From an uncultured Bacteroidia bacterium (lineage in GTDB: Bacteria > Bacteroidota > Bacteroidia > Bacteroidales > UBA932): DNA of 64,000 nucleotides. The position numbers were made by a program, and so were the translations under genes. Positions 1-64,000 of this stretch are shown piece by piece (positions within the stretch are counted from its first letter, which is position 1; each line of letters begins with the position of its first letter). Location of the stretch: assembly GCA_902789245.1 (NCBI GenBank), contig CADAND010000011.1, positions 1-64,000 of the forward strand, read 5' to 3'. The notes beneath the pieces were generated by a model. That model saw only the letters and a program-made list of their open reading frames with translations. It searched no databases and had not been told where the DNA came from.

Positions 1-1904
<1,904 letters not shown>

Positions 1905-2126
1905 TTCTCGTACTTATAAGTGAATCATTTGCGACATTTACGTCTCAAATAGTTTTACTCGTTTGCCTTTGAAATTGCAGTCCCATATTACGCAACTCGA
2001 AAAAACTCGAATTTTAGTTATACAGACTTTAATCTCTTTTAACTTCTTTTACCTCGTTATCTCTCTCAGTATTGTCAATGATCTCTCAAATCCTCTCTTT
2101 GAAGTTTCCCTCATCGAAAGGGACGG

Positions 2127-2157
2127 CAAAGGTACACACTTTTTTTGAACTTGCAAA
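2127..2157 (-). promoter_or_regulatory. Promoter of the 23S rRNA gene
   Basis: On the minus strand a -33 box TTTG (2154-2157) and a -7 box TACCTTTG (2127-2134) are separated by exactly 19 bases, the consensus for the primary sigma factor of Bacteroidota. Transcription would begin near 2120, leaving a leader of about 215 nt before the mature 23S, which holds a segment resembling the ATCATTGACA leader motif common before rRNA genes of this phylum. Confidence 0.85.
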
Positions 2158-2176
2158 TCTTTTCGGAAAATTTTTT

Positions 2177-2204
2177 AAAAAAATCCCCGGTCGGGGCCGG
2201 GGAT
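2177..2204 (-). terminator. Rho-independent terminator downstream of pepT
   Basis: Stem ATCCCCGG/CCGGGGAT (2183-2190 with 2197-2204), loop TCGGGG, followed on the minus strand by a run of T. It lies between the peptidase T gene and the 23S promoter and so insulates the two. Confidence 0.8.
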
Positions 2205-2217
2205 TCTCTATTGGTGG

Positions 2218-2244
2218 GAGATTCCGGGTCAAGCCCGGAATGAC
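2218..2244. repeat. Dispersed palindromic repeat, copy 1
   Basis: Imperfect palindrome GAGATTCCGGGTCAAGCCCG (then GAATGAC). Near-identical copies occur at 7189-7217, 7243-7270, 8077-8104 and 11533-11560, and a diverged one at 34347-34375. This copy is intergenic. Confidence 0.85.
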
Positions 2245-2277
2245 TATACTGGAGACCAGGGATGGCTATAACCGACG

Positions 2278-2298
2278 TTCGCCGGCTTAACCGGCGAA
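2278..2298 (-). terminator. Stem-loop after pepT stop codon
   Basis: Perfect 8-bp stem TTCGCCGG/CCGGCGAA with a 5-base loop, 4 bases past the pepT stop. There is no T-run directly after it, so it may be an RNA-stabilising hairpin rather than the terminator itself; the true terminator is at 2177-2204. Confidence 0.5.
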
Positions 2299-2302
2299 TC
2301 TC

Positions 2303-3523
2303 CTATTCGGCGTAGAGCGTGATGAGGTTGCGGATGACCGCAGCCGCCTTCTCCATGTTCTCGACGGTCACCCACTCGAACTTGCCGTGGAAGTTCAGCC
2401 CGCCCGCGAAGATATTCGGGCACGGGAGGCCGCGGAAAGAGAGGTTGGCGCCGTCGGTGCCGCCGCGGATGGGCTGGATGTGCGGCTGCACGCCGGCCAT
2501 CTCCATCGCCTTGACGGCTTTCTCCACCACGTGGTAGTGCGGCTCCACCTGCTCGCGCATATTATAATATTGGTCTTTGACCGTGACGGTGACCGTGCCT
2601 TCGCCGTAGCGGGCGTTGATGAAGTCGGCGCACTGGGCGATGACCTGCTTCTTGTGTTCGAACTTCGCGCGGTCGTGGTCGCGGATGATATAGGCAAACG
2701 AAGCCTCCTCGACCGAACCCCTGAGGCTGATCAGGTGGAAGAAGCCTTCGTAGTCCTGCGTGTATTCGGGACGCTGGCTGACAGGAAGCAGCGCATCGAA
2801 CTCCTGGGCGATGTGCAGGGCGTTGCGCATCTTGCCCTTGGCGTAGCCGGGGTGGACGTTGCTGCCCTGGATGTGCACGCTCGCAGAAGCGGCGTTGAAG
2901 TTCTCGAACTCCAGCTCGCCGACCTCCCCGCCGTCCATCGTGTAGCCGTAGTCGGCGCCGAACTTCGCCACGTCGAACTTCACCACGCCGCGGCCGATCT
3001 CCTCGTCGGGCGTGAAGCCGATCTTGATCTCGCCGTGCTTGAACTCCGGGTGGCCCATGATGTACTGGACCGTGTCCATGATCTCCGCCACGCCGGCCTT
3101 GTCGTCGGCGCCGAGCAGGGTGGTGCCGTCCGTGGTCACGAGCGTCTCGCCCCTGTGCGCGAGCAGCTCGGGGAACTCGGCGGTCTTCAGCACGAGCCCC
3201 GGCACACCCTTCAGGGGAACGTCGGAGCCGTCGTAGTCCGGGATGATCTGCGGTTTCACATTTGCGCCAGAGGCATCCGGGGCCGTGTCCACGTGGGCGA
3301 TGAAGCCCACGACAGGGACTTTCCTGTCGATGTTGGAGGGAATGGTGCCCATCACATAGCCCCACTCGTCGAGGGTCGCCTCGACGCCCAGGGCCTGCAA
3401 CTCGTCCCGCAGCATGCGCAGGAGGTTCAACTCTTTCTCGGCGGAGGGCTGGCTCTCGCTCTCTTCATTGGACTGGGTGTCCACTGCGACATAGCGCAGA
3501 AAACGGTCAAGTATCTTTTCCAT
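2303..3523 (-). CDS. pepT: Peptidase T (tripeptide aminopeptidase)
   Basis: 406 residues, the usual length for this cytosolic M20B zinc enzyme that removes the N-terminal residue of tripeptides. Family motifs are intact: HVDTAPD early on, GADDKAG in the middle carrying the bridging aspartate, TPDEEIGRG with the catalytic glutamate, and the C-terminal RGGTDGANLSFRG and FAGGLNFHGKFE blocks. ATG at 3523 gives a typical N-terminus (MEKILDRFLRYVAVDTQS). A TATCTTTG box (3529-3536) sits only a few bases upstream, so the leader would be extremely short. The gene is followed by a hairpin and a terminator and appears monocistronic. Confidence 0.97.
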   Translation of the reverse strand: MEKILDRFLRYVAVDTQSNEESESQPSAEKELNLLRMLRDELQALGVEATLDEWGYVMGTIPSNIDRKVPVVGFIAHVDTAPDASGANVKPQIIPDYDGSDVPLKGVPGLVLKTAEFPELLAHRGETLVTTDGTTLLGADDKAGVAEIMDTVQYIMGHPEFKHGEIKIGFTPDEEIGRGVVKFDVAKFGADYGYTMDGGEVGELEFENFNAASASVHIQGSNVHPGYAKGKMRNALHIAQEFDALLPVSQRPEYTQDYEGFFHLISLRGSVEEASFAYIIRDHDRAKFEHKKQVIAQCADFINARYGEGTVTVTVKDQYYNMREQVEPHYHVVEKAVKAMEMAGVQPHIQPIRGGTDGANLSFRGLPCPNIFAGGLNFHGKFEWVTVENMEKAAAVIRNLITLYAE

Positions 3524-3550
3524 AAGCGCAAAGATACGAAAAAGGCATCA

Positions 3551-3579
3551 TTGTATGTCCGGATTTTTCGTTATATTTG
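3551..3579 (+). promoter_or_regulatory. Promoter of the esterase gene
   Basis: TTG (3551-3553), 18 bases, then TATATTTG (3572-3579), matching the Bacteroidota -33/-7 pattern. The start codon lies about 50 bases downstream. Confidence 0.55.
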
Positions 3580-3631
3580 ACGAGACCTGTCAAGGAGGTC
3601 TCAAGGCGGATAGAACATAAAAAACCGTATA

Positions 3632-4807
3632 ATGAACAAGAACCTGATTACCGCAGCGATTTCGCTGCTTTTCACGCTGACTGCCTTTTCCCAGCAGTCG
3701 AACGTCAACCTCAGCTACAACCCCCAGAAAGACACCGAGGGGCTGATTCCCTTCAGCGCGAACCTGAATTCGCCGCAGGTGAACGACGACCATACCGTCA
3801 CGTTCCGGCTCCGGGCCCCGAAGGCGGAGTCCGTCGCCCTCTCGGGCGCCATGACCACCGTCATGGGTGTCCGCGGGAACATCCCCTTCACCAAAGGGGA
3901 AGACGGCATCTGGACCCTCACCATCGGACCGCTCCCGGTCGACATGTATCAGTACAACCTCGTCGTGGACGGCGTCAGCATGGCGGATCCCAATAACACC
4001 TATGCCGCATTTACGGCCATGCCGCCTTACAGCGAGCTTATCGTCCATGGCGACGGACCGTCCTGGTGGGATGCGAAGGACGTGCCCCACGGCGCCGTGA
4101 CCCGTCATATCTACTACAGCCCCGTCACCCAGGGGCAGCGCGAGATCTATGTCTATACCCCGCCCCAGTATGACCCCAAGAAGAAATATCCCGTCCTCTA
4201 TCTCATGGGCGGAAGCGGCGAACTCCCGTCCAACTGGGTGTATGACGGCCGTGTGAATTTCATCATGGACAACCTTCTCGCAGAAGGAAAGGCGGAACCG
4301 ATGCTGATTGCGATTGTGAACAATCAGGTGATACACCGCAACCATCCCCAGCACGCGGATCTCACCTTCGACATCATGGCGCGGGAATACCGCGAGGCCG
4401 TCATTCCCTTCATCGACAGCCACTACAAGACCATCGCCAATCCGCACGGCAGGGCCATTTCCGGCCTGTCGATGGGCGGCCGCCACACGATGTTCGTGGG
4501 CCTGAAGAACCTGGATCTCTTCGCCAATTTCGGCGTTCTGAGCGCCGGAGACAATACCCCCGAGCAGACGCTGGGAGAATTCCTCAACGATCCGAAAGCC
4601 AACGACAAGGTGGACTACCTGTTCATCGGGCAGGGCGGCGCTGAGGAGAAAGGCATGTTCAATGTCCGGGTCAAGGGCTTCCGGGATGCGCTCGACAAGC
4701 ACGGAATCGAGTATGAGTACTGCTGCGTCGGGGAAACCGGCCACGACTGGTCAACCTGGCGGCACCTCCTCTACTACGGATTCCTCCCGAAACTCTGGAA
4801 GAAATAG
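3632..4807 (+). CDS. Secreted feruloyl-esterase-like alpha/beta hydrolase with N-terminal E-set domain
   Basis: 391 residues. A signal peptide (MNKNLITAAISLLFTLTAFSQ) is followed by an immunoglobulin-like/CBM48-type domain (about 25-120), seen in many bacterial family-1 carbohydrate esterases, then an esterase-D-type alpha/beta hydrolase domain (about 130-391). The nucleophile elbow GLSMGG is at about residue 275, and the histidine in the late GHDWSTWRH segment is the probable catalytic one. Such enzymes release ferulic or other acyl groups from arabinoxylan. It is transcribed alone, towards a bidirectional terminator. The fine substrate cannot be read from the sequence. Confidence 0.85.
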   Translation: MNKNLITAAISLLFTLTAFSQQSNVNLSYNPQKDTEGLIPFSANLNSPQVNDDHTVTFRLRAPKAESVALSGAMTTVMGVRGNIPFTKGEDGIWTLTIGPLPVDMYQYNLVVDGVSMADPNNTYAAFTAMPPYSELIVHGDGPSWWDAKDVPHGAVTRHIYYSPVTQGQREIYVYTPPQYDPKKKYPVLYLMGGSGELPSNWVYDGRVNFIMDNLLAEGKAEPMLIAIVNNQVIHRNHPQHADLTFDIMAREYREAVIPFIDSHYKTIANPHGRAISGLSMGGRHTMFVGLKNLDLFANFGVLSAGDNTPEQTLGEFLNDPKANDKVDYLFIGQGGAEEKGMFNVRVKGFRDALDKHGIEYEYCCVGETGHDWSTWRHLLYYGFLPKLWKK

Positions 4808-4823
4808 GCCGCGCAGATCAAAC

Positions 4824-4870
4824 AAAAGGATCGGGGTGCAAACACGCTTGTTTTGCACCCCGATCCTTTT
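4824..4870. terminator. Bidirectional rho-independent terminator
   Basis: Long stem AAAAGGATCGGGGTGCAA (4824-4841) against its complement at 4853-4870, with A-runs and T-runs at the two ends so that it can stop both the esterase (+) and the OPT transporter (-) transcripts. Confidence 0.93.
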
Positions 4871-6862
4871 CTATTTCCGTTTCGCGCTAACGATCATATA
4901 GGCACAGGTGCCGATCAGTGGGATGATGGCGATGGCTTCGGCGCCGGAGGCCACGTGGCCGGGGGCGACGGTGTTCCAGGCATTCATGAACCAGTCCACC
5001 TGGGCAAACTTCAGGATGGCGGAGACGACGCCCATCAGTGCGCCGCCGGCGATGAAGCCGCTGGCGATGAGGGTCCCCTTCTCCTGACGGGCCGTGTTGA
5101 CGGCAGCGTCCTGGCTGCGCGTGCTGACGTACCAGGAGATGGCGCCGCCGAGCAGCAGCGGGAGGTTCAGGTCGATCGGGATGAACATACCCAGGCAGAA
5201 TGCCAGCGCCGGCACTTTGAAGACGGTCAGCAGGATGGCGATCAGCGCGCCGATGCCGTAGAGGAGCCAGGGGGCGCTGCCGCCGCTCATCATCGGCTGG
5301 ATCACGGCCGCCATCGCATTGGCCTGCGGAGCCACCAGGGCGCCGTCGCCCGTGAAGCCGTAGGTCTTGTTGAGAATCAGCATCACCCCGCCCACGGTCG
5401 CGGCCGCAACGGCGATGCCGACGAACTTCCAGGCTTCCTGCTTACGCGGCGTCGTGCCGATCCAGTAGCCGATCTTGAAGTCGGTGATCAGGCCGCCGGC
5501 GGTGCTCAGGGCCGTGCAGACCACGCCGCCGATGACCATCGCCGCAACCATGCCGGCGTTGCCCTTCAGGCCCACCGCCACGAGCACGAGGGCGGTGATA
5601 ATCAGCGTCATGATGGTCATGCCGCTGACCGGGTTCGTGCCCACGATGGCGATGGCGTTGGCCGCCACCGTCGTGAAGAGGAAGGCGATCACCGCCACGA
5701 TGACGAGACCGATCAGGGCCTGCCAGACGGTATTGACCACGCCGCCAAAGGCGAAGAAGGCGAACACGGCGAGCAGCGCGATGGCGATGCCCCAGACGAC
5801 CGACTTCATCGGCAGGTCTTCCTGCGTGCGCTCCGGCTTCTCGGCCGCGGCGCCCGGCTTGCGGCGGAACTCGCTGGTCGCGAGGCCGACCGCGCTCTTG
5901 ATTACGCCTGCGCTCTTGATGATACCGATGATGCCCGCGGTGGCGATGCCGCCGATACCGATGTGACGGGCGTATTCTTTGAAAATCTGCTCAGGCGACA
6001 TCTCCGAGATGGTCTGGGCGATGCCCGTGCCCATCAGGTCGATGACGCTGCCGCCCCAGATGAGGTTCATCAGCGGGATGATGACCAGCCAGACGAGGAA
6101 GGAGCCGCAGCAGATGATGAAGGCGTACTTGAGGCCGACGATGTAGCCCAGGCCCAGCACGGCCGCACCGGTGTTGAGCTTGAGCACCACCTTGGCCTTG
6201 TCGGCGACCACCTGGCCCCAGTGCATGACCGTGGTGCTGAGCGTCTCCGCCCAGGCACCGAAGGTCGCGACGACAAAGTCGTATAGACCGCCCACCAGGC
6301 CGGCGGCCAGCAGGGTACGGGCGCTCTTGCCGCCACCCTCGCCGCTGACGAGCACCTGCGTGGTGGCCGTGGCCTCCGGGAACGGGTACTTCCCGTGCAT
6401 CTCCTTGACGAAATACTTCCGGAAGGGAATGAGGAACAGGATGCCGAGGAAACCGCCCAGCATCGAGCTCAGGAACATCTGCCAGAAATTGACGTCCAGG
6501 CCGAGAATGTAGATGGCCGGGAGCGTGAAAATGGCGCCTGCCACCACCACGCCGGAGCAGGCTCCGATGCTCTGGATGATGACGTTCTGCCCCAGGCCTC
6601 CCTGCTTCTTCAGGGCACCGGTCAGACCGACGGCGATGATGGCGATGGGGATGGCCGCCTCGAACACCTGGCCGACCTTCAGCCCGAGGTAGGCCGCGGC
6701 AGCAGAGAAAAGGACGGTCATCAGCAAGCCCACCGTCACGCTATACGGCGTGACCTCAAAGGGCTTCTCGTTCGGGTTCAGCAGGGGCTGGTAATTCTCC
6801 CCCGGTTTCAACTCCCGGTGGGCGTTCTCCGGCAGGGACAGGTTTTTGTTTTCTTCCTTCAT
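4871..6862 (-). CDS. OPT-family oligopeptide transporter
   Basis: 663 residues, a polytopic inner-membrane protein with about 15 hydrophobic segments. The N-terminal cytoplasmic tail contains PENAHRELKPGENYQPLL and the first membrane segment holds SAAAAYLGLKVGQVFEAAIPIAI, the block typical of the bacterial peptide-transporting OPT proteins. The C-terminal part has the conserved PVSGMTIMTLI and GALVAPQANAMAA stretches. Predicted role is proton-coupled uptake of small peptides, which fits the nearby peptidase T. The ATG at 6862 is supported by the family N-terminus, yet it lies 107 bases inside the upstream OstA-like gene, so the two reading frames truly overlap. Confidence 0.92.
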   Translation of the reverse strand: MKEENKNLSLPENAHRELKPGENYQPLLNPNEKPFEVTPYSVTVGLLMTVLFSAAAAYLGLKVGQVFEAAIPIAIIAVGLTGALKKQGGLGQNVIIQSIGACSGVVVAGAIFTLPAIYILGLDVNFWQMFLSSMLGGFLGILFLIPFRKYFVKEMHGKYPFPEATATTQVLVSGEGGGKSARTLLAAGLVGGLYDFVVATFGAWAETLSTTVMHWGQVVADKAKVVLKLNTGAAVLGLGYIVGLKYAFIICCGSFLVWLVIIPLMNLIWGGSVIDLMGTGIAQTISEMSPEQIFKEYARHIGIGGIATAGIIGIIKSAGVIKSAVGLATSEFRRKPGAAAEKPERTQEDLPMKSVVWGIAIALLAVFAFFAFGGVVNTVWQALIGLVIVAVIAFLFTTVAANAIAIVGTNPVSGMTIMTLIITALVLVAVGLKGNAGMVAAMVIGGVVCTALSTAGGLITDFKIGYWIGTTPRKQEAWKFVGIAVAAATVGGVMLILNKTYGFTGDGALVAPQANAMAAVIQPMMSGGSAPWLLYGIGALIAILLTVFKVPALAFCLGMFIPIDLNLPLLLGGAISWYVSTRSQDAAVNTARQEKGTLIASGFIAGGALMGVVSAILKFAQVDWFMNAWNTVAPGHVASGAEAIAIIPLIGTCAYMIVSAKRK

Positions 6863-9314
6863 GGCGCGCTTTCTTTTTTTCGTAGCGTTCTATGTATTTC
6901 TGCAGTTTGGCTGCATCGATTTTTGCCTGTTTGGCCCTGTGGGCGGCCTCCCGGGCCTCCCGTTTGGCTTTGCGCGCATCCTTGCGGGCCTGCTTCGCGG
7001 CTGCCCTGTCGGCATCGCGCCGGTCCAGCGCTTCCCAGCGGGCATCGCGTTTCGCAATGCGCATCGCCTTCCGCAGTTCGCGCTCCGACATGTACGTCGT
7101 ATCGCGACTGGCAGGGAGATCCTTCACTCCGTTCAGGATGTCCGTGGAGTCAGGCACAGCGATCGACGTAGAGTCAGGCTCTTCTGTAGTCATTCCGGCC
7201 TGCGAGCTGGAATCTCCAACCGCAAGGGAATCCAATGCGCCTGGAGATTCCGGATCAAGTCCGGAATGACTCGGACGGGTATTGCGCCTGGTCTTGGCGG
7301 AATCGAGCGAAGCATACAGGTCGGACATGTGGCCGGGGAAATAAACATCCGTGTGGGGGAAGGCGGCACGCGGCCGGGCCTCATAGGCCTCCCGCTCGGA
7401 GTCGCGGACCACCATCGCCGTCACGTCGAATTTATCTTTCGGGCGGAGCTCCGGCTGCCAGTTGAAACCACGCAGCCTGTGCTCGGCAGCGGGGAGCTGC
7501 ACCACCGGATAGGCGTCGCTCTTGGGGCTGTCGAAGTTGTAGACGTGGTCGACATTGCCTTCGCCGTCGAATGTCGCCATCATCATCTTGCTCTCCGTCC
7601 GGTTGACGGTGGCGATGGCGTCGTTCTCCTCCAGATAAAGCAGGGCCGTGACGCCGCCCAGGGCGTCGAAACGGCGAAGCGAGGTGGAGTCGCTGAAGTA
7701 GGCGATGATGTCGGTACTCTTGATCTGGTCGAAATAGCCGCCCGCTTCCTCCGTGTGGACGAAGGCGTTGGAAAGGAGGTTGGCGCGCTCCATCTTCTCG
7801 TTGCGGAGCAGCACGAAGAGGCTGTCGGAATTATACTGGCGGTTCCCCTCGTTCCAGACGATCGGGCTCTTGTACAGGCGGGCGATGGAGTCGAGGTCGC
7901 TGTAGCGCAGGGAGTCGCAGCGGACCTGCATGTCCTTGCGGAAGATCTTGATGTCCTTGTTGGCAAACAGGAAGCCGATCTTGGTGCTGTCCGGCGCGGG
8001 CGGGATGGTGTCCTGCTGGACGGCGAGGCTGTCAACGAGATTCTTCGCTTCGCTCAGAATGACAGTAGTATCGGACGGAGATTCCGGGTCAAGCCCGGAA
8101 TGACTACTTTCAAGCCCGGAATGACTACCTTGAAGGAGGGACGCAGAACCACCGGGGCCTTTGCCACGAGCCATCGCGGCGGCGCGGTCGGCGGCGACCG
8201 GATTGTTCTTCAAGACTTCGTCGCGCTTCTGAGCGGCTTCCTCGGCCGCGCGGCGACGGTAGGCCGCGATCGGGTCCTCCAGCATTTCCGCACGGCGCTT
8301 CTCGGCCAGCGCGATCTCGTTCCCGTCCACGTCGCACTTCAGCTGCGTCCAGTAGACGAAACGCTCCGCGCCCAGGTAGGTCGTGTCCGGCTCCGCGCCG
8401 TCCTCGTCCCAGAGGGCCACGGAGGCATTCTCCTCCAGCGTCACCCGCGCGAGGGAATCCACGTACTGCAGCCGGTCGCCCAGCGCCGCGACGCGGCGGC
8501 TCTGGTCCTGGACCTGCACACTGCCGAGCATCAGCAGGTCGTTCGGCGCGCGGTAGTAGTAAAGGCTGTCGCACCAGGATTCTTCGCTCTCGCCCAGGCC
8601 ATGGACGTGATCACGGAAGAAGAAAGTCTCCTCCCCGCGCTCGTACCAGCCGGAGCCCGCCGACAGCATCCTTCCATCTTTCCAGAAATCAATTTCCGTC
8701 TGGAAGTCGGCCCGTTCCGCCTTGGAATCGTAGCGCAGGCGTTCGGTGCGCACGAAGATGGAGTCCGTGAACATGTTGACGTTGCCGCTGAAGTTGAACA
8801 TGTCCCGGGCGTTCTCGTAGGTACCCTCGTCGCTCTCGATGATCTGCCCGTCGGAGCTGATCATCGACGCGCCGCCCGAGAAGACGGCCAGGCTGTCCTT
8901 CGTGTTGTAGTCCAGGATGTTTGTCCGGAGGACGTTGTCCTGCTGGTTGCGCAGTTCAACGACGCCGCCGCGAAACTGCGCGACGCTTTCGTCGATCAGA
9001 TAGTCCAGCTTGCCGCTGGTCAGCACGGACTCGCCCTGCGTGAGCCGGACGTTGCCGAAGCAGTTGATGATTTTCTCCTCCACGTGCCAGAGGGCCGTGT
9101 CGCAGGAGAGATAAGTGCCGTTATGCAGGAAGGTGGGGTCGATGGCCTTGCGCGCCATCCGGCCGTCCTTCTCCACTTGCTCCAGGGAGAAGGCGTTGAG
9201 CAGGCGTACCAGCGAGTCCGTCTGCCCGGAGGTTGGCTGGGCAGACAGCGGCAGGGCTGCAAGCAGCAGGGCCGCGAAGAGAATCAGTCGTCTTTTCTGA
9301 CCTTGGCCGACCAT
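6756..9314 (-). CDS. OstA-like (LptA/LptD N-domain) envelope protein carrying inserted palindromic repeats
   Basis: 852 residues with signal peptide (cleaved near LSAQPTSGQ). Residues about 45-330 form the OstA-like beta-taco fold (repeats such as NCFGNVRLTQGE, FSGGASMISSDGQII, FNFSGNVNMFTDSI) found in Bacteroidota homologues of the LPS-transport proteins LptA/LptD. The middle and C-terminal parts continue with similar repeats, then end in a basic, alanine-rich coiled tail. Two low-complexity insertions, holding the peptides HSGLDPESP (twice) and VILSEAKNL, coincide exactly with DNA palindromic repeats. The 3' end overlaps the OPT gene by 107 bases and the 5' end overlaps the SurA-like gene by 31, pointing to one transcript. 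Role in LPS export is inferred from the family. Confidence 0.85.
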   Translation of the reverse strand: MVGQGQKRRLILFAALLLAALPLSAQPTSGQTDSLVRLLNAFSLEQVEKDGRMARKAIDPTFLHNGTYLSCDTALWHVEEKIINCFGNVRLTQGESVLTSGKLDYLIDESVAQFRGGVVELRNQQDNVLRTNILDYNTKDSLAVFSGGASMISSDGQIIESDEGTYENARDMFNFSGNVNMFTDSIFVRTERLRYDSKAERADFQTEIDFWKDGRMLSAGSGWYERGEETFFFRDHVHGLGESEESWCDSLYYYRAPNDLLMLGSVQVQDQSRRVAALGDRLQYVDSLARVTLEENASVALWDEDGAEPDTTYLGAERFVYWTQLKCDVDGNEIALAEKRRAEMLEDPIAAYRRRAAEEAAQKRDEVLKNNPVAADRAAAMARGKGPGGSASLLQGSHSGLESSHSGLDPESPSDTTVILSEAKNLVDSLAVQQDTIPPAPDSTKIGFLFANKDIKIFRKDMQVRCDSLRYSDLDSIARLYKSPIVWNEGNRQYNSDSLFVLLRNEKMERANLLSNAFVHTEEAGGYFDQIKSTDIIAYFSDSTSLRRFDALGGVTALLYLEENDAIATVNRTESKMMMATFDGEGNVDHVYNFDSPKSDAYPVVQLPAAEHRLRGFNWQPELRPKDKFDVTAMVVRDSEREAYEARPRAAFPHTDVYFPGHMSDLYASLDSAKTRRNTRPSHSGLDPESPGALDSLAVGDSSSQAGMTTEEPDSTSIAVPDSTDILNGVKDLPASRDTTYMSERELRKAMRIAKRDARWEALDRRDADRAAAKQARKDARKAKREAREAAHRAKQAKIDAAKLQKYIERYEKKKARHEGRKQKPVPAGERPPGVETGGELPAPAEPEREAL
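7189..7270. repeat. Dispersed palindromic repeat, copies 2 and 3, inside a coding gene
   Basis: Copy 2 (7189-7217) is in inverted orientation and more diverged; copy 3 (7243-7270) reads GGAGATTCCGGATCAAGTCC then GGAATGAC. Together they encode the segment from HSGLDPESP to SSQAGMTT in the OstA-like protein without breaking the frame. Confidence 0.85.
8038..8125. repeat. Composite repeat block inside the OstA-like gene
   Basis: It contains AGATTCTTCGCTTCGCTCAG plus AATGAC (8038-8063, encoding VILSEAKNL), one full copy of the palindrome (8077-8104) and a half copy CAAGCCCGGAATGAC (8111-8125). All are in frame. The two units are different repeat families sitting side by side. Confidence 0.85.
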
Positions 9315-10657
9315 CCTTTCCGGGAGAAATCACAGTCCCCGAACAGGGGATCGATGATGATGTAGCTGCTCTCAATCTTGTCGTCCAGGAACTTCCTGAT
9401 GGCTACGTTGACCTTCTCCTGCTGCACCTGGGAGAGTAAGTCGGTGTAGTCCGTCTCGAAGGTGGCCGTGTGCGCGGGGACGATCTTGTCCAGGCGGATG
9501 ATCTTGTAGACGAGGTTGCCGTCGCGGCCTTCGTTGTCCAGCGAGGCGATCGGCTCGGAGATCTCGCCGACCTTAAGGTCCTGGATGGCAGCGTAGTCCT
9601 GCGGCTTCAGCTGGTCGATCTCGAAATAGGCGGAGCCGGTGTGCGGATCGGCCATCTGGCCGCCGTTGGTGCGGGTGGGCGCATCTTCGGAATAGAAACG
9701 CGCCGCAGCCTCGAAGGTGATGGTGCTGTCCAGGATCGCCGTCCGCAGGCTGTCCAGCCGGTGGAAGGCCTTCTCCTGGTCCGCCATCGTGTAGCTGGGT
9801 CGGATGAGGATGTGGCGGGCGTTGAACATGTCGCCCTTCTTCTCCAGCACCTCGATGATGTGGAAGCCGTCCGGCGTCTCCACGATCTGGGAGATGGTGC
9901 CGGGCTTGAGCGACATGGCAGCATCCGAGAAGGCCGGCCAGAAGATGGTCTTGGAGGCCATGCCCAGCTCACCGCCCTTGCGGGCGCTGCCGGGATCTTC
10001 GGAATACAGGCGGGCCAGCGTGGCGAAGCGTTCGCCATTGATGATGCGCTCCCGGATGTTGAGCAAGCGCTCCTTGACGGCAATGGCTGCCGCCTCACGG
10101 TCGGGATAGACGCAGATCTGGCTCATCTGGTATTTGATCGGCACGACGGGCAGCGAAGCCACGTCGACCGTATCGAGGAACTGCTTGACGTCATAGGGCG
10201 TCAGTTCCGGCAGGTTCTTGGCGATTTCCGACTGCTCCTGCTGTGCGAGCGTCTGCTCTTCGATCTGGGCACGCCATTCCTGGCGCAGCTTGTAAATCGG
10301 CTTGCCGAGGTATTCGGCCAGCTCGTCCTCGCCGCCGGCGCGGGTCGTCATCTCCGCCATATACTGGTCCAGCTGGGCGTTCACCTGGTCCGGACTGACC
10401 GACAGGGAGTCCACGCGGGCCTGGGCGATGAGCAGCTTGGTCTGCATCAGGTTCTCGAGGATCTCGCAACGGTTTGCGGGCAGACCCTGGGCGCGCATGG
10501 CCTGCACCTGCCCCTCCACATCCGAGAGGGAGATCATCTCATTGCCCACAATGGCGATGGATTTGTCCACGACGCCGCGGTAGCGCTGGGCGGAAGCGGC
10601 GATGCAAAGGCCCGCCAGGGCGAGCGTAGCAGCACATTTCAGGAACTTATTCTTCAT
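9284..10657 (-). CDS. SurA-type periplasmic peptidyl-prolyl cis-trans isomerase
   Basis: 457 residues. Signal peptide MKNKFLKCAATLALAGLCIAASAQ, an N-terminal SurA-like chaperone domain (about 30-165), then two parvulin-type PpiC domains (about 170-275 and 285-390; hallmark strings include FATLARLYSEDPGSARKGGELGM and FHIIEVLEKKGDMFNARHILI). It should act in the periplasm as a chaperone for outer-membrane proteins, consistent with the following gene encoding an LPS-transport-like protein. It overlaps both neighbours (11 bases at the 5' end, 31 at the 3' end). Confidence 0.92.
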   Translation of the reverse strand: MKNKFLKCAATLALAGLCIAASAQRYRGVVDKSIAIVGNEMISLSDVEGQVQAMRAQGLPANRCEILENLMQTKLLIAQARVDSLSVSPDQVNAQLDQYMAEMTTRAGGEDELAEYLGKPIYKLRQEWRAQIEEQTLAQQEQSEIAKNLPELTPYDVKQFLDTVDVASLPVVPIKYQMSQICVYPDREAAAIAVKERLLNIRERIINGERFATLARLYSEDPGSARKGGELGMASKTIFWPAFSDAAMSLKPGTISQIVETPDGFHIIEVLEKKGDMFNARHILIRPSYTMADQEKAFHRLDSLRTAILDSTITFEAAARFYSEDAPTRTNGGQMADPHTGSAYFEIDQLKPQDYAAIQDLKVGEISEPIASLDNEGRDGNLVYKIIRLDKIVPAHTATFETDYTDLLSQVQQEKVNVAIRKFLDDKIESSYIIIDPLFGDCDFSRKGWSAKVRKDD

Positions 10658-11507
10658 TCTTGTAAACTACAAAGTTTTTGCTTTCGAGCGCGTTGTCAAG
10701 CAAGTCCCGTTCCAAACTGTTCATCAGATCATGTTTTCTCACGCTCATCAGGATATCGCGGATCTGCGGGGCGCAGTAGTCCAGCGGCGCGGGACCGCTG
10801 CGGCGGATGTCGCACACATAGGCGAACATCAGGTCGGCGCGGTCCGCCGGCTCGTACCGGATCGTGTTTCCCCACAGCAGGGACAGCAGTTGCGAATACT
10901 CCATGCCGAAGTACTTGGCCACATCGTTGGCGTCCATCCAGGTGTCCGAACTGTCAAACCAGCGCAGGGCCGTAGACTTGGCAAGCGTGTCCGCCCGCTG
11001 CACGTCATCGTACTCCTGCGAGGTCATCATCCTGAGGATGGCGTTGATGTTGGGCGAATCCTTCATCACATCCACGAAACGCAGCTTGAGCACCGGGCGT
11101 TTGAGTTCGAAATCCGACTTGTGCGCCTCGTAGTAGTTGCGGATCTGGTCATCCGTGACCAGGGTATCCAGCCGGTCGTTGATGTAGCGATGCTCGTAGC
11201 GGTATTTCAGCAGGGAGCGGCGGAAATTCTCCAGCTCTGCGCTCACGTCGAGCTCCTCCTTCGACAGCTCCCGCTCCGCCACGTCGAGGTAGAGCAGGTC
11301 CATCGCCCAGCTGTTGATGTACTGCTCCGCCAGGCGGGCGCTGTCCGCAGGGGAAACCAGGTTGGGGATGAAGCGCACCACTTCTGATTTGTGGAGCTTG
11401 TTCTTGCCGACTTTGGCCACCACCGGATCGTCATATACCAGCGACGTGATGGTGTGGCAGGACCCCAGCAGGGCCGGCAGCAGCAACAGTATGAGGATTT
11501 TCCGCAT
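10647..11507 (-). CDS. SurA-like lipoprotein, probable folding helper
   Basis: 286 residues from the ATG at 11507, chosen because it directly precedes a lipoprotein signal (MRKILILLLLPALLGSC). The body has the SurA N-domain pattern (KVGKNKLHKSEVVRFIP, AEQYINSWAMDLLYLDVAERELSKEE) but only a degenerate isomerase region, so I expect a chaperone-like rather than catalytic role. In many Bacteroidota such a gene sits just upstream of the parvulin gene, as here. A TATCTTTG box (minus strand, about 11514-11521) may be its promoter. Confidence 0.75.
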   Translation of the reverse strand: MRKILILLLLPALLGSCHTITSLVYDDPVVAKVGKNKLHKSEVVRFIPNLVSPADSARLAEQYINSWAMDLLYLDVAERELSKEELDVSAELENFRRSLLKYRYEHRYINDRLDTLVTDDQIRNYYEAHKSDFELKRPVLKLRFVDVMKDSPNINAILRMMTSQEYDDVQRADTLAKSTALRWFDSSDTWMDANDVAKYFGMEYSQLLSLLWGNTIRYEPADRADLMFAYVCDIRRSGPAPLDYCAPQIRDILMSVRKHDLMNSLERDLLDNALESKNFVVYKNEE

Positions 11508-11532
11508 ATTCAGCAAAGATAGCAATATTTTT

Positions 11533-11560
11533 GGAGATTCCGGATCAAGTCCGGAATGAC
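11533..11560. repeat. Dispersed palindromic repeat, copy 5, intergenic
   Basis: GGAGATTCCGGATCAAGTCC then GGAATGAC fills almost all of the gap between the SurA-like lipoprotein gene and dacB; it could form a hairpin after dacB in the RNA. Confidence 0.85.
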
Positions 11561-11562
11561 GC

Positions 11563-13086
11563 TCAGTTCTCTGCGGCGATGGCCTCGATCATGCTGTCGA
11601 GGATGGGCATCGCCTGGTAGGAAGAGGCCGTGCAATTGTTGGTCAGCAGCGAGAAGATGATGGTCTTTTTCGGGTCGCCGTCGGAAGCGAGGATGTAGCC
11701 GCTGAAGCAGCGTACGCCGTTCATGGATCCGCTCTTCATGTGGATGCGGTCCTTGAACTCCTGCAGCGCCTTGTCGAAGCGGGTCTCGAGCGTGCCCTTG
11801 GCTCCGGGCACCGGGAGCGAATTGAAATACGCATTCCAAACGGGCAGGGCCATCATTTTCCGCAGGAAGCGGACGAAGAAGTCGGGCGAGACGTAGTTCT
11901 TGCGGGACAGGCCGCTGCCGTCGAACTGGCGGCAGGCGCCGTCCGGTCGGAGGCCCAGCCGGCGCAGCCCCGCCTCGGCCGCCTCGTCCAGGTCGTCTTG
12001 CCGGGCGGTCTTGCCCATGTGCATGGCGACCGCCTTCAGGAGCGCTTCCGCATAGAAGTTGTCGCTCTCGCGGTTGGTGTCCGCGACGATGTCAGCGAGC
12101 GGAGCCGACCAGGCGCTGCCGGCAATCCGGATGCTGTCCGGCGCGGGCGCCTGCGAACGCGGGGCTCCGAGCTCCAGCGAGGTGCGGATCTCGCCCTGCT
12201 GCGTGATGTCGCCCCAGCCGCCGCTCACCTCAACGCCCTGCGAGCGAAGGAAATTGTGGAAATAGTAAGCACAGGTGAAGGCGCCGAAGGCATTCGAGCA
12301 CTCCAGGGTGTAGCCCCGGCGGTCGGCCGGGAAGGAGCCCGCGATCTCGCCCACGGGAACGAGCGTGGAGTTCACGTAGTAGAGCGTGTTCGAGGAGCGG
12401 GCCGCACCGGTGACGGTGTGGTTCTCGTAGTGCATCCAGGGCGTCTCGGGATACTGGACGCGGTAGTGCACCGAACTGCCCGCAGGCCCGGGGGTGATAT
12501 AGAAATTCTGCGCGTTCTCGAAGAAATTGAGACCGCTCGGGCCGGCGCCATAGTTGGTGCCCAGGTCGTCGAAACTCCAGCCCAGGTTCTGCGGCGTGTG
12601 GTCGTTGAAATGGCGGGGATCGCCGAGGACGCGGCCCTCGATGCGGCGGATGCCGGCGTCGCGCAGCAACTGCATCCACGTGCCGAAGGTCGGGCCGATC
12701 GCCGCCGTGCTCTCCGAGCGCGAACCCGTCGTGGGGTCGCCCCCGCCGAGGATGTACACATCCCCGTGCAGGGTGCCGTCCTCGATGGTGCCGGTATAGC
12801 CCAGACGCGTCTCAAAGCGGAAATTGGCACCCAGGATCTGCAGGGCCATGCCCGTGGTCAGCAACTTCACGTTGGAAGCCGGCACGAGTTTCTGGCGGTG
12901 GTTGACGGCCACGATCGTGTCGCCGTCCGCACGCACGGCCAGGACGCCGACAAGCGCGGAGCGGAGCGGCTCCTTCGCGCAAATCTCATCGATGGTCTTC
13001 TGCGCCTGGGTCGGGGGAATACCAGCAGTCGCGCTCCATGCCAGAAGCAGAAGCGCGACTGATATCAGGGTTTGGGCAATTCTCAT
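11563..13086 (-). CDS. dacB: D-alanyl-D-alanine carboxypeptidase/endopeptidase, PBP4 class (peptidase S13)
   Basis: 507 residues with signal peptide. The serine-peptidase motifs are present in order: SNVK (S71-x-x-K74), SDN in RESDNFYAEALLKA, and KSG in HMKSGSMNGVRCFSGYI. The long insertion between the first two motifs is typical of PBP4. It trims peptidoglycan cross-links and stem peptides in the periplasm. Its start overlaps the preceding small gene by four bases (ATGA), so the two are translationally coupled. Confidence 0.94.
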   Translation of the reverse strand: MRIAQTLISVALLLLAWSATAGIPPTQAQKTIDEICAKEPLRSALVGVLAVRADGDTIVAVNHRQKLVPASNVKLLTTGMALQILGANFRFETRLGYTGTIEDGTLHGDVYILGGGDPTTGSRSESTAAIGPTFGTWMQLLRDAGIRRIEGRVLGDPRHFNDHTPQNLGWSFDDLGTNYGAGPSGLNFFENAQNFYITPGPAGSSVHYRVQYPETPWMHYENHTVTGAARSSNTLYYVNSTLVPVGEIAGSFPADRRGYTLECSNAFGAFTCAYYFHNFLRSQGVEVSGGWGDITQQGEIRTSLELGAPRSQAPAPDSIRIAGSAWSAPLADIVADTNRESDNFYAEALLKAVAMHMGKTARQDDLDEAAEAGLRRLGLRPDGACRQFDGSGLSRKNYVSPDFFVRFLRKMMALPVWNAYFNSLPVPGAKGTLETRFDKALQEFKDRIHMKSGSMNGVRCFSGYILASDGDPKKTIIFSLLTNNCTASSYQAMPILDSMIEAIAAEN

Positions 13087-13364
13087 TTGACCGCGTCCTT
13101 CACAGCGGTGCTCAACTTGCTGTAAAGCTCGTCCGTCTTGGTGAGAACCTCCTTGCGAAGCTCGTTGAAGTGGTTCTTCTTCGAACCCTCGACCTTGGCG
13201 TTGACCTTGTCGCGAAGTTCGTTATAGAGGTCGATGGCCTCTTCCATCAGCTCGCTGACGTTCGCGTCAGTAACCTTGGGGTTGACGCAGGCGACCACGG
13301 AGCAGTCCTCCACAAAGGCGCTCAACACATACTCGATGTCCTTTTTGATGTCTCTTAAATTCAT
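13083..13364 (-). CDS. Conserved small helical protein, function unknown
   Basis: 93 residues, lysine- and glutamate-rich, predicted all-helical (MNLRDIKKDIEYVLSAFVED at the start, VKDAVK at the end), no signal peptide, no membrane segment. It looks like the short cytosolic proteins found across Bacteroidales ahead of other genes, but I do not recognise a named family. A TATCTTTG -7 box lies at 13387-13394 on the minus strand. Coupled to dacB by a 4-base overlap. Confidence 0.75.
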   Translation of the reverse strand: MNLRDIKKDIEYVLSAFVEDCSVVACVNPKVTDANVSELMEEAIDLYNELRDKVNAKVEGSKKNHFNELRKEVLTKTDELYSKLSTAVKDAVK

Positions 13365-13429
13365 AACTATTCAGTTTTATCGCCTGCAAAGATACGAATT
13401 ATTATTTGAATTTGCTTAAATTTGTCCAT

Positions 13430-14383
13430 ATGAAACGGACACTCCTCATCCTCGCGGCGCTGGTTCTTTCCATGGCCGCTTTCGCACAGACCTGGGACGG
13501 CCCGCAGTGGGCGGTCGTCAATTCGTCTTCCTGCTTCCTGCGGCTGAAGCCGGACTACGAATCCGGCAACGAGACGCAGTGCCTGATGGGCACGGTGCTG
13601 CGCGTCAAGGGCGCGGAGCGCTATTGGCGCCTGGTCGACGCCCCGGATTACAAGGATGTCTGGACGACTGAGCTCAACGTCGCCTTCATGGACGAAGCGG
13701 GCAAGGACGCCTGGATTGCCGCGCCGAAGTACATCTGCTGCGTGGAGTACACGCGCATCTACGCAGAGCCGTCCGTCACGGCGGGGCGCGTGGGTGATTT
13801 CACGCTCAACGACCTGGTCCGCAAGGGGACGGAGTCCCGCCGCGGCTGGGTACAGGTTTTCCTGCCCTCAGGCCGGGAGGGCTGGGTGCGCGCCTATGAG
13901 GTGATGGATCTCGACGAATGGGTCGCCGCCCGCGAAGCCACGCGCGAGAACCTGATCGGGACGGCCCGCCGCTTCCTCGGCACGCCCTACATGTGGGGCG
14001 GGGCGAGCATCAAGCACTTCGACTGCAGCGGATTCACGCAGTTCGTTTACCGCCAGTGCGGCATCGTCCTCCCCCGCAACGCGCGCGAACAGATCTACAC
14101 CGGCGAGGAAGTCCCTTACGACTTCGACCGGATGCTGCCCGGTGACCTGCTCTTCTACGGCACGCCCGCGACGGCGAAGAAGAAAATGGTGGTCGCCCAT
14201 GTGGCGATGTACTACGGGGACAAGAAGATCATCCACTCCTCCCAGGTCGTGCGCATCAGTTCCCTGACGCCCGACGGCGAGGACTTCTACGACCGCGAAC
14301 CGCTGGCTGTCCGACGGATTCTGGGCCACGTCGATACGGGTGAAGGAATCCGCAGCGTCGCAGCCCAGCCGTGGTATTATTAG
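13430..14383 (+). CDS. Secreted NlpC/P60 cell-wall peptidase with SH3-like domains
   Basis: 317 residues from the ATG at 13430, which starts a clear signal peptide (MKRTLLILAALVLSMAAFAQ). Two bacterial SH3-like domains (about 20-95 and 100-165) precede an NlpC/P60 domain (about 180-290). The catalytic cysteine is in HFDCSGFTQF, the histidine in VAHVAMYYG, and the third polar residue is the histidine of KIIHSSQ. Members cleave gamma-D-glutamyl-diamino-acid bonds in peptidoglycan peptides, like the YkfC and dipeptidyl-peptidase VI group. Transcribed alone, convergent with the DUF4252 gene. Confidence 0.93.
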   Translation: MKRTLLILAALVLSMAAFAQTWDGPQWAVVNSSSCFLRLKPDYESGNETQCLMGTVLRVKGAERYWRLVDAPDYKDVWTTELNVAFMDEAGKDAWIAAPKYICCVEYTRIYAEPSVTAGRVGDFTLNDLVRKGTESRRGWVQVFLPSGREGWVRAYEVMDLDEWVAAREATRENLIGTARRFLGTPYMWGGASIKHFDCSGFTQFVYRQCGIVLPRNAREQIYTGEEVPYDFDRMLPGDLLFYGTPATAKKKMVVAHVAMYYGDKKIIHSSQVVRISSLTPDGEDFYDREPLAVRRILGHVDTGEGIRSVAAQPWYY

Positions 14384-14386
14384 CGT

Positions 14387-14872
14387 TTATTTTCTCATCG
14401 CTTTCGAAAACAGTTCCTCGAAATCCTTGCGGGGCATCTGGCCGTCCAGGCAGATGAAAGTCACTTCACTGGCCTCGGCGGCAAGCATCACGAAGCCCTC
14501 GATGACCCTGTCGTTGCCGACGGTGTATATCCGGACGGTCTCGCCGGAGTCTTTGGCCTCCATCAGAAGCTCATACCTGCCGGAGTTGATGAAGCGCTCG
14601 GCATCGGCGCGCAGGGAGCCGTTGATGGCCGCGTTCTCGCTGTTGAGAATGTACAGGCCCGTGAGCGAGCGGATGACGGGCGTGAGGTTGACGTTCTCCT
14701 GCCCGACTTCCAGGTCGGGGATCTGTCCGATCATGCGGAACATGGCCGGGGAGACATAGACGGCGGAGACGTTCTCCGCGTCGGAGTATTTCTGGTAGAT
14801 GCTCTTGCCGTTCTGGGCGAAGGCGGAGAAGCTGAGCAGCAGGGCTGCAAAAAGGATGATTATGCGTTTCAT
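14387..14872 (-). CDS. DUF4252 secreted protein
   Basis: 161 residues. Signal peptide (MKRIIILFAALLLSFSAFAQ) followed by a single DUF4252 domain (KYSDAENVSAVYVSPAMFRM, then the VRIYTVGNDRVIEGFVMLA core). Last gene of the ECF-sigma cassette, coupled to the anti-sigma-like gene by a 4-base overlap. DUF4252 proteins commonly accompany ECF sigma factors in Bacteroidota; their biochemical role is not established. Confidence 0.85.
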   Translation of the reverse strand: MKRIIILFAALLLSFSAFAQNGKSIYQKYSDAENVSAVYVSPAMFRMIGQIPDLEVGQENVNLTPVIRSLTGLYILNSENAAINGSLRADAERFINSGRYELLMEAKDSGETVRIYTVGNDRVIEGFVMLAAEASEVTFICLDGQMPRKDFEELFSKAMRK

Positions 14873-15255
14873 TTCTGGATCTTGTTAAGGGTGTTGTAAG
14901 GCATGTCGGCGGTCTGCTCCGCGTCGCGGACGATATCCAGGCCGACGGACATTTTCTCGGAAATGGTCTGGAAGGCCTTTTCCACTTCTGCGTAAGCCAG
15001 GAGCGGGTCGTCGAAGGTGTCCTTCGGGCCGCGCTGCGGCAGCACGACCAGGGCTGCCGCAGCAGCCGCCACGGCCAGCGAGGCGTAGGGAATCCAGCGG
15101 GCCGGGCGGGGCCGGGCGGCCTGCGCGAGTTCGCGGGCGGCCAGGGCCTGCCGCAGGCGGCGCTCCAACCCGTCAGGGACGGGGGCGGCGGTCTCCGCTG
15201 CCTTCATCTCCAGCTCTTCGAGGCTGAGGTTTTCTATTTCTTCGAGGGTCTTCAT
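14869..15255 (-). CDS. Single-pass membrane protein, probable anti-sigma factor
   Basis: 128 residues: an acidic/helical cytoplasmic N-terminus (about 1-55), one membrane segment (about 56-78, WIPYASLAVAAAAAALVVL) and a short periplasmic tail. Size, topology and its place directly after an ECF sigma gene (4-base overlap) suggest it holds the sigma factor at the membrane. No named anti-sigma domain is recognisable, so this is inference from context. Confidence 0.65.
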   Translation of the reverse strand: MKTLEEIENLSLEELEMKAAETAAPVPDGLERRLRQALAARELAQAARPRPARWIPYASLAVAAAAAALVVLPQRGPKDTFDDPLLAYAEVEKAFQTISEKMSVGLDIVRDAEQTADMPYNTLNKIQK

Positions 15256-15731
15256 ATCACATTTCTTATTTTTCGGCGCGCTTGCGAAAGCAGCACGCGA
15301 AGGGTCAATTGATTCATTCCGGTACGCTCCGCGATCTCCTCGTAGGAGAGCCCGTCCAGGGTCCGGAGCGTGAGCACTTCGCGCTGCCTGTCAGGCAGCG
15401 ACTTGATGGCGTCCAGGACCTTGGCGAGGCGCTCTTTTTCGTCCACCGCTTCGTCCTGGCGGCCGGGCCATTCCGGCTCGGGCAGGACGGCGGGCGTCTC
15501 CATTTTCCGGCTGCGCCGGATGCGGTCCAGGCAGAGGTTGCGCAGCACCCGGATACCATACCCCTTGGGGTTGCGGATGCCGTCCAGCGCATCCCGTCCG
15601 CTCCAGAGTTTCAGGAACAGTTCCTGCACGGCGTCCTCCGCTTCGGCCTCATCCTCCAGGATGTAGAAGGCCACGCGGTAGAACTCCCCGGCGAGGGAAA
15701 GCCACTCGTTCTGGAAGCGCGCGTTCGTCAT
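15252..15731 (-). CDS. ECF-type RNA polymerase sigma factor
   Basis: 159 residues. Region 2 (about 10-75, with YILEDEAEAEDAVQELFLKLW) and region 4 (about 100-158, LPDRQREVLTLRTLDGLSYEEIAERTGMN) are both typical of the sigma-70 ECF class. It should direct RNA polymerase to its own cassette and unknown targets in response to an envelope signal relayed by the adjacent membrane protein. Overlaps both neighbours by four bases. Confidence 0.95.
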   Translation of the reverse strand: MTNARFQNEWLSLAGEFYRVAFYILEDEAEAEDAVQELFLKLWSGRDALDGIRNPKGYGIRVLRNLCLDRIRRSRKMETPAVLPEPEWPGRQDEAVDEKERLAKVLDAIKSLPDRQREVLTLRTLDGLSYEEIAERTGMNQLTLRVLLSQARRKIRNVI

Positions 15732-16231
15732 TGGGCTGCGATTTTACCGATCACGTCCAGGGGAAGGGTGCCGAACATGCAGATCAGCGCGCAGTCGCTG
15801 GGCGAATGGAAAACAATGTCCCGCACCAGGCCCGTGGCGTCGTCCAGGACGCCGAAGATCTGCACTTTCTCGCCATCGTCCTTGACTTCCATCAAAATCT
15901 CGCGCTTACCCAGTATGCTGGAAAGGCGACGGTTCACCCGCTCGCGGACCTCGGGAGCAGCGCTCTCGTATTCCATCACGGTCACGCCCTTGATGCCGCG
16001 CAGCGCCTGGCGGATCTCGCGCAGGTCGTCGTCGTTGTCATCGACATGGACGGCGACGCCCTTGACCAGGGCCGTACCGAGCCATCCCAGACGCATCACC
16101 TCGACGCCGTCGCAGTGGCGGAATTCGGACACAACGGAAGCCACCTCCCGCTGGGAGACATTCTTCTTGTTCGGCCGCGCGGCGGAGGCCGTCAGCGGCT
16201 CAAACGAATTATCGGAGCCGCGGCGAAGCAA
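15728..16231 (-). CDS. DUF4252 protein, first gene of the ECF cassette, start uncertain
   Basis: About 167 residues if started at the TTG at 16231. The DUF4252 pattern is evident (VVSEFRHCDGVEVMRLGWLG ... VQIFGVLDDATGLVRDIVF). There is no in-frame ATG before residue about 46 and no good signal peptide, whereas its paralogue three genes later has both. An in-frame stop lies at about 16265-16267. Either it starts at TTG or the 5' end has been altered. A stem-loop (16209-16240) overlaps the presumed start. Confidence 0.7.
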   Translation of the reverse strand: MLRRGSDNSFEPLTASAARPNKKNVSQREVASVVSEFRHCDGVEVMRLGWLGTALVKGVAVHVDDNDDDLREIRQALRGIKGVTVMEYESAAPEVRERVNRRLSSILGKREILMEVKDDGEKVQIFGVLDDATGLVRDIVFHSPSDCALICMFGTLPLDVIGKIAAQ

Positions 16232-16240
16232 CTCCGATAA
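16209..16240 (-). promoter_or_regulatory. Stem-loop at the start of the ECF cassette
   Basis: Perfect 9-bp inverted repeat TTATCGGAG/CTCCGATAA with a 14-base loop, covering the first codons of the DUF4252 gene and lying just after the candidate promoter. It could hide the start region in RNA or serve as an operator. Confidence 0.5.
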
Positions 16241-16243
16241 TAA

Positions 16244-16269
16244 GACGAATATCGTACCAAAATGTTAAA
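16244..16269 (-). promoter_or_regulatory. Candidate ECF-sigma-dependent promoter
   Basis: On the minus strand TTTAAC (16264-16269), 16 bases, CGTC (16244-16247). An AAC-type -35 with a CGTC-type -10 at this spacing is characteristic of ECF-driven promoters, unlike the TTTG/TAnnTTTG promoters used elsewhere in the window. This suggests the cassette controls itself. Confidence 0.45.
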
Positions 16270-16277
16270 CACTTTTT

Positions 16278-16774
16278 TTATACCGGGTCGGGAAGGATGA
16301 TGACCACGGTGCCCAGCTTGACGCGGGACTTCAGGTCGAGGATATCCTCGTTGCGCAGGCGGATGCAGCCTTCCGTGGCGCCGGGAAGGGGGTTCCGTGG
16401 ATGCCGATGTCCCGGTAGCCCGGCACATCCAGGCGCAGGAACCAGGGGCCGTAGGCGTCCTTGACGGGGCCTTTACCGTCCTTGAAGTCGTGCGAGAGGC
16501 CCTTGGCGTTGAGCAGCTCGTTGATCTTGAAGGTGCCTTCCGGGGTCTTGTGGTCGCCGCGGACCTTCTTGGGGCCGTAGTTGATGGCGCAGGAGATGCC
16601 ATACTCCTTGATGGCCGCACCTTGCGCGTCCACAAGCGTGAGTTTGAGCGCCTCCTTGTCGACGACGATGAACGGGGCGGAATCCACCTGGTCAAGATAC
16701 TTCGCGAACGGGGCCTGTGCCCGGACGCCCAGCGCCGGCAGCAGGGCCAGCAAAAGGATAAGGACTTTCTTCAT
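16278..16774 (-). pseudogene. L,D-transpeptidase (YkuD domain), disrupted by one frameshift
   Basis: From ATG 16774 the frame reads a signal peptide (MKKVLILLLALLPALGVRAQ) and most of a YkuD domain up to GIHGTPFP, then goes off frame near 16380-16395. Shifting by one base restores GATEGCIRLRNEDILDLKSR and ends at a stop at 16278, giving the full expected catalytic HGT...EGCIRL signature with its cysteine. One base is missing in a stretch of C and G runs. The intact enzyme would form 3-3 cross-links or attach proteins in peptidoglycan. A recent mutation and an assembly error are equally possible. Confidence 0.85.
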
Positions 16775-16810
16775 AACAGGGACAAAGATAATCAATATCC
16801 CGGAAAAATA

Positions 16811-17659
16811 TCAAACGGGCATCGCCCCCTTGCGGGAGCAAACGAAGGCGGCGGTATCGCTCGCCAGCCGCTGGGCGTCCGCAAGCGAATCGCCCCGCAG
16901 ATACGCCACCACGAAGGCGGCGGTGAAGGAGTCGCCGGCGCCGACGGTGTCCACGACGACGGCCTCGCCGGCCGTCTGCGGGATGACCGCCTCCGGCGTG
17001 ATGACCTCGCTCCCCTGCGGTCCGCGGGTCAGGATGACCAGCCGCAGGCCGTAGCGCGCGATCAGCGCCCGGCAGGCCGCCGTGTCGTCATCGCTCAGGC
17101 CGAACAAGCCGGCCACGGTACGGATCTCCTCGTCGTTGATCTTGAGGATATCCGCCAGCTGCAAGGACTCTTCCAGGACTTCCCGGGAGTAGTAATGCTG
17201 CCGCAGGTTGATGTCGAACACCTTCAGGCAGTCCGGCCGCGCGGCGCGCAGGAAACGCAGCACGGACGCGCGGGAAGCCATGCGCTGCACCAGCGAACCG
17301 AAGCAGACCGCGTCCGCGCGCTGCGCGAGCGCCTCCATCTCCGGCGTGAACGGAATGTTGTCCCAGGCCACGCCTTCCTTGATGTTGTAGCTCGGCACGC
17401 CCCGCGCGTCGAGCGTCACCTCAACGGTCCCGGTCGGCTGCCCGACCACGGAAATGATATGATGCAGGCCCTTCCCGTCCACGATATCCAGGATCTCGCG
17501 GCCGAGCGGGTCGTCGCCGACGGCGCTGACCGCCCAGCCCTCTTCGCCGAGGCGCTGCGCGTGGTAGGCGAAGTTGGCCGGAGCCCCGCCGAGGGCCTTG
17601 CCCGAGGGGAGCATGTCCCAGAGGATCTCCCCGAGGCCCACAATTACTTTCTTGCTCAT
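16811..17659 (-). CDS. PfkB-family sugar kinase, fructokinase-like
   Basis: 282 residues. N-terminal GEILWDMLPSGKALGGAPANFAYH carries the substrate-binding glycine motif, and the C-terminal DTVGAGDSFTAAF is the PfkB signature with the catalytic aspartate. Close in pattern to bacterial fructokinases. Last gene of the arabinan/arabinoxylan operon, overlapping the permease gene by four bases, so it probably phosphorylates the sugar that permease imports. Exact sugar not determinable by eye. Confidence 0.88.
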   Translation of the reverse strand: MSKKVIVGLGEILWDMLPSGKALGGAPANFAYHAQRLGEEGWAVSAVGDDPLGREILDIVDGKGLHHIISVVGQPTGTVEVTLDARGVPSYNIKEGVAWDNIPFTPEMEALAQRADAVCFGSLVQRMASRASVLRFLRAARPDCLKVFDINLRQHYYSREVLEESLQLADILKINDEEIRTVAGLFGLSDDDTAACRALIARYGLRLVILTRGPQGSEVITPEAVIPQTAGEAVVVDTVGAGDSFTAAFVVAYLRGDSLADAQRLASDTAAFVCSRKGAMPV

Positions 17660-18819
17660 GCTGTTTTCTCTTTAAGGAAACGCGCGGCCAGACACACCAG
17701 GTACGCCACGCCCATGCTGATCACGATCACGGAACCAGTCTGCGTGCCCATCGCGTCGGACAGGATGCCCATCAGCAGCGGAAAGACGGTACCGCCGATG
17801 ATGCCCATCACCATCAGGCCGGACATCTCATTGCTCCGCTCGGGCAGGTAGTACAGCGCCCGCGAGAAGACCATCGAGAAGATGTTGGAGTTGCCGAAGC
17901 CCACCAGCGCGATGGCCACGTACAGCCCGGCGAGGCTGCGGCACACGAACAGGCCGATCATCGACAGGACCATCAGGCACACGCTCACCGCGAAGAACTT
18001 CTTCAGCGGGAACTTTGCCAGGATGAAAGAGCCGGACAGGCAGCCCAGGGTGCGGAACAGGAAATAGATGCTCGTCGCGATGCCCGCTTTCTCCAGCGGC
18101 AGCGCGAGGCGCTCCATGATGATCTTCGGCGCGCAGGTGTTCACGCCGACATCGATGCCCACATGGGCCACGATGCCGAGGAAGAGCAGCAGCACGGAGC
18201 CGTCGCCCAGCAGCTTGAGGCAGTCGATGAAACTCGACGTCTTGTCTTTCGGGATCTCCTCCTCGATCTTCGTCAGGCTTAGGTAGACGATGGCGATGAG
18301 CGCGAAGACCAGGAAGATCGGATACAGCAGCCGCCAGTTGCCGAACTGCAGCGAGGCCCAGCTCGCCAGGATCGGCGCGATGAACGAGGCGATGGCCTTG
18401 ACGAACTGCCCGAAGGTCAGCGTGCTGGCGAATTTCTCGCCGCTGACGATGCAGGACGCGAGCGGATTGAGCGACACCTGCATCAGCGTGTTCCCGATGC
18501 CCAGCAGGCAAAACGACGCCAGCAGCACGGGATAATTGTAGCCGCACAGCGGCAGGATCAGCGCCACGGCCGTGACCACGAGGCTAAGAAGCACGGTCTT
18601 CCGCTTGCCGATCCGATTCATCAGCAGGCCCGTCGGAACGGACAGCAGGAAAAACCACAGGAACACCATCGAAGGCAGGAAATTCGCCATCGTATCGGAC
18701 AGCGCAAAGTCCGCCTTCACGTAGTTGGTCGCCGTGCCCACCATGTCCACGAATCCCATCGTGAAAAAGGCGATCATGACCGGCACCAGTTTGGCCACAT
18801 TGGATTGTTTGGATGCCAT
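17656..18819 (-). CDS. Sugar permease of the MFS, FucP/FHS-like
   Basis: 387 residues, about 12 membrane helices, no signal peptide. Features such as FFTMGFVDMVGTATNYVKADF in helix 1 and GIGNTLMQVSLNPL in helix 4 resemble the fucose/glucose/galactose:H+ symporter subgroup that is common in Bacteroidota. Located between esterase genes and the kinase in a tightly packed operon (gap of three bases upstream, 4-base overlap downstream), so it likely imports the monosaccharide released by these enzymes. Confidence 0.85.
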   Translation of the reverse strand: MASKQSNVAKLVPVMIAFFTMGFVDMVGTATNYVKADFALSDTMANFLPSMVFLWFFLLSVPTGLLMNRIGKRKTVLLSLVVTAVALILPLCGYNYPVLLASFCLLGIGNTLMQVSLNPLASCIVSGEKFASTLTFGQFVKAIASFIAPILASWASLQFGNWRLLYPIFLVFALIAIVYLSLTKIEEEIPKDKTSSFIDCLKLLGDGSVLLLFLGIVAHVGIDVGVNTCAPKIIMERLALPLEKAGIATSIYFLFRTLGCLSGSFILAKFPLKKFFAVSVCLMVLSMIGLFVCRSLAGLYVAIALVGFGNSNIFSMVFSRALYYLPERSNEMSGLMVMGIIGGTVFPLLMGILSDAMGTQTGSVIVISMGVAYLVCLAARFLKEKTA

Positions 18820-18822
18820 AGG

Positions 18823-19767
18823 CTATTTCTTATTCAGCAGGTTGCAGTTGTCGAGGAAATTGTAGAACAGCGTCGGCCAGATGTACACCGACTGGCCGTT
18901 GTCGCGGTAGCCGAAACCGTGGAAACCGCGCGTGAAAGAGTGGATTTCCAGTGGCTGGCGCGTCTGGTTCCATGCGTTGTAGAGCGCCGGCGTGTCGCCG
19001 AAGCCGTTGGCGGAAGAGGCTTCGCCCGTGCTCGCCGCGATGAAGAGCGGCATGGGATCGTCGGGCACCTGGTTCTCGAACCAGGCCGGATAGATCATGC
19101 CGAGGAAATCCGGGCGGCTCATCTCGTCGTGGTCGAGCGCCACGTGGTACACGATGTTGCCACCCGCCGAGAACCCGATGATGCCGATGGCGTGTGGATT
19201 CACGCCGTATTTCGCTGCATTCTTGCGGACATAGGTAATAGCGGCGCGACCGTCGTCCCAGGCCATCTTCCGGTCGTAGCCCTGCGCTTCGGCGATCTTT
19301 GCGTGTTTCTCGGCCAGCTCCTGCATGCGTGCGTCCCGTCCCTGGTTGCCGTAGGAATGGTCGACGACGTACTTCGCCTCCTCATAGTCGGCGCCGGAAT
19401 AGGCGATGCGGTATTTCAGGACAAATGCGGCGATGCCGTGTTCGGCCATCCATTTGGCCACGTTGGGGCCTTCCTGGTGCCAGGACAGCGCCGTGAAACC
19501 GCCGCCCGGGCAGACGATGACGGCAGCACCCGTCTCCGTACCCTTCGCCGGGAGATACACCCAGAGTTCGGGATCCACGACATTCAGAATGCACTGCCCG
19601 ACCTCGCCGGGATTGAAGGGCGTCGTGTATTCGAAGAGGTATTCCGGCTGCGTCCAGCCTTCCGTGCCGGGCGCCTTCCCTTCGTAAAGCCGGATCTTTT
19701 CCGCCTGCGCAAAGACACTGGTCGAGCACAGGACAAGAATCATCCAAGTGAATAACTCTTTCATCAT
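18823..19767 (-). CDS. Secreted alpha/beta hydrolase, acetyl-xylan-esterase-like
   Basis: 314 residues. Signal peptide, oxyanion segment VIVCPGGGFTALSWHQEG, nucleophile elbow GFSAGGN (serine about residue 190) and a C-terminal HGFGYRD with the likely catalytic histidine. This layout matches the family of small carbohydrate esterases acting on acetylated or feruloylated xylan. Its start overlaps the preceding esterase gene by four bases. Confidence 0.82.
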   Translation of the reverse strand: MMKELFTWMILVLCSTSVFAQAEKIRLYEGKAPGTEGWTQPEYLFEYTTPFNPGEVGQCILNVVDPELWVYLPAKGTETGAAVIVCPGGGFTALSWHQEGPNVAKWMAEHGIAAFVLKYRIAYSGADYEEAKYVVDHSYGNQGRDARMQELAEKHAKIAEAQGYDRKMAWDDGRAAITYVRKNAAKYGVNPHAIGIIGFSAGGNIVYHVALDHDEMSRPDFLGMIYPAWFENQVPDDPMPLFIAASTGEASSANGFGDTPALYNAWNQTRQPLEIHSFTRGFHGFGYRDNGQSVYIWPTLFYNFLDNCNLLNKK

Positions 19768-20780
19768 CTGTTACGGTTTTGCATTCGTTGCACAGCTTCA
19801 TACTGTCCGGGACGGACCGTGTCGAGCCAGTTGGCGTCCGTCCGCGGCTTCGGGGAGCGCTCGACGGAATGGACCTTGATGTTCAGTCCGTCCAGGACGA
19901 TGCGGTCGAGGAACGAATCGATCTCGTTCCAGAACCATTTGATCGGGAGGAGCGCCATACAGTGGTCGCCTCCGACGTACTCGTTGAGCATGTAGGGAAC
20001 ATCCATCGCATAGAGCTGCTGGCTGACGTAGAAGGGGCCGAAGCCATGACGGTTCGGGTTGCGCTCCATGTCGAAGGTCACGGTCGGGTCGGCCGAACCA
20101 TGGAAGAAGCACATCGGACAGGGCTTGCGGTCCCACTTGAGCTCCGTGTCGTCCGCGCCGGTCAGGTACACGGCGCCGGCCATCGGGACCACGCCGGCGT
20201 AGTTGAAGTCCGCCGGCAGGTTGTCTTTCGCGAGCGGATGGCCGGAGCAGATGTAATACTCGGCGTTCATGCTGTTGATCGCGCCCGCGCTGCTGCCGCT
20301 GATGACGATCTTTTCAGGATCGATCTTGTATTCCCGGGCATGCTCGATGAGCCAGGCCGTCGCGGCATAGAGGTCCTCCACGCCGATGTCGATGGAATAC
20401 TGGAAAGGATTGTACCCATCCGGCGGGGTGATGAGCGGCTTGCCGTCCCGGCCGCGGGCGGAGCCGAGCCGGTAGTCGATGGCCACACAGACCCATCCCT
20501 TCTCGCAAAGGTGGTCGTACAGCGGATTGCAAAGGGCGTCTATCCTGGAGCCCATGGCCCAGGCGCCGCCGAAGGAGTAGATGAAGACCGGGCGTTTTTC
20601 CGCCGGCTGGTCTTTGAACTGATAGATATCCATCAGGATGGGCTTGCCGTCGCGGACGACGAATTCCACGGTCGTCCGGTCGGCTTTGGACGCCGGCTCC
20701 GGCTGCGGGAAAGGCTGTGCGCCCGCAGGGACGGAAAGGATCGCGGCAAGCGCCACGCCAAGAATCGACAACTTATTCAT
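19764..20780 (-). CDS. Secreted alpha/beta hydrolase, esterase/lipase-like
   Basis: 338 residues with signal peptide (cleavage after SVPAGAQP). Motifs: YSFGGAWAMGSR as the oxyanion region, GSSAGAINSMNAEYY as nucleophile elbow, late GGDHCMALLP with the histidine. Most like carboxylesterases of the BD-FAE group. Second of three consecutive hydrolase genes, which share only the fold and not close sequence. Confidence 0.78.
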   Translation of the reverse strand: MNKLSILGVALAAILSVPAGAQPFPQPEPASKADRTTVEFVVRDGKPILMDIYQFKDQPAEKRPVFIYSFGGAWAMGSRIDALCNPLYDHLCEKGWVCVAIDYRLGSARGRDGKPLITPPDGYNPFQYSIDIGVEDLYAATAWLIEHAREYKIDPEKIVISGSSAGAINSMNAEYYICSGHPLAKDNLPADFNYAGVVPMAGAVYLTGADDTELKWDRKPCPMCFFHGSADPTVTFDMERNPNRHGFGPFYVSQQLYAMDVPYMLNEYVGGDHCMALLPIKWFWNEIDSFLDRIVLDGLNIKVHSVERSPKPRTDANWLDTVRPGQYEAVQRMQNRNR

Positions 20781-20794
20781 AGTCTGACAATGAT

Positions 20795-21754
20795 TTATTT
20801 ACCAAGTAAATAGAGAACGGGGACGTCCAGGCGCGAAGCCCAGGAACCTTCGACATGGGCCAGGCCCGGGAAGACCTGACTGACGTAATGGGCGTCGTCC
20901 CAACCGGCCTCCCGGAACATCGCATCCAGGCGGTCCTGGTATTTAGGGTACACGGCATCGAGGGTCTGGTCGCCGCGGTCCATGTACAGTTTGCAACTGT
21001 TGGGCTGGAGCGTCTCCCGGAGATAATCCACGTAGCATTGGTTGGCCGCATCGATAAAATCCCGCTCCGCATCATAGTTGGTGATGTAGAGGACGGAATG
21101 CGTCGAAAGACAACCCGCGCCGCCGAAGACTTCGGGATATTTGGCCACGGCATAGGAGGAGATCAGACCGCCCATGCTGGAACCCATGTGGAAAGTATGC
21201 TCCCGGTCCCTGCGCGTGGAATAGGTTGCGTCAATGAAGGGCTTCAGCTCCTCGACCAGGAACTTCAAGTAATTGTTGCCCAGCAGCTCCTCCTCCCCCA
21301 TCCGCTTGCTCTTCGCATACTCCTTCAATTCCGGGGAATAGCGGTCGTACACATCCTGGGGGAAGTATTCCTGGCTCCGGGTGCGGAAGGAATTCGCCAC
21401 GCCGACCACGATGCAGTTCTGGATCCGGCCCGCCGCCGACAGCTCACCAAAGACCTCATCGACACACCATTCCTGGTGGTTGAACATCTTCTCGGCGTCG
21501 AACAGATTCTGTCCGTCGCTCATGTACACGACGGCGTATTTCTTCCATTTCGCGTAATCGGCCGGGAGCCAGACATACACGTTCCGCGGCGTCACCAGCC
21601 CGGACTTTGATTCAAAATCCGGATAGAAATCCAGCTTGCCCGCTGAAACCGCCGGCTTGTCGGGATGGCCGTCGCCCACGGTCCCGGCCGTCTTGTCAAC
21701 TCCGCAGGCTGTCAGGACGAACAGCAGTGCGGAAACAATCCACAGCTTCCTCAT
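20795..21754 (-). CDS. Esterase-D-type lipoprotein hydrolase
   Basis: 319 residues. Lipoprotein signal MRKLWIVSALLFVLTACGVD. Domain features of the putative-esterase family: VYMSDGQNLFDAEKMFNHQEW near the N-terminus, GSSMGGLISSYAVAKYPEVF as nucleophile elbow, late LAHVEGSWASRL. Such proteins often accompany xylan or ferulate enzymes. One base separates it from the upstream GH13 fusion gene. Confidence 0.8.
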   Translation of the reverse strand: MRKLWIVSALLFVLTACGVDKTAGTVGDGHPDKPAVSAGKLDFYPDFESKSGLVTPRNVYVWLPADYAKWKKYAVVYMSDGQNLFDAEKMFNHQEWCVDEVFGELSAAGRIQNCIVVGVANSFRTRSQEYFPQDVYDRYSPELKEYAKSKRMGEEELLGNNYLKFLVEELKPFIDATYSTRRDREHTFHMGSSMGGLISSYAVAKYPEVFGGAGCLSTHSVLYITNYDAERDFIDAANQCYVDYLRETLQPNSCKLYMDRGDQTLDAVYPKYQDRLDAMFREAGWDDAHYVSQVFPGLAHVEGSWASRLDVPVLYLLGK

Positions 21755-21755
21755 C

Positions 21756-24266
21756 TCAGAAGGCGAAGATGGCGGCGGAGACGGGAGACAGCGTCACGAC
21801 ATCCCCCTTCTTCGTCTGCTTGTACGTGCATTTCTTGTAGCTGCCGCCGATGATCTCCGGCTTGGCGGGCTCCGCCGGCAGCGTCACGCTGACCTGCTTG
21901 CCGGACGGGTTGAGCACCACGTAGCAGCGGCCGGCTGCGGACTTGCGCTCGTAGACCATCGGATACGGCTGGTCGAGGCTGCTGACCAGGCGCCAGGACA
22001 CGTCGGCACCCAAGGCCGGGACGTCCTTGCGCAGCTGCAGCAGCGTGCGGACGTAATGCAGCAGTGAATTCGGGTCGGCCTCGGCCTTCTCCACCGTCAT
22101 GCGGTTCGGATCCGGATCCTGCGGGATGTAAATCTTCTCGATGGGAGCCGTGGAGAAGCCGCCGTTGGCCGTGGCGTCCCAGAGCATCGGGATGCGGCAG
22201 CCGGCGCGGAATCCGGAGCCGTCGGTGGACGGCGCGGCCGGGTTCTGCTTGAGGCCAATCTCGTCGCCGTAGTAAATAAACGGCACGCCCGGCATGGTCA
22301 GGAAGAAGGTCATCGCGACCTTCAGCTCCTCCGGCGTCGTGCGGCCTTCGGTGCACACGCGGTTGAAGTCGTGGTTGCCGGACGGCATGCACACGTAGCC
22401 GTGGCCCTGGACGGCGTCATACTGATAGCTGTACAGGTCGAACCAGGTCTTCAGCTCACCCTGCCCCGCCTTGTCGAAATACGGTTTCGACTCGACGGCG
22501 TTGGGGCCGAAGCCGCGGCGGCCGTAGAAGAAGAGCGTGGAGTAGTTGTACTGCCCGTCATGGCAGAAGAAATCGAGGTCAAAGCCCGCCTGCGCAACGC
22601 TCTGGGCCGGGTTGAACCATTCGGCGATCAGCACGCCCTCGGGATATGCCTTCTCGAACCAGGGCACGAAATCTTCATGCCAGAGGCGAATCGTGGCCGC
22701 CTTGTCGGGGTCGTTCTTGACCAGGCTCGCCGCCATGTCCACGCGGAAGCCGTCCACGCCCTTGTCCATCCAGAAGGAGATGATGTTCTTGAGCTCGCGG
22801 CGCATCGACATGGGCCCCGGGGCGTCCACCGCCTGCTCCCAGGGATGGGTCGGATCGGGATTCGCGAAGCCGAAGTTCAGGGCCGGCTGCGTGTCGAAGA
22901 AATTCTTGATGTAATAGGGCCCGCGCGGCGCGTCCGTCGCGACGAACTTGCTCAGCAGCGATGCGCCGGCGCTGTTGCGGACGGCGTCGTCCAGCGAGCC
23001 GCCCGGACCGGGGGTCGCGCCGCCTTCCGGCTTGAAGGACGGCCAGATGTAGTAGTCCGAATAGCGCAGGTCCGCGCCTTCGCGCGCCTGCAGGAACCAT
23101 TCGCACTGGTCCGAGGAATGCCCGGCCACCAGGTCCATGACGATCTTGATGCCGCGCGCATGCGCCTGGCGGATCAGTTCCAGCAGGTCGGCGTTGGTGC
23201 CGAAGCGTGGATCCACCTTGTAGAAGTCGATGATATCATAACCACCGTCCGTCCAGCCCGACACATAGACCGGGTTCAGCCAGATGGCCGTCACGCCGAT
23301 GGAGCGGATGTAATCCAGGCGGGAGATGATGCCCGGCAGGTCGCCGATGCCGTTGCCGTCGCTGTCCTGGAAGGAGGACGGATAGATCTGATAAAAGACG
23401 GCGTCGCGCAGCCAGGACGGGTGCGCCGCCCGGGGCTTGAACATGCGGGAGACCATTTCCACCATGTCCTCGAACGTCATCGGCATGCCTTTCTCGCGGC
23501 GGTCCGCGTCGGACGCCAGCTTGCGGCTTTCCGCCTCGTCGGACGCCAGCGTGTAGAAGTTGTTCTCGACCTGTAGCACCTTCGCCACGGCGTCCGTCAG
23601 GATGCGCTCCATGTCATCATAGACGTTGACGGCAGGGTGGATCCCGTCGTAGGTGCCGTCCTCGGGAAGGCCGAGGTCAGCCGTGGCGAGCGGGGTGTGG
23701 TAGTCCACGTACGTGACATTCTGCTGCGCGTCGGCATAGGCCTTCAGCCGGGCGTTGAACGCCTTGATCAGCGAACCCGCGTCCAGATCCGGCAGGATCA
23801 TGTAATGGGCGCAGGGCGTGATGGAGCACAGCAGCACCTTGATTCCGGCCGCTTCGGCCAGCTCACACATGGCCACGGTGTTGTCATAAACCGTCTGGTC
23901 GGGATAGTACGCCTGGCCCGCCAGGTTCTGGCAGAGGTCGTTGGTACCCGCCATGATGGCGACGGCCTTCGGGTGCAGGTCGATGACGTCCTGCTTGAAG
24001 CGGACAAGCATCTGGCTCGCCGTCTGGCCGGAGATACCGCGCCCGGCGAAATTGTTCTTCGTGAAGAACTCCGGGTCGCTGTCGTACCAGAAGTCGGTGA
24101 TCGAGTCGCCCATCAGCACCACCAGCGGGGCCTGGGTCAGCGCCGCGTTCGCCTGCTCGTAGCGCTTGAAATCCCCCCAATCGGACGGACCGGCCTGGCG
24201 CGGGCCCTGGGCGAACAGGGTTGCGCAAAGGAAGGTCAGGCTTAGTATCAGTGTTATTCTTTTCAT
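21756..24266 (-). CDS. Fusion of SGNH/GDSL esterase and GH13 alpha-glucosidase-like enzyme
   Basis: 836 residues. After a signal peptide, residues about 30-235 form an SGNH hydrolase: GDSITDFW (block I), GISGQTA, AGTNDL (block III) and DGIHPAVNVY (block V). Residues about 285-835 form a GH13 TIM barrel and C-domain: WLRDAVFYQIYPSSFQDSDG, DLVAGHSS, GFRVDMAAS with the nucleophile aspartate, IAEWFNP with the acid/base glutamate, and SGNHDFNRV. The GH13 part resembles oligo-1,6-glucosidases/alpha-glucosidases. Both active sites look complete. Combining the two in one secreted chain is unusual. Confidence 0.9.
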   Translation of the reverse strand: MKRITLILSLTFLCATLFAQGPRQAGPSDWGDFKRYEQANAALTQAPLVVLMGDSITDFWYDSDPEFFTKNNFAGRGISGQTASQMLVRFKQDVIDLHPKAVAIMAGTNDLCQNLAGQAYYPDQTVYDNTVAMCELAEAAGIKVLLCSITPCAHYMILPDLDAGSLIKAFNARLKAYADAQQNVTYVDYHTPLATADLGLPEDGTYDGIHPAVNVYDDMERILTDAVAKVLQVENNFYTLASDEAESRKLASDADRREKGMPMTFEDMVEMVSRMFKPRAAHPSWLRDAVFYQIYPSSFQDSDGNGIGDLPGIISRLDYIRSIGVTAIWLNPVYVSGWTDGGYDIIDFYKVDPRFGTNADLLELIRQAHARGIKIVMDLVAGHSSDQCEWFLQAREGADLRYSDYYIWPSFKPEGGATPGPGGSLDDAVRNSAGASLLSKFVATDAPRGPYYIKNFFDTQPALNFGFANPDPTHPWEQAVDAPGPMSMRRELKNIISFWMDKGVDGFRVDMAASLVKNDPDKAATIRLWHEDFVPWFEKAYPEGVLIAEWFNPAQSVAQAGFDLDFFCHDGQYNYSTLFFYGRRGFGPNAVESKPYFDKAGQGELKTWFDLYSYQYDAVQGHGYVCMPSGNHDFNRVCTEGRTTPEELKVAMTFFLTMPGVPFIYYGDEIGLKQNPAAPSTDGSGFRAGCRIPMLWDATANGGFSTAPIEKIYIPQDPDPNRMTVEKAEADPNSLLHYVRTLLQLRKDVPALGADVSWRLVSSLDQPYPMVYERKSAAGRCYVVLNPSGKQVSVTLPAEPAKPEIIGGSYKKCTYKQTKKGDVVTLSPVSAAIFAF

Positions 24267-24279
24267 GGTTTAGTTGGTT

Positions 24280-26712
24280 TTATGGATTCATTCGGTTCGG
24301 GCCGCCCGGAGTGGGTTCTGCGCTGATGCGGAAGTCCTCGCAGAGGCGGTCCACGTCGGCGCCGTCCGGGAAGCGGGCGAGGCTCTGCGGGCCGCGGGCC
24401 ATCTTCGGGTTGCGTGCCAGCACCCAGGCCGGGACCGGCGCGGGTGCGACGGCCTGACAGCCGCCGCCGCGCTGGTCACCCTCCAACACGGCGAGTTCCG
24501 GGCTGGTGATGGTGCCGTTGGCGCTGGAATTGCTCTGCTGCGAGCCATAGACGATCGCGTCCAGGACCGTGCCGGAGGCCGGATCGACCAGAGCCACGCT
24601 GCCTGCCGTGGCAGACGGTGCATAGCTCAGGAACAGGCCCGGAGTCGGTGTCCAGCCACCGCCCAGGGGCTGCAGGGCGTCGCCGCTGCTGTGCGCAAAG
24701 CGCGTGGCAGGCTCGAAGCTGATGCCCGTGCCGGGGCAGGACACGTCCACGCCGGAGGCATGGTCGCGCTGCAACGGCTGCTCCAACTCTACAAGACCCG
24801 GGTCGTGCGGCCGCTCCCGCTCGCCGAACTGGCGGACGTACGGTTCCGCGACCACGAGGACCTGCTTCACCGTCACCATCTCCGTGCGGTCGCCCGTGCT
24901 GACGGTCAGCACGGAGCCCGGCTGCAGATTCGACGTGCCGACGATGCAGAGCTGCGTGTCGCCGGCCCTGGCGTCCCGCGCGAGGTTGCTCTGCGTCGCA
25001 GGGGTGCCGACGGCCGTCACCGTCACTTCTTCATACTGCCCGCCCAGGTCGATGCCCAGCTTTTCGCCCACGGCGAATCCCGCCACGGACGTGGCCGGAA
25101 GGTTGTTGATTCCTGCCGGGAAATGGAGTTTCGGGCCCGTGGAGACGGGGCTGAAGACCGTGGTGGCCGGGGCCGACGGTGCGGCGGGATCCACCGGCAG
25201 GAGGAGGTATTCCCCCGCCGCCAGCTTCGTCCCTTCCGGGAAAGTCAGGGCCGTCACGGAGGCCCAGCCGCTGCGGCGGACCCGGAGCTCGAGGCCCGAC
25301 AGGTCGGCCTCGGCGGCCTCGGCGTTATAGAGCTCGACGAAAGGATCATCCAGGCCGATCTCATTGATCTTGACCGCATCCGCGCAGCGGATCGGAGTTG
25401 CGAGTGCGGCCGATCCCTCCTGCCAGCGGGCTTCTACCGACAATTCACCGGACGTGCGCGCGAGGCTGCCGGTCAGCAGATAGGTGACGGTGGCCGTCTC
25501 GCCCGGCTGCAGGCTGGTCACGAATTCGCTTTCGCGGCTGAGCGACCAGCCGCGGGGCGCAGAAAAGTCCAGCCCGATGTCCGTCATAGGGCCATCGGTC
25601 ACATTCTCCAGCGTGACTTCCAGCGTCTGGCCCTGGCCCGGCCGGAAGGTCACCAGACGCGACAGGGAGAGCGGATAGGGGCGGTACCGCGCGGCCGCGA
25701 TGTTCGCCTGCACGGCGGCGACCGCCTCGTCGGTCGGGTAGCCGACCGTCATCACGCCTTCGAAGAAGGTGCCCGCGGAGCCGTTGCCATTGTCCCCGCC
25801 GTTGCCGAGCAGCATGCCGCCCTTCTTGTGCATCGGGAAATAGGCGTCGCTGTCGGGCGTGCCGGGGCGCACGCCGCTGTAGAAGGTGGTCAGCTCCGGC
25901 TGCGTGGCGTCGGCGCCGCGCAGGTCCCACTGGTTGCCGCCGCCTCCGTTCATGAACACGCTCACGAAGCGCCAGTCCGTGATGGACGGGACGTCGTTCT
26001 GCTTGGCGCCGTAGCCGGAGAAGAGGCCCGCTTCCATGTCGGACATGATCCAGGGGCCCTCGCCGTTGCCGCGGCCCCAGGCCGTGGACGTGCCGAAATA
26101 AGTCGTCTCCATCGTGCCCGTGCCCACGGCACGGCCGTTGGTGGAGGAATTGCCGTAGTCGAAGCAGCAACCGCTGTCGAAATGCCGGCCGTCGATGACA
26201 TAGTACATGCCCTCCGGCTCATCGTCGATGGCGAGTCCGCGGGCGTTGTTGCAGCGGTAACCCATGCCGGGCATGATGAACACGCCATAGACTTTATGGC
26301 CGTCCAGCCATGCCGGGGCCATATTGGCCAGGGCGGCGTTGTTGAAGCCGCCCTTGTCCGGGCCGAGGAAGGTCCCCGGCGGCGCAGGCAGCAGGTCGTT
26401 GCCCATGCCGGACTGGTCGTAGATGACCGTGATGCGGCCGACGGTCCCGCTGCAGAAGTTATCCTGCAGGGCGGCGTCGGCGTAGCCGTCCTTCGTGGCG
26501 TAGATGTCGAGCGTGGCCCCGTCGGAGTCTCGCTGCACCTGATACAACGGCCCCCGGTAGCGGGAGTCCAGCAGGCGTGTGGTACTGTGGGCGGTCACGC
26601 AGGGCGTTCCTGCCGCCCGGTAGATGTCGCACGGACCCGCTTTCGGGCCGGAGCCGCAGGCGGCGACCACCAGAGTCGCCGCCGCGATAATCATTGCAGA
26701 AAAGGGTCTCAT
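24280..26712 (-). CDS. GH54 alpha-L-arabinofuranosidase lipoprotein with NEW3 and split lamin-tail domains
   Basis: 810 residues, lipoprotein signal (LVVAACGSG, Cys19). Residues 26-344 match GH54 closely: PCDIYRAAGTPCVTAHSTTR, GCCFDYGN (adjacent cysteines 182-183), GPWIMSDME (nucleophile Glu227) and GNGGDNGNG (acid/base Asp307). Then a NEW3/APHP-type beta domain (about 350-430), and the first half of a lamin-tail domain (about 446-510, VKINEIGL...FVELYN). Its second half appears only after about residue 690 (VALVDPASGTVLDAIVYG ... RFPDGAD ... PTPGGPN), with a block of Gly-Asp beta repeats between. GH54 enzymes release arabinofuranose from arabinan and arabinoxylan. Overlaps the upstream GH51 gene by four bases. 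Confidence 0.88.
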   Translation of the reverse strand: MRPFSAMIIAAATLVVAACGSGPKAGPCDIYRAAGTPCVTAHSTTRLLDSRYRGPLYQVQRDSDGATLDIYATKDGYADAALQDNFCSGTVGRITVIYDQSGMGNDLLPAPPGTFLGPDKGGFNNAALANMAPAWLDGHKVYGVFIMPGMGYRCNNARGLAIDDEPEGMYYVIDGRHFDSGCCFDYGNSSTNGRAVGTGTMETTYFGTSTAWGRGNGEGPWIMSDMEAGLFSGYGAKQNDVPSITDWRFVSVFMNGGGGNQWDLRGADATQPELTTFYSGVRPGTPDSDAYFPMHKKGGMLLGNGGDNGNGSAGTFFEGVMTVGYPTDEAVAAVQANIAAARYRPYPLSLSRLVTFRPGQGQTLEVTLENVTDGPMTDIGLDFSAPRGWSLSRESEFVTSLQPGETATVTYLLTGSLARTSGELSVEARWQEGSAALATPIRCADAVKINEIGLDDPFVELYNAEAAEADLSGLELRVRRSGWASVTALTFPEGTKLAAGEYLLLPVDPAAPSAPATTVFSPVSTGPKLHFPAGINNLPATSVAGFAVGEKLGIDLGGQYEEVTVTAVGTPATQSNLARDARAGDTQLCIVGTSNLQPGSVLTVSTGDRTEMVTVKQVLVVAEPYVRQFGERERPHDPGLVELEQPLQRDHASGVDVSCPGTGISFEPATRFAHSSGDALQPLGGGWTPTPGLFLSYAPSATAGSVALVDPASGTVLDAIVYGSQQSNSSANGTITSPELAVLEGDQRGGGCQAVAPAPVPAWVLARNPKMARGPQSLARFPDGADVDRLCEDFRISAEPTPGGPNRMNP

Positions 26713-29700
26713 TTCACCGGTTTTAATCTGAGGATGCCGATGGAGTTCTCCGGCATCTTGAATTCAAAGCTGCCACAGACGCTGCCAAGCGCCTTGGTGT
26801 GCGGCACGACGACCTCGTTGTACTTCACCCGGCGGCCGAAGCGGAAAGCCATGCTGACCAGGCCGGGACGCTCGCCCGCACCGGGACCGCCGACTGTCGG
26901 CGGCGTGGCGTAGTCCGGGTGGCTGGAGTAGTAGTTCTGGGATCCCTGGTTCTTGACGGAAGTGTCGTGCGAGGACACGAATTCCACCGTCGCCTCGTAC
27001 TGGACGCCGTTGCCGGTCAGGACCGTCAGCTGCTTGTCCGCCGCCTCGGCGTTGACGAACTTGATGAAGATCTCGCCCGTCTTCGTGTCGATGGTCGGGG
27101 AGGTATAGACCTTCTCGTCCACGAGCTCGCCGTTCATCACCTCCGACATCTCGAAAGCGCGGTCGCCCGCCACGGAGAACAGCTGCTGGTACCAGTAGTT
27201 GGTCGAGCGCCACATGCCACGGTTGTCGAACCAGATGAGGTTGGAATCCCATTTATTGAAGCCCTTCTTGCAGAAGAGCGGAGCGTAAGCCGCCATCACG
27301 ACCATGTCGGAGTTGCGCTCCAGGCCGGTCCAGTAGGCCGCCTCGGCGAGGGCCGAGGAGTAGGCGTTGTTGGCGCGGTTGTTGGCGAATTCGCCGACGA
27401 ACACGCGCGTGGGCTTGCTGCGGTCGTAGGTGTGGCCCTCGCTTCCGCGCTCCTTGCCGGGGTTGTAGCGGTCGCGGTTGGAATAGAACCAGTTGTCCAT
27501 CTTGTAGTAGTGCTCATCGACGATGGTGTCGGGATACCTGGCGTCGATGATGGCCATGTTGGCATTGAACTCCCGGCCCGCATCCGCGGCGCCGGCCGTC
27601 GAGACGATGGTGATCTCGGGATATTTCTCCTTGACAGCCTTGTACATGATGTCGAAACGCTCCCAGAACTCAGGTCCCTGGTTCTCGTTGCCGATGCCCA
27701 GGTATTTCAGGTTGAATGGTGCGGGATGGCCCATCTGCGCGCGGCGGGCACCCCATTCGGTGGTGACGTCGCCGTTGCAGAACTCAATGAAGTCGAGCGC
27801 GTCCTTGACGAAGATGCTGTAGAAGCGGTCGCGGTCGGCCTGGGTGTCCAGCGGGGCGATGTACTGATGTCCGGCGAACTGGCAGGTGACGCCGTTGTTG
27901 AACACCGGCAGCGGCGTGGCGCCGAGCCCTTCGGCCATCAGCAGGTACTCATAGAAGCCGATGTACTGCGAAGTCCAGTAGGCCCAGTGGTTGCGGAAGC
28001 CGACGCGCTCCTCGCGCGGGCCGATGGAATTCTTCCAGAACACCTGGCCGAAGTAGTTCGTGCCCTCGGAGGCGCAGCCGCCCGGGAAGCGCATGAAGGT
28101 CGGATGGAGGTCTTCCAGCGCCTCCAGCAGGTCTTTGCGGAAGGGGCCGTACGCGCCGCCCTTCCAGAGTTCAGAGGCCTCCGGGACGAGGGTGACGAAA
28201 TCCAGCCAGAAGGTGCCCTTGCTGTCCGCCACGATGGCCAGGCGGCTGTCCACGGAGCGCTCCGCAGTCAGCGTGCCGGTGTACTGCTGCCACTTCCTGC
28301 CGAGCTTGGAGATGGTGACGACGTTGGAGTTCCGGTTGCCGGCCGCATCCTCCAGGTAAACGGAGATGCTGCCCTTGTAGCCCTTGCCCTGCAGGTACAG
28401 GCCCAGGTCGTAGCTCACGCCCTCCTTAGCGGGGATGGAGGCGGTCTGCGTGTTGTTGGAGTAGAGCTGGCCGGGGCCGCGCTTGTATTCGGAGATGCCG
28501 TAACCGTTGGCGGCAATGCCGAAGCCTGCGCCCGGATGCTGGATGTCGAAACGCACGCTGTACTGCTTGTAGCGCAGCTCGTCGTCATATTTGTCGTTGG
28601 GATCGAAGTCGTACCAGCGCTTCAGCTTCGGGACGAGCGGTTTGTCGTCCACGGCGCGGGCGCTGCCCAGGGCCCCTTCCTTGCGCAGGACCGTCCAGCC
28701 GAAGAAGGTGGTGTCGCTCTGGGAGAACTCGTTGTCACCCGGAGCGTCCGGGACGTTGTAAGCCTGGAAGGAATTGTTCTGGATGAGCTGGGCGCAGATG
28801 CCTCCGTCGACGCTCTGATTGATGTCCTCGAAGAAGATGCCGGAGAGGGTCGGGCTGATGCTGATGCCCAATTTGTCCGGCTGCAGGGTGAGGGTGCGCT
28901 TCTCGGGCGCCTTGAAACCTTGGAGCTCGAGCATCTTGTCCGCCATGCGGTAGCCCATCAGACGCATGCCCTCGGTGTTGAAGTGGAACTGGTCGCCCGT
29001 GCTCTCGCAGCCGAGCGCCGAGATCACGTAGCCGTTGGGCATCACCTCCGGCAGATGCGGCAGCACCACCTCGTTGAAGGCAGCGCAGACGCCGTCCTGT
29101 TCGGCATATTTCAACTCACCTGCGAGCAGCGGAATCTCGTCGGGATTCAGGCCCAGGTCGGCGCAGAGGTCGTCGTGGATTTTCTTCACGCGGCCCGGCC
29201 AGGCAGCGTCGTCCGGATTGGACTCACCCTGGTGCAGGAGCATACCCTTGATGACGCCGTATTTCTGCGCTTCGCGGGCAGTCTCCATCAGGCGCTGGTA
29301 GGGATTCATGCCATATTCCTTCTCCATGCCGATGAGCCAGCTGCGGGACGGGTCGGCGGCCTCCATGGCCAGGTACTCCTCGCAGGCGTCCTTGTCCCAG
29401 AGCTCCAGCTTCGCACCCGCCACGGAGACGTTGATCACGCCCACGCGGTACGGCTCAGGGAGCACCTCGATCATCTTGCGGCCGAAGAAATCGACCGGGC
29501 CCATGTTGTTGGTCTCCCGGCAGATGGGCGGCACGGCGGTGTACCAGTGGTTCCGCTCGCGCTGGAAGCGCGGCATGTCCACGGCCGCCATGAACTGGAA
29601 GCGCGGATCGTTGAAATCCTTGTCCTGCTCGGCCGGGCGGGCGCCCGCCTCCATGTTGGACTGGCCGAAACAGAGATAAATGAAGAAATTGGGGTCGGGG

Positions 29701-29762
29701 GTCTGCGCAAGCGTAACAGCGCAGAGGGCCGCGAACAGGAATGTGGTCAGGATCTTTTTCAT
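26709..29762 (-). CDS. Fusion of SASA-type carbohydrate esterase and GH51 alpha-L-arabinofuranosidase
   Basis: 1017 residues with signal peptide. Residues about 20-285 belong to the sialate-O-acetylesterase-like SGNH group (CFGQSNMEAGARP, LHQGESN, QFHFNTEGMRLMGYRMAD). Residues about 295-1015 form GH51: GISISPTLSGIFFEDINQSVDGG at the start, MRFPGGCASEG, GIGNENQG with the acid/base glutamate, and DEHYY close to the nucleophile region. First gene of an eight-gene operon ending at 16811; the TATATTTG box at 29770-29777 could be its promoter. It would remove acetyl groups and arabinose side chains from the same polymer. Confidence 0.9.
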   Translation of the reverse strand: MKKILTTFLFAALCAVTLAQTPDPNFFIYLCFGQSNMEAGARPAEQDKDFNDPRFQFMAAVDMPRFQRERNHWYTAVPPICRETNNMGPVDFFGRKMIEVLPEPYRVGVINVSVAGAKLELWDKDACEEYLAMEAADPSRSWLIGMEKEYGMNPYQRLMETAREAQKYGVIKGMLLHQGESNPDDAAWPGRVKKIHDDLCADLGLNPDEIPLLAGELKYAEQDGVCAAFNEVVLPHLPEVMPNGYVISALGCESTGDQFHFNTEGMRLMGYRMADKMLELQGFKAPEKRTLTLQPDKLGISISPTLSGIFFEDINQSVDGGICAQLIQNNSFQAYNVPDAPGDNEFSQSDTTFFGWTVLRKEGALGSARAVDDKPLVPKLKRWYDFDPNDKYDDELRYKQYSVRFDIQHPGAGFGIAANGYGISEYKRGPGQLYSNNTQTASIPAKEGVSYDLGLYLQGKGYKGSISVYLEDAAGNRNSNVVTISKLGRKWQQYTGTLTAERSVDSRLAIVADSKGTFWLDFVTLVPEASELWKGGAYGPFRKDLLEALEDLHPTFMRFPGGCASEGTNYFGQVFWKNSIGPREERVGFRNHWAYWTSQYIGFYEYLLMAEGLGATPLPVFNNGVTCQFAGHQYIAPLDTQADRDRFYSIFVKDALDFIEFCNGDVTTEWGARRAQMGHPAPFNLKYLGIGNENQGPEFWERFDIMYKAVKEKYPEITIVSTAGAADAGREFNANMAIIDARYPDTIVDEHYYKMDNWFYSNRDRYNPGKERGSEGHTYDRSKPTRVFVGEFANNRANNAYSSALAEAAYWTGLERNSDMVVMAAYAPLFCKKGFNKWDSNLIWFDNRGMWRSTNYWYQQLFSVAGDRAFEMSEVMNGELVDEKVYTSPTIDTKTGEIFIKFVNAEAADKQLTVLTGNGVQYEATVEFVSSHDTSVKNQGSQNYYSSHPDYATPPTVGGPGAGERPGLVSMAFRFGRRVKYNEVVVPHTKALGSVCGSFEFKMPENSIGILRLKPVK

Positions 29763-29925
29763 AATACCACAAATATAAGCAATTAATCGCGGCTTTCTCC
29801 GGGATTCGTTCCAAAAGCTTTCCAGTTTGTAACCATTGTCCGAAAAAGCGGCGGCCGCCGGTATAACTTGCCGAACAAATCATTATCTTTAAGGCAGAAA
29901 ATCAATGAATAACCACCAATACTGT

Positions 29926-32900
29926 ATGAAAAAAATCCTTTTCGGAGCAGTCGTCGCCCTCGTGCTCGCCGGGGCGGTGATTGCGTGCAACAACCTCGCC
30001 GGAGGCAAAGCCTTGGCCCGCCCGGAAGGTCCGTGCGATATCTATGAACGCGGCGGCGCGCCCTGCGTGGCCGCCCACAGCACCACCCGCTCCCTGTACG
30101 CGGCCTACGACGGCCCCCTGTACCAGGTGATGCGTGCTTCAGACGGCAAGACCCTGGACATCGGCGTGGTCAAATCCAGCGCCAACGACCCCGGCGGATA
30201 CGCCGACGCGGCCGCCCAGGACGCCTTCTGTCAGGACACCTACTGCTGGATCACCGTCCTCTATGACCAGTCCGGCAAGGGCAACCACCTCTACCAGGCC
30301 CCGCGCGGCGGCTTCAGCGGTCCCGCGATGGGCGGCTACAACAACGTCCCCGTGGCCGACTGGGCCCCGGTGAACGTGATGGGCCACAAGGTTTACGGCA
30401 TCTTCATCGCCCCGGGCATGGGCCTGCGCCTCAACGACCCGACCGGCACGGCCGTGGACGACCAGGCCGAAGGCCAATACTGGGTGTTCAGCGGCCGGCA
30501 CTACAATTCGGGCTGCTGTTTTGACTACGGCAACGCCGAGACCGACAGCCGCGACGACGGCGACGGCACGATGGAGACCACCTATTTCGGCAACTCCCGC
30601 GGCTGGTACTACGGCGAAGGTGACGGTCCCTGGATCATGACCGACCAGGAGAACAACCTCGTGGGCTGCGTGAACCCCGACCCCGAAGACAAATACTGCC
30701 GCGGACTGAATTCCGTGGACTGGCGCTTCGTCACGGCCATGGCCGACGGCGAACCGCACCACTGGCGCTCGATGGGCGGAGACGCCCAGCAGGGCGAACT
30801 GAAAATTTATTACGACGGCGGCCGCATCCAGAACCCGCGCAGCAGCTATGACCCGATGCGCAAGCAGGGCGCCATCCTGCTGGGCAACGGCGGCGACAAC
30901 AGCAACGGCTCTGCCGGTACCTTCTACGAGGCCGCCATGACCGCAGCCGGCACCTTCCCGACCCAGGAACTCAACCAGGCCATCCAGGCCAACGTCGTGG
31001 CCGCCCGCTACCGCGAGGCCACGCTGGAGGTATTCCCGTCCCTGAACGACGGCCGGCCTTCCAATGTGCAGACCTTCTCCCCCGGCAGCACCGCCAAGAC
31101 CGTCGTCCGCTTTGTCAACGTCACCGACGAGCCCATCGAGGGCCTCACCCTGAGCCTCCAGGCCCCAAAGGGCTGGAAGGTGGCGGAGAAGCAGATGCGC
31201 GTGGACTACGCCGTGGCCCCTGGCCAGGCGGTCGTGGCCGAGTTTGACGTGACCGCCGGTGCCATGTCCTTCAACGGCGACCTCGTGGCCCTGGCTTCCT
31301 GGGGCGCCGGGCGTGAGAGCACCCGCCTCAAGGTCCGCAACACCGAGGCTGTCAAGATCAACGAATTCAGCATCACCGACGGCTTCATCGAACTCTACAA
31401 CGCCTCCGACAAGGCCGTTGACCTGTCCGGCTGGACCGTGCGCCACCACGCCGCCAACATCCCGGCGTTCTCCCATATCCAAATCCCTTCCGGCACCACC
31501 CTCGCCCCGAAGGCCTACTACCTGCTCGGCATGGCCGGTTCCGGCCTCGCCGTGGACGCCGCCAAGGGCGACCGGACCCTCTATGTCCGCAGCGTGGAAG
31601 GCATCCAGCCCGGCGACGAGATCCTGATCGGCTCGGAGAAAAAGACCGTCGCGGCCGTGCACGCTCCCGCTCCGGCGGCAGCCGGTCCTGCAGGCTTCCC
31701 GTTCCGCCGGGTGCAGCCTGCGGGCACGCCGACCACCGTCTGGCAGCCACTTCCGGGCGGCCATGGCATCGAGATTCCCGTCGGTTCGACCAACATCCCC
31801 GTCACTTCCGCCGCACACTTCGAGATTGGCCAGAAGATGGCCATCGGCTACGGCACCGACCGTCCCGCCACGTCCCGTCTGCTGGAGAAGTATGAAGTCG
31901 TGACCGTCACGGCTGTCGGCAAGGCCGGTACGCAGGGCTATCTGTCGATGGACGCCAAGCCCGGCGACACCAATATCAAGGTCTCCTCCGTGGAGAACAT
32001 CTCCGTGGGCGACCAGATCCGCCTCGACATCGCCAGCGAGGGCCACGGCATCGAGACCGTGACCGTGACGAAGGTCGGCACGGCATCCGCACGAAACACC
32101 CTCAACGGCCCGCTGAAGCCGGGCGAAGACCCGGGCACGGGCCTGGACATCGCCGAGCCGCTGAAGTTCGCCCACGCCTCCAACATGCCCTACAGCGTGA
32201 ACGGCACGGGCATCAGCTTCGAGCCCGCCACGAAATATCCGCACTACAGCAACGAGCCGGTCCTCGCGCTCTGCTTCTCGATCGAGCTGGACAGCCCGCT
32301 CGACGCAGCCCATCCGGTCGATGAGGCTGTCATCGCCGGCACGGGCGGCTACCGCGGCGCCGTCGCGGCCGACCTGACCTTCGGCGGTCCCGCCCTCTCC
32401 GACGGAGGCGGCAACATCACGCTGCGCGACGCCCGCGGGAATGTCGCCGATGCGCTCAACTACGGTCTCGTGACCGATCCCTGGCTGGGAGAGGGCTACC
32501 AGGCCGATTCCGGTGCAGATGAGAACGGCAACTTCGCCCCGACCCCCGTGGCGCCCCGCCGCTTCACCCTGCCGGGTTCGCTCCCGATGCAGCCCGCGGC
32601 CATGAGCTCCGGACGCTTCCCGGACGGCGCAGACGCGGATGACAACAAGACCGATTTCGGCGCCCAGCAGGTCTTCAACCTGGGCATTGCCGCCGCCCCG
32701 GGCGACCTCAACGTGAAGGTCACCTCCGTGGCCGGGCTGCGCGAAGGCGCCCCCATCGTCGTGGGCCGCGGCGCGGATGCCGAGGTGATCACGATTGCGA
32801 AAGTCGGCACGGCCGGCGCCACGACGCTCCATGCGAACGCAGCGGCCGGCAGCCGGACCCTGGTCGTGGCCAACGCCCAGCCGTTCTCCGTGGGTCAGGA

Positions 32901-33144
32901 GATCCTGGTCGGCGGCGAGAGCGCCATCGTCAAGGAAGTCCGCTTCCCGCGCGGCTGGTGGGAGCCCCGCCGTCCGGACGACAACCAGCTGGTGCTCAGC
33001 GCTCCCCTGCGCAAGAGCCATCGCCTCGGTGAGGACGTGTCCGGCACGGGCGTTACCCTCGCCGCTCCCCTCCAGGCCGCCCATCCGGCCGGGAGTCCCG
33101 CTGCCTCCGGCCAGCCTACGCCGGGTGCTGCCAATCAATATTAG
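29926..33144 (+). CDS. Second GH54 alpha-L-arabinofuranosidase lipoprotein, long form with repeat modules
   Basis: 1072 residues from ATG 29926, chosen because it begins the lipoprotein signal (MKKILFGAVVALVLAGAVIAC). GH54 domain about 36-360 with GCCFDYGN (197-198), GPWIMTDQE (Glu242) and GNGGDNSNG (Asp324), then a NEW3-like domain and a lamin-tail half (VKINEFSITDGFIELYN). The rest carries several beta modules of the form GDTNIKVSSVENISVGDQI, and the chain ends in the lamin-tail closing motif TPGAANQY. Divergent from the GH51 operon across 163 bases and paired with the VKOR gene. Confidence 0.88.
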   Translation: MKKILFGAVVALVLAGAVIACNNLAGGKALARPEGPCDIYERGGAPCVAAHSTTRSLYAAYDGPLYQVMRASDGKTLDIGVVKSSANDPGGYADAAAQDAFCQDTYCWITVLYDQSGKGNHLYQAPRGGFSGPAMGGYNNVPVADWAPVNVMGHKVYGIFIAPGMGLRLNDPTGTAVDDQAEGQYWVFSGRHYNSGCCFDYGNAETDSRDDGDGTMETTYFGNSRGWYYGEGDGPWIMTDQENNLVGCVNPDPEDKYCRGLNSVDWRFVTAMADGEPHHWRSMGGDAQQGELKIYYDGGRIQNPRSSYDPMRKQGAILLGNGGDNSNGSAGTFYEAAMTAAGTFPTQELNQAIQANVVAARYREATLEVFPSLNDGRPSNVQTFSPGSTAKTVVRFVNVTDEPIEGLTLSLQAPKGWKVAEKQMRVDYAVAPGQAVVAEFDVTAGAMSFNGDLVALASWGAGRESTRLKVRNTEAVKINEFSITDGFIELYNASDKAVDLSGWTVRHHAANIPAFSHIQIPSGTTLAPKAYYLLGMAGSGLAVDAAKGDRTLYVRSVEGIQPGDEILIGSEKKTVAAVHAPAPAAAGPAGFPFRRVQPAGTPTTVWQPLPGGHGIEIPVGSTNIPVTSAAHFEIGQKMAIGYGTDRPATSRLLEKYEVVTVTAVGKAGTQGYLSMDAKPGDTNIKVSSVENISVGDQIRLDIASEGHGIETVTVTKVGTASARNTLNGPLKPGEDPGTGLDIAEPLKFAHASNMPYSVNGTGISFEPATKYPHYSNEPVLALCFSIELDSPLDAAHPVDEAVIAGTGGYRGAVAADLTFGGPALSDGGGNITLRDARGNVADALNYGLVTDPWLGEGYQADSGADENGNFAPTPVAPRRFTLPGSLPMQPAAMSSGRFPDGADADDNKTDFGAQQVFNLGIAAAPGDLNVKVTSVAGLREGAPIVVGRGADAEVITIAKVGTAGATTLHANAAAGSRTLVVANAQPFSVGQEILVGGESAIVKEVRFPRGWWEPRRPDDNQLVLSAPLRKSHRLGEDVSGTGVTLAAPLQAAHPAGSPAASGQPTPGAANQY

Positions 33145-33147
33145 TTT

Positions 33148-34326
33148 GTGACGCAGTGCAGGTTCAAAGCCTGGCTGCTGCCGCTGTGCACAGCCTGTCT
33201 GCTGCTCGCCGGATGGATGGTCTATCATGCCCTCTCCGGCGGGCAGTCGGCGGGTTGTGTCGCCGGCAGCGGATGCGACACCGTCATGGGCAGCCCCTGG
33301 GCCTACGTCCTTCGCGGCGTGCCCGTCGGCCTGCCGGCCGCCCTGGTTTATGCCCTGCTGATCATCTGTTTGCTGTTTCTCGGCGGCACATCCGCCGAGT
33401 CCCGCTCGCTGGACCGCCTGCTGTGGCGGCTGCTGGCGCTGCTGGCCGGCTGTATCGTCGGAGCGGCGCTCTGGTTCAGTTGGCTGCAGATCGGCGTCCT
33501 GCACGCCTTCTGCCCTTACTGCACAGCCTTGCATACGCTCGGCTGCGCAGTAGCGGCAATCATTCTGATTGCCGCTATTCAAAACCGGAGGGCGTTCTCC
33601 CCGGACCCCCTGCGTCGCTCCGCTCCGACCGGGACACCAATCGGCAAATCTTATCTCTGGGCCTGGTTCGCGGCCGGGCTGGCGGCGGCCGCCGTCTTCG
33701 CCCTGGTCCAGTCCAAAACGCTCCCCGACGCCGCCTATGACACCGGTCGCACCGACGCGGGCCTGCCGGCCTTCGCCGAAGGAGAACTGCCCGCGCTCGG
33801 CGACGGCCCGGACGCGATTACCCTGCTGTTCGACTTCCAGTGCATCCACTGCCGCCGCCTGCACCGCGTCCTGCCGGTACTGCTGGACCGCTCCGGCGGG
33901 CAATACCGTCTCATCCTGTGCCCGGTGCCGCTCAGTAGCGCCTGCAACCCTTATCTACCGAATACGGGCATCGACCGCTTCGCGGGCTCCTGCGAGCTCA
34001 CGCGCCTCGCGCTCGCCGTCTGGTATGCCCGCCCGGACGCGTATGCCGCTTACTGGGAGTCGCTGCTCGGCAGCGGCGACGAGCATGCCGCGGTCCCTGC
34101 CGCAGACGCCCGGGAGCGCGCCCGTGCGCTGCTGGGGTCCGACCTGGACGCTGCGCTCTCCGATCCGCGCATCGAAGCGACGCTCCGAAAGGCCGAAGAG
34201 CTCTTCGGCCGCACTTCTTCATCAGAGAAAAGCGGCGTGCCCCGCCTCATCCACGGCCAGCGCTGGCTCACCCCTGAAAGCAGCGATGCGGATGAGCTGC
34301 TTGAACTCATCCGCACCGAACTGTAA
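33148..34326 (+). CDS. VKOR-DsbA fusion, periplasmic disulfide-bond former
   Basis: 392 residues from the GTG at 33148, three bases after the GH54 stop. The N-terminal half is a vitamin-K-epoxide-reductase domain with four to five membrane helices, a loop cysteine pair (GCVAGSGC) and the active-site CPYC in AFCPYCTALH. After another helix (about 175) comes a thioredoxin-fold DsbA-like domain with FQCIHCRRLH and a cis-proline candidate (SGVPRLIHG). Such fusions oxidise cysteines in exported proteins and pass electrons to quinone. Pairing with a GH54 that needs disulfides is telling. Confidence 0.9.
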   Translation: MTQCRFKAWLLPLCTACLLLAGWMVYHALSGGQSAGCVAGSGCDTVMGSPWAYVLRGVPVGLPAALVYALLIICLLFLGGTSAESRSLDRLLWRLLALLAGCIVGAALWFSWLQIGVLHAFCPYCTALHTLGCAVAAIILIAAIQNRRAFSPDPLRRSAPTGTPIGKSYLWAWFAAGLAAAAVFALVQSKTLPDAAYDTGRTDAGLPAFAEGELPALGDGPDAITLLFDFQCIHCRRLHRVLPVLLDRSGGQYRLILCPVPLSSACNPYLPNTGIDRFAGSCELTRLALAVWYARPDAYAAYWESLLGSGDEHAAVPAADARERARALLGSDLDAALSDPRIEATLRKAEELFGRTSSSEKSGVPRLIHGQRWLTPESSDADELLELIRTEL

Positions 34327-34346
34327 AATCCCCGAAATCTATCGGC

Positions 34347-34375
34347 GGAGATGCCCGATCGGAGTCGGGCATGAC
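34347..34375. repeat. Diverged palindromic repeat, copy 6
   Basis: GGAGATGCCCGATCGGAGTC then GGGCATGAC keeps the GGAGAT...ATGAC frame of the family but has exchanged the stem sequence on both arms (GCCCGA/TCGGGC), so pairing is conserved while sequence is not. Confidence 0.6.
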
Positions 34376-34391
34376 GGAGAAAAGTCGGAAG

Positions 34392-36437
34392 TTAGTTGAT
34401 CAGGTAGATTTTCTGCAGGCCGTTCCAGGTGCAGGTGACGGTGGCGCGGCCCTCGACCATCGGGCTAACATGGATCTGCACACCCGGATCGGAGGCCTTC
34501 ACCTCGAGGGTGGAGCCCTTCCCGACCGGTGCATAGACCTGGTAGCGGATCTGGTCCGTCAGGCCGTTGGCGTTGGAGCAGCGGATGGGCGTGGCCGGCA
34601 CGGCGAGTTCCTTGCCGTCGCAGAGGATGCGGACGGACGGCACAGCCGGGCGGTCCAGCATCTCGTTCGCCTTGCAGAAACCGATGCCGTGCAGGTCGAA
34701 GAGGCCGACCGGGCGCTGCGGCGTATTGGGGCGGTAGCCCGGGAAACGCGGCTGGGGCGGTTCCGGAACCTCCGGGCCCTCGACCACGAGGTAGATGGCG
34801 TGTTTGCCACTCAGGCCCTCCACCTGCGGCACCGCGACGCGGAATGCCTGCGACTCGCGCGGAGCGTCGGCGGGCACCTCGATGAGTGCAATCTCGCGGC
34901 CCTGCCAGAAAGCGTTCGCATAGGGGCCGTCGAGCATCACATGGATCTTGAATGCGCCCTTGCCGCCGGGGGTCAGGAAGAGGTTGAGAACGGTGCCGTC
35001 GCCCGCCTGGGCGCCGGCGAACGCCTTCACGCCTTTGCTGTCCTGCGCCAAGCCGCCGAAACCGAAGTATTTGAAACCGACGATGCCGCCGTTCTTGATG
35101 CCGGCCAGGTCCATACTGTTGTCCCACACATCGTGGTTGTCCTGCATCCAGTTCTGGTCGGTCATGTAGCAGGCGTAGCCCGCGGAATAGTAGCGGTAGG
35201 GCGGCAGGCCGAAGATCTGGAAGCCTTCGCTCGTGACCTCGGCGCCGGTATAGGTCTGCCCGTCGGCGGCTGCGGCCACCCATTTCTCATCCTTGGCGTA
35301 CGGATCGTAGGCCGTGATGCGGACCTGGCCGCCGTCGGCCACCTTCTTCTTGTCCCACTCGATCTTGACAGGCGCCACCATCGGCTGGCGGGCGTTGCCG
35401 AAGCCGCGCGGCGGACGGTGGTAGAAGACGTACCACTGGCCGTTGATCTCCTGCAGGGAGCCATGCGTATTGTGGGCGGCGTTGGCCGTCATCAGGTGCT
35501 CGCCGTTCTCGTTAGGCACCACGCCGCGCGAGTCCACGAGCACGCCGCCGGAGCGCCAGGGCCCAAGGGGCGAGTCGCCGTAGCAGTAACGGAGGGCGGA
35601 GTTGGTGGATTCGAGGCCGTAGTCCGGGCCGCTGTAGCCAGAGAAGACCATCACGTATTTGTTGCCCACCTGGCGGATGCTGGAAGCTTCGAAGAAGTTG
35701 AATTCGCCGGGATCCTGGCCCTTGTAGAGCGTGGGATACTCGGTCCCCTCCGGGTCGCGCACCACACCGTAGCGGGAGCTGGCGGGCAGGAAATAATCGT
35801 GTACCTCCGTACCGGGACGGATGGAGTACATCGTGTCCGGATCGAGTTCGATGGCCGTCGAGTGCTGGAAACCATAGTAGGCGTAAGCCCGGAAGCCACG
35901 AGCGAAGTCGGGATCCTTCTTGTTGGTCACCGGCTCGACGAACACGGACGGGTCGAAATCGATGACCGATCCGGGCAGGCAGCCGCGGCCGTCCGCCGTG
36001 GCATTGACCGGGAAGAAGGGCCCGTCGGGGCGCTCGCCCCGGCAGACCATTGCCACGCGCCCGCGCCCGCGGGAGTGCGGGTACAGATAATATACTTTCT
36101 TTCCCGTCGCCTTTTCCGTCACCTCCACGAGGTCGGGAGCGTACATCGTGTCCCACTGCCCGTCCACGAACCAGGTGAAGATCGGGCCCTCGTCGCGCCA
36201 CTGCGAGAGATCCTCGACCGGCGCGGACCACATGCGGATGTCGCTGCCGCAGTAGGCGGTGTAGGTGATGTCGTGCGAGCCGATGATGTAGGCACGGTAT
36301 TTCCCGGGATTGTCGGGATCTTCGAACACACGGGGCTCGCCGTCAGGCAGATGCTCCCACAACGGAAGATAGGGATTCTGGGCCGATGCGGAAAGGGTGA
36401 GGCCCAGGACGGTAAGGAACAGGTAGATTCGTTTCAT
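34392..36437 (-). CDS. GH43-type glycosidase with carbohydrate-binding C-terminal domains
   Basis: 681 residues from ATG 36437, which starts a signal peptide (MKRIYLFLTVLGLTLSASAQ). Residues about 25-330 show the five-bladed propeller of GH43 (DGEPRVFEDPDNPGKYRAYIIGSHDI, DPSVFVEP, NFFEASSIRQ with the probable catalytic glutamate, HNTHGSLQEINGQWYVFYHR). A jelly-roll domain similar to CBM6 follows (about 385-530), then a third, unassigned beta domain to the end. Likely an arabinan- or xylan-active exo-enzyme. Monocistronic; a TATCTTTG box lies at 36454-36461 on the minus strand. Confidence 0.85.
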   Translation of the reverse strand: MKRIYLFLTVLGLTLSASAQNPYLPLWEHLPDGEPRVFEDPDNPGKYRAYIIGSHDITYTAYCGSDIRMWSAPVEDLSQWRDEGPIFTWFVDGQWDTMYAPDLVEVTEKATGKKVYYLYPHSRGRGRVAMVCRGERPDGPFFPVNATADGRGCLPGSVIDFDPSVFVEPVTNKKDPDFARGFRAYAYYGFQHSTAIELDPDTMYSIRPGTEVHDYFLPASSRYGVVRDPEGTEYPTLYKGQDPGEFNFFEASSIRQVGNKYVMVFSGYSGPDYGLESTNSALRYCYGDSPLGPWRSGGVLVDSRGVVPNENGEHLMTANAAHNTHGSLQEINGQWYVFYHRPPRGFGNARQPMVAPVKIEWDKKKVADGGQVRITAYDPYAKDEKWVAAAADGQTYTGAEVTSEGFQIFGLPPYRYYSAGYACYMTDQNWMQDNHDVWDNSMDLAGIKNGGIVGFKYFGFGGLAQDSKGVKAFAGAQAGDGTVLNLFLTPGGKGAFKIHVMLDGPYANAFWQGREIALIEVPADAPRESQAFRVAVPQVEGLSGKHAIYLVVEGPEVPEPPQPRFPGYRPNTPQRPVGLFDLHGIGFCKANEMLDRPAVPSVRILCDGKELAVPATPIRCSNANGLTDQIRYQVYAPVGKGSTLEVKASDPGVQIHVSPMVEGRATVTCTWNGLQKIYLIN

Positions 36438-36546
36438 GATGTGTGGTTTTGGACAAAGATACTTGTTTTGCCCAGAAAAAGCTAAAAAGATGATACCAGA
36501 TTCTTTCAAAAAACGTAACTTCGCGACCGTACTAAACTACTTTTGG

Positions 36547-38277
36547 ATGAAAAAGATTCTCTCCGCCCTCCTTTTCCTCTGTCTGGCAGCCTTTGCCCTG
36601 GCAGGACAGGAAATCCGCAACATTGACGAGACCGTGGTCATCCGCCCGGACGGCAGCGCCGAAATCACGCAGGTCTGGGATGTGAACGTCGTCTCCGGCA
36701 CCGAATTCTACCTGCCCTTCGACCACCTCGGGCCCATCGATATCTCGAACCTGCGGGTCAGCGAGAACGGCGAGGACTTCATCGCCGAAGGGGACGGCTG
36801 GGACACCGACCGCACGCGCGAGCAGAAGCGCGGCCGCTGCGGCATCGTCCGCAAGGAGAACGGCGTGGAGCTCTGCTGGGGTCAGGGCGACTACGGCGAC
36901 CACCTCTGGACGGTCCGCTACACCGTCTCGGGCCTGGTGATGAAAATGGGCGAGTACAACGGCCTGTATTTCTCCTTCGTGAACTCCGGCCTGTCCGCGC
37001 CGCCCCAGCACGTCAAGGTCATGCTGGTCAACGAGACGGGCGGGCCCGAGTGGACGGAGGAGAACGTGAAGGTGTGGGGCTTCCGCAGCGACAGCGAGAT
37101 CTTCGTGGAAGACGGCGCCGTCCGCGCCGAATCCCTCTCGCCGTTCCGCTCCTCGAGCGCGATGACGGTGCTGGTCCGCTTCGACCCGGACCTGCTCTCC
37201 CCCGCCGTGGAGTACGACAAGGGCTTTGAGGCCATCATGGATATCGCCTTCAAGGGCAGCGACTACGTTGACAAGTCAAGCTTTGGAGACGTTGCCATCC
37301 TCCTCCTGGCGTTGATCGCTTTCCTGCTTTTCACGCCGGTGGGCTGGATCATCCTCGCCGGGATCATCTTCCTGATCTTTCTCTTCAATTACCATGTCCT
37401 GGGCTGGAAATACGAAAAGAAAATCTTCGGCGCCCGCAAGGTCAAGGGCTGGTACCGCGACGTCCCGCTGAAAGGCAGTATCCCCGCCGGCTATTACGTC
37501 CTGGCCAAGGGCGACGCCATGAGCGCGTGGGACAAGGACTACGCCAACAACCTGATCGGCGCCTACTTCCTGAGATGGGTGCTGGCGGACGTGGTGGAAG
37601 TGCTCCCAGACCCGGAGAACAAGAGCCGCGTAAACCTTTCCTTCAAGCAGCAGACCAGCTTTACGGAGCCGCTCGAGAACGATCTCTACGCGATGGTGCG
37701 CGAAGCCAGCGGCAAGAACCTCATTCTCGAGGCCGACGAGCTGGAGAAATGGTCCAAGAAGTCTTTCAAGCGCATGTCCGACGTCCCGTCCCGCGCGCTG
37801 ACCATCGGTCGCAAATGGTTCGAGGACCGGCACTACACGGAGAAGAGCGACCGCCTCAACAAGGAAGGACAGGAGCAGGCGCGCCACCTGATCGAGTTCA
37901 AGAACTTCCTCGAGGACTTCACACTCAGCAAGGAGCGCGGCGCCATCGAGGTGACGCTCTGGCAGGACTACCTCGTGTACGCCGCCCTCTTCGGCATCGC
38001 CGACAAGGTGGCGAAGCAGTTCGAAAAGCTCTATCCAGCGGAGTTCAATCAGTTCTCGCGCATCCTCAACGGCAGTTCCCTCGCCACCGTCATCTCCTAC
38101 TCCGGCAACATCTCCGCCTCGGCACTGAAGAACGCCCGGGTCGCCTCGAGCTGGTCCAGCAGCTCCAGCAGCTCCAGCAGTGGCAGCAGCCATCGCAGCT
38201 CCGGTGGCGGCGGGCACTTCTCGAGCGGCGGCGGCCACCACTCTTTTGGCGGCAGTCACGGCGGCGGCAGCCGGTAG
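36547..38277 (+). CDS. DUF2207-family membrane protein with Ser/Gly/His tail
   Basis: 576 residues from ATG 36547 (signal peptide MKKILSALLFLCLAAFALA). The extracytoplasmic DUF2207 domain (about 20-230, IDETVVIRPDGSAEITQVWDV at its start) is followed by two close membrane helices (about 247-290), a cytoplasmic region of some 250 residues, and a low-complexity tail of serine, glycine and histidine. Family function is unknown; related proteins are often called YciQ-like. Monocistronic, with a terminator after it. Confidence 0.85.
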   Translation: MKKILSALLFLCLAAFALAGQEIRNIDETVVIRPDGSAEITQVWDVNVVSGTEFYLPFDHLGPIDISNLRVSENGEDFIAEGDGWDTDRTREQKRGRCGIVRKENGVELCWGQGDYGDHLWTVRYTVSGLVMKMGEYNGLYFSFVNSGLSAPPQHVKVMLVNETGGPEWTEENVKVWGFRSDSEIFVEDGAVRAESLSPFRSSSAMTVLVRFDPDLLSPAVEYDKGFEAIMDIAFKGSDYVDKSSFGDVAILLLALIAFLLFTPVGWIILAGIIFLIFLFNYHVLGWKYEKKIFGARKVKGWYRDVPLKGSIPAGYYVLAKGDAMSAWDKDYANNLIGAYFLRWVLADVVEVLPDPENKSRVNLSFKQQTSFTEPLENDLYAMVREASGKNLILEADELEKWSKKSFKRMSDVPSRALTIGRKWFEDRHYTEKSDRLNKEGQEQARHLIEFKNFLEDFTLSKERGAIEVTLWQDYLVYAALFGIADKVAKQFEKLYPAEFNQFSRILNGSSLATVISYSGNISASALKNARVASSWSSSSSSSSSGSSHRSSGGGGHFSSGGGHHSFGGSHGGGSR

Positions 38278-38323
38278 CCCGCCCGTCGAGGTCGCGCCAT
38301 TGCAAATCAATTAATTACATTTC

Positions 38324-38356
38324 TATACTCCCCCAAAAATTGGGGGAGTATATTTT
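38324..38356 (+). terminator. Rho-independent terminator after the DUF2207 gene
   Basis: Stem TATACTCCCCCAA against TTGGGGGAGTATA with a 3-base loop, followed by TTTTG. It separates this gene from the TonB receptor. Confidence 0.88.
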
Positions 38357-38444
38357 GTTATTTTACTGAACAACAAGCAATTACCGCTCACAGCAAAAAG
38401 GGGAGGGGTTCGGAGACTGGCCGGTCAAAAAAATTAAAAAAAAA

Positions 38445-38475
38445 TTTGCAGATTCAAAAAAACGTCTTACCTTTG
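38445..38475 (+). promoter_or_regulatory. Promoter of the TonB-dependent receptor gene
   Basis: TTTG (38445-38448), 19 bases, TACCTTTG (38468-38475): an exact match to the Bacteroidota primary promoter consensus and identical in boxes and spacing to the 23S promoter. Start codon about 25 bases after the expected start site. Confidence 0.85.
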
Positions 38476-38505
38476 CAGTGTACTAATGAAGTAATACAGT
38501 AAGCA

Positions 38506-40860
38506 ATGAAGAAAATTATTGTAGCAACGATGATGATTCTGGCGGCTCTGAGCGCCAGCGCAAAGGCAAAGGGAGACTGGAAAGGCAAGGTGGTGGACGA
38601 GCAAGGCCACCCGATCGAGTTCGCCAACGTAGCCGTCCTCTCTAAAGCCGACTCCACCGTTCTTTGCGGCACGGTCACGGCCGAAGACGGTACCTTTAAT
38701 ATAGTGACCAAAGAGAACGACGGCATCATGATGGTGGCCATCCTGGGCTACCAGACTGTCTTCCTCGCCCCGGTGGACGGCGCCGTGATTACGCTCCGCC
38801 AAGACACTTCCATGCTGGAAGCCGCTGCCGTCCAGGCCGTGATGCCCAAGACCAAGCTCACCGGCGAGGGCATCGCCACCTCCGTGCGCGGCTCCGTCCT
38901 GGAGAACGCGGGCACGGCCAACGACGTCCTCAAGAAGGTCCCGGGCCTGATCAAGGGCCAGAACGGCCTCGAGGTCATCGGCAAGGGCGCCCCGGTCGTC
39001 TATATCAACGGCCGTCGCCTCACCGACGCCTCCGAGCTGGACCGGCTCTTGAGCCACGAGATCCAGAGCGTCGAGGTGATCAACAACCCCGGCGCCCAGT
39101 ATGACGCCTCGATCAAGGCCGTGGTCCGCATCAAGACCATCAAGCGCCAGGGCGAAGGCTTCGGCTTCAACGTGAACCTGGTGGACGCGCAGTCCCTCAC
39201 CCGCAAAGAGAACAACGACCCGACCGGCGCCCTCAACGTCAACTACCGTACGGGCGGCGTGGACATCTTCGCCGGCGTGAACGGCGGCAGGACCACCCAG
39301 TACCAGATCAGCGAACTCATCCAGAACACGACCGGCCCGAAGTCCTTCCACCAGGAAGAGGACCTGACTGCCGACTTCGACCTCAAGAGCATCAGCACGA
39401 ACGCCGGTGTGAACTGGCAGATCTCCGACAACCACTTCACCGGCTTCAAGGTGGACTGGGGCAGCAACTACAGCTACAACGAGCGCGAATGGATGGAAGG
39501 CGACATCTTTCTGAACGGCACGCTCCTGGACCACCTGATCACGAACTCCACCGCTTCGAACGGCCCCAAGAATCCGTACTCCCTGGGCGTCAACGCCTAC
39601 TACAACGGCACCGTGGGCAAGCTGAACATCGACTTCAACGTGGATTACTTCAACGTCTCCGACAACAAGCTCAGCCGCTCCGTCGAGGATAGCGACATCG
39701 AGAACGCGACCATCACCACCGAGTCCGCCTCCGAGAACAAGCTCTACGCCGCCAAGCTCGTCCTCTCCTACCCCGTCTGGAAGGGCATGCTGCAGCTCGG
39801 CACCGAGGAGACCTTCTCCCGCCTGAGCGACCGCTACACCGTGCAGGGTTGGACCATTCCGGCCGCCAGCTCCCGCGTGCGGGAAGACAACATCGCCGCC
39901 TTCTTCAACTACGGCTTCATGGTGGGTCAGTTCGGCCAGCTGAGCGCCGGCCTGCGCTACGAGCACGTGAACTACGCTTACGACGACCTGCTGGGCAACA
40001 GCAGCTTCTCCCGCAAGTATGACAACTTCTTCCCGTCCATCTCCTTCGGCGGCGTCTTCGGTCCCGTGCAGGGTTCTGTGAGCTACAGCATCCGCACCAC
40101 CCGCCCGAACTTCTCCGCGCTCTCCAGCGCCATCCGCTACAACAACCGTTACACGCTCCAGAGCGGCAACCCCGCCCTCCAGCCGATGACCGTGCAGTCC
40201 TTCAACCTGTCCGCCGTGTGGAAATTCCTCACCTTCTCCGCCAACTACAGCCGCTCCGACAACCCGACCATCACCTGGTCCGAGCTCTACAATGACGAAG
40301 GCGTGATCATGCTCCAGCCGCGCAACCTGGACGAGCCCGTCCGCGCCCTGTCCGCCTTCCTCGTGGCCACGCCGACCATCGGCCCCTGGACCATGATGTA
40401 CACCGTGGGCCTGCAGGAGACCTGGCTGACCATCGACGCCCAGGACCCGTCGCAGCCCTCCGGCTACCGCACGATGTCCTACACCGGCAAGCCCCTCTGG
40501 ATCGCCCAGCTGAACAACATCTTCAGCTTCAACCACGGCTGGCAAATCGAGCTCGGCGGTGAATACCACAGCCCCGGCTACGTCACGAACACCATGGTCA
40601 CCAACCACTACTTCAACCTCTCGGCCGCGGTCCAGAAGACCCTCCTCAAGGACGGCTCCCTGGTGCTCCGCCTCGAAGGCTCCGACCTCGCCGGTCTCGG
40701 ACACAACAATGTGTGGAGCGACCTCGGTGGCTACAACATCCAGCAGAGCATCAAGATGGACACCCAGCGCATCAGCTTCTCCATCCGCTACCGCTTCAAC
40801 TCCGCCCAGAGCAAATACAAAGGTACGGGCGCCGGAAACGACACCCGTAACCGAATGTAA
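38506..40860 (+). CDS. TonB-dependent outer-membrane receptor with carboxypeptidase-like N-domain
   Basis: 784 residues. Signal peptide, a carboxypeptidase-regulatory-like domain (about 25-105, WKGKVVDEQGHPIEFANVAVLSKAD), a plug domain (about 110-215, VPGLIKGQNGLEVIGKGAPVVYINGRRL), and an outer-membrane beta barrel of the OMP_b-brl_3 type to the C-terminus. The ligand is unknown. No SusD partner is next to it, so it is not a classical SusC. It may take up oligosaccharides from the surrounding hydrolases or something unrelated. Confidence 0.88.
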   Translation: MKKIIVATMMILAALSASAKAKGDWKGKVVDEQGHPIEFANVAVLSKADSTVLCGTVTAEDGTFNIVTKENDGIMMVAILGYQTVFLAPVDGAVITLRQDTSMLEAAAVQAVMPKTKLTGEGIATSVRGSVLENAGTANDVLKKVPGLIKGQNGLEVIGKGAPVVYINGRRLTDASELDRLLSHEIQSVEVINNPGAQYDASIKAVVRIKTIKRQGEGFGFNVNLVDAQSLTRKENNDPTGALNVNYRTGGVDIFAGVNGGRTTQYQISELIQNTTGPKSFHQEEDLTADFDLKSISTNAGVNWQISDNHFTGFKVDWGSNYSYNEREWMEGDIFLNGTLLDHLITNSTASNGPKNPYSLGVNAYYNGTVGKLNIDFNVDYFNVSDNKLSRSVEDSDIENATITTESASENKLYAAKLVLSYPVWKGMLQLGTEETFSRLSDRYTVQGWTIPAASSRVREDNIAAFFNYGFMVGQFGQLSAGLRYEHVNYAYDDLLGNSSFSRKYDNFFPSISFGGVFGPVQGSVSYSIRTTRPNFSALSSAIRYNNRYTLQSGNPALQPMTVQSFNLSAVWKFLTFSANYSRSDNPTITWSELYNDEGVIMLQPRNLDEPVRALSAFLVATPTIGPWTMMYTVGLQETWLTIDAQDPSQPSGYRTMSYTGKPLWIAQLNNIFSFNHGWQIELGGEYHSPGYVTNTMVTNHYFNLSAAVQKTLLKDGSLVLRLEGSDLAGLGHNNVWSDLGGYNIQQSIKMDTQRISFSIRYRFNSAQSKYKGTGAGNDTRNRM

Positions 40861-40886
40861 TAAACTACCTGAAAAACTCCCCTTTC

Positions 40887-43502
40887 CTAGATGCTGACTT
40901 CCACTGCCTGGAGGTCAGCATCTTTCGATGAACCGCCGTACAGCAGCTGGTAGCGGCCGGGACGCACGGAGAGCTCGTCGATGGAAGCGTCGTAGAACTC
41001 GAAGGCGCCGCTGCCCAGCTGCACCGTCACGTTCGCGGTCTTGCCCGCCGCAATCTTCACGCGGGCGAAACCCTTGAGCGACTTGATCGGTGCTTCGGGA
41101 TTGTCGAGCGACTTCACATAGACCTGGACCACTTCTTCGCCGTCGCGCGCGCCGGTGTTGGTCACGGGCACGGTCAGTTTCATCGCGGTCGGCTTGCCCT
41201 GGACCTTTGCCTGGCCATAGCTGAACGTCGTGTAACTCAGGCCGTAGCCGAAGGGATAAAGCGGCTCGCCGCGGAAGTAGCGGTAGGTGCGGTTCTCCAT
41301 CGAGTAGTCGGTGAAGGCGGGCAGCTGGTCGGTGGAAGCGTAGAAGGTGACAGGCAGGCGCCCGGCAGGATTGTAGTCGCCGAAGAGCACGTCCGCGACG
41401 GCGAGGCCACAGGCCTGGCCGCCGTACCACGCCTGCACGAGGGCATCGTACTGCTTCTCCACGCCGCCGAAGGCAATCGCGGAGCCGGACACGTTCACCA
41501 GGACGACCGGCTTGCCGGTGGCGTCCATCTCGGCGAGCAGCTGCTGCTGGATCTCGGGCAGCTCGATGTAGCTGCGGTCGTGGCCCTCACCCTCCTCGTT
41601 GGAGGAGATGCCGCTGACCATCACGATCACGTCTGCATCCTTCACGCGCTCCGCCACGGCCGCCAGGTCCACCGGACGGCGGCTGTAGAGGTCAAAGGAG
41701 AAGGAAGCGGAATTCGCCTCCGGCTGCGTGAGCTCGATCTGGACATCGTATCTCTGGCCGGCTTCCACGCGGAAATTGGTCGGCGCAAGGCCGCGGAAGA
41801 AGGCGCCGAAGCCGCCGAAACGGCCGCGCGGCGGCTCATTCTGCTGGGAGACGGTCTTGCCGTTCACGATCAGCTTGTAGGTGCCGCTGCCGCGGATGGA
41901 GTAATTCATCTCGCCCGTGTAGTCGGCGACGAAGGAGCCGCTGTAGCGGGCGGAGAAGCCGGTCAGGTTCAGGCCGTCCGTCCAGGCGCGGTCCTCGTGC
42001 GCGAGGGCCGGGGAGGTGGTGTTGAGCGTGAGCGGCTCGTCATAGTCGACGCCCGCCACGACGGCGCCGCCAAAGGCGGTGTCATTATAATAATCCGCGT
42101 GCATGCCCTTGCCCTCCCCCATACGGGCGAGGTAGTGGGTCGTGATGTACGGCTCCACGAGGTCGCAACCCTTCTCGTAAATGACGTTGGCGCCGGGGGC
42201 CGCCGCGCGGATGGCGTCCAGGATGGTCTGCGTGTTCGCAGCGGTCGGGTAGCCGTTGTAGTTGCCCAGGATCACGCGGGCGTCGTCGGCGTTCGGACCG
42301 ACCACGGCGATGGTGATACCCTCCTTGCGGAGCGGCAGGACGTCGTTCTCGTTCTTCAGCAGGACAATGGCTTCCCGGGCGGCCTTGGCGGCCAGCGCGG
42401 TGTGCGCGGCGCTGCTCAGGGTCCTCTCATCGAGCTTCGCCCAGGGGAGGCGCTCCGCCGGGTCGAACATGCCCAGCTTGATGCGCGCCTCGAGGATGCG
42501 GCGCACGTTCACGTCGATGTCCGCCTCGGAGATCAGCCCTTTCGCGATGGCATCGGTCAGGGCCTTGTAGCTCGTGCCGCACTCCACGTCGGTGCCGGAA
42601 AGGACCGCGTCGGCGGAGGCGCTGGCGGCGTTGGCATGCGTGCCGTGCTGACGCTTGTTGTAGAAGTCGCCGATGGCGCCGCAGTCGGACACGACAATGC
42701 CGCTGAAGCCCCACTTGTCGCGCAGGATTTCCTGCAGGAGCCGGTCGCTGGCGCAGCAAGGCTCGCCCTCATAACGCTGGTAGGCGCACATCACCTCCTG
42801 CACGTCAGCCTCCTTGACGATGGAGCGGAAGGCCGGCAGGTAGGTCTCCCAGAGGTCGCGCATCGACACGGAAGCGTTGAAGCGATGGCGGTCCGCCTCC
42901 GGGCCGCTGTGCACGGCATAGTGCTTCGCGCAGGCGTGCACCTTGAAATATTTGCTGTCGTTCCCCTGCATTCCTTTCACGGTCTGGACGCCCATCACGG
43001 CGTTCAGGTACGGATCTTCGCCGGGCGTCTCCTGGCCGCGCCCCCAGCGGGGATCACGGAAGATGTTGACGTTCGGGCACCAGAACGACAGGCCGTTGTG
43101 CCAGATGTTGCCGTTCGGCTCGGTCACGCCCAGCTGGTGGTGGTCGGTGGTGTTCCAGACGGCGCGGGCCTCATCGGAGACGGCCGTGTAGATCTCCAGC
43201 TGCTGGGGCGCGTCGAAGGTGGCGCCCAGCGCGATCACCTGCGGGAACACGGTCACGTCGTCGTAGCAGATGCCGTGGCAGGCTTCGTTCCACCAGTTGT
43301 AGGCGGGGATATCCAGCCGGTCCACGGAGACGGAGCCGTTCATCATCAAGCCGATCTTCTCCTCCGGCGTGAGCAGCGACAGGAGGTTGTCCGCACGCTT
43401 CTCCACGGAGAGGTTCGGATTCTGGAAAGGATAGTCGTAGTGTTTGCACCCGACGGCGAGCAGCGCGATGGCTGCCGCGCAAAGCAGAGAATAAGCCTTC
43501 AT
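40887..43502 (-). CDS. GH3 beta-glycosidase lipoprotein with PA14 insertion
   Basis: 871 residues, lipoprotein signal (ALLAVGC). The GH3 N-domain holds the KHY motif region (CAKHYAVHSGPEADRH) and the nucleophile aspartate in GIVVSDCGAI. The C-domain begins near residue 345 and is interrupted by a PA14-type beta domain (about 455-590, GMHADYYND to SFDLYSR). A fibronectin-III-like domain closes the chain. The pattern fits xylosidase/glucosidase enzymes of plant-biomass bacteria. A TATATTTG box lies at 43544-43551 on the minus strand, divergent from the GH9 gene. Confidence 0.92.
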   Translation of the reverse strand: MKAYSLLCAAAIALLAVGCKHYDYPFQNPNLSVEKRADNLLSLLTPEEKIGLMMNGSVSVDRLDIPAYNWWNEACHGICYDDVTVFPQVIALGATFDAPQQLEIYTAVSDEARAVWNTTDHHQLGVTEPNGNIWHNGLSFWCPNVNIFRDPRWGRGQETPGEDPYLNAVMGVQTVKGMQGNDSKYFKVHACAKHYAVHSGPEADRHRFNASVSMRDLWETYLPAFRSIVKEADVQEVMCAYQRYEGEPCCASDRLLQEILRDKWGFSGIVVSDCGAIGDFYNKRQHGTHANAASASADAVLSGTDVECGTSYKALTDAIAKGLISEADIDVNVRRILEARIKLGMFDPAERLPWAKLDERTLSSAAHTALAAKAAREAIVLLKNENDVLPLRKEGITIAVVGPNADDARVILGNYNGYPTAANTQTILDAIRAAAPGANVIYEKGCDLVEPYITTHYLARMGEGKGMHADYYNDTAFGGAVVAGVDYDEPLTLNTTSPALAHEDRAWTDGLNLTGFSARYSGSFVADYTGEMNYSIRGSGTYKLIVNGKTVSQQNEPPRGRFGGFGAFFRGLAPTNFRVEAGQRYDVQIELTQPEANSASFSFDLYSRRPVDLAAVAERVKDADVIVMVSGISSNEEGEGHDRSYIELPEIQQQLLAEMDATGKPVVLVNVSGSAIAFGGVEKQYDALVQAWYGGQACGLAVADVLFGDYNPAGRLPVTFYASTDQLPAFTDYSMENRTYRYFRGEPLYPFGYGLSYTTFSYGQAKVQGKPTAMKLTVPVTNTGARDGEEVVQVYVKSLDNPEAPIKSLKGFARVKIAAGKTANVTVQLGSGAFEFYDASIDELSVRPGRYQLLYGGSSKDADLQAVEVSI
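40890..40925 (+). terminator. Terminator of the receptor gene, lying inside the GH3 coding end
   Basis: 13-bp stem (GATGCTGACTTCC with GGAGGTCAGCATC) and a short T-run on the plus strand. It overlaps the last codons of the convergent GH3 gene, so the hairpin doubles as coding sequence on the other strand. Confidence 0.7.
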
Positions 43503-43615
43503 CGTATGGGATTATTTTTGGTTATTTCGTCTTCAAACGAAAGCAAATATAAGTAAAATTTGTTATCTTGCAGGACAATTGTGCATTAACCAATCTATAA
43601 TAATTTCCGTTAGTC

Positions 43616-46225
43616 ATGAAGAGACTTTCTTTGATTGCGCTTCTGGCCCTGTCAACCCTCCTCCCCCAGCGGGCTGGAGCCCAGGCCCTGAAGTTGGGCG
43701 ATCTCGGCTACTTCGAGGCGCGGGGCACGAACGTGCTCGTCTACAACAACATTTACAACGGCGGATTCTATGACGAGAAGTTCGCCGGCCTGGAAATCAT
43801 CCAGCGCGGCGAGCGCATCGCCACGGGCGGAGGCATCCGCCTGATGAACACGCCGGAACAGTGGGACATCTTCGGCACGATGACCTCGCGCAAGGTCAAT
43901 ACCGACGACGGCAGCGTCGAAGTGGAGCTCACCTACACCGACTACGATTTCGTCTCCCGTATCCGGGTCACGGCCCAGGGCAAGGGCTGCCTCGTGCAGG
44001 TCTTCCTGGACAAACCTGTCCCGGCGGAGCTCGTCGGCAAGGCGGGCATGAACCTGGAGTTCTTCCCGGCTTCCTACTTCGGACGCAACTACCTGGTGGA
44101 CAACAACGCCCGCATCCTGCCCAAGTATCCGATGCACGACACCGAAGTGCATCCGGTAAGCGAGAAAATCCCGCAATACTTCGGCGAATCGACCTTCGAT
44201 GACCGCGGCCGCGGCGACTTCCTCGTGCCGCTGGCCATGTCCACGGGCCACCGCATCGTGATGGCGCCGGAGGACGAGGCGCTGCGCGTGGGCGTGACCT
44301 CCGACCGCGAGATCAGCATCTACGACGGACGCCACCTCGCCCAGAACGGCATGTTCGTCCTGCGTTCCCTGCTGCCCGGCGGCCAGACCGGCAAGGTCCT
44401 GGAGTGGTTCCTGGAGCCCAGCATCTCGCAGGGCTGGGTCCGCAAGCCGAACATCGGCTTCTCCCAGGTCGGCTACACCCCGGCCCAGAAGAAGATCGCC
44501 GTGGCCGAGCTGGACAAGAACGACGCAGCCGCCACGACCGGACGCCTGCTGAAGATCAATCCGGACGGCAGCAAGACCGTGGCCAAGCTCATCCCCGCCA
44601 AGTTCTGGGGCGAGTACCACCACCGCTACAACTACGTGCAGCTCGACTTCTCGGATGTCCGCGAGCCGGGTCTGTACTGCATTGACTACCAGGGCACCGA
44701 GACCAACGCCTTCCCTATCGACAAGGACGTCTACAACGACAAGTGGCATCCTTCCATGGACATTTCGCTCGTGGTCAACATGGACCACATGGAGGTGAAC
44801 GAGGCCTACCGCATCTGGCACGGCCGCGCCAACATGGACGACGCCCTGCAGGCTCCCGCCAACGTCCGTCTGCACGACGGTTACTTCCAGGGCGACGAGA
44901 CCAACACGAAATACCAGCCGCTCGAGCACATCCCCGGCCTCGCGGTCGGCGGATGGTATGATGCGGGCGATTTCGACATCCAGGCCAACTCCGTCCTCAA
45001 CACGACGCAGGACCTCGCCTACATCTGGCGGCAGTTCAAGCCCCTGCGCGACCAGACCTTGATCGACGAGAAGACGCAGTACGCCGACATCCATGTCCCG
45101 GACGGCGTGCCCGACAATGTGCAGCTGATCATGCACGGCACGCTGAACATCAACGCGCAGGTCGAGAACATCGGCTTCGTCGCACAGGTCATCGGCCAGC
45201 CGGACATGCACCACTACCACCACCTCGGCGACGCCATGACGCTGACCGACGGGCTCATCTACGATCCCACGCTCGAGCGCTATGAGGTCAAGGGCAACCG
45301 CTCCGGCACCCCGGACGACCGCTATGTCTTCACGAGCCGCTTCAGCCCGGCCGGCACCATGCAGGACATCGTGTCCCTGGCAGCCGCCTACCCGGCCCTG
45401 AAGGACTACTATCCGGAAGAGGCCGAGCGCTCGCTCAAGAACGCCCTCATGCTTTGGGACAAGTACTTCGAGGCGGCCGCTCCGGCCCAAAACGCGCAGG
45501 CGAACAACTTCCGCTGGGGCATGATGGGCGGCGATCCACGCATCAACGCGGCCATCGAGCTCTGGATCGCCACGGGCGACGCCAAGTACAAGGACTTCTT
45601 CCTCCCGCTCGTGGAGAAGCAGGTCGAAGCCAAGCCGGCCATCATCCGGGCGAACGGCACGGTGTCGAACGGCATGTTCTCCACCCAGTTCAGCGGCGGC
45701 CCGAACCTCGCGGCGGCGCTGAAGATCTACCCTTACATGGACAAGAGCTTCCAGGAGAAAGTGAAGGCGGCCATCCCGGCCTACGTGGACGTGATCACGC
45801 GCGGCGGCCAGGACAACCCCTACGGCGTGTCCATCGGCGGCGCCTCCTGGGCGGGCAACGCCTCCATCATCACCATGGCGTACAACGCCTACCTGGTCTG
45901 GAAGTACTTCCCGGACATGATCGATCCCGAGTACGTTTTCGCGGGCCTGAACTTCATCTTCGGATGCCACCCGGACACCAACGTCTCCTTCGTGACGGGC
46001 GTGGGCGTGAACACCAAGAAAGTGGCCTACAACAACAACCGCGCGGACTACTCGACCATCCCGGGCGGCATCGTGCCGGGCCTGCTGGTCAAGGAGGATT
46101 TCTTTGAGAACAAGGACGACTACCCGTTCCACTGGGGCGAGAACGAGTCCTGCATCAACACTGCACCGCAGTACGTGCTGCTCTGCCTCGCGGCCGACGA
46201 GGTCGCCCAGGCGCTGAACAAATAG
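43616..46225 (+). CDS. GH9 endoglucanase-like enzyme with N-terminal Ig-like domain
   Basis: 869 residues with signal peptide. An N-terminal beta domain of about 260 residues precedes the CelD_N immunoglobulin-like domain (about 275-375) and the GH9 (alpha/alpha)6 barrel (about 385-865). GWYDAGDFD supplies the catalytic aspartates, and ENESCINTAP near the end holds the acid glutamate. Most GH9 enzymes act on cellulose or mixed-linkage glucan. The extra N-terminal domain is unusual and I cannot name it. It converges head-on with the kinase-like gene with no space between stops. Confidence 0.88.
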   Translation: MKRLSLIALLALSTLLPQRAGAQALKLGDLGYFEARGTNVLVYNNIYNGGFYDEKFAGLEIIQRGERIATGGGIRLMNTPEQWDIFGTMTSRKVNTDDGSVEVELTYTDYDFVSRIRVTAQGKGCLVQVFLDKPVPAELVGKAGMNLEFFPASYFGRNYLVDNNARILPKYPMHDTEVHPVSEKIPQYFGESTFDDRGRGDFLVPLAMSTGHRIVMAPEDEALRVGVTSDREISIYDGRHLAQNGMFVLRSLLPGGQTGKVLEWFLEPSISQGWVRKPNIGFSQVGYTPAQKKIAVAELDKNDAAATTGRLLKINPDGSKTVAKLIPAKFWGEYHHRYNYVQLDFSDVREPGLYCIDYQGTETNAFPIDKDVYNDKWHPSMDISLVVNMDHMEVNEAYRIWHGRANMDDALQAPANVRLHDGYFQGDETNTKYQPLEHIPGLAVGGWYDAGDFDIQANSVLNTTQDLAYIWRQFKPLRDQTLIDEKTQYADIHVPDGVPDNVQLIMHGTLNINAQVENIGFVAQVIGQPDMHHYHHLGDAMTLTDGLIYDPTLERYEVKGNRSGTPDDRYVFTSRFSPAGTMQDIVSLAAAYPALKDYYPEEAERSLKNALMLWDKYFEAAAPAQNAQANNFRWGMMGGDPRINAAIELWIATGDAKYKDFFLPLVEKQVEAKPAIIRANGTVSNGMFSTQFSGGPNLAAALKIYPYMDKSFQEKVKAAIPAYVDVITRGGQDNPYGVSIGGASWAGNASIITMAYNAYLVWKYFPDMIDPEYVFAGLNFIFGCHPDTNVSFVTGVGVNTKKVAYNNNRADYSTIPGGIVPGLLVKEDFFENKDDYPFHWGENESCINTAPQYVLLCLAADEVAQALNK

Positions 46226-46864
46226 CTAGGCGCCGATATACTTTAAGATAATTGCTACCGCCTCGTCCTCATCCTGGAGCTGATCCATGTTGAGGACGAG
46301 GTCGTAGTTACGGGCATCATACCGGCTCAGGCCGGAGAAGCGCTTGACATAATTCTCGCGGCCGCGGTCCACGCGTTCGATGGCCTCCCGGGCCTCCGCC
46401 TCCGACAGGTTCTGCTTCCGCATCACCCGCTCCAGCCGATTCTGGAAGGACGCAGTGATAAAGATATCCACCTTGTTGGGGCAGTCCCGCAGGGCGTAAA
46501 AAGCCAGGCGGCCGGCGATCACGCAGGAGCCCTCCGCGGCGATGGCCTTAAGGATCTCGGTTTCCGCGTTGTACAGCTCTTCTGAAGCCGGCATCGGGCG
46601 ATAGGCGCTCTTCGCTTCCACGAAGAGGCTGGCCTTCGGCATCGGTGCCACCAGCTGCACGTAATCGTCGAACCAGTTCTTCTTCTTGCTCTTGAACTTC
46701 TCGATTTCGGAGGTCTTCAGGTTAAACTGGTTCTGAAGCGCCTCGATCAACTCTTTGTCACTGTAGCGAACGCCCAAAGCTTCAGCAAGTTTACGGCCGA
46801 CGGTACGGCCGCCGGAGCCCAATTCCCGGCTCACGGTGATCACGAAAGGTTTGTGGATATCCAT
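46226..46864 (-). CDS. Cytidylate-kinase-like protein
   Basis: 212 residues from ATG 46864 (MDIHKPFVITVSRELGSGG). The P-loop variant SRELGSGGRTVGRKLA and the later GSCVIAGRLAFYALRD are characteristic of the cytidylate-kinase-like family found widely in gut anaerobes in addition to true Cmk. Probably a cytosolic nucleotide or small-molecule kinase; substrate not proven. Confidence 0.85.
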   Translation of the reverse strand: MDIHKPFVITVSRELGSGGRTVGRKLAEALGVRYSDKELIEALQNQFNLKTSEIEKFKSKKKNWFDDYVQLVAPMPKASLFVEAKSAYRPMPASEELYNAETEILKAIAAEGSCVIAGRLAFYALRDCPNKVDIFITASFQNRLERVMRKQNLSEAEAREAIERVDRGRENYVKRFSGLSRYDARNYDLVLNMDQLQDEDEAVAIILKYIGA

Positions 46865-46900
46865 AAGCAAAAACAAGTTTCGACCTCAAAAATACGAAAA

Positions 46901-47992
46901 TTAAATGATTAATTTCTTACGGGCGTTGTAGTACGACTGGCGGCTGTTGAAACCGGACAGCAGCGCCACCTCGTCCATATCCGCCTCCGGGTGCTCCTGT
47001 TTGTAGGTATCGGCATGCGCCAGGCGGCAGCGGTTCACGTAGCCGAAGAATCCGCCCAGGCTCTCGTTCAGCACACCCGAGACGTAGGTGCGGTTGAATC
47101 CGCACATCTGGGACAGCTTGCTCAGGGTGAGGTGGCTGTCCAGACAGGCCTGCTCATCCTCCACCTGCTGGCGGATGGCGCGCAGGATTTCCTCCGAGCG
47201 CTCCTGGGACAATTGCTCCGGCTCCGCCAGACTCTCCGTCTGATCGGCCTCCACTTCCTTCTCCAGCTGCTCCACTTCCAATGTCCGGTGCGGGGAAAGC
47301 GCCCCCAGCAGGATGATGACAAACAGGACGGACAGCATGATCAACGAGAAGGACATGACCTGAGACGTGCCGTTGAAGGTAGCGCTCCAGCTCATGATCA
47401 GATGCAGCAACGGGATGAAAATCAACGTCCGGGCATACTGCTCCGGGAAGTCGTCCGGGTTGGAGAAGTTCTCCTCGGAGAACTTGCTGAGCGGCTGGAT
47501 AATCATAATCAGCGCGAAGACCAGGGCGACCAGGTAGATGAGGGTCAGCACACCCGCGACGATGAAGTACACGCTCCGGAACATCCCCTGCATCTGCGTG
47601 CCTGGGATGAGGGTGACGACCAGGGCGAAGAGGCTCATGGCCAAATAGCTCACGGACATCGCGACGGCCGGCTTCTTCCACCAGGTAAGCTTCAGCACGC
47701 GGCCGAAATAGCTGTAAATGAACACAGAGCAGAAGAGGGGCGAGGCCATCAGCAGGATCAGGCGCAGCTGCAGGATGGCATCACGATCCCTGGGCATGAA
47801 AACGACCGGGATCAGGACCAGGTTGGAGAGGGCGCCGAAGGCCACCGCCCGCCAGCCCGGGAAATAGTAATCGACGTGCTCGACAAACGGGACACACTTG
47901 TGCTGCCAGCGGACAATCGCCACGATTGCACAGGTGGTCAGATACACCACCAGCGATAGGCTCAGCAACAGTTCTTGAAAGGAATAGGTCAT
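46901..47992 (-). CDS. Membrane-bound AraC-type transcriptional regulator
   Basis: 363 residues. Seven hydrophobic segments (about 8-240) are followed by a linker and a C-terminal AraC helix-turn-helix domain (about 275-362, LDSHLTLSKLSQMCGFNRTYVSGVLN and DMDEVALLSGFNSRQSYYNARKK). This puts the DNA-binding part at the inner face of the membrane, responding to a membrane or envelope signal. Overlaps the PrsW gene by four bases. Confidence 0.85.
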   Translation of the reverse strand: MTYSFQELLLSLSLVVYLTTCAIVAIVRWQHKCVPFVEHVDYYFPGWRAVAFGALSNLVLIPVVFMPRDRDAILQLRLILLMASPLFCSVFIYSYFGRVLKLTWWKKPAVAMSVSYLAMSLFALVVTLIPGTQMQGMFRSVYFIVAGVLTLIYLVALVFALIMIIQPLSKFSEENFSNPDDFPEQYARTLIFIPLLHLIMSWSATFNGTSQVMSFSLIMLSVLFVIILLGALSPHRTLEVEQLEKEVEADQTESLAEPEQLSQERSEEILRAIRQQVEDEQACLDSHLTLSKLSQMCGFNRTYVSGVLNESLGGFFGYVNRCRLAHADTYKQEHPEADMDEVALLSGFNSRQSYYNARKKLII

Positions 47993-49029
47993 ATCACTTT
48001 ACACTCAGCCAGCAAATCGTCCAGCGCCTTCCGGTCTGCCGGATAGAACTTGACCACCGGCGCAATGGTAATGCGGGTACTCTGGCCCAGGCGTTTCTCC
48101 AGCAGCCGGTATTCTTCGTATTGGGCCAGGATCGTTTTGGCCTGCTCTTCGTCGAGCGGCAGGTCCAGCTTCGCCTCGCGCAGCATGAAACGGCTCTTGG
48201 CGGCGATGGACAGTTCGACGTTCAGCTTCACATAGCAGATCACGTCGAAGAACACCTCCGGCGAGAAACTGTCCTTGACCGAGAGCAGGAACTCTCCCGT
48301 CTTGGTCTGGCTCAGGTTGCCCTCCTGGATGGAACGGAACAGGTCCACCTGCTTGTCCAGGCCCTTGTCCAGCCAGCGGTGAATCATGTCGCCATCGTAC
48401 TGATAAGTCCAGACCAGCAGGAGGGCCATCGCGCCGAACACGGAGATAAACTGGATGAACGGATTGAAGTGGAGGGCGTTGTGGGCCACATGCAGGGCCG
48501 GTGCGGCCAGCAGCAGGAACACGGCCATCCACACGTCCCGGCGCTTGATCTCCAGCCGCGCACGGCGCCGGCCGTCCAGGCGGACGGCAAACATCAGCGC
48601 GGCGGCGACGATGGCGCTGCAGCCCATGTGGATCAGGGCCACTTCCAGGCCGCGGAAAAGGATGGTACCCATGGCCAGCGTATCGCCCATCAACAGGTAG
48701 AAGATGTTCTCGAGGATGGAGAAACCACCGCCCACAGCCGCGCCGCAGATGACGCTGTCGATGAAAAAGGCGATCTTCTTCCGGCGGGCCAGGATCAGCA
48801 GCGGGATGGCCTTCACCGCCTCTTCCATCACCGGATCGATGTAGTTGGACAACGATTCCGGAATGACCAGCCACGTGAGCTGGAACAGCCCGAAACACAC
48901 CAGCGCAGCGGCCATGCCGCAGAGCACCAGCACCAGCAGGCGTTTCACACTGATGAGCGCGAAACTATCCAGCACATACACCACGACGATGTAGATGACG
49001 ACGGGAAGGAGGGCGGCGACGAAGGACAT
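47989..49029 (-). CDS. PrsW-family intramembrane metalloprotease
   Basis: 346 residues. Membrane helices carry the PrsW motifs EEAVKAIPLLILARR (EExxK) and GAAVGGGFSILENIFYL (ExxxY-like), plus later histidines in IHMGCSAIV and HVAHNALH. A cytoplasmic tail of about 130 residues follows. Known PrsW enzymes clip anti-sigma factors at site 1; here the neighbours are a membrane AraC regulator and a metallopeptidase-like outer-membrane protein, so the substrate may differ. The start codon overlaps the stop of the preceding gene (TAATG). Confidence 0.85.
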   Translation of the reverse strand: MSFVAALLPVVIYIVVVYVLDSFALISVKRLLVLVLCGMAAALVCFGLFQLTWLVIPESLSNYIDPVMEEAVKAIPLLILARRKKIAFFIDSVICGAAVGGGFSILENIFYLLMGDTLAMGTILFRGLEVALIHMGCSAIVAAALMFAVRLDGRRRARLEIKRRDVWMAVFLLLAAPALHVAHNALHFNPFIQFISVFGAMALLLVWTYQYDGDMIHRWLDKGLDKQVDLFRSIQEGNLSQTKTGEFLLSVKDSFSPEVFFDVICYVKLNVELSIAAKSRFMLREAKLDLPLDEEQAKTILAQYEEYRLLEKRLGQSTRITIAPVVKFYPADRKALDDLLAECKVI

Positions 49030-52019
49030 TACAGGAGCTTAAGGGAGAACATGATTTCGTTGCCGTGGCGGCCGCCGGGGAAGTCCGCAGGAGCGAACAG
49101 GTGGCCATAGCCCACGGACAGCGTGGTCTTCAGGTAATTCAGGATCACCACTTCGGTGGTCAGTTGCACACCGGCGCTGTAGAACATCCGATGCGGCTCT
49201 CCGGGATTCCAGGTTGACAGACCTGTTCCGAAGAGGGAGCACTGGATCCAGGTCGGATAGCAGAACAGGGCGCCGAAGTTGTTCAGGCGGATGGGACGGA
49301 AGTCCAGCTCAGCCGTCGCCTTGGCATAGGAGTGCGCCTGGATGGCATCGATCGGGGCGCCCGGCATGGCCAGGGCGGAGCGGTACTGGAACGCGTTCCT
49401 GTAATCGACGCGGTTGTTGCGGAAGCCGCCCAGGTAAGTGTTGCCGAACACCGTCTTCGGATCGCCGAAGTTGTGACCCCCGGCGGTGCGCAGCCAGAAG
49501 GAGTTGTTGCGGTCGATCGGCAGCAGGAAGCCGAAGTCGGCGGTCGCGTCGATCGAAGGATAGAAATGACCGCCGGCCAGGTAGCTGTAGGCCTGGGCGC
49601 CCAGGCTGAAGCCCTGCTCGGGCGTCACACCGCCCAGCGAAGTGCGGAGCTTGGAGATTTTGCCGTAGAGGGAAGCCGTCTGCATGGAGCGGATATCCTT
49701 CACCTCGATCTCCTGGTAGAGCGGAAGGGCGTCCATGTCGCCATAAGCAGCCAGTGCAAAGCCCCAGGAGCGGTTGTACGGAAAGACGAGCGAGTAGGTG
49801 TAATCATAGGCCAGGGAGACCATGTAGCCCTTGCGGCTGGCGCGCATCGGGCCGGCCAGGTCGTAGAAGTCCGTGTGGTTCCAGGCCGCCTTGAGCGTCC
49901 AGAAATAATACTTCCACTCGAAGTCCAGGTGGAACTTGTTCTTCCACTCGTTATTGCTCCAGGGAGAGAGGCCCACATCCAGCTTGATGCTGCTCAGGCC
50001 CACCGGGTCCTTGAAGAAAAGGCGGTAGCCCAGCACCGGTGTCACATGGTTCCACGCTTGCGCGTCGGTGAAGCCCGTAATGGTGGGGTAGGCGCCCGCG
50101 AAACGCATCTCCTTGAACACATTGTAGGGCTCAATACCGTTGTAGACATCGCCGAACTGGATCTCCGGCAGGGGCTCCTTCAGCAGGCCCACCTGCTCGA
50201 GCGCCTCCACGTTGTTTTCATAGGCGCGGTGGCCGTACAGCGTGATGGCGTTGGCGTCCTCCACCACCTTCCGCCCGAGCGTCACCGGGCGCAGGCCGTC
50301 GCGCTCGAATTCGAGGGCGAGCAGTTTTCCGGGCGTGATTTCCAGCGGTGCGAAGAGGCCGATGTCAGTATTAGAGAGCAGTTCCATTTCGCGTGTGGCC
50401 AGGTTGACCTGCCAGAGGTTGGACACGCCGGTGTAGTAGGAGCTGCCGATGAGGTACTGATCGTCCAGCGAGAAACGGAACTGGCCAAGGTTAGAATCCT
50501 CCCAGGTCACCAGCTCCACAGGCTTGAAGACAGCCTTGGCCAGCTCATCGGTATTGAAGAGCATCAGTGTATGCTCGCCATTGTCGCCCTGGCGGGTCAT
50601 GGAAAGGTACTTGCCGTCATGGCTCACGTCCACGTCGAAAACGCTCACGCCGAACGGGAAGGCATAGATGACCTCGGGATTCTCCATGTCGCAGTCCAGC
50701 CGCACAATGCTCTGGGTACCGCCGTTGGAGAAGAGACCGTAGAGGCAGTCGTGCGCATTGTCATACACGATGTTGTTGATGCGCTGGAAGGTTTTCTTCT
50801 TGACTACTTTCTTTTTCTGGATATCATAAACGGCCAGGCCGCGCATCTTGGAGTTGTTGAACGTGTAGATGAGGCGCTCGCGCTTGCAGTCCAGGGCCAC
50901 GAAAGCCGGATTGTAGAGCTGGATGCCGTAGATGTCGCCGAGCCGGCGCTGGCGTCCGGTGCTGACGTCGAACTCCGTCAGGTGCGCGAAGTCGCCCGGC
51001 GCATTGACCGCGGCGTAGGCCTTGCCCGTGGCCGGATTGTATATCAGGGGGGACACGGAGCCCATCGGCTCCGCAGTGAGCGGGGTGGTTTCCGTGACCG
51101 GGTACTCCCGGACGGCAGCCAGGTTCGCATCCTGGTGCTGCTTCTCGTCCACCTTCCAGTCATTCCAGACTTTGCGGAGCGACTGTCCGTACACCTGCTT
51201 GAACTGATTGCCGAAGAAAGTCCGGCTGTCAGCCGTGCGGTTGTAAAAACTGATCAGCTTGTCGTAGCCGTATTCCTTGGTCAGGTAGTTGACGAAGCGG
51301 GTGCCGTAGAGGTAGGCGTTCGCGCCCACCTGGAAGTCCATCGTGGAGCCTTCCGTCTCCAGGCCGACGACCGAGAAGAGGGTCTCCCCGCCGTTGATGA
51401 TGCTGCGGAAGTACATCTCGTCGTAGCCGCCCAGGGAGCGGCCGACACCGCCGCCCAGCCAGGTCTCCATGAAACAGGCAATGCCCTCCTGATACCAGCG
51501 GGGGGCATACCAACGGGGCACGCTGAGGTAACTCCAAAGGGCGGAGATGGGCTGCGTGTTGTCCACGCTCACCTTGGTGCCGAAGAATTTGCGCCAGCCC
51601 AGGTCGCGCTTGTTGTACTTGTCCGTCATCACGATGTGCGTGTACTCGTGGCAGAAAAGCTGCCGGTACCGCTCGGCCGACGGGTTGACGTAGTACGACA
51701 TGTTCAGCGGAGCCATGCCGATCTGAATCAAAGAACGCGGCAACGGCGTCGCACCGCCGTTACCGTCGTCCTCCCAGTCTGTGAGCAACAGCAGAGGCGC
51801 CTCAGGCTGGTAGACGGAATCGCTGGTCCAGATCTGCTCGTGCAGCGCCTTGCCGTTCTGGTACATGCGCACCATATGGGGGATGTAGCGCGAGAGGTTC
51901 TTGTCGAAGAACACCAGGGTGGCTTCATCCGTTTTGTACTGATAATAAACCTGCGACTGCCCCCAGGCAAAACCCGGGAGCAGCAGCAGCGATAGTAAGA
52001 AAACTATACGGACACGCAT
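49029..52019 (-). CDS. Envelope protein with HEYTH metallopeptidase, beta-propeller and barrel-like domains
   Basis: 996 residues with signal peptide. An N-terminal peptidase-MA-like domain (about 20-270) holds HEYTH at 124-128 and a downstream glutamate in WYQEGIACFMETW, the expected zinc ligands. Residues about 300-640 contain WD40/TolB-like propeller repeats (LSMTRQGDNGEHTLMLF, FRFSLDDQYLIGSSYY). The rest (about 650-996) is rich in alternating aromatic strands ending in LKLL, as expected for an outer-membrane barrel. A protease held in the outer membrane is a reasonable model; the function is unknown. First gene of a three-gene operon. Confidence 0.75.
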   Translation of the reverse strand: MRVRIVFLLSLLLLPGFAWGQSQVYYQYKTDEATLVFFDKNLSRYIPHMVRMYQNGKALHEQIWTSDSVYQPEAPLLLLTDWEDDGNGGATPLPRSLIQIGMAPLNMSYYVNPSAERYRQLFCHEYTHIVMTDKYNKRDLGWRKFFGTKVSVDNTQPISALWSYLSVPRWYAPRWYQEGIACFMETWLGGGVGRSLGGYDEMYFRSIINGGETLFSVVGLETEGSTMDFQVGANAYLYGTRFVNYLTKEYGYDKLISFYNRTADSRTFFGNQFKQVYGQSLRKVWNDWKVDEKQHQDANLAAVREYPVTETTPLTAEPMGSVSPLIYNPATGKAYAAVNAPGDFAHLTEFDVSTGRQRRLGDIYGIQLYNPAFVALDCKRERLIYTFNNSKMRGLAVYDIQKKKVVKKKTFQRINNIVYDNAHDCLYGLFSNGGTQSIVRLDCDMENPEVIYAFPFGVSVFDVDVSHDGKYLSMTRQGDNGEHTLMLFNTDELAKAVFKPVELVTWEDSNLGQFRFSLDDQYLIGSSYYTGVSNLWQVNLATREMELLSNTDIGLFAPLEITPGKLLALEFERDGLRPVTLGRKVVEDANAITLYGHRAYENNVEALEQVGLLKEPLPEIQFGDVYNGIEPYNVFKEMRFAGAYPTITGFTDAQAWNHVTPVLGYRLFFKDPVGLSSIKLDVGLSPWSNNEWKNKFHLDFEWKYYFWTLKAAWNHTDFYDLAGPMRASRKGYMVSLAYDYTYSLVFPYNRSWGFALAAYGDMDALPLYQEIEVKDIRSMQTASLYGKISKLRTSLGGVTPEQGFSLGAQAYSYLAGGHFYPSIDATADFGFLLPIDRNNSFWLRTAGGHNFGDPKTVFGNTYLGGFRNNRVDYRNAFQYRSALAMPGAPIDAIQAHSYAKATAELDFRPIRLNNFGALFCYPTWIQCSLFGTGLSTWNPGEPHRMFYSAGVQLTTEVVILNYLKTTLSVGYGHLFAPADFPGGRHGNEIMFSLKLL

Positions 52020-52033
52020 GTATCAATGAGTTT

Positions 52034-53227
52034 TTACTGAGCAATTTCCATCTGGGGTTTATGACCCAGACCGATATCAGCAATGTGTTGGCCAATAATT
52101 TCCTGGCGCTGAGCTATGACATCGCTGTAGGCCTGCATCACGTCGGCGATACTACCAAGCTCCATGATTTGATTCAGGCCTTCTTCCAGATGCTGATTCA
52201 TAACATCCTGATGCTGATTCATAACATCCAGGTGCTGGTTCATAACCTCGAGATGCTGACTCAAAACATCCAGATGCTGGTTCATAACATCCTGGCGCTG
52301 GTTCATAACATCCTGATGCTGATTCATAACATCCTGGCGCTGGTTCATAACATCCTGGTGCTGGGCCATAACATCCTGGTGCTGGGCCATAACATCCTGG
52401 TGCTGGGCCAGCTCCATCTGCAGCATACTCAAAACATACCCGCTATTGACGGTGATAAAATCGGCCACCGCATTCTCGATCTGCAACCCGTGGGACAGAT
52501 TTGCGCCGGCATCCACGACAAGCTGATCCCCAAGTTCGAAATCGGCGATGGCAGCCAGGGCCTGCTCACCGGTGAGCAGATTGCCCTTTTTGGCCAGTTC
52601 CTCAGCCGCCTTCTCGTCGCCATCCAGGGCAGCGGTCACCTGCTGGTAGTTCACCCACTGGTCGCGGACGAGCTTCAGCTGGTCGTCGGCTTCGGACGTC
52701 TCCAGATACTTGTCGGTCGTCTCAATGAAACGGGTCGCAAGCTTGTTCTGCTTCTGCAGGGTGGTGTAAGCCAGCGAAGCGTTGATGGTGTTCTGGGTCA
52801 GGTCGGGACGGGACTCGCCGGCCAGGACGGCGTTCAAGTCGGCGCCGGCCGCTGCGACCTGGTCGTTGACATTGTTCACCATCTCGCGCGCAGCGTTCAT
52901 ATCTTTAAGAACGCTTGCGTACGCGGGGATGTTGCCGGCCACCTCGTTGGACATGTCGACCAGCGACGCGAACTGAAGGGCGCGCGTCTGCATGACCACA
53001 TAGATAGCGGACATGTTGTTCTTGAAGTCCTCGTCATTCGCGATCAGCTCTTCCATATTGGTAAGGCTCTCCGCAGCAGTCTTGCGGGCGAAACGGGAAG
53101 ACTTGGCAATGTCGCCGCTGGCGTTGTCTATGTCAACCGGCCAGTCGACCAGGGGAGAAACGATGAAACCGACTGCGCAGGCGAGAACGACCGTGGACAG
53201 AATGAGAATACCTTTCTTGCTTTTCAT
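52034..53227 (-). CDS. Membrane-anchored helical protein with ten histidine-bearing heptad repeats
   Basis: 397 residues. One N-terminal membrane segment (about 6-27) is followed by a helical domain (about 30-240) shared with the next gene upstream, then residues 274-343 made of ten seven-residue units of the type QHQDVMN, and a glutamine-rich helical end. Nearly every unit has histidine, or arginine in its place, at the same position, giving a stripe on one face of a coiled coil. No known domain. A TACCTTTG box at 53264-53271 is the probable promoter. Confidence 0.75.
   Translation of the reverse strand: MKSKKGILILSTVVLACAVGFIVSPLVDWPVDIDNASGDIAKSSRFARKTAAESLTNMEELIANDEDFKNNMSAIYVVMQTRALQFASLVDMSNEVAGNIPAYASVLKDMNAAREMVNNVNDQVAAAGADLNAVLAGESRPDLTQNTINASLAYTTLQKQNKLATRFIETTDKYLETSEADDQLKLVRDQWVNYQQVTAALDGDEKAAEELAKKGNLLTGEQALAAIADFELGDQLVVDAGANLSHGLQIENAVADFITVNSGYVLSMLQMELAQHQDVMAQHQDVMAQHQDVMNQRQDVMNQHQDVMNQRQDVMNQHLDVLSQHLEVMNQHLDVMNQHQDVMNQHLEEGLNQIMELGSIADVMQAYSDVIAQRQEIIGQHIADIGLGHKPQMEIAQ
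52199..52408 (-). repeat. Ten 21-bp tandem repeats in coding sequence
   Basis: Units are 21 bp (seven codons), the first three being almost identical and the later ones varying at a few positions (His/Arg, Gln/Leu, Met/Leu). Array length is a multiple of three, so gain or loss of units would keep the frame. Confidence 0.9.
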
Positions 53228-53263
53228 GACTTTATGATTTTTGTTTTGTTAAAATTTCTACTG

Positions 53264-53271
53264 CAAAGGTA
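53264..53271 (-). promoter_or_regulatory. -7 promoter box of the heptad-repeat gene
   Basis: TACCTTTG on the minus strand, 37 bases before the start codon. Just beyond it lies a 38-bp segment (53291-53328) that recurs at 54457-54494 upstream of the paralogous gene. Confidence 0.55.
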
Positions 53272-53290
53272 AGCCAGCCAATGAAAAGTC

Positions 53291-53328
53291 GCGTAAAAAG
53301 GCTACAATTGTTTGTCAAAATCTAACAA
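53291..53328. repeat. Shared upstream element, copy 1
   Basis: GCGTAAAAAGGCTACAATTG followed by TTTGTCAAAATCTAACAA; the second copy at 54457-54494 differs at only a few positions. Same orientation in both places. It may bind a common regulator of the paralogous genes. Confidence 0.7.
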
Positions 53329-53376
53329 AACCGTACAAAATGGGGCTTACACCCCTTTCTAGTCAGGTACAAAGAT

Positions 53377-53407
53377 AAAAAAAAACCGACGCTTTGCAAC
53401 GCGTCGG
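53377..53407 (-). terminator. Terminator of the shorter paralogue
   Basis: Stem CCGACGC/GCGTCGG with an 8-base loop, then a T-run of eight on the minus strand. Confidence 0.85.
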
Positions 53408-53414
53408 ATGAATA

Positions 53415-54287
53415 TTACCTAAACCACCAGAAGTCGTTCTCTGAGAAAACACCCCTGCACGTCTGATCGATCATCACACCAACCTGGTGAGGAAGACCAT
53501 GACTGAAGTCCAGCGACACTTCCGGATCTGTTACCGTGTGGCCTTGCATGAATGCGTTGTATTGTTCTATCACAAGGGGGAACGCGCCACGCCCTGAGAG
53601 AAGCTTGATAAGGGAAAGCTGATCCTCATTACCTATAACATTGCTCAGTTCGGCCAGCTTTTCCGCCGCCTCCTCGTCGCCCGCCAGGGCAGCGGTCACC
53701 AGCTGGTATTCCTCCCACTGATCGCGGACGAGTTTCAGCCGGTCGTCGCCCTCTGCCTCTTTCAGGTATTGGTCGGCCGTCTCGATGAAGCGGTCGGCCA
53801 GCTTATTCTGCTTCTGCAGATTCGTGTACGCCAGCGAGGCGTTGATGGTATTCTGGGTCAATTCGGGGCGGGATTCTCCGCCCAGGACGGCATTCAGATC
53901 TGCGCCAGCCTCCGCGAGCTGGGCGTTGACATTCTCCGCCATCCCGCGCACGGCGTTCATATCTTTAAGAACATCGGCGAACGCGGGGATGTCGCCGGCC
54001 GCCTCATTGGACATATCCACCAGCGCGGCGAACTGGGCGGCGCGTGTCTGCATGACCACGTAGGCCACCGTAATGCCATTCTTGTAGCCCTCGTCGTTCG
54101 CAATCAGCTCCTCCATGTTGGTGAGGCTCTCCGCCGCAGTCTTGCGGGAAAAGCGGGAAGACTTGGCAATGTCGCCGCCCGCGTTGTTAGCGCTGACCGG
54201 CCAGTCCACCAGCTGGGAAAGGATGAGTCCCGCGGTGCACACCAAGGCAACCGCGACGATGACGACAATTCCTTTCTTGCTCTTCAT
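53415..54287 (-). CDS. Membrane-anchored helical protein, paralogue without heptad repeats
   Basis: 290 residues. The first about 225 residues align closely with the neighbouring 397-residue protein, including the membrane anchor and the shared SSRFxRKTAAESLTNMEELI region. The C-terminus is different: no heptad array, ending in a short segment with FSHGLPHQVGVMIDQTC. The pair must be a local duplication followed by divergence of the tails. Function unknown. Confidence 0.75.
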   Translation of the reverse strand: MKSKKGIVVIVAVALVCTAGLILSQLVDWPVSANNAGGDIAKSSRFSRKTAAESLTNMEELIANDEGYKNGITVAYVVMQTRAAQFAALVDMSNEAAGDIPAFADVLKDMNAVRGMAENVNAQLAEAGADLNAVLGGESRPELTQNTINASLAYTNLQKQNKLADRFIETADQYLKEAEGDDRLKLVRDQWEEYQLVTAALAGDEEAAEKLAELSNVIGNEDQLSLIKLLSGRGAFPLVIEQYNAFMQGHTVTDPEVSLDFSHGLPHQVGVMIDQTCRGVFSENDFWWFR

Positions 54288-54311
54288 ATGATTACTTTTA
54301 CGACACCAAAG

Positions 54312-54401
54312 TTAGTTATCTTTTTTCTTTTCTGTGGCACCGGCCGTACATAATCGCCGACCGACCACACAAAACAGCCCCAATATGAATATAGTCAACA
54401 T
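54312..54401 (-). CDS. Small hydrophobic membrane peptide (29 residues)
   Basis: ATG at 54401, stop at 54312: MLTIFILGLFCVVGRRLCTA then GATEKKKDN. One short membrane helix followed by a basic, polar tail. A good ribosome-binding-like sequence (AAAGAGGTAG) precedes the ATG by four bases, and a TATGTTTG -7 box is at 54430-54437. The stop lies 24 bases upstream of the 290-residue paralogue's start, so the two probably share a message. No homologue known to me; it may be a small partner or a chance ORF. Confidence 0.5.
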   Translation of the reverse strand: MLTIFILGLFCVVGRRLCTAGATEKKKDN

Positions 54402-54429
54402 AATGCTACCTCTTTCTTTTATTCTGGTG

Positions 54430-54437
54430 CAAACATA
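54430..54437 (-). promoter_or_regulatory. -7 promoter box for the small peptide and paralogue
   Basis: TATGTTTG on the minus strand (TAnnTTTG), about 29 bases before the small-peptide ATG. No clear TTTG -33 box at the expected distance. Confidence 0.5.
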
Positions 54438-54456
54438 CGTCTCGCCCGCCGAACTT

Positions 54457-54494
54457 GCGTAAAATGGGTGCAATTGTTTGTCAAAATCCTACAA
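54457..54494. repeat. Shared upstream element, copy 2
   Basis: GCGTAAAATGGGTGCAATTG followed by TTTGTCAAAATCCTACAA, matching 53291-53328. Here it lies between divergent genes. Confidence 0.7.
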
Positions 54495-54573
54495 TTAGTA
54501 CGTAAGGATTTGGAATTCTACCCGGATTTTTTAATCTTTGCAGGCAATACCACTACGAAATAACACCATCAAG

Positions 54574-55380
54574 ATGAAAAAAAACCTGTTCTGGGTGCTG
54601 GCCACCATCCTTACCTGTGGCATCGCTTTGACCTCCTGCGAGAAGGGCGGAGGTAATTCCGAATTACTGCTTGGCAACTGGTTCCTGAGCCAGGAGAGCG
54701 AATCTTACGGCGACAAAAAAATCTCCTACGCGCTCTTTTCCTTTGGAGAAGACGGTGTTTTCACGCAGCGCGTTTATACGATCTTCCCCGACGAACCCGC
54801 TCACTACAGCGAGCGCGTTTTCCGCCACTCCATCTATACCGTAGATAACAGCGCCGGCACCGTCACCTTCGACGACGGCGAGGATGTGCAGACTTTCCGC
54901 TATCAGTTCAACGGCAGCGAACTCTCCCTTTCCGAGATGAATCCGGGCAACGTCGCCGTCCTTCACCGCCCTACCGAAGTCGAACTGGAGAAGGCGAAGA
55001 CTTATGACCAATTCATCTCAAGTGACGACTACATCGGCAGGTGGTTTTATACCAACACGTTCGGTGACCTGACCCTGCACGGCATGCTGAATTTTGACGA
55101 AAACGGCAGGCTGGAGCACGTAACATACACGGTCTACAGCGAAAGCGACTGCACCCGCAAGAGCAGCACCATGCTGTACAACGAGTACGATGGTGAATAC
55201 CATGTGCTCGAGATCCACGAGCCGAAGGATTATTCCGTCTCGACCCTGTATTACTGGGGCATCGTGAACGATCACCTCAAGCTGGAAAACTATGAAGACG
55301 AAGATAACTTGCTCGACTGTCACCCGCTCAGCCCGGCCGACATCGAACTGATGGCCAAGCTGGACCGACACCTCAAATAA
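54574..55380 (+). CDS. Lipocalin-like lipoprotein with two similar halves
   Basis: 268 residues from ATG 54574, the start of a lipoprotein signal (KKNLFWVLATILTCGIALTSCEKGG). Two beta-rich halves (about 30-140 and 150-265), each opening with a GxW motif (LLLGNWFLSQES; YIGRWFYTNTF), as in the short lipocalin-like proteins of Bacteroidales. It should be anchored in the periplasm or on the cell surface. Ligand unknown. It resembles the twin small lipoproteins at 56.1-56.9 kb. Confidence 0.7.
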   Translation: MKKNLFWVLATILTCGIALTSCEKGGGNSELLLGNWFLSQESESYGDKKISYALFSFGEDGVFTQRVYTIFPDEPAHYSERVFRHSIYTVDNSAGTVTFDDGEDVQTFRYQFNGSELSLSEMNPGNVAVLHRPTEVELEKAKTYDQFISSDDYIGRWFYTNTFGDLTLHGMLNFDENGRLEHVTYTVYSESDCTRKSSTMLYNEYDGEYHVLEIHEPKDYSVSTLYYWGIVNDHLKLENYEDEDNLLDCHPLSPADIELMAKLDRHLK

Positions 55381-55398
55381 AAAACCCTTGATACGGGC

Positions 55399-55634
55399 AC
55401 AAAAAAACCGCCGCTATGCAAAGCGCCGGGGTATATATGATGGATTACTCGGTATCGGTGTGGTAGCGGGAGTGGGTCACGATCCCACGAAAACTAACGG
55501 ATTCCCTTACGACGCTATATCCAAGCTGAGGGTGTCTGCACGATATCTTTCCGCCGAGATTAACCGCCGAAAAAGTGCGACCATATATGTGCCAAAGAAC
55601 TACTGGTCGCAAATAAATTCAACATTCTGCGACC
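55399..55634 (-). ncRNA. Candidate structured non-coding RNA
   Basis: The stretch between 55381 and 55858 has no convincing gene. On the minus strand it holds TTG-N20-TATCTTTG (55640-55670) as a promoter, then at 55399-55430 a CCCGGCGC/GCGGCGG hairpin with seven T residues as a terminator, which would give an RNA of about 235 nt. Three copies of an 8-mer lie near its 5' end in alternating orientation (TGCGACCA at 55576-55583 and 55628-55635; TGGTCGCA at 55604-55611), so the middle copy can pair with either side. A further hairpin GTGGG/CCCAC lies around 55470-55490. No known RNA family recognised. It could encode a 21-residue peptide instead. Confidence 0.4.
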
Positions 55635-55858
55635 AACGGCAAAGATAGGGTTTCCCGCCGACAATAACAACCTCAAAAAAATATACTGTCAAGACGCTTC
55701 GAATTCCTTATAAATAGACATAAACATCAATCAGAAAACGCCACGACACATTCCTATAGAAAAATAAAATGATGTCGAAGCGGATATCCATACAGCGCTC
55801 CACTTATGATGGAATCCTAGCTGTGTGATATCTCTGTTTGAAAAAGGGGGCCCGCGCA

Positions 55859-56062
55859 TTATAGCTTGCTATGGAGAGCAGCTGCGGGGCTCTTTTTTTT
55901 CATCACCGCATACTGTTCAACCACCTTCCCGCCTTTATAAATTGCCCAGCCCCTCTTCCCGCTAGGCAGGGTGATGCCGCCATACCAATAGCCAGGTTGT
56001 TTTCCTGCAGCCTTTGCCTTCTTGAGTGCTTCTTCCGGATTTTTGTAGTAATACGTTGTCAT
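55859..56062 (-). CDS. Small protein of unknown function, copy A
   Basis: 67 residues from ATG 56062 (MTTYYYKNPEEALKKAKAAG). A helical start is followed by a compact beta region PGYWYGGITLPSGKRGWAIY and KGGKVVEQYAVM. A second copy is at 62837-63013, 6.8 kb away. Soluble, no signal peptide. I do not recognise the family. Its C-terminal codons overlap a plus-strand hairpin. Confidence 0.7.
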   Translation of the reverse strand: MTTYYYKNPEEALKKAKAAGKQPGYWYGGITLPSGKRGWAIYKGGKVVEQYAVMKKKSPAAALHSKL

Positions 56063-56100
56063 GGCCTGCAAGGTAGGAAGACACCTTGACAACCTTTGAC

Positions 56101-56127
56101 AAAAATAGGCTCCCGAGGAGGGGAGCC
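56101..56127 (-). terminator. Terminator of the lipocalin-like pair
   Basis: Stem GGCTCCC/GGGAGCC (56108-56114 with 56121-56127), then TATTTTTG on the minus strand. Confidence 0.8.
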
Positions 56128-56146
56128 TTCAATTAACATCATTTTG

Positions 56147-56488
56147 TTATCTGACTTTATCAAACTCTACATTTAGTCTACCTTCAAAAATAATGCGTAG
56201 TTTCGTGGAAGAGATAGTCAAAACTTCAAAATAGCCACTTGCTCCAACTTTGTAAATCTTTTCCTTCTCGTCGTACCTCCATTGTGTATATGGATACCCA
56301 TCAATAAGAAGGCCGCCGCCTTTTTCAAATGTCCATACCGTCCCAAAAGTAAACGTATCACCATCATATTCGGTGCTCACAATTTTCCATGAGCCGACAA
56401 TGCTGTTTTGGTTACCTCCTTCTTTGGTACAGGATGACATGATTCCTATCCCTAACAGGATAAAGACTATGTAAAGTATTTTTTTCAT
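56147..56488 (-). CDS. Small lipocalin-like lipoprotein A
   Basis: 113 residues from ATG 56488, which opens a lipoprotein signal (MKKILYIVFILLGIGIMSSC). The mature start TKEGGNQNSIVGSWKIVSTE is almost the same as in the next gene upstream, including the lipocalin GSW motif. Eight predicted strands. Tandem duplicates separated by 23 bases. Ligand unknown. Confidence 0.75.
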   Translation of the reverse strand: MKKILYIVFILLGIGIMSSCTKEGGNQNSIVGSWKIVSTEYDGDTFTFGTVWTFEKGGGLLIDGYPYTQWRYDEKEKIYKVGASGYFEVLTISSTKLRIIFEGRLNVEFDKVR

Positions 56489-56511
56489 ATACATTGAGGT
56501 CTTCTCGGTTA

Positions 56512-56871
56512 TTATTCAACTACTCTATTGAACTCTATGTAGAATTGAGTAATATGATAGTACATTTTGATTTTTAATGTAGATGATGAGAGCGTTACAA
56601 CCCACGCGTCGTTCGTCTGTCCCTCAGTTGTCGTGAAATGAATCGTTTGCGAATCTTTGTCATAACTGTATTGCCCCTTGACTTGACCATTTATACTTAT
56701 TGTCCCGTTCTTATCAAACTTCCACACATCACCTACATCATAGGCCCCCGCGTCGGTGCTCACAATTTTCCATGAGCCAACGAGGCCATCTTGACTACCA
56801 CTTTCTTTTGTACAAGAGAACAGGATGCCAACCCCAAGTAAAATGATGGCTAAATAGATAAACTTTTTCAT
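56512..56871 (-). CDS. Small lipocalin-like lipoprotein B
   Basis: 119 residues from ATG 56871 (signal MKKFIYLAIILLGVGILFSC). Mature start TKESGSQDGLVGSWKIVSTD. Similarity to copy A fades after the first strand pair, so the two have diverged in the barrel. A weak ATATTTGC promoter-like box lies about 20 bases upstream. Confidence 0.75.
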   Translation of the reverse strand: MKKFIYLAIILLGVGILFSCTKESGSQDGLVGSWKIVSTDAGAYDVGDVWKFDKNGTISINGQVKGQYSYDKDSQTIHFTTTEGQTNDAWVVTLSSSTLKIKMYYHITQFYIEFNRVVE

Positions 56872-56898
56872 AAGTGTTATGTGATTAGTGTTATGCAA

Positions 56899-57253
56899 AT
56901 ATAGTGATTTCAGTCATTTTAACACAACGAAACATGAAAACAACCTCAAAATAGTACTCCGCAACAATGATTCATCAACATTATTCATGGTGAAAACTGT
57001 GTTACGAGGTTCTAAAATGTGGTGTGAAAGTGTAAACGAGGTATTAAATAGACCTGATTGCATGGTCTTGGGATTGTGTTCTGAGGCATCTCCCGCCGCG
57101 AGGTTTGGCTGGGCGGGAGGGGAAATACTTGATTCAAGAGCCAGTGGTATGAGGCAAATGGAGCCTAAGGGCCAAAAAGATTGCGGTTGCCAAATGGCAG
57201 CCGCAGTCTCAACGATGGAATAAAACCCGTTCTGTTTCTTCAGTAAACAAGGC
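56899..57253. other. Gene-free stretch with strong hairpins
   Basis: No convincing gene. Contains a perfect 8-bp stem CTCCCGCC/GGCGGGAG at 57090-57119 and the terminator described separately. Its right half is much richer in GC than both neighbours. Open frames exist on both strands (up to 134 codons) but lack recognisable domains and start signals; they probably reflect base composition. It could be the tail of a longer RNA or a remnant of a mobile element. Confidence 0.4.
57174..57208 (-). terminator. Strong terminator after the candidate precursor peptide
   Basis: 14-bp stem (GACTGCGGCTGCCA with TGGCAACCGCAATC, two mismatches) closing on a tiny loop, then TTTTT on the minus strand. It lies 46 bases past the stop of the 34-residue ORF. 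Confidence 0.88.
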
Positions 57254-57358
57254 CTAGCAGCGATAAACCGGCCCGCAGTTGCTTGATCCAGGATTCTGCG
57301 TACATCCAAACATGACAAGAACGGATGACTTTTTTGAAATCTTTAATTCTACTTTCAT
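57254..57358 (-). CDS. Candidate RiPP precursor peptide, 34 residues, three C-terminal cysteines
   Basis: Sequence: MKVELKISKKSSVLVMFG, then CTQNPGSSNCGPVYRC. A lysine-rich leader-like start is followed by a small-residue core with Cys19, Cys28 and Cys34 as its only cysteines. It lies 79 bases after the radical SAM/SPASM gene, same strand, with its own TATCTTTG box (57412-57419) and a terminator. Precursors of peptide natural products modified by such enzymes are often this short and cysteine-bearing. No named family recognised; identity as precursor is inference from position and composition. Confidence 0.6.
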   Translation of the reverse strand: MKVELKISKKSSVLVMFGCTQNPGSSNCGPVYRC

Positions 57359-57411
57359 AATTGTACCCTTAAAGTGTTATACTGAGTGGTCTTGTCCACG
57401 GAAGACAAATA

Positions 57412-57419
57412 CAAAGATA
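57412..57419 (-). promoter_or_regulatory. -7 box before the candidate precursor
   Basis: TATCTTTG on the minus strand, about 54 bases before the 34-residue ORF and just beyond the stop of the maturase gene, so the peptide could be made in excess over the enzyme. The -33 region reads AATG instead of TTTG. Confidence 0.5.
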
Positions 57420-57437
57420 TAAAAAACTATTAAATAA

Positions 57438-58967
57438 TCATTGCGTACATATTACTTTGTGTAAATGAGGCATTTCCATTTCCGGTTCCTTTGCCAAACG
57501 CGCAGCCAGAGATCCCCCCTCTAATGGATCATATCCCGCCATCATTTTCTTCGCCAGATTGAATCGCACCTTTGCAAGCCAGCAATTATTCTCCGAGGCC
57601 TTTTTATAATCGCCACGTAAGGAATAATTCGTTCCAGGGCATAGACTACAATAATCACAGTAATCATACCTTCCGCATTCCTCGCTTTCGGATAGTTTGT
57701 AGTTCCTCCATTTGTGCAGTTCTTCTGATTTGTTCAAGATCTCGTTAATAGAATCCTCCAACACATTCCCAAAAACTAAATGAAAAGAACAACAAGGGAT
57801 AACATCCCCATATGGAGTTAAGCAGAAAGTACTTTCCCCAGCTCCGCAAGGTCCGGCATCTAAGGATCTCTTCTGCCCGCCATAATTAGGCGCCTCTTTT
57901 CCAACATATAGAGGGATATTCTCATCCCTGAGAACAACCTCCATTTGCTCTGGAGACAAACGAAGATATTTACTTACACACAAATCCCCCTCCACAGAAT
58001 CTGTCACAGACACCTCGAATTGTGGTATTGCGCCGTATTTCTTAGCCAATTCAGCAACTTCATAGTAATGCTTTAGGTTAGGGCGCATAACGCAGCATTT
58101 AAGATTAATGGGGACAGCAAGATCCGCTAGTGCTTCTACTACAGCTATGGATTTTGCCCAAGATCCAGGGATACGCGTAATGGCATCGTGCTCTTCAGCG
58201 TTTCCACTGTAAATAGAAATGCCGACAACGCGTGGATAGTATTTCGACAATTTCTCAATATCGTTAAGTATCCCTATGCCATTTGTATAAATCGTTGTTG
58301 CAATTTCTTTTTTGTAGAGATATTCTATTATTCCCCAAATGTCTTTATTTGAAAAAGGATCGCCTCCTGTCAAGCATACTCTAGCAAGACCCTCCTCGTA
58401 TAGTTCATCTATGACCCTCTTATAGTTTTGCAATGTCATTTGATCAAACTCTGCCCGATGACTTGTTTCTTCATCATTTCTCACGGCCCCAGGATTATAG
58501 CAATGTATACATTTCGCCGAACAGCGATAAGTTAATTCGAACATCATGGTTGTGATGCCCCCAACCCTCTTTGAATAATCCAACTCAGCGGTTGAAGTAT
58601 CGAATGGGAGTTTATCTTCAATCGTCCTCTCCCCTATGCCGCCATTCTGTTTCCTCCAAAGAGCAATTTGTTTACGATACCGAGCGATACCTTCTTCTGT
58701 TGGTAATTGCTCAACCAACAAACCGAGCGACCTCAGTTCATCAAAAAAAGGGTCTAAACTTGATTTGCATATTCCAGTTTTCGTCGCGACCACCGCTATT
58801 GACACTTCTTTATTGCGTCCTGACGAAAGTACACAACCTATGACATCAGCAGATTCATCTTCAAATGAGTATGCCATTCCGTCAAGCAGATTATAATATA
58901 GTGCTGAATGCGACTTTTTATCGTATCTACCACAGGTCCATTCGGGACGGAAATAACGTTTATCCAT
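57438..58967 (-). CDS. Radical SAM/SPASM peptide maturase
   Basis: 509 residues. Residues about 1-100 form a small PqqD/RRE-like winged-helix region expected to bind a leader peptide. The radical SAM core (about 140-330) has CSAKCIHC (Cys149, 153, 156) for the SAM-binding cluster and GGDP at 201-204. The SPASM region contributes cysteines at 374, 382, 392-393, 431, 437, 440, 443 and 462 (CGAGESTFCLTPYGDVIPCC; CDYCSLC), enough for two auxiliary clusters. Such enzymes cross-link or epimerise ribosomally made peptides. AT-rich compared with the backbone. Product unknown. Confidence 0.9.
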   Translation of the reverse strand: MDKRYFRPEWTCGRYDKKSHSALYYNLLDGMAYSFEDESADVIGCVLSSGRNKEVSIAVVATKTGICKSSLDPFFDELRSLGLLVEQLPTEEGIARYRKQIALWRKQNGGIGERTIEDKLPFDTSTAELDYSKRVGGITTMMFELTYRCSAKCIHCYNPGAVRNDEETSHRAEFDQMTLQNYKRVIDELYEEGLARVCLTGGDPFSNKDIWGIIEYLYKKEIATTIYTNGIGILNDIEKLSKYYPRVVGISIYSGNAEEHDAITRIPGSWAKSIAVVEALADLAVPINLKCCVMRPNLKHYYEVAELAKKYGAIPQFEVSVTDSVEGDLCVSKYLRLSPEQMEVVLRDENIPLYVGKEAPNYGGQKRSLDAGPCGAGESTFCLTPYGDVIPCCSFHLVFGNVLEDSINEILNKSEELHKWRNYKLSESEECGRYDYCDYCSLCPGTNYSLRGDYKKASENNCWLAKVRFNLAKKMMAGYDPLEGGSLAARLAKEPEMEMPHLHKVICTQ

Positions 58968-58991
58968 AATGAGTGAGAGTTGATTATTTAG

Positions 58992-59039
58992 TTATCTAGC
59001 AGGAGCCCGTTCATAAACACTCCACTCAAATATAGGCAT
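58992..59039 (-). CDS. Possible 15-residue leader or precursor peptide
   Basis: ATG at 59039 reads MPIFEWSVYERAPAR then stop, 24 bases before the maturase start. Very short precursors with Trp and Tyr are known for several radical-SAM peptide families. Against this, the bases TATATTTG inside it match a -7 box, so the stretch could be promoter rather than gene. Kept as a low-confidence call. Confidence 0.3.
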   Translation of the reverse strand: MPIFEWSVYERAPAR

Positions 59040-59076
59040 TATTCACGAATTCATATCGTTAATTGTGTTATAACCT

Positions 59077-59126
59077 TGATACAATTGCGATTATAATTGC
59101 ATTTATTATTATCTTTGACTGTATCA
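59077..59126. promoter_or_regulatory. Divergent control region between maturase and M42 peptidase
   Basis: TATCTTTG (59110-59117) is a -7 box for the peptidase. It is flanked by the inverted repeat TGATACA (59077-59083)/TGTATCA (59120-59126) and contains a near-palindrome GCGATTATAATTGC (59087-59100). The arrangement looks like an operator serving both divergent genes. Confidence 0.45.
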
Positions 59127-59154
59127 TATTGTTTTCGACCAACCACATTATACC

Positions 59155-60198
59155 ATGACTCAGTCATTAAATGATTTCCTTATTCGCATTCTAAATGCGC
59201 ATAGCCCTTCGGGATCTGAAGAAAACGTGATTTCGTTGTTTGTTGATTTCATCACCCCATATATTTCAGAGATCAGAATCGACGCATTAGGGAACTGTAT
59301 CGCATCAAAGAAAGGAACCGGTAATAGGAAAATAATGCTTATGGCACATGCAGATGAAATTGGCCTGATGATCAATTACATCGATGATAGGGGCTTTCTC
59401 TATTTCAAATGCATTGGGGGGTTGGATTGCAATTTACTTCCTTCCCGTCAAGTCTCCATACTTGGGGAAAATGGCACAGTCACTGGGGTAATTGGCAAGA
59501 AACCCATCCACTTGATGGGGCAAGATAATCTAAACAAATCTCTCCAGCCGGAAGATTTATGGATTGATATTGGGGTTAAGGACAAAGCAGAAGCGGAATC
59601 TCTTGTTAATATTGGCGATGTAGTTACATTATTATCGAATACCAATATCCTAGCTAATGATTATATCATCTCAAAATCTACGGATGACCGAGTCGGCATT
59701 GCAATTCTGGCAGGGGTGGCACAAAACATAAAACAATTATCATTGGGAGTCGATGTATTTTTGGTGGCATCTGTCCAGGAAGAAATCGGTGCCCGAGGCG
59801 CTCAAGTTGCAACGAATGCAATTCTTCCCGATGAGGGCATAGCAATAGATGTTACTCATGCGACAGATTATCCCACAATGTCGCCAATAAAAGATGGAGA
59901 CATCTCACTCGGCGGTGGCGTTGTCATTCCGTTTGGGCCAAATATGAACAAATGCATTAACATTTCTTTAATGGACACCGCTAAGACCAACGGTATTCCT
60001 TTCCAAAAAGAAGCCATTGCGGGCCCAACCCCCACGGATGCCAGAATGATCCAAATTGCTGGTGCGGGAATTAGAACCGGACTCCTTTCCATCCCATGCA
60101 GATATATGCACACGCCCAATGAGATTATTTCTGTTCATGATGTTGATTCGGCTGTGTCTCTACTTACAGAGTACTTAAAGAATGCCAGTGCGACTTAG
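59155..60198 (+). CDS. M42-family aminopeptidase
   Basis: 347 residues, normal family length. Metal and catalytic residues are in place: His65 and Asp67 (AHADEIG), Asp177/178 (STDDRVG), Glu209-Glu210 (QEEIGARGA), Asp232 (IDVTHA) and a late histidine (CRYMHTPNE). Cytosolic dinuclear metallopeptidase, tetrahedral oligomer in known members, cutting N-terminal residues from peptides. Divergent from the radical SAM gene; it might trim the modified peptide, but it could be unrelated. Confidence 0.93.
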   Translation: MTQSLNDFLIRILNAHSPSGSEENVISLFVDFITPYISEIRIDALGNCIASKKGTGNRKIMLMAHADEIGLMINYIDDRGFLYFKCIGGLDCNLLPSRQVSILGENGTVTGVIGKKPIHLMGQDNLNKSLQPEDLWIDIGVKDKAEAESLVNIGDVVTLLSNTNILANDYIISKSTDDRVGIAILAGVAQNIKQLSLGVDVFLVASVQEEIGARGAQVATNAILPDEGIAIDVTHATDYPTMSPIKDGDISLGGGVVIPFGPNMNKCINISLMDTAKTNGIPFQKEAIAGPTPTDARMIQIAGAGIRTGLLSIPCRYMHTPNEIISVHDVDSAVSLLTEYLKNASAT

Positions 60199-60306
60199 TC
60201 CTACGCTCATATAATTCATGGTCTGCCTTCTAGATAATCTGAATGTATCATAGATTATTACAGTCAACAACCTTTATTTATCAAATTAACTTTAGCCGCA
60301 TTCATA

Positions 60307-61212
60307 ATGGAACAACGCGTTTATTTTTCCGAAGATATCTCCTTTCTTAAAGAAAGAATAAAAAATGGGGTCAATGTAAATCGATAGCTTTGTCGAGAAT
60401 TGGAGCCGTTGCTATTTATGGTGGAAACGGATTTGCTTGTTGTGGTATTCCGGACAATATGTATAATGCGTTAAAAACAATGCCAAAATGATGGCGTCAC
60501 TATCGATGAAGTAACGCTAAAAGACGATGGATCCTGGGCTATTATTTTTAATGACAATCGAAGAGTTGCGGGTGCATTCCCAGAGAAACTCCAGTATGCC
60601 TGCGACGATGCAATCAGAGGTGGGATAAAGATTTACTCACTCGATTGGATTAACCCTTTTACCAAGCGAGAAAGTGTTATTTGCGCTATCACAGTAGAAG
60701 ATACCTCTGCCATTACGACTGGAAACAATCTAGACTGTTTTGAGAATCCTACTTTCTTTTCGAATTGTTATTATAGTTTGAATTATAAACCAGGTAATGC
60801 CGACGACATGGTGTATCATCCTATTTTTGATCGCTTGAAAGAAATCGAGTTTCCTTTTGGTTTTTGTGGTTCTAAATGTTCCGATGACGGTATGTCCGTT
60901 GACTATATGATGAAGAACTCAGGTGAGTTTGGCGGCGTATCAATTAAACCGGAAGAAGCTTGGGAAGTAAATCATAAGGGATACAAGCATTTCACGGACC
61001 TTAATTTTAGGTCCTTGAAATGGATCCTTTCCACGGACCGTAATCGGCTGCAAGGGGTTCACGAGATTGAGATTAATACAATTGACGGAAAGGATCCTTT
61101 TTACGCTTACGTAACAGGTATTGTTACTAAACCATATAGATTAAAACTCTTCTCTGGAAATAGGTACTTCATCTCAAATAAAGATGGAAGCCAGTATTAC
61201 TATTGCCTTTAG
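60307..61212 (+). pseudogene. Unknown protein gene with two compensating frameshifts
   Basis: ATG 60307 opens a frame (MEQRVYFSEDISFLKERIKN) that stops at 60385. Continuing one base off frame gives SIALSRIGAVAIYGGNGFAC up to 60491. From about 60484 the original frame resumes (NDGVTIDEVTLKDDGSWAII) and runs without stop to 61212. The joined product would be about 300 residues, acidic, without signal or membrane segments. No domain recognised. A lost base near 60370-60380 and a gained C near 60483 explain everything. Mutation and sequencing error are both possible. Confidence 0.7.
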
Positions 61213-61486
61213 TATTGTCTCCATCCACCATACGATATAACCCCATTAGCTACTAGTCCGTAAGCAGGATCTCCGTCAATAAATGGTGATGTTCATCATT
61301 TCGCAATGCATACAATATCGCCGGCATACATTATGTGAGTGGATTTGATGCTAGTTTGATGCTTTTCAATCACATTTAAAGGAGACTGCGCAACCTTAGG
61401 AATTGGTAGTCTCCTTGGATAACTGAAATGATGATGAATCATAACCGTTCTAACTGACCATACTGCAGACTTCGCAGGAATGGGCA
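61213..61486. other. Stretch without a confident gene
   Basis: Contains an inverted repeat AAGGAGACT/AGTCTCCTT (61379-61414). On the minus strand a 63-codon frame (61296-61487) and a short downstream frame ending IDGDPAYGLVANGVISYGGW at 61209 read like protein fragments, but no domain can be named. Possibly the decayed end of a gene. Confidence 0.35.
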
Positions 61487-62161
61487 CTACTCAGACGTCT
61501 CGCTAGAATTAGCACCGGAATTACTATCCGCACCTGCTTTTGCGTAGTAATACATCGCCACAAATACCAAGGCGATGGCTGCTGGGAGCGTAAACAAAAC
61601 ATATGCAATAAAATCCCCTACGGTCATCATCCTATAATTAAGCTCCGTTAATTTGTCCAAATACTCTTTTTGGTGTTTGTCAATGATTACGCCACATAAC
61701 AATGTCCATATTATCAAAGATCCAATCACGTACATCCAAACAGCTTTCATTGTTATAGCTGGGATGAGAAAAAAAATCCCGGCGACGATAACATATAAAT
61801 ATGCGCGCCTAAGGACGAACTGTTTTTGAAGACGAGGGCTCTTTTGTTTCAGCCTACTCCCTAATTTATAAAATGGGCGATAGCATTTGTCCACAAAAGA
61901 AGGATCGCCGACAATCGAAATACCGAAGTCTTCTGGATCAAAATTCGGCGGGCACATTTCTTTATAAAAATAATATGCGCCCCAGTATTCATAGTTGCTA
62001 ATAATAAAACTCGAGAGAAAACGCAGATAGAAATACAGGAGCACTGATCCGATAATAATCGGCCAGATTACATTACTCCAATAGTAATCTGGGTAATCCG
62101 CTGAAGAGCAAGAGCTAAGCAACGCCAATAATGAAAGGAAGAATGCTTGTCGATTCTTCAT
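61487..62161 (-). CDS. Multi-pass membrane protein of unknown function
   Basis: 224 residues from ATG 62161 (two earlier ATGs at 62170 and 62179 are possible). A lipoprotein-like start (LLALLSSC), then hydrophobic segments at about 32-53, 118-137, 142-162 and 185-212, with a cytoplasmic or periplasmic loop of 60 residues between the first two. The end is serine- and asparagine-rich. No family recognised. AT-rich. Confidence 0.6.
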   Translation of the reverse strand: MKNRQAFFLSLLALLSSCSSADYPDYYWSNVIWPIIIGSVLLYFYLRFLSSFIISNYEYWGAYYFYKEMCPPNFDPEDFGISIVGDPSFVDKCYRPFYKLGSRLKQKSPRLQKQFVLRRAYLYVIVAGIFFLIPAITMKAVWMYVIGSLIIWTLLCGVIIDKHQKEYLDKLTELNYRMMTVGDFIAYVLFTLPAAIALVFVAMYYYAKAGADSNSGANSSETSE

Positions 62162-62208
62162 TAAATCCATTGATTTCATACAATTATACTAAGACCCGTC
62201 CCCAAATT

Positions 62209-62382
62209 CTACCATGTTCTTATTATGCGGAAGCCAAAAGAATCATTGCTATAGAGGACAGAGACCAATCTTCCGCAATTTCTGCAATTGGCTTGGTCGG
62301 AGGATTGTCCGCCACTATATCGACAATTAACGGCAACGGGTTTGCCACATTTAGGGCAATTAACAGTGATAAATTGTGACAT
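62209..62382 (-). CDS. Small zinc-ribbon protein
   Basis: 57 residues from ATG 62382 (MSQFITVNCPKCGKPVAVNC). Two CxxC knuckles, CPKC and CRNC, about 25 residues apart, make a zinc ribbon. It ends in a short basic-aromatic tail. 47 bases upstream of the membrane protein gene on the same strand. Confidence 0.65.
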   Translation of the reverse strand: MSQFITVNCPKCGKPVAVNCRYSGGQSSDQANCRNCGRLVSVLYSNDSFGFRIIRTW

Positions 62383-62546
62383 AATTCTATTAGTTTTTGT
62401 GTTGTATAGCAAAGATAAGATTATTATTGAAACTATTTGTATCCACAAATAAAATATACTTAAATAATTGCAAGTTTGCCGTGTCCGGTCCACGTCCAAA
62501 GGGTTGGATAGGTTGTTTAAAATGGACAGCGTGGACAGTTATGGGA

Positions 62547-62664
62547 CTAGGCGCCAAGCAGGGCTTTCTTGACCTTCTTGACGGTGGATTCGCTGACGAA
62601 TTCCAGCTGGGCGATGTCGCCGATGGTTTGCCCTTTTCGCTTGCGCCTGGGTGGTAATGCTCCG
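62547..62664 (-). pseudogene. Remnant of a helix-turn-helix protein
   Basis: The minus strand reads GALPPRRKRKGQTIGDIAQL then EFVSESTVKKVKKALLGA and a stop at 62547: the last 38 codons of a helix-turn-helix domain without an upstream start. The fragment is GC-rich in AT-rich surroundings, so it came from elsewhere in the genome or from a mobile element. The rest of 62383-62836 has no gene. Confidence 0.5.
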
Positions 62665-62788
62665 AAAAGTAGGGCGGCCGCTGGCCTCGCACGCGCAATT
62701 TTAATAAGGTTTTTACCGTTTTTGGGTGGTTATGCACTGAAATAATCACTGGATTTCAGGCCGTGAGACTGGGTGGTGATGCTCCGAA
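62649..62788. repeat. Three spaced copies of an 18-bp sequence
   Basis: GGGTGGTAATGCTCCGAA (62649-62666), GGGTGGTTATGCACTGAA (62726-62743) and GGGTGGTGATGCTCCGAA (62771-62788), same orientation, spaced 77 and 45 bases. Confidence 0.7.
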
Positions 62789-62836
62789 TTTTGTACCTCA
62801 CGATCGGCGGCGTAGGCTAGTATATAACGGGATTTA

Positions 62837-63013
62837 CTATTTACCCCTGTTCATTACCGCATACATCTCCACCACCTTCCCACCTTTGTAGATTGCCCAG
62901 CCCTTCTTTCCGCTAGGCAATGTAATCCCACACCACCAATAACCAGGTCTCTTCCCAGCCGCCTTTGCCCGTTTCAGTGCCTCATCCGGGTCGCTGTAAT
63001 AATATGTTGTCAT
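62837..63013 (-). CDS. Small protein of unknown function, copy B
   Basis: 58 residues from ATG 63013: MTTYYYSDPDEALKRAKAAG, KRPGYWWCGITLPSGKKGWA, IYKGGKVVEMYAVMNRGK. About 80 percent identical to the protein at 55859-56062. Similarity at DNA level is also high over this length. Function unknown. Confidence 0.7.
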   Translation of the reverse strand: MTTYYYSDPDEALKRAKAAGKRPGYWWCGITLPSGKKGWAIYKGGKVVEMYAVMNRGK

Positions 63014-63165
63014 CTTGTGCTCGTTTTAGGACCGCAAGCTATGAAATATATTTGCCAGGCTTTGACACGATGTCCAGAAAAACCGAACTCTGTATTAAAA
63101 CCCGGACATCCAATTCGGCTCGGACGAGCGATCTTTGTGGCAGAACCCACTAACTCTCAAATGCC

Positions 63166-63336
63166 ATGAAAATCACAATTCAGCACGACTACATCTCCCA
63201 TGTCGCCGACTTCCTTGTTCCCGATGATCCTGACCGCCTGCCAGATGTTGAGCAAGCCGTCGATTCCTGTTTGTACTTCCTCAGCCTCTACTACAAGGAG
63301 AAGGTCCAGGAGGCGGCACGAGACTGGGAGCTGTAG
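63166..63336 (+). CDS. Small acidic protein of unknown function
   Basis: 56 residues: MKITIQHDYISHVADFLVPD, DPDRLPDVEQAVDSCLYFLS, LYYKEKVQEAARDWEL. Soluble, helical second half. GC content returns to the backbone level here. First of four small plus-strand ORFs that run to the window end. No family recognised. Confidence 0.55.
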   Translation: MKITIQHDYISHVADFLVPDDPDRLPDVEQAVDSCLYFLSLYYKEKVQEAARDWEL

Positions 63337-63437
63337 CCGGTCGAAAGCCTTATTCTTGGGATGCGTTGGTACCACTTCTACGATCGCTGTGCTTAGCTGC
63401 TAAATCTTGCGGCAATTCCTGGTACCATAAACCCCTG

Positions 63438-63464
63438 AGCCCTGCCTTTGAGGTGGGGCTTTTC
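63438..63464 (+). terminator. Probable terminator after the 56-residue gene
   Basis: AGCCC...GGGCT stem with inner G-U pairs followed by TTTTCTC on the plus strand. Confidence 0.5.
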
Positions 63465-63531
63465 TCTTCCCTTCAAGCCCTTATTTATGTATATAATTGG
63501 ATATTAACCTTTTAATCAAATCTTTATCATT

Positions 63532-63708
63532 ATGCGTTTAGTAAACAAACTTTATCCTGGCCTTTTTGTCTTGGTTGACTTGGCCATCTTGACTGACTTT
63601 GTTATGGACATTTGTCAGCGAATCAAAGAAAAGAGGGCGCAGAAGGTTGCCGAGAAGGTGAACCGGAGCCCGAATGAAACCACAACGGAGGCATCTGAAG
63701 ATGAATAA
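63532..63708 (+). CDS. Small membrane-anchored protein
   Basis: 58 residues: MRLVNKLYPGLFVLVDLAIL opens a hydrophobic segment (about 8-27), then a basic helix (DICQRIKEKRAQKVAEKV) and an acidic tail (TTEASEDE). The stop overlaps the next start (TAATG), so this is the head of a coupled set. Confidence 0.6.
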   Translation: MRLVNKLYPGLFVLVDLAILTDFVMDICQRIKEKRAQKVAEKVNRSPNETTTEASEDE

Positions 63709-63830
63709 TGGATGCCGGCCGTATCGAAGAAATCTTAATCATAGTCCTTGACGCCGTTCTTGGAATCCTGAAATCCATCAAGAAGCTGAGAGGACTGAAG
63801 AAAGAAATCAAACCCAAAATAACTGAATAA
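63708..63830 (+). CDS. Very small amphipathic protein
   Basis: 40 residues: MDAGRIEEILIIVLDAVLGI, LKSIKKLRGLKKEIKPKITE. Hydrophobic helix with a strongly basic end. Its start overlaps the previous stop, and its stop directly precedes the next ATG, which makes translation likely. Confidence 0.55.
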   Translation: MDAGRIEEILIIVLDAVLGILKSIKKLRGLKKEIKPKITE

Positions 63831-64000
63831 ATGGAACACGAATTTGCAATGATTCCACAGAGACTACGTAGCAATCCTACTCTGAGTGGAATCGAGGTTC
63901 CGGAGGCGAACATCATCTCTATGGAACCACTTCCTGTTGCTACTGCTGAAGAGGCCCCGACGCCCTTCGTAGAAGCAAATTCAGCTGCCGTCAGTTGGAA
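63831..64000 (+). CDS. DUF3871-like protein, 5' part (runs off window)
   Basis: At least 56 residues, MEHEFAMIPQRLRSNPTLSG at the start. The segment PFVEANSAAVSW recalls the FVEANT... motif near the N-terminus of DUF3871 proteins, which are found in integrative elements of Bacteroidota. Only the first part is visible, so the call is tentative. ATG directly follows the stop of the 40-residue gene. Confidence 0.4.
   Translation, partial: MEHEFAMIPQRLRSNPTLSGIEVPEANIISMEPLPVATAEEAPTPFVEANSAAVSW

Follow-up and report, generated by a model that had tools for sequence, protein, structure and literature searches.

Our finding is a 34-codon open reading frame (ORF) that almost certainly forms a dedicated precursor-maturase pair with the gene of a 509-residue radical SAM/SPASM enzyme. 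The pair was studied in a 64,000-nucleotide stretch of DNA from an uncultured Bacteroidia bacterium (the window). Both genes lie exactly where a preliminary description of this DNA had put them, the ORF following the maturase gene on the same strand (Table 1). The same enzyme and peptide were found together in gut and rumen bacteria, and the comparisons suggest a hitherto undescribed family of peptides modified by an enzyme; one odd ORF has become a family without any precursor family model. As a whole, we consider it quite probable that the pair belongs to a compact RiPP pathway, in which the maturase would form a Cys-centred cross-link, an M42 aminopeptidase would trim the peptide, and the product would be intracellular.

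Table 1. Positions in the window of the maturase, the precursor, and the neighbouring features
Feature	Positions	Strand	Evidence
RRE-like/radical SAM/SPASM peptide maturase, 509 aa	57438..58967	minus	Pfam, homologue alignment, AlphaFold, solved-structure matches
RRE-like winged-helix domain (beta3-alpha3), maturase residues 1-85	58713..58967	minus	predicted secondary structure, SuiB/SkfB structure alignments
Radical SAM barrel, maturase residues 138-330	57978..58556	minus	CX3CX2C at C149/C153/C156
SPASM domain, maturase residues 370-470	57558..57860	minus	seven conserved Cys
Intergenic stretch, 79 nt, with TATCTTTG at 57412-57419	57359..57437	minus	pseudoknot of most relatives not detected here
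Precursor peptide MKVELKISKKSSVLVMFGCTQNPGSSNCGPVYRC	57254..57358	minus	34 codons, profile and position next to maturase
Leader-like part, residues 1-18	57305..57358	minus	leader pattern conserved in relatives
Core-like part, residues 19-34	57257..57304	minus	shared C19, C28, G29, Y32, R33
Terminator-like hairpin followed by U tract, 3' of peptide gene	57174..57208	minus	folding z score
M42 aminopeptidase	59155..60198	plus	PF05343 1.8e-87; divergent from maturase

In the AlphaFold prediction (pLDDT 92.9), the maturase begins with an RRE-like winged-helix domain, which is followed by a radical SAM barrel and then by a SPASM domain. The families PF04055 (radical SAM, 5.9e-20) and PF13186 (SPASM, 1.9e-09) match the protein as well as all 55 members of the homologue alignment. 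The cysteine motifs in the preliminary description are conserved: the CxxxCxxC motif (C149/C153/C156) is invariant in 55/55 aligned homologues, and among the seven SPASM cysteines, C374, C392, C431, C440, and C443 are kept in all 55 and C437 and C462 in 54. The spacing of the latter set (CX12GX4C, CX5CX2CX2C, and a final C) is unusual when compared with the usual CX2CX5CX3C. In the barrel, residue 291 (58095-58097) is Cys in 54 of the 55 homologues.

The N-terminal region had been called RRE/PqqD-like. It is RRE-like in predicted shape (residues 11-80, beta3-alpha3), but PqqD is absent from the Pfam families listed for the 55 members (25 listed, 49 in all); weak winged-helix families occur in some members (HTH_45 in seven, best 8.6e-05). 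Solved structures were matched by using VIA-align, as they were for the SelO-like protein described below. The best matches are SkfB, CteB, and SuiB, with anSME tied with all three. The alignments reach the N-terminal domain (SuiB from residue 5, 5..464; SkfB from residue 11, 11..447), the comparison covering mainly residues 125-469. Profile matches were to SkfB (9.9e-21) and also to PqqE and CteB, and the model of the subtilosin maturase AlbA (NF012164) scored 97.1 bits, below its cut-off of 850. In one relative (L029:7162-9339), about 250 aa resembling 8-oxoguanine glycosylase (OGG-like domain, PF21790) are fused to the N-terminus of the maturase; L108 (4191-6452) and L109 probably have the same fusion, judging by their equal length.

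A contig scan with the maturase alignment A1 gave 134 relatives; the same scan with the single window maturase as the query gave none. We studied 83 regions, namely the best 80 of the 134 relatives, two loci from the genus (G066 and G096), and the window; the loci compared are thus the nearer ones. A conserved peptide next to orthologous maturases, which the preliminary description had named as the confirming result, was found: in 81 of these 83 regions (best 80 of 134 relatives plus three), an ORF of about 34 codons adjoins the maturase gene, 73 being detected by profile at E<0.005 (including L041, whose frame is interrupted) and eight assigned by position only (L076, L090, L099-L102, L105, and L106). 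The two regions without a precursor, again among the best 80 of 134 plus three, are L070, where the contig ends, and L103. When the profile was run over all 10,872 small ORFs of the 83 regions, every match below E 0.005 was on the maturase strand and at most 390 nt downstream. A profile made without the window gave this peptide an E value of 3e-10, as against 0.075 for the second-best of the 606 small window ORFs; a profile of eight relatives, picked by place ahead of any profile search, gave 2.1e-07 for the peptide and 0.093 for the next. Between close precursor pairs, the differences at codon positions 1, 2, and 3 number 106, 99, and 276 (29 non-independent pairs), and the ORF is therefore regarded as coding and constrained.

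Among 393 genomes of the order, the genes of six maturases from other genomes (37-55% identity) are each directly followed by an ORF of 34-36 codons, that of L021 being only loosely alike. Within the genus (101 genomes), the G066 and G096 maturases (35-36% identity) also have the precursor, and no such peptide was seen by eye beside the maturase of L012 (same genus, 32%). A phylum scan with the maturase at E<=1e-80 returned only its own genome out of 395. The 80 named contigs of the family (best 80 of 134 relatives) comprise 79 from Bacteroidota and one from Ignavibacteriota, and 41 of these 80 have rumen-type titles. Extra tandem precursor copies were observed in L091 (three, 3571-4019) and L094 (two, 6569-7018). 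By eye, other small Cys-rich ORFs (MKTYKKVVVEAVN...; MEYKKPEV...CKKGPCGRPSC) lie next to more distant radical SAM/SPASM enzymes of the same genus (L013:2648-2773, L014:2955-3068, and L015:919-1032), and these are perhaps separate precursor families.

The anatomy of the precursor was examined in 83 copies (81 distinct) from 80 regions, L041 being left out. The relatives share the leader pattern MK-x-[ED]-L-x-[IV]-S-x-x-S, mostly as MKVxL[x][IV]Sx[AS]S. The motif C-x(5-9)-CGxx[YW]R is present in 60 of the 83 copies, with a found spacing of C-x(7-8): in 58 of the 60, the second Cys comes eight residues after the first, and this distance is longer by one residue in the window and in L097. Pro mostly follows the first Cys (45/60), the aromatic position is Tyr in 56 and Trp in four, and the residue two after the second Cys is Ile in 50 and Val in eight, with Pro only in the window. 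The conserved positions of the window precursor are Cys19, Cys28, Gly29, Tyr32, and Arg33. Of the three cysteines proposed as cross-linked in the preliminary description, Cys19 and Cys28 are common to the relatives, but Cys34 is peculiar to the window; it is ruled out as a shared target, YR being most often followed by S, Q, T, M, A, or G in the 60 copies with the motif. As Tyr32 and Arg33 are also in the conserved set, Tyr and Arg could be targets as well as Cys.

The remaining cores were grouped under labels of our own into class II (L082, L085, and L091), class III (10 loci), and class IV (L077 and L080), in addition to single odd cores in L074, L076, L096, L105, and L106. Classes II-IV do not have CGxxYR, yet Cys is kept, as a single Cys in class IV. 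In a quick tree of 79 maturases, each of these classes corresponds to one branch (SH-aLRT 100). At least one Cys is present in all 83 precursor copies, and two or more in 80. The earlier remark that the peptide fits no known precursor family held: no NCBIfam or Pfam family matches the window peptide, and the NCBIfam search for precursors gave nothing for the window peptide (E up to 10) or for 13 relatives (E up to 1 for four and up to 10 for nine).

The core classes also bear on which half of the maturase reads which half of the peptide. Between L077/L080 (class IV) and L078/L051 (class I), the maturases are 86-95% identical over residues 1-100 and 91-92% over residues 100-330 (three pairs), but fall abruptly to 36-41% over residues 330-370, with 51-52% over residues 370-470 and 26-36% beyond 470; the control pair L051/L078 keeps 79-84% over residues 330-470. 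The precursors of the same loci have similar leaders and replaced cores. This is a natural joint swap of the SPASM half and the core, and with it nature supplies an experiment for asking which half of a radical SAM/SPASM maturase reads the core. Over 78 loci, the core distance tracks the SPASM distance (partial rank correlation of 0.58 given the RRE region) and not the RRE distance (-0.16 given SPASM). The swap and this correlation support, as far as sequence comparison goes, a SPASM half that would read the core. By analogy, the RRE-like N-terminal domain may read the leader. The leader distance follows the RRE region and SPASM about equally (0.43 vs 0.44; given the barrel, 0.09 and 0.24, respectively; 78 loci), and covariation thus gives no backing to this assignment.

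The accessory gene of the pair is that of an M42 aminopeptidase, as in the window, or of a SelO-fold protein. The M42 gene is present in 13 of the 83 regions (best 80 of 134 relatives plus three). Divergent in the window, it lies downstream on the maturase strand in the 12 other loci, at a distance from the maturase start of 1.7-2.1 kb (nine loci) or 2.8-3.0 kb (three loci). Its residues H65, D67, D177, E209, E210, D232, and H319, which we take to be the expected metal and catalytic residues, are invariant in 13/13 loci. In 101 genomes of the genus (48 of them at least 90% complete), M42 was found at E<=1e-30 only in the window genome, apart from one 31% match. The gene of a 280-aa SelO/YdiU-fold protein follows the precursor in L030 (6885-7721) and 39 other regions (one a fragment), and is absent from the window genome; only two of 198 genomes of the order have it, both with the maturase. 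Among 75 eligible regions, one has both genes, 36 only the SelO-like gene, 10 only M42, and 28 neither (Fisher p 0.0067, kinship ignored). The SelO-like protein has about 280 aa, in comparison with about 460-480 in the chains of SelO/YdiU nucleotidyl transferases, to which it is 11-13% identical, and six scanned proteins gave no Pfam family at its cut-off. These observations would place a probable SelO-fold protein in a peptide pathway, a combination without precedent among the literature matches listed, as judged from titles and abstract openings.

No exporter occurs among the neighbour families recurring in more than 10 regions. An upstream Ser/Thr kinase gene (35 regions) and the gene of a 190-aa protein (26 regions) were considered and rejected as parts of the system; their places and strands vary, and the one kinase scanned looks common.

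The sequence that precedes the precursor has, in most relatives, the form GGG(A/G)-UAAAU-stem-U/C-CCC-loop-stem-UAUAAC. An H-type pseudoknot score of at least 20 was obtained for 77 of 84 such stretches, one of them misplaced and the top-scoring structure not always being the consensus one, vs 12.6% of 420 shuffled stretches. For covariation, 39 sequences were taken from 78 distinct stretches, leaving out near-copies and oddly spaced types, and aligned with plain MAFFT. Of the cells, 94.0% pair, and eight of nine pairs change on both sides; the covariation is 0.540, vs 0.173 in shuffled and at most 0.196 in slid alignments. The stem adjoining UAUAAC pairs in 99.5% of cells and the other in 87.2%, its first pair failing in 20 of the 39 sequences. 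In 934,551 bases, the resulting model found 52 places at E<0.001, 39 of them in the model and 13 not; 51 are just before a precursor (for example, in L033, L050, L054, and L059), and the remaining one is the equivalent position at the contig end in L070. Where the gap is long (L033, 189 nt; L059, 198; L050, 346), the pseudoknot stays with the precursor. Under stricter filters, one of 198 genomes of the order has it, at the maturase locus itself. A second copy (L071:7898-7948, E 0.0056) precedes an ATG frame that ends after four codons by eye. A known RNA family was ruled out by Rfam searches of the relatives: 12 loci (138,751 bases) gave no family at its gathering score, and the pseudoknot in L054:6400-6800 gave no match up to E 10. 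This is a covarying RNA element outside Rfam that is tied to a RiPP precursor gene, and in the open-licence literature the single paper mentioning a pseudoknot, RiPPs, and a precursor peptide together has, by its title, another subject.

In the window, neither the H-type search nor the model detected the pseudoknot, and six Rfam matches in 56900-59300 are all far below gathering scores. The box attributed to the ORF exists (TATCTTTG, minus strand) and has no -33 partner by eye, but there are 34 occurrences of TANNTTTG in the window, vs 12 expected. What had been called a very strong terminator is a hairpin with mismatches and a U5 tract (z -2.46), which is missing from the output of a simple terminator scan. 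At 72/83 places, the precursor is followed by a hairpin with z below -2, vs 6/83 control stretches inside the maturase gene. We read the pseudoknot and the 3' hairpin as signs that the precursor message is separately controlled or protected. Elsewhere in the window, a 164-nt direct repeat (55899-56062/62850-63013, 77% identical) flanks the maturase stretch and derives from two related small ORFs (MTTYYY...YKGGKVVE). Adjoining related small lipoprotein-like ORFs (56147-56494 and 56512-56898) contain a 120-nt repeat (73%), and a 397-aa ORF (52034-53227) has many tandem QHQDVM-type repeats.

In the pathway that we propose, the RRE-like domain with which the maturase begins would bind the N-terminal half of the precursor (MKVELKIS..S), the SPASM half would select the core, and the radical SAM/SPASM part would cross-link the C-terminal half of the precursor at one or more sites. 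Most likely, Cys19 and Cys28 would contribute the thiols, giving thioethers to backbone or side-chain carbons as in sacti- and ranthipeptides. A Cys-centred cross-link seems reasonably likely, and thioethers are put first because no feature other than Cys occurs in every core class. Against the argument from the fold, anSME, which has another chemistry, ties with SkfB, CteB, and SuiB. In the 60 copies with the motif, Tyr-Arg is no less constant than the second Cys, which follows in part from how the motif is defined, and the chemistry could thus also be on Tyr, Arg, or Ile. The leader would then be removed in the cytosol; in this strain, the M42 aminopeptidase is the most likely enzyme to trim from Met1 until it meets the cross-linked core. 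We slightly favour this role of M42, against which stand the 28 of 75 regions with neither accessory gene and the divergent orientation in the window. The mature product would act inside the cell, since the recurrent neighbour families include no exporter.

The main rival, which we consider unlikely, is a cofactor pathway similar to those of mycofactocin and PQQ, in which the maturase would act on the CG[IV]xYR end (on Tyr or the nearby Ile/Val) and a peptidase would free a small modified Tyr piece as an intracellular redox or signalling cofactor. According to the accessible part of PMC5264612, MftA has 30-80 aa and ends in IDGXCGVY, strikingly like CG[IV]xYR, and a creatininase is often encoded nearby. 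Ile or Val occupies its place in 58 of 60 precursors and Tyr in 56, the M42 peptidase gene recurs near the pair, a recurrent exporter is lacking, and the MftC model (TIGR03962) does score 90 bits on the maturase. However, this is far under the 265-bit cut-off, no precursor family matches, the Tyr is not C-terminal and is replaced by Trp in four copies, the window has Pro for Ile/Val, and classes II-IV keep Cys and not CGxxYR. A radical SAM epimerase, or another change without a cross-link, is much less probable; the barrel C291, conserved in 54/55 homologues, would be the H donor, giving D-residues in the peptide. It lies 142 residues past the first cluster Cys, unlike the spacing in EpeE, and neither the full SPASM cysteine set nor the conserved pair of substrate cysteines is epimerase-like, even if epimerases do use a critical Cys, as stated in the accessible part of PMC8326336. 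That the ORF is a chance or untranslated one, with the true substrate elsewhere, is extremely improbable and is rejected as far as sequence can reject it: about 60 near genomes gave only weak, chance-like matches to the window peptide (the best, G024, E 0.023, is antisense to a methyltransferase-like ORF and is taken as chance), but the conserved position in 81/83 regions (best 80 of 134 relatives plus three), the profile match (2.1e-07), and the codon pattern oppose this.

Returning to the cross-linking pathway, a bolder version of it, which we regard as doubtful, is an undescribed intracellular RiPP class. Its precursor would be under the control of its own H-type pseudoknot, which might respond to the mature product or to a related metabolite; the peptide would be finished by M42 or by a SelO-like nucleotidyl transferase. 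The SelO branch would make nucleotide-tagged cross-linked peptides, and the window would represent the M42 branch and have lost the RNA or altered it past recognition.

We found no description of this precursor family in the open-licence literature (most subscription papers, including an atlas of radical SAM RiPPs, lie outside this search), and no paper there that treats an M42 aminopeptidase together with a RiPP leader peptide. The radical SAM RiPP clusters of Bacteroidales are similar in that they come from the same order and frequently contain radical SAM/SPASM enzymes; as given in the accessible part of PMC10352776, they have GG-motif leaders and PCAT transporters, and M42 does not occur in the main text of that paper. 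The mycofactocin (MftA/MftC) and PQQ (PqqA/PqqE) systems share with ours a short precursor, a CGxY-type end (MftA), a radical SAM/SPASM enzyme, and a nearby peptidase gene. In contrast, the RRE-like domain is fused here and separate there, and our maturase scores under the cut-offs of their family models. Unlike in MftA, Arg and, in most cases, one or two further residues come after the Tyr here, and there is a second conserved Cys. The system of SuiB (streptide synthase) differs in its precursor, the streptide-type motif KxxxW having no counterpart here. As in the SkfB, CteB, and AlbA systems for sacti- and ranthipeptides, a maturase with an RRE-like front, a radical SAM domain, and an auxiliary-cluster domain adjoins a short Cys-bearing precursor; ours differs from them in the precursor, the unusual SPASM spacing, and the lack of a recurrent exporter, and the Cys in 83/83 precursor copies is no more than compatible with a sacti- or ranthipeptide.
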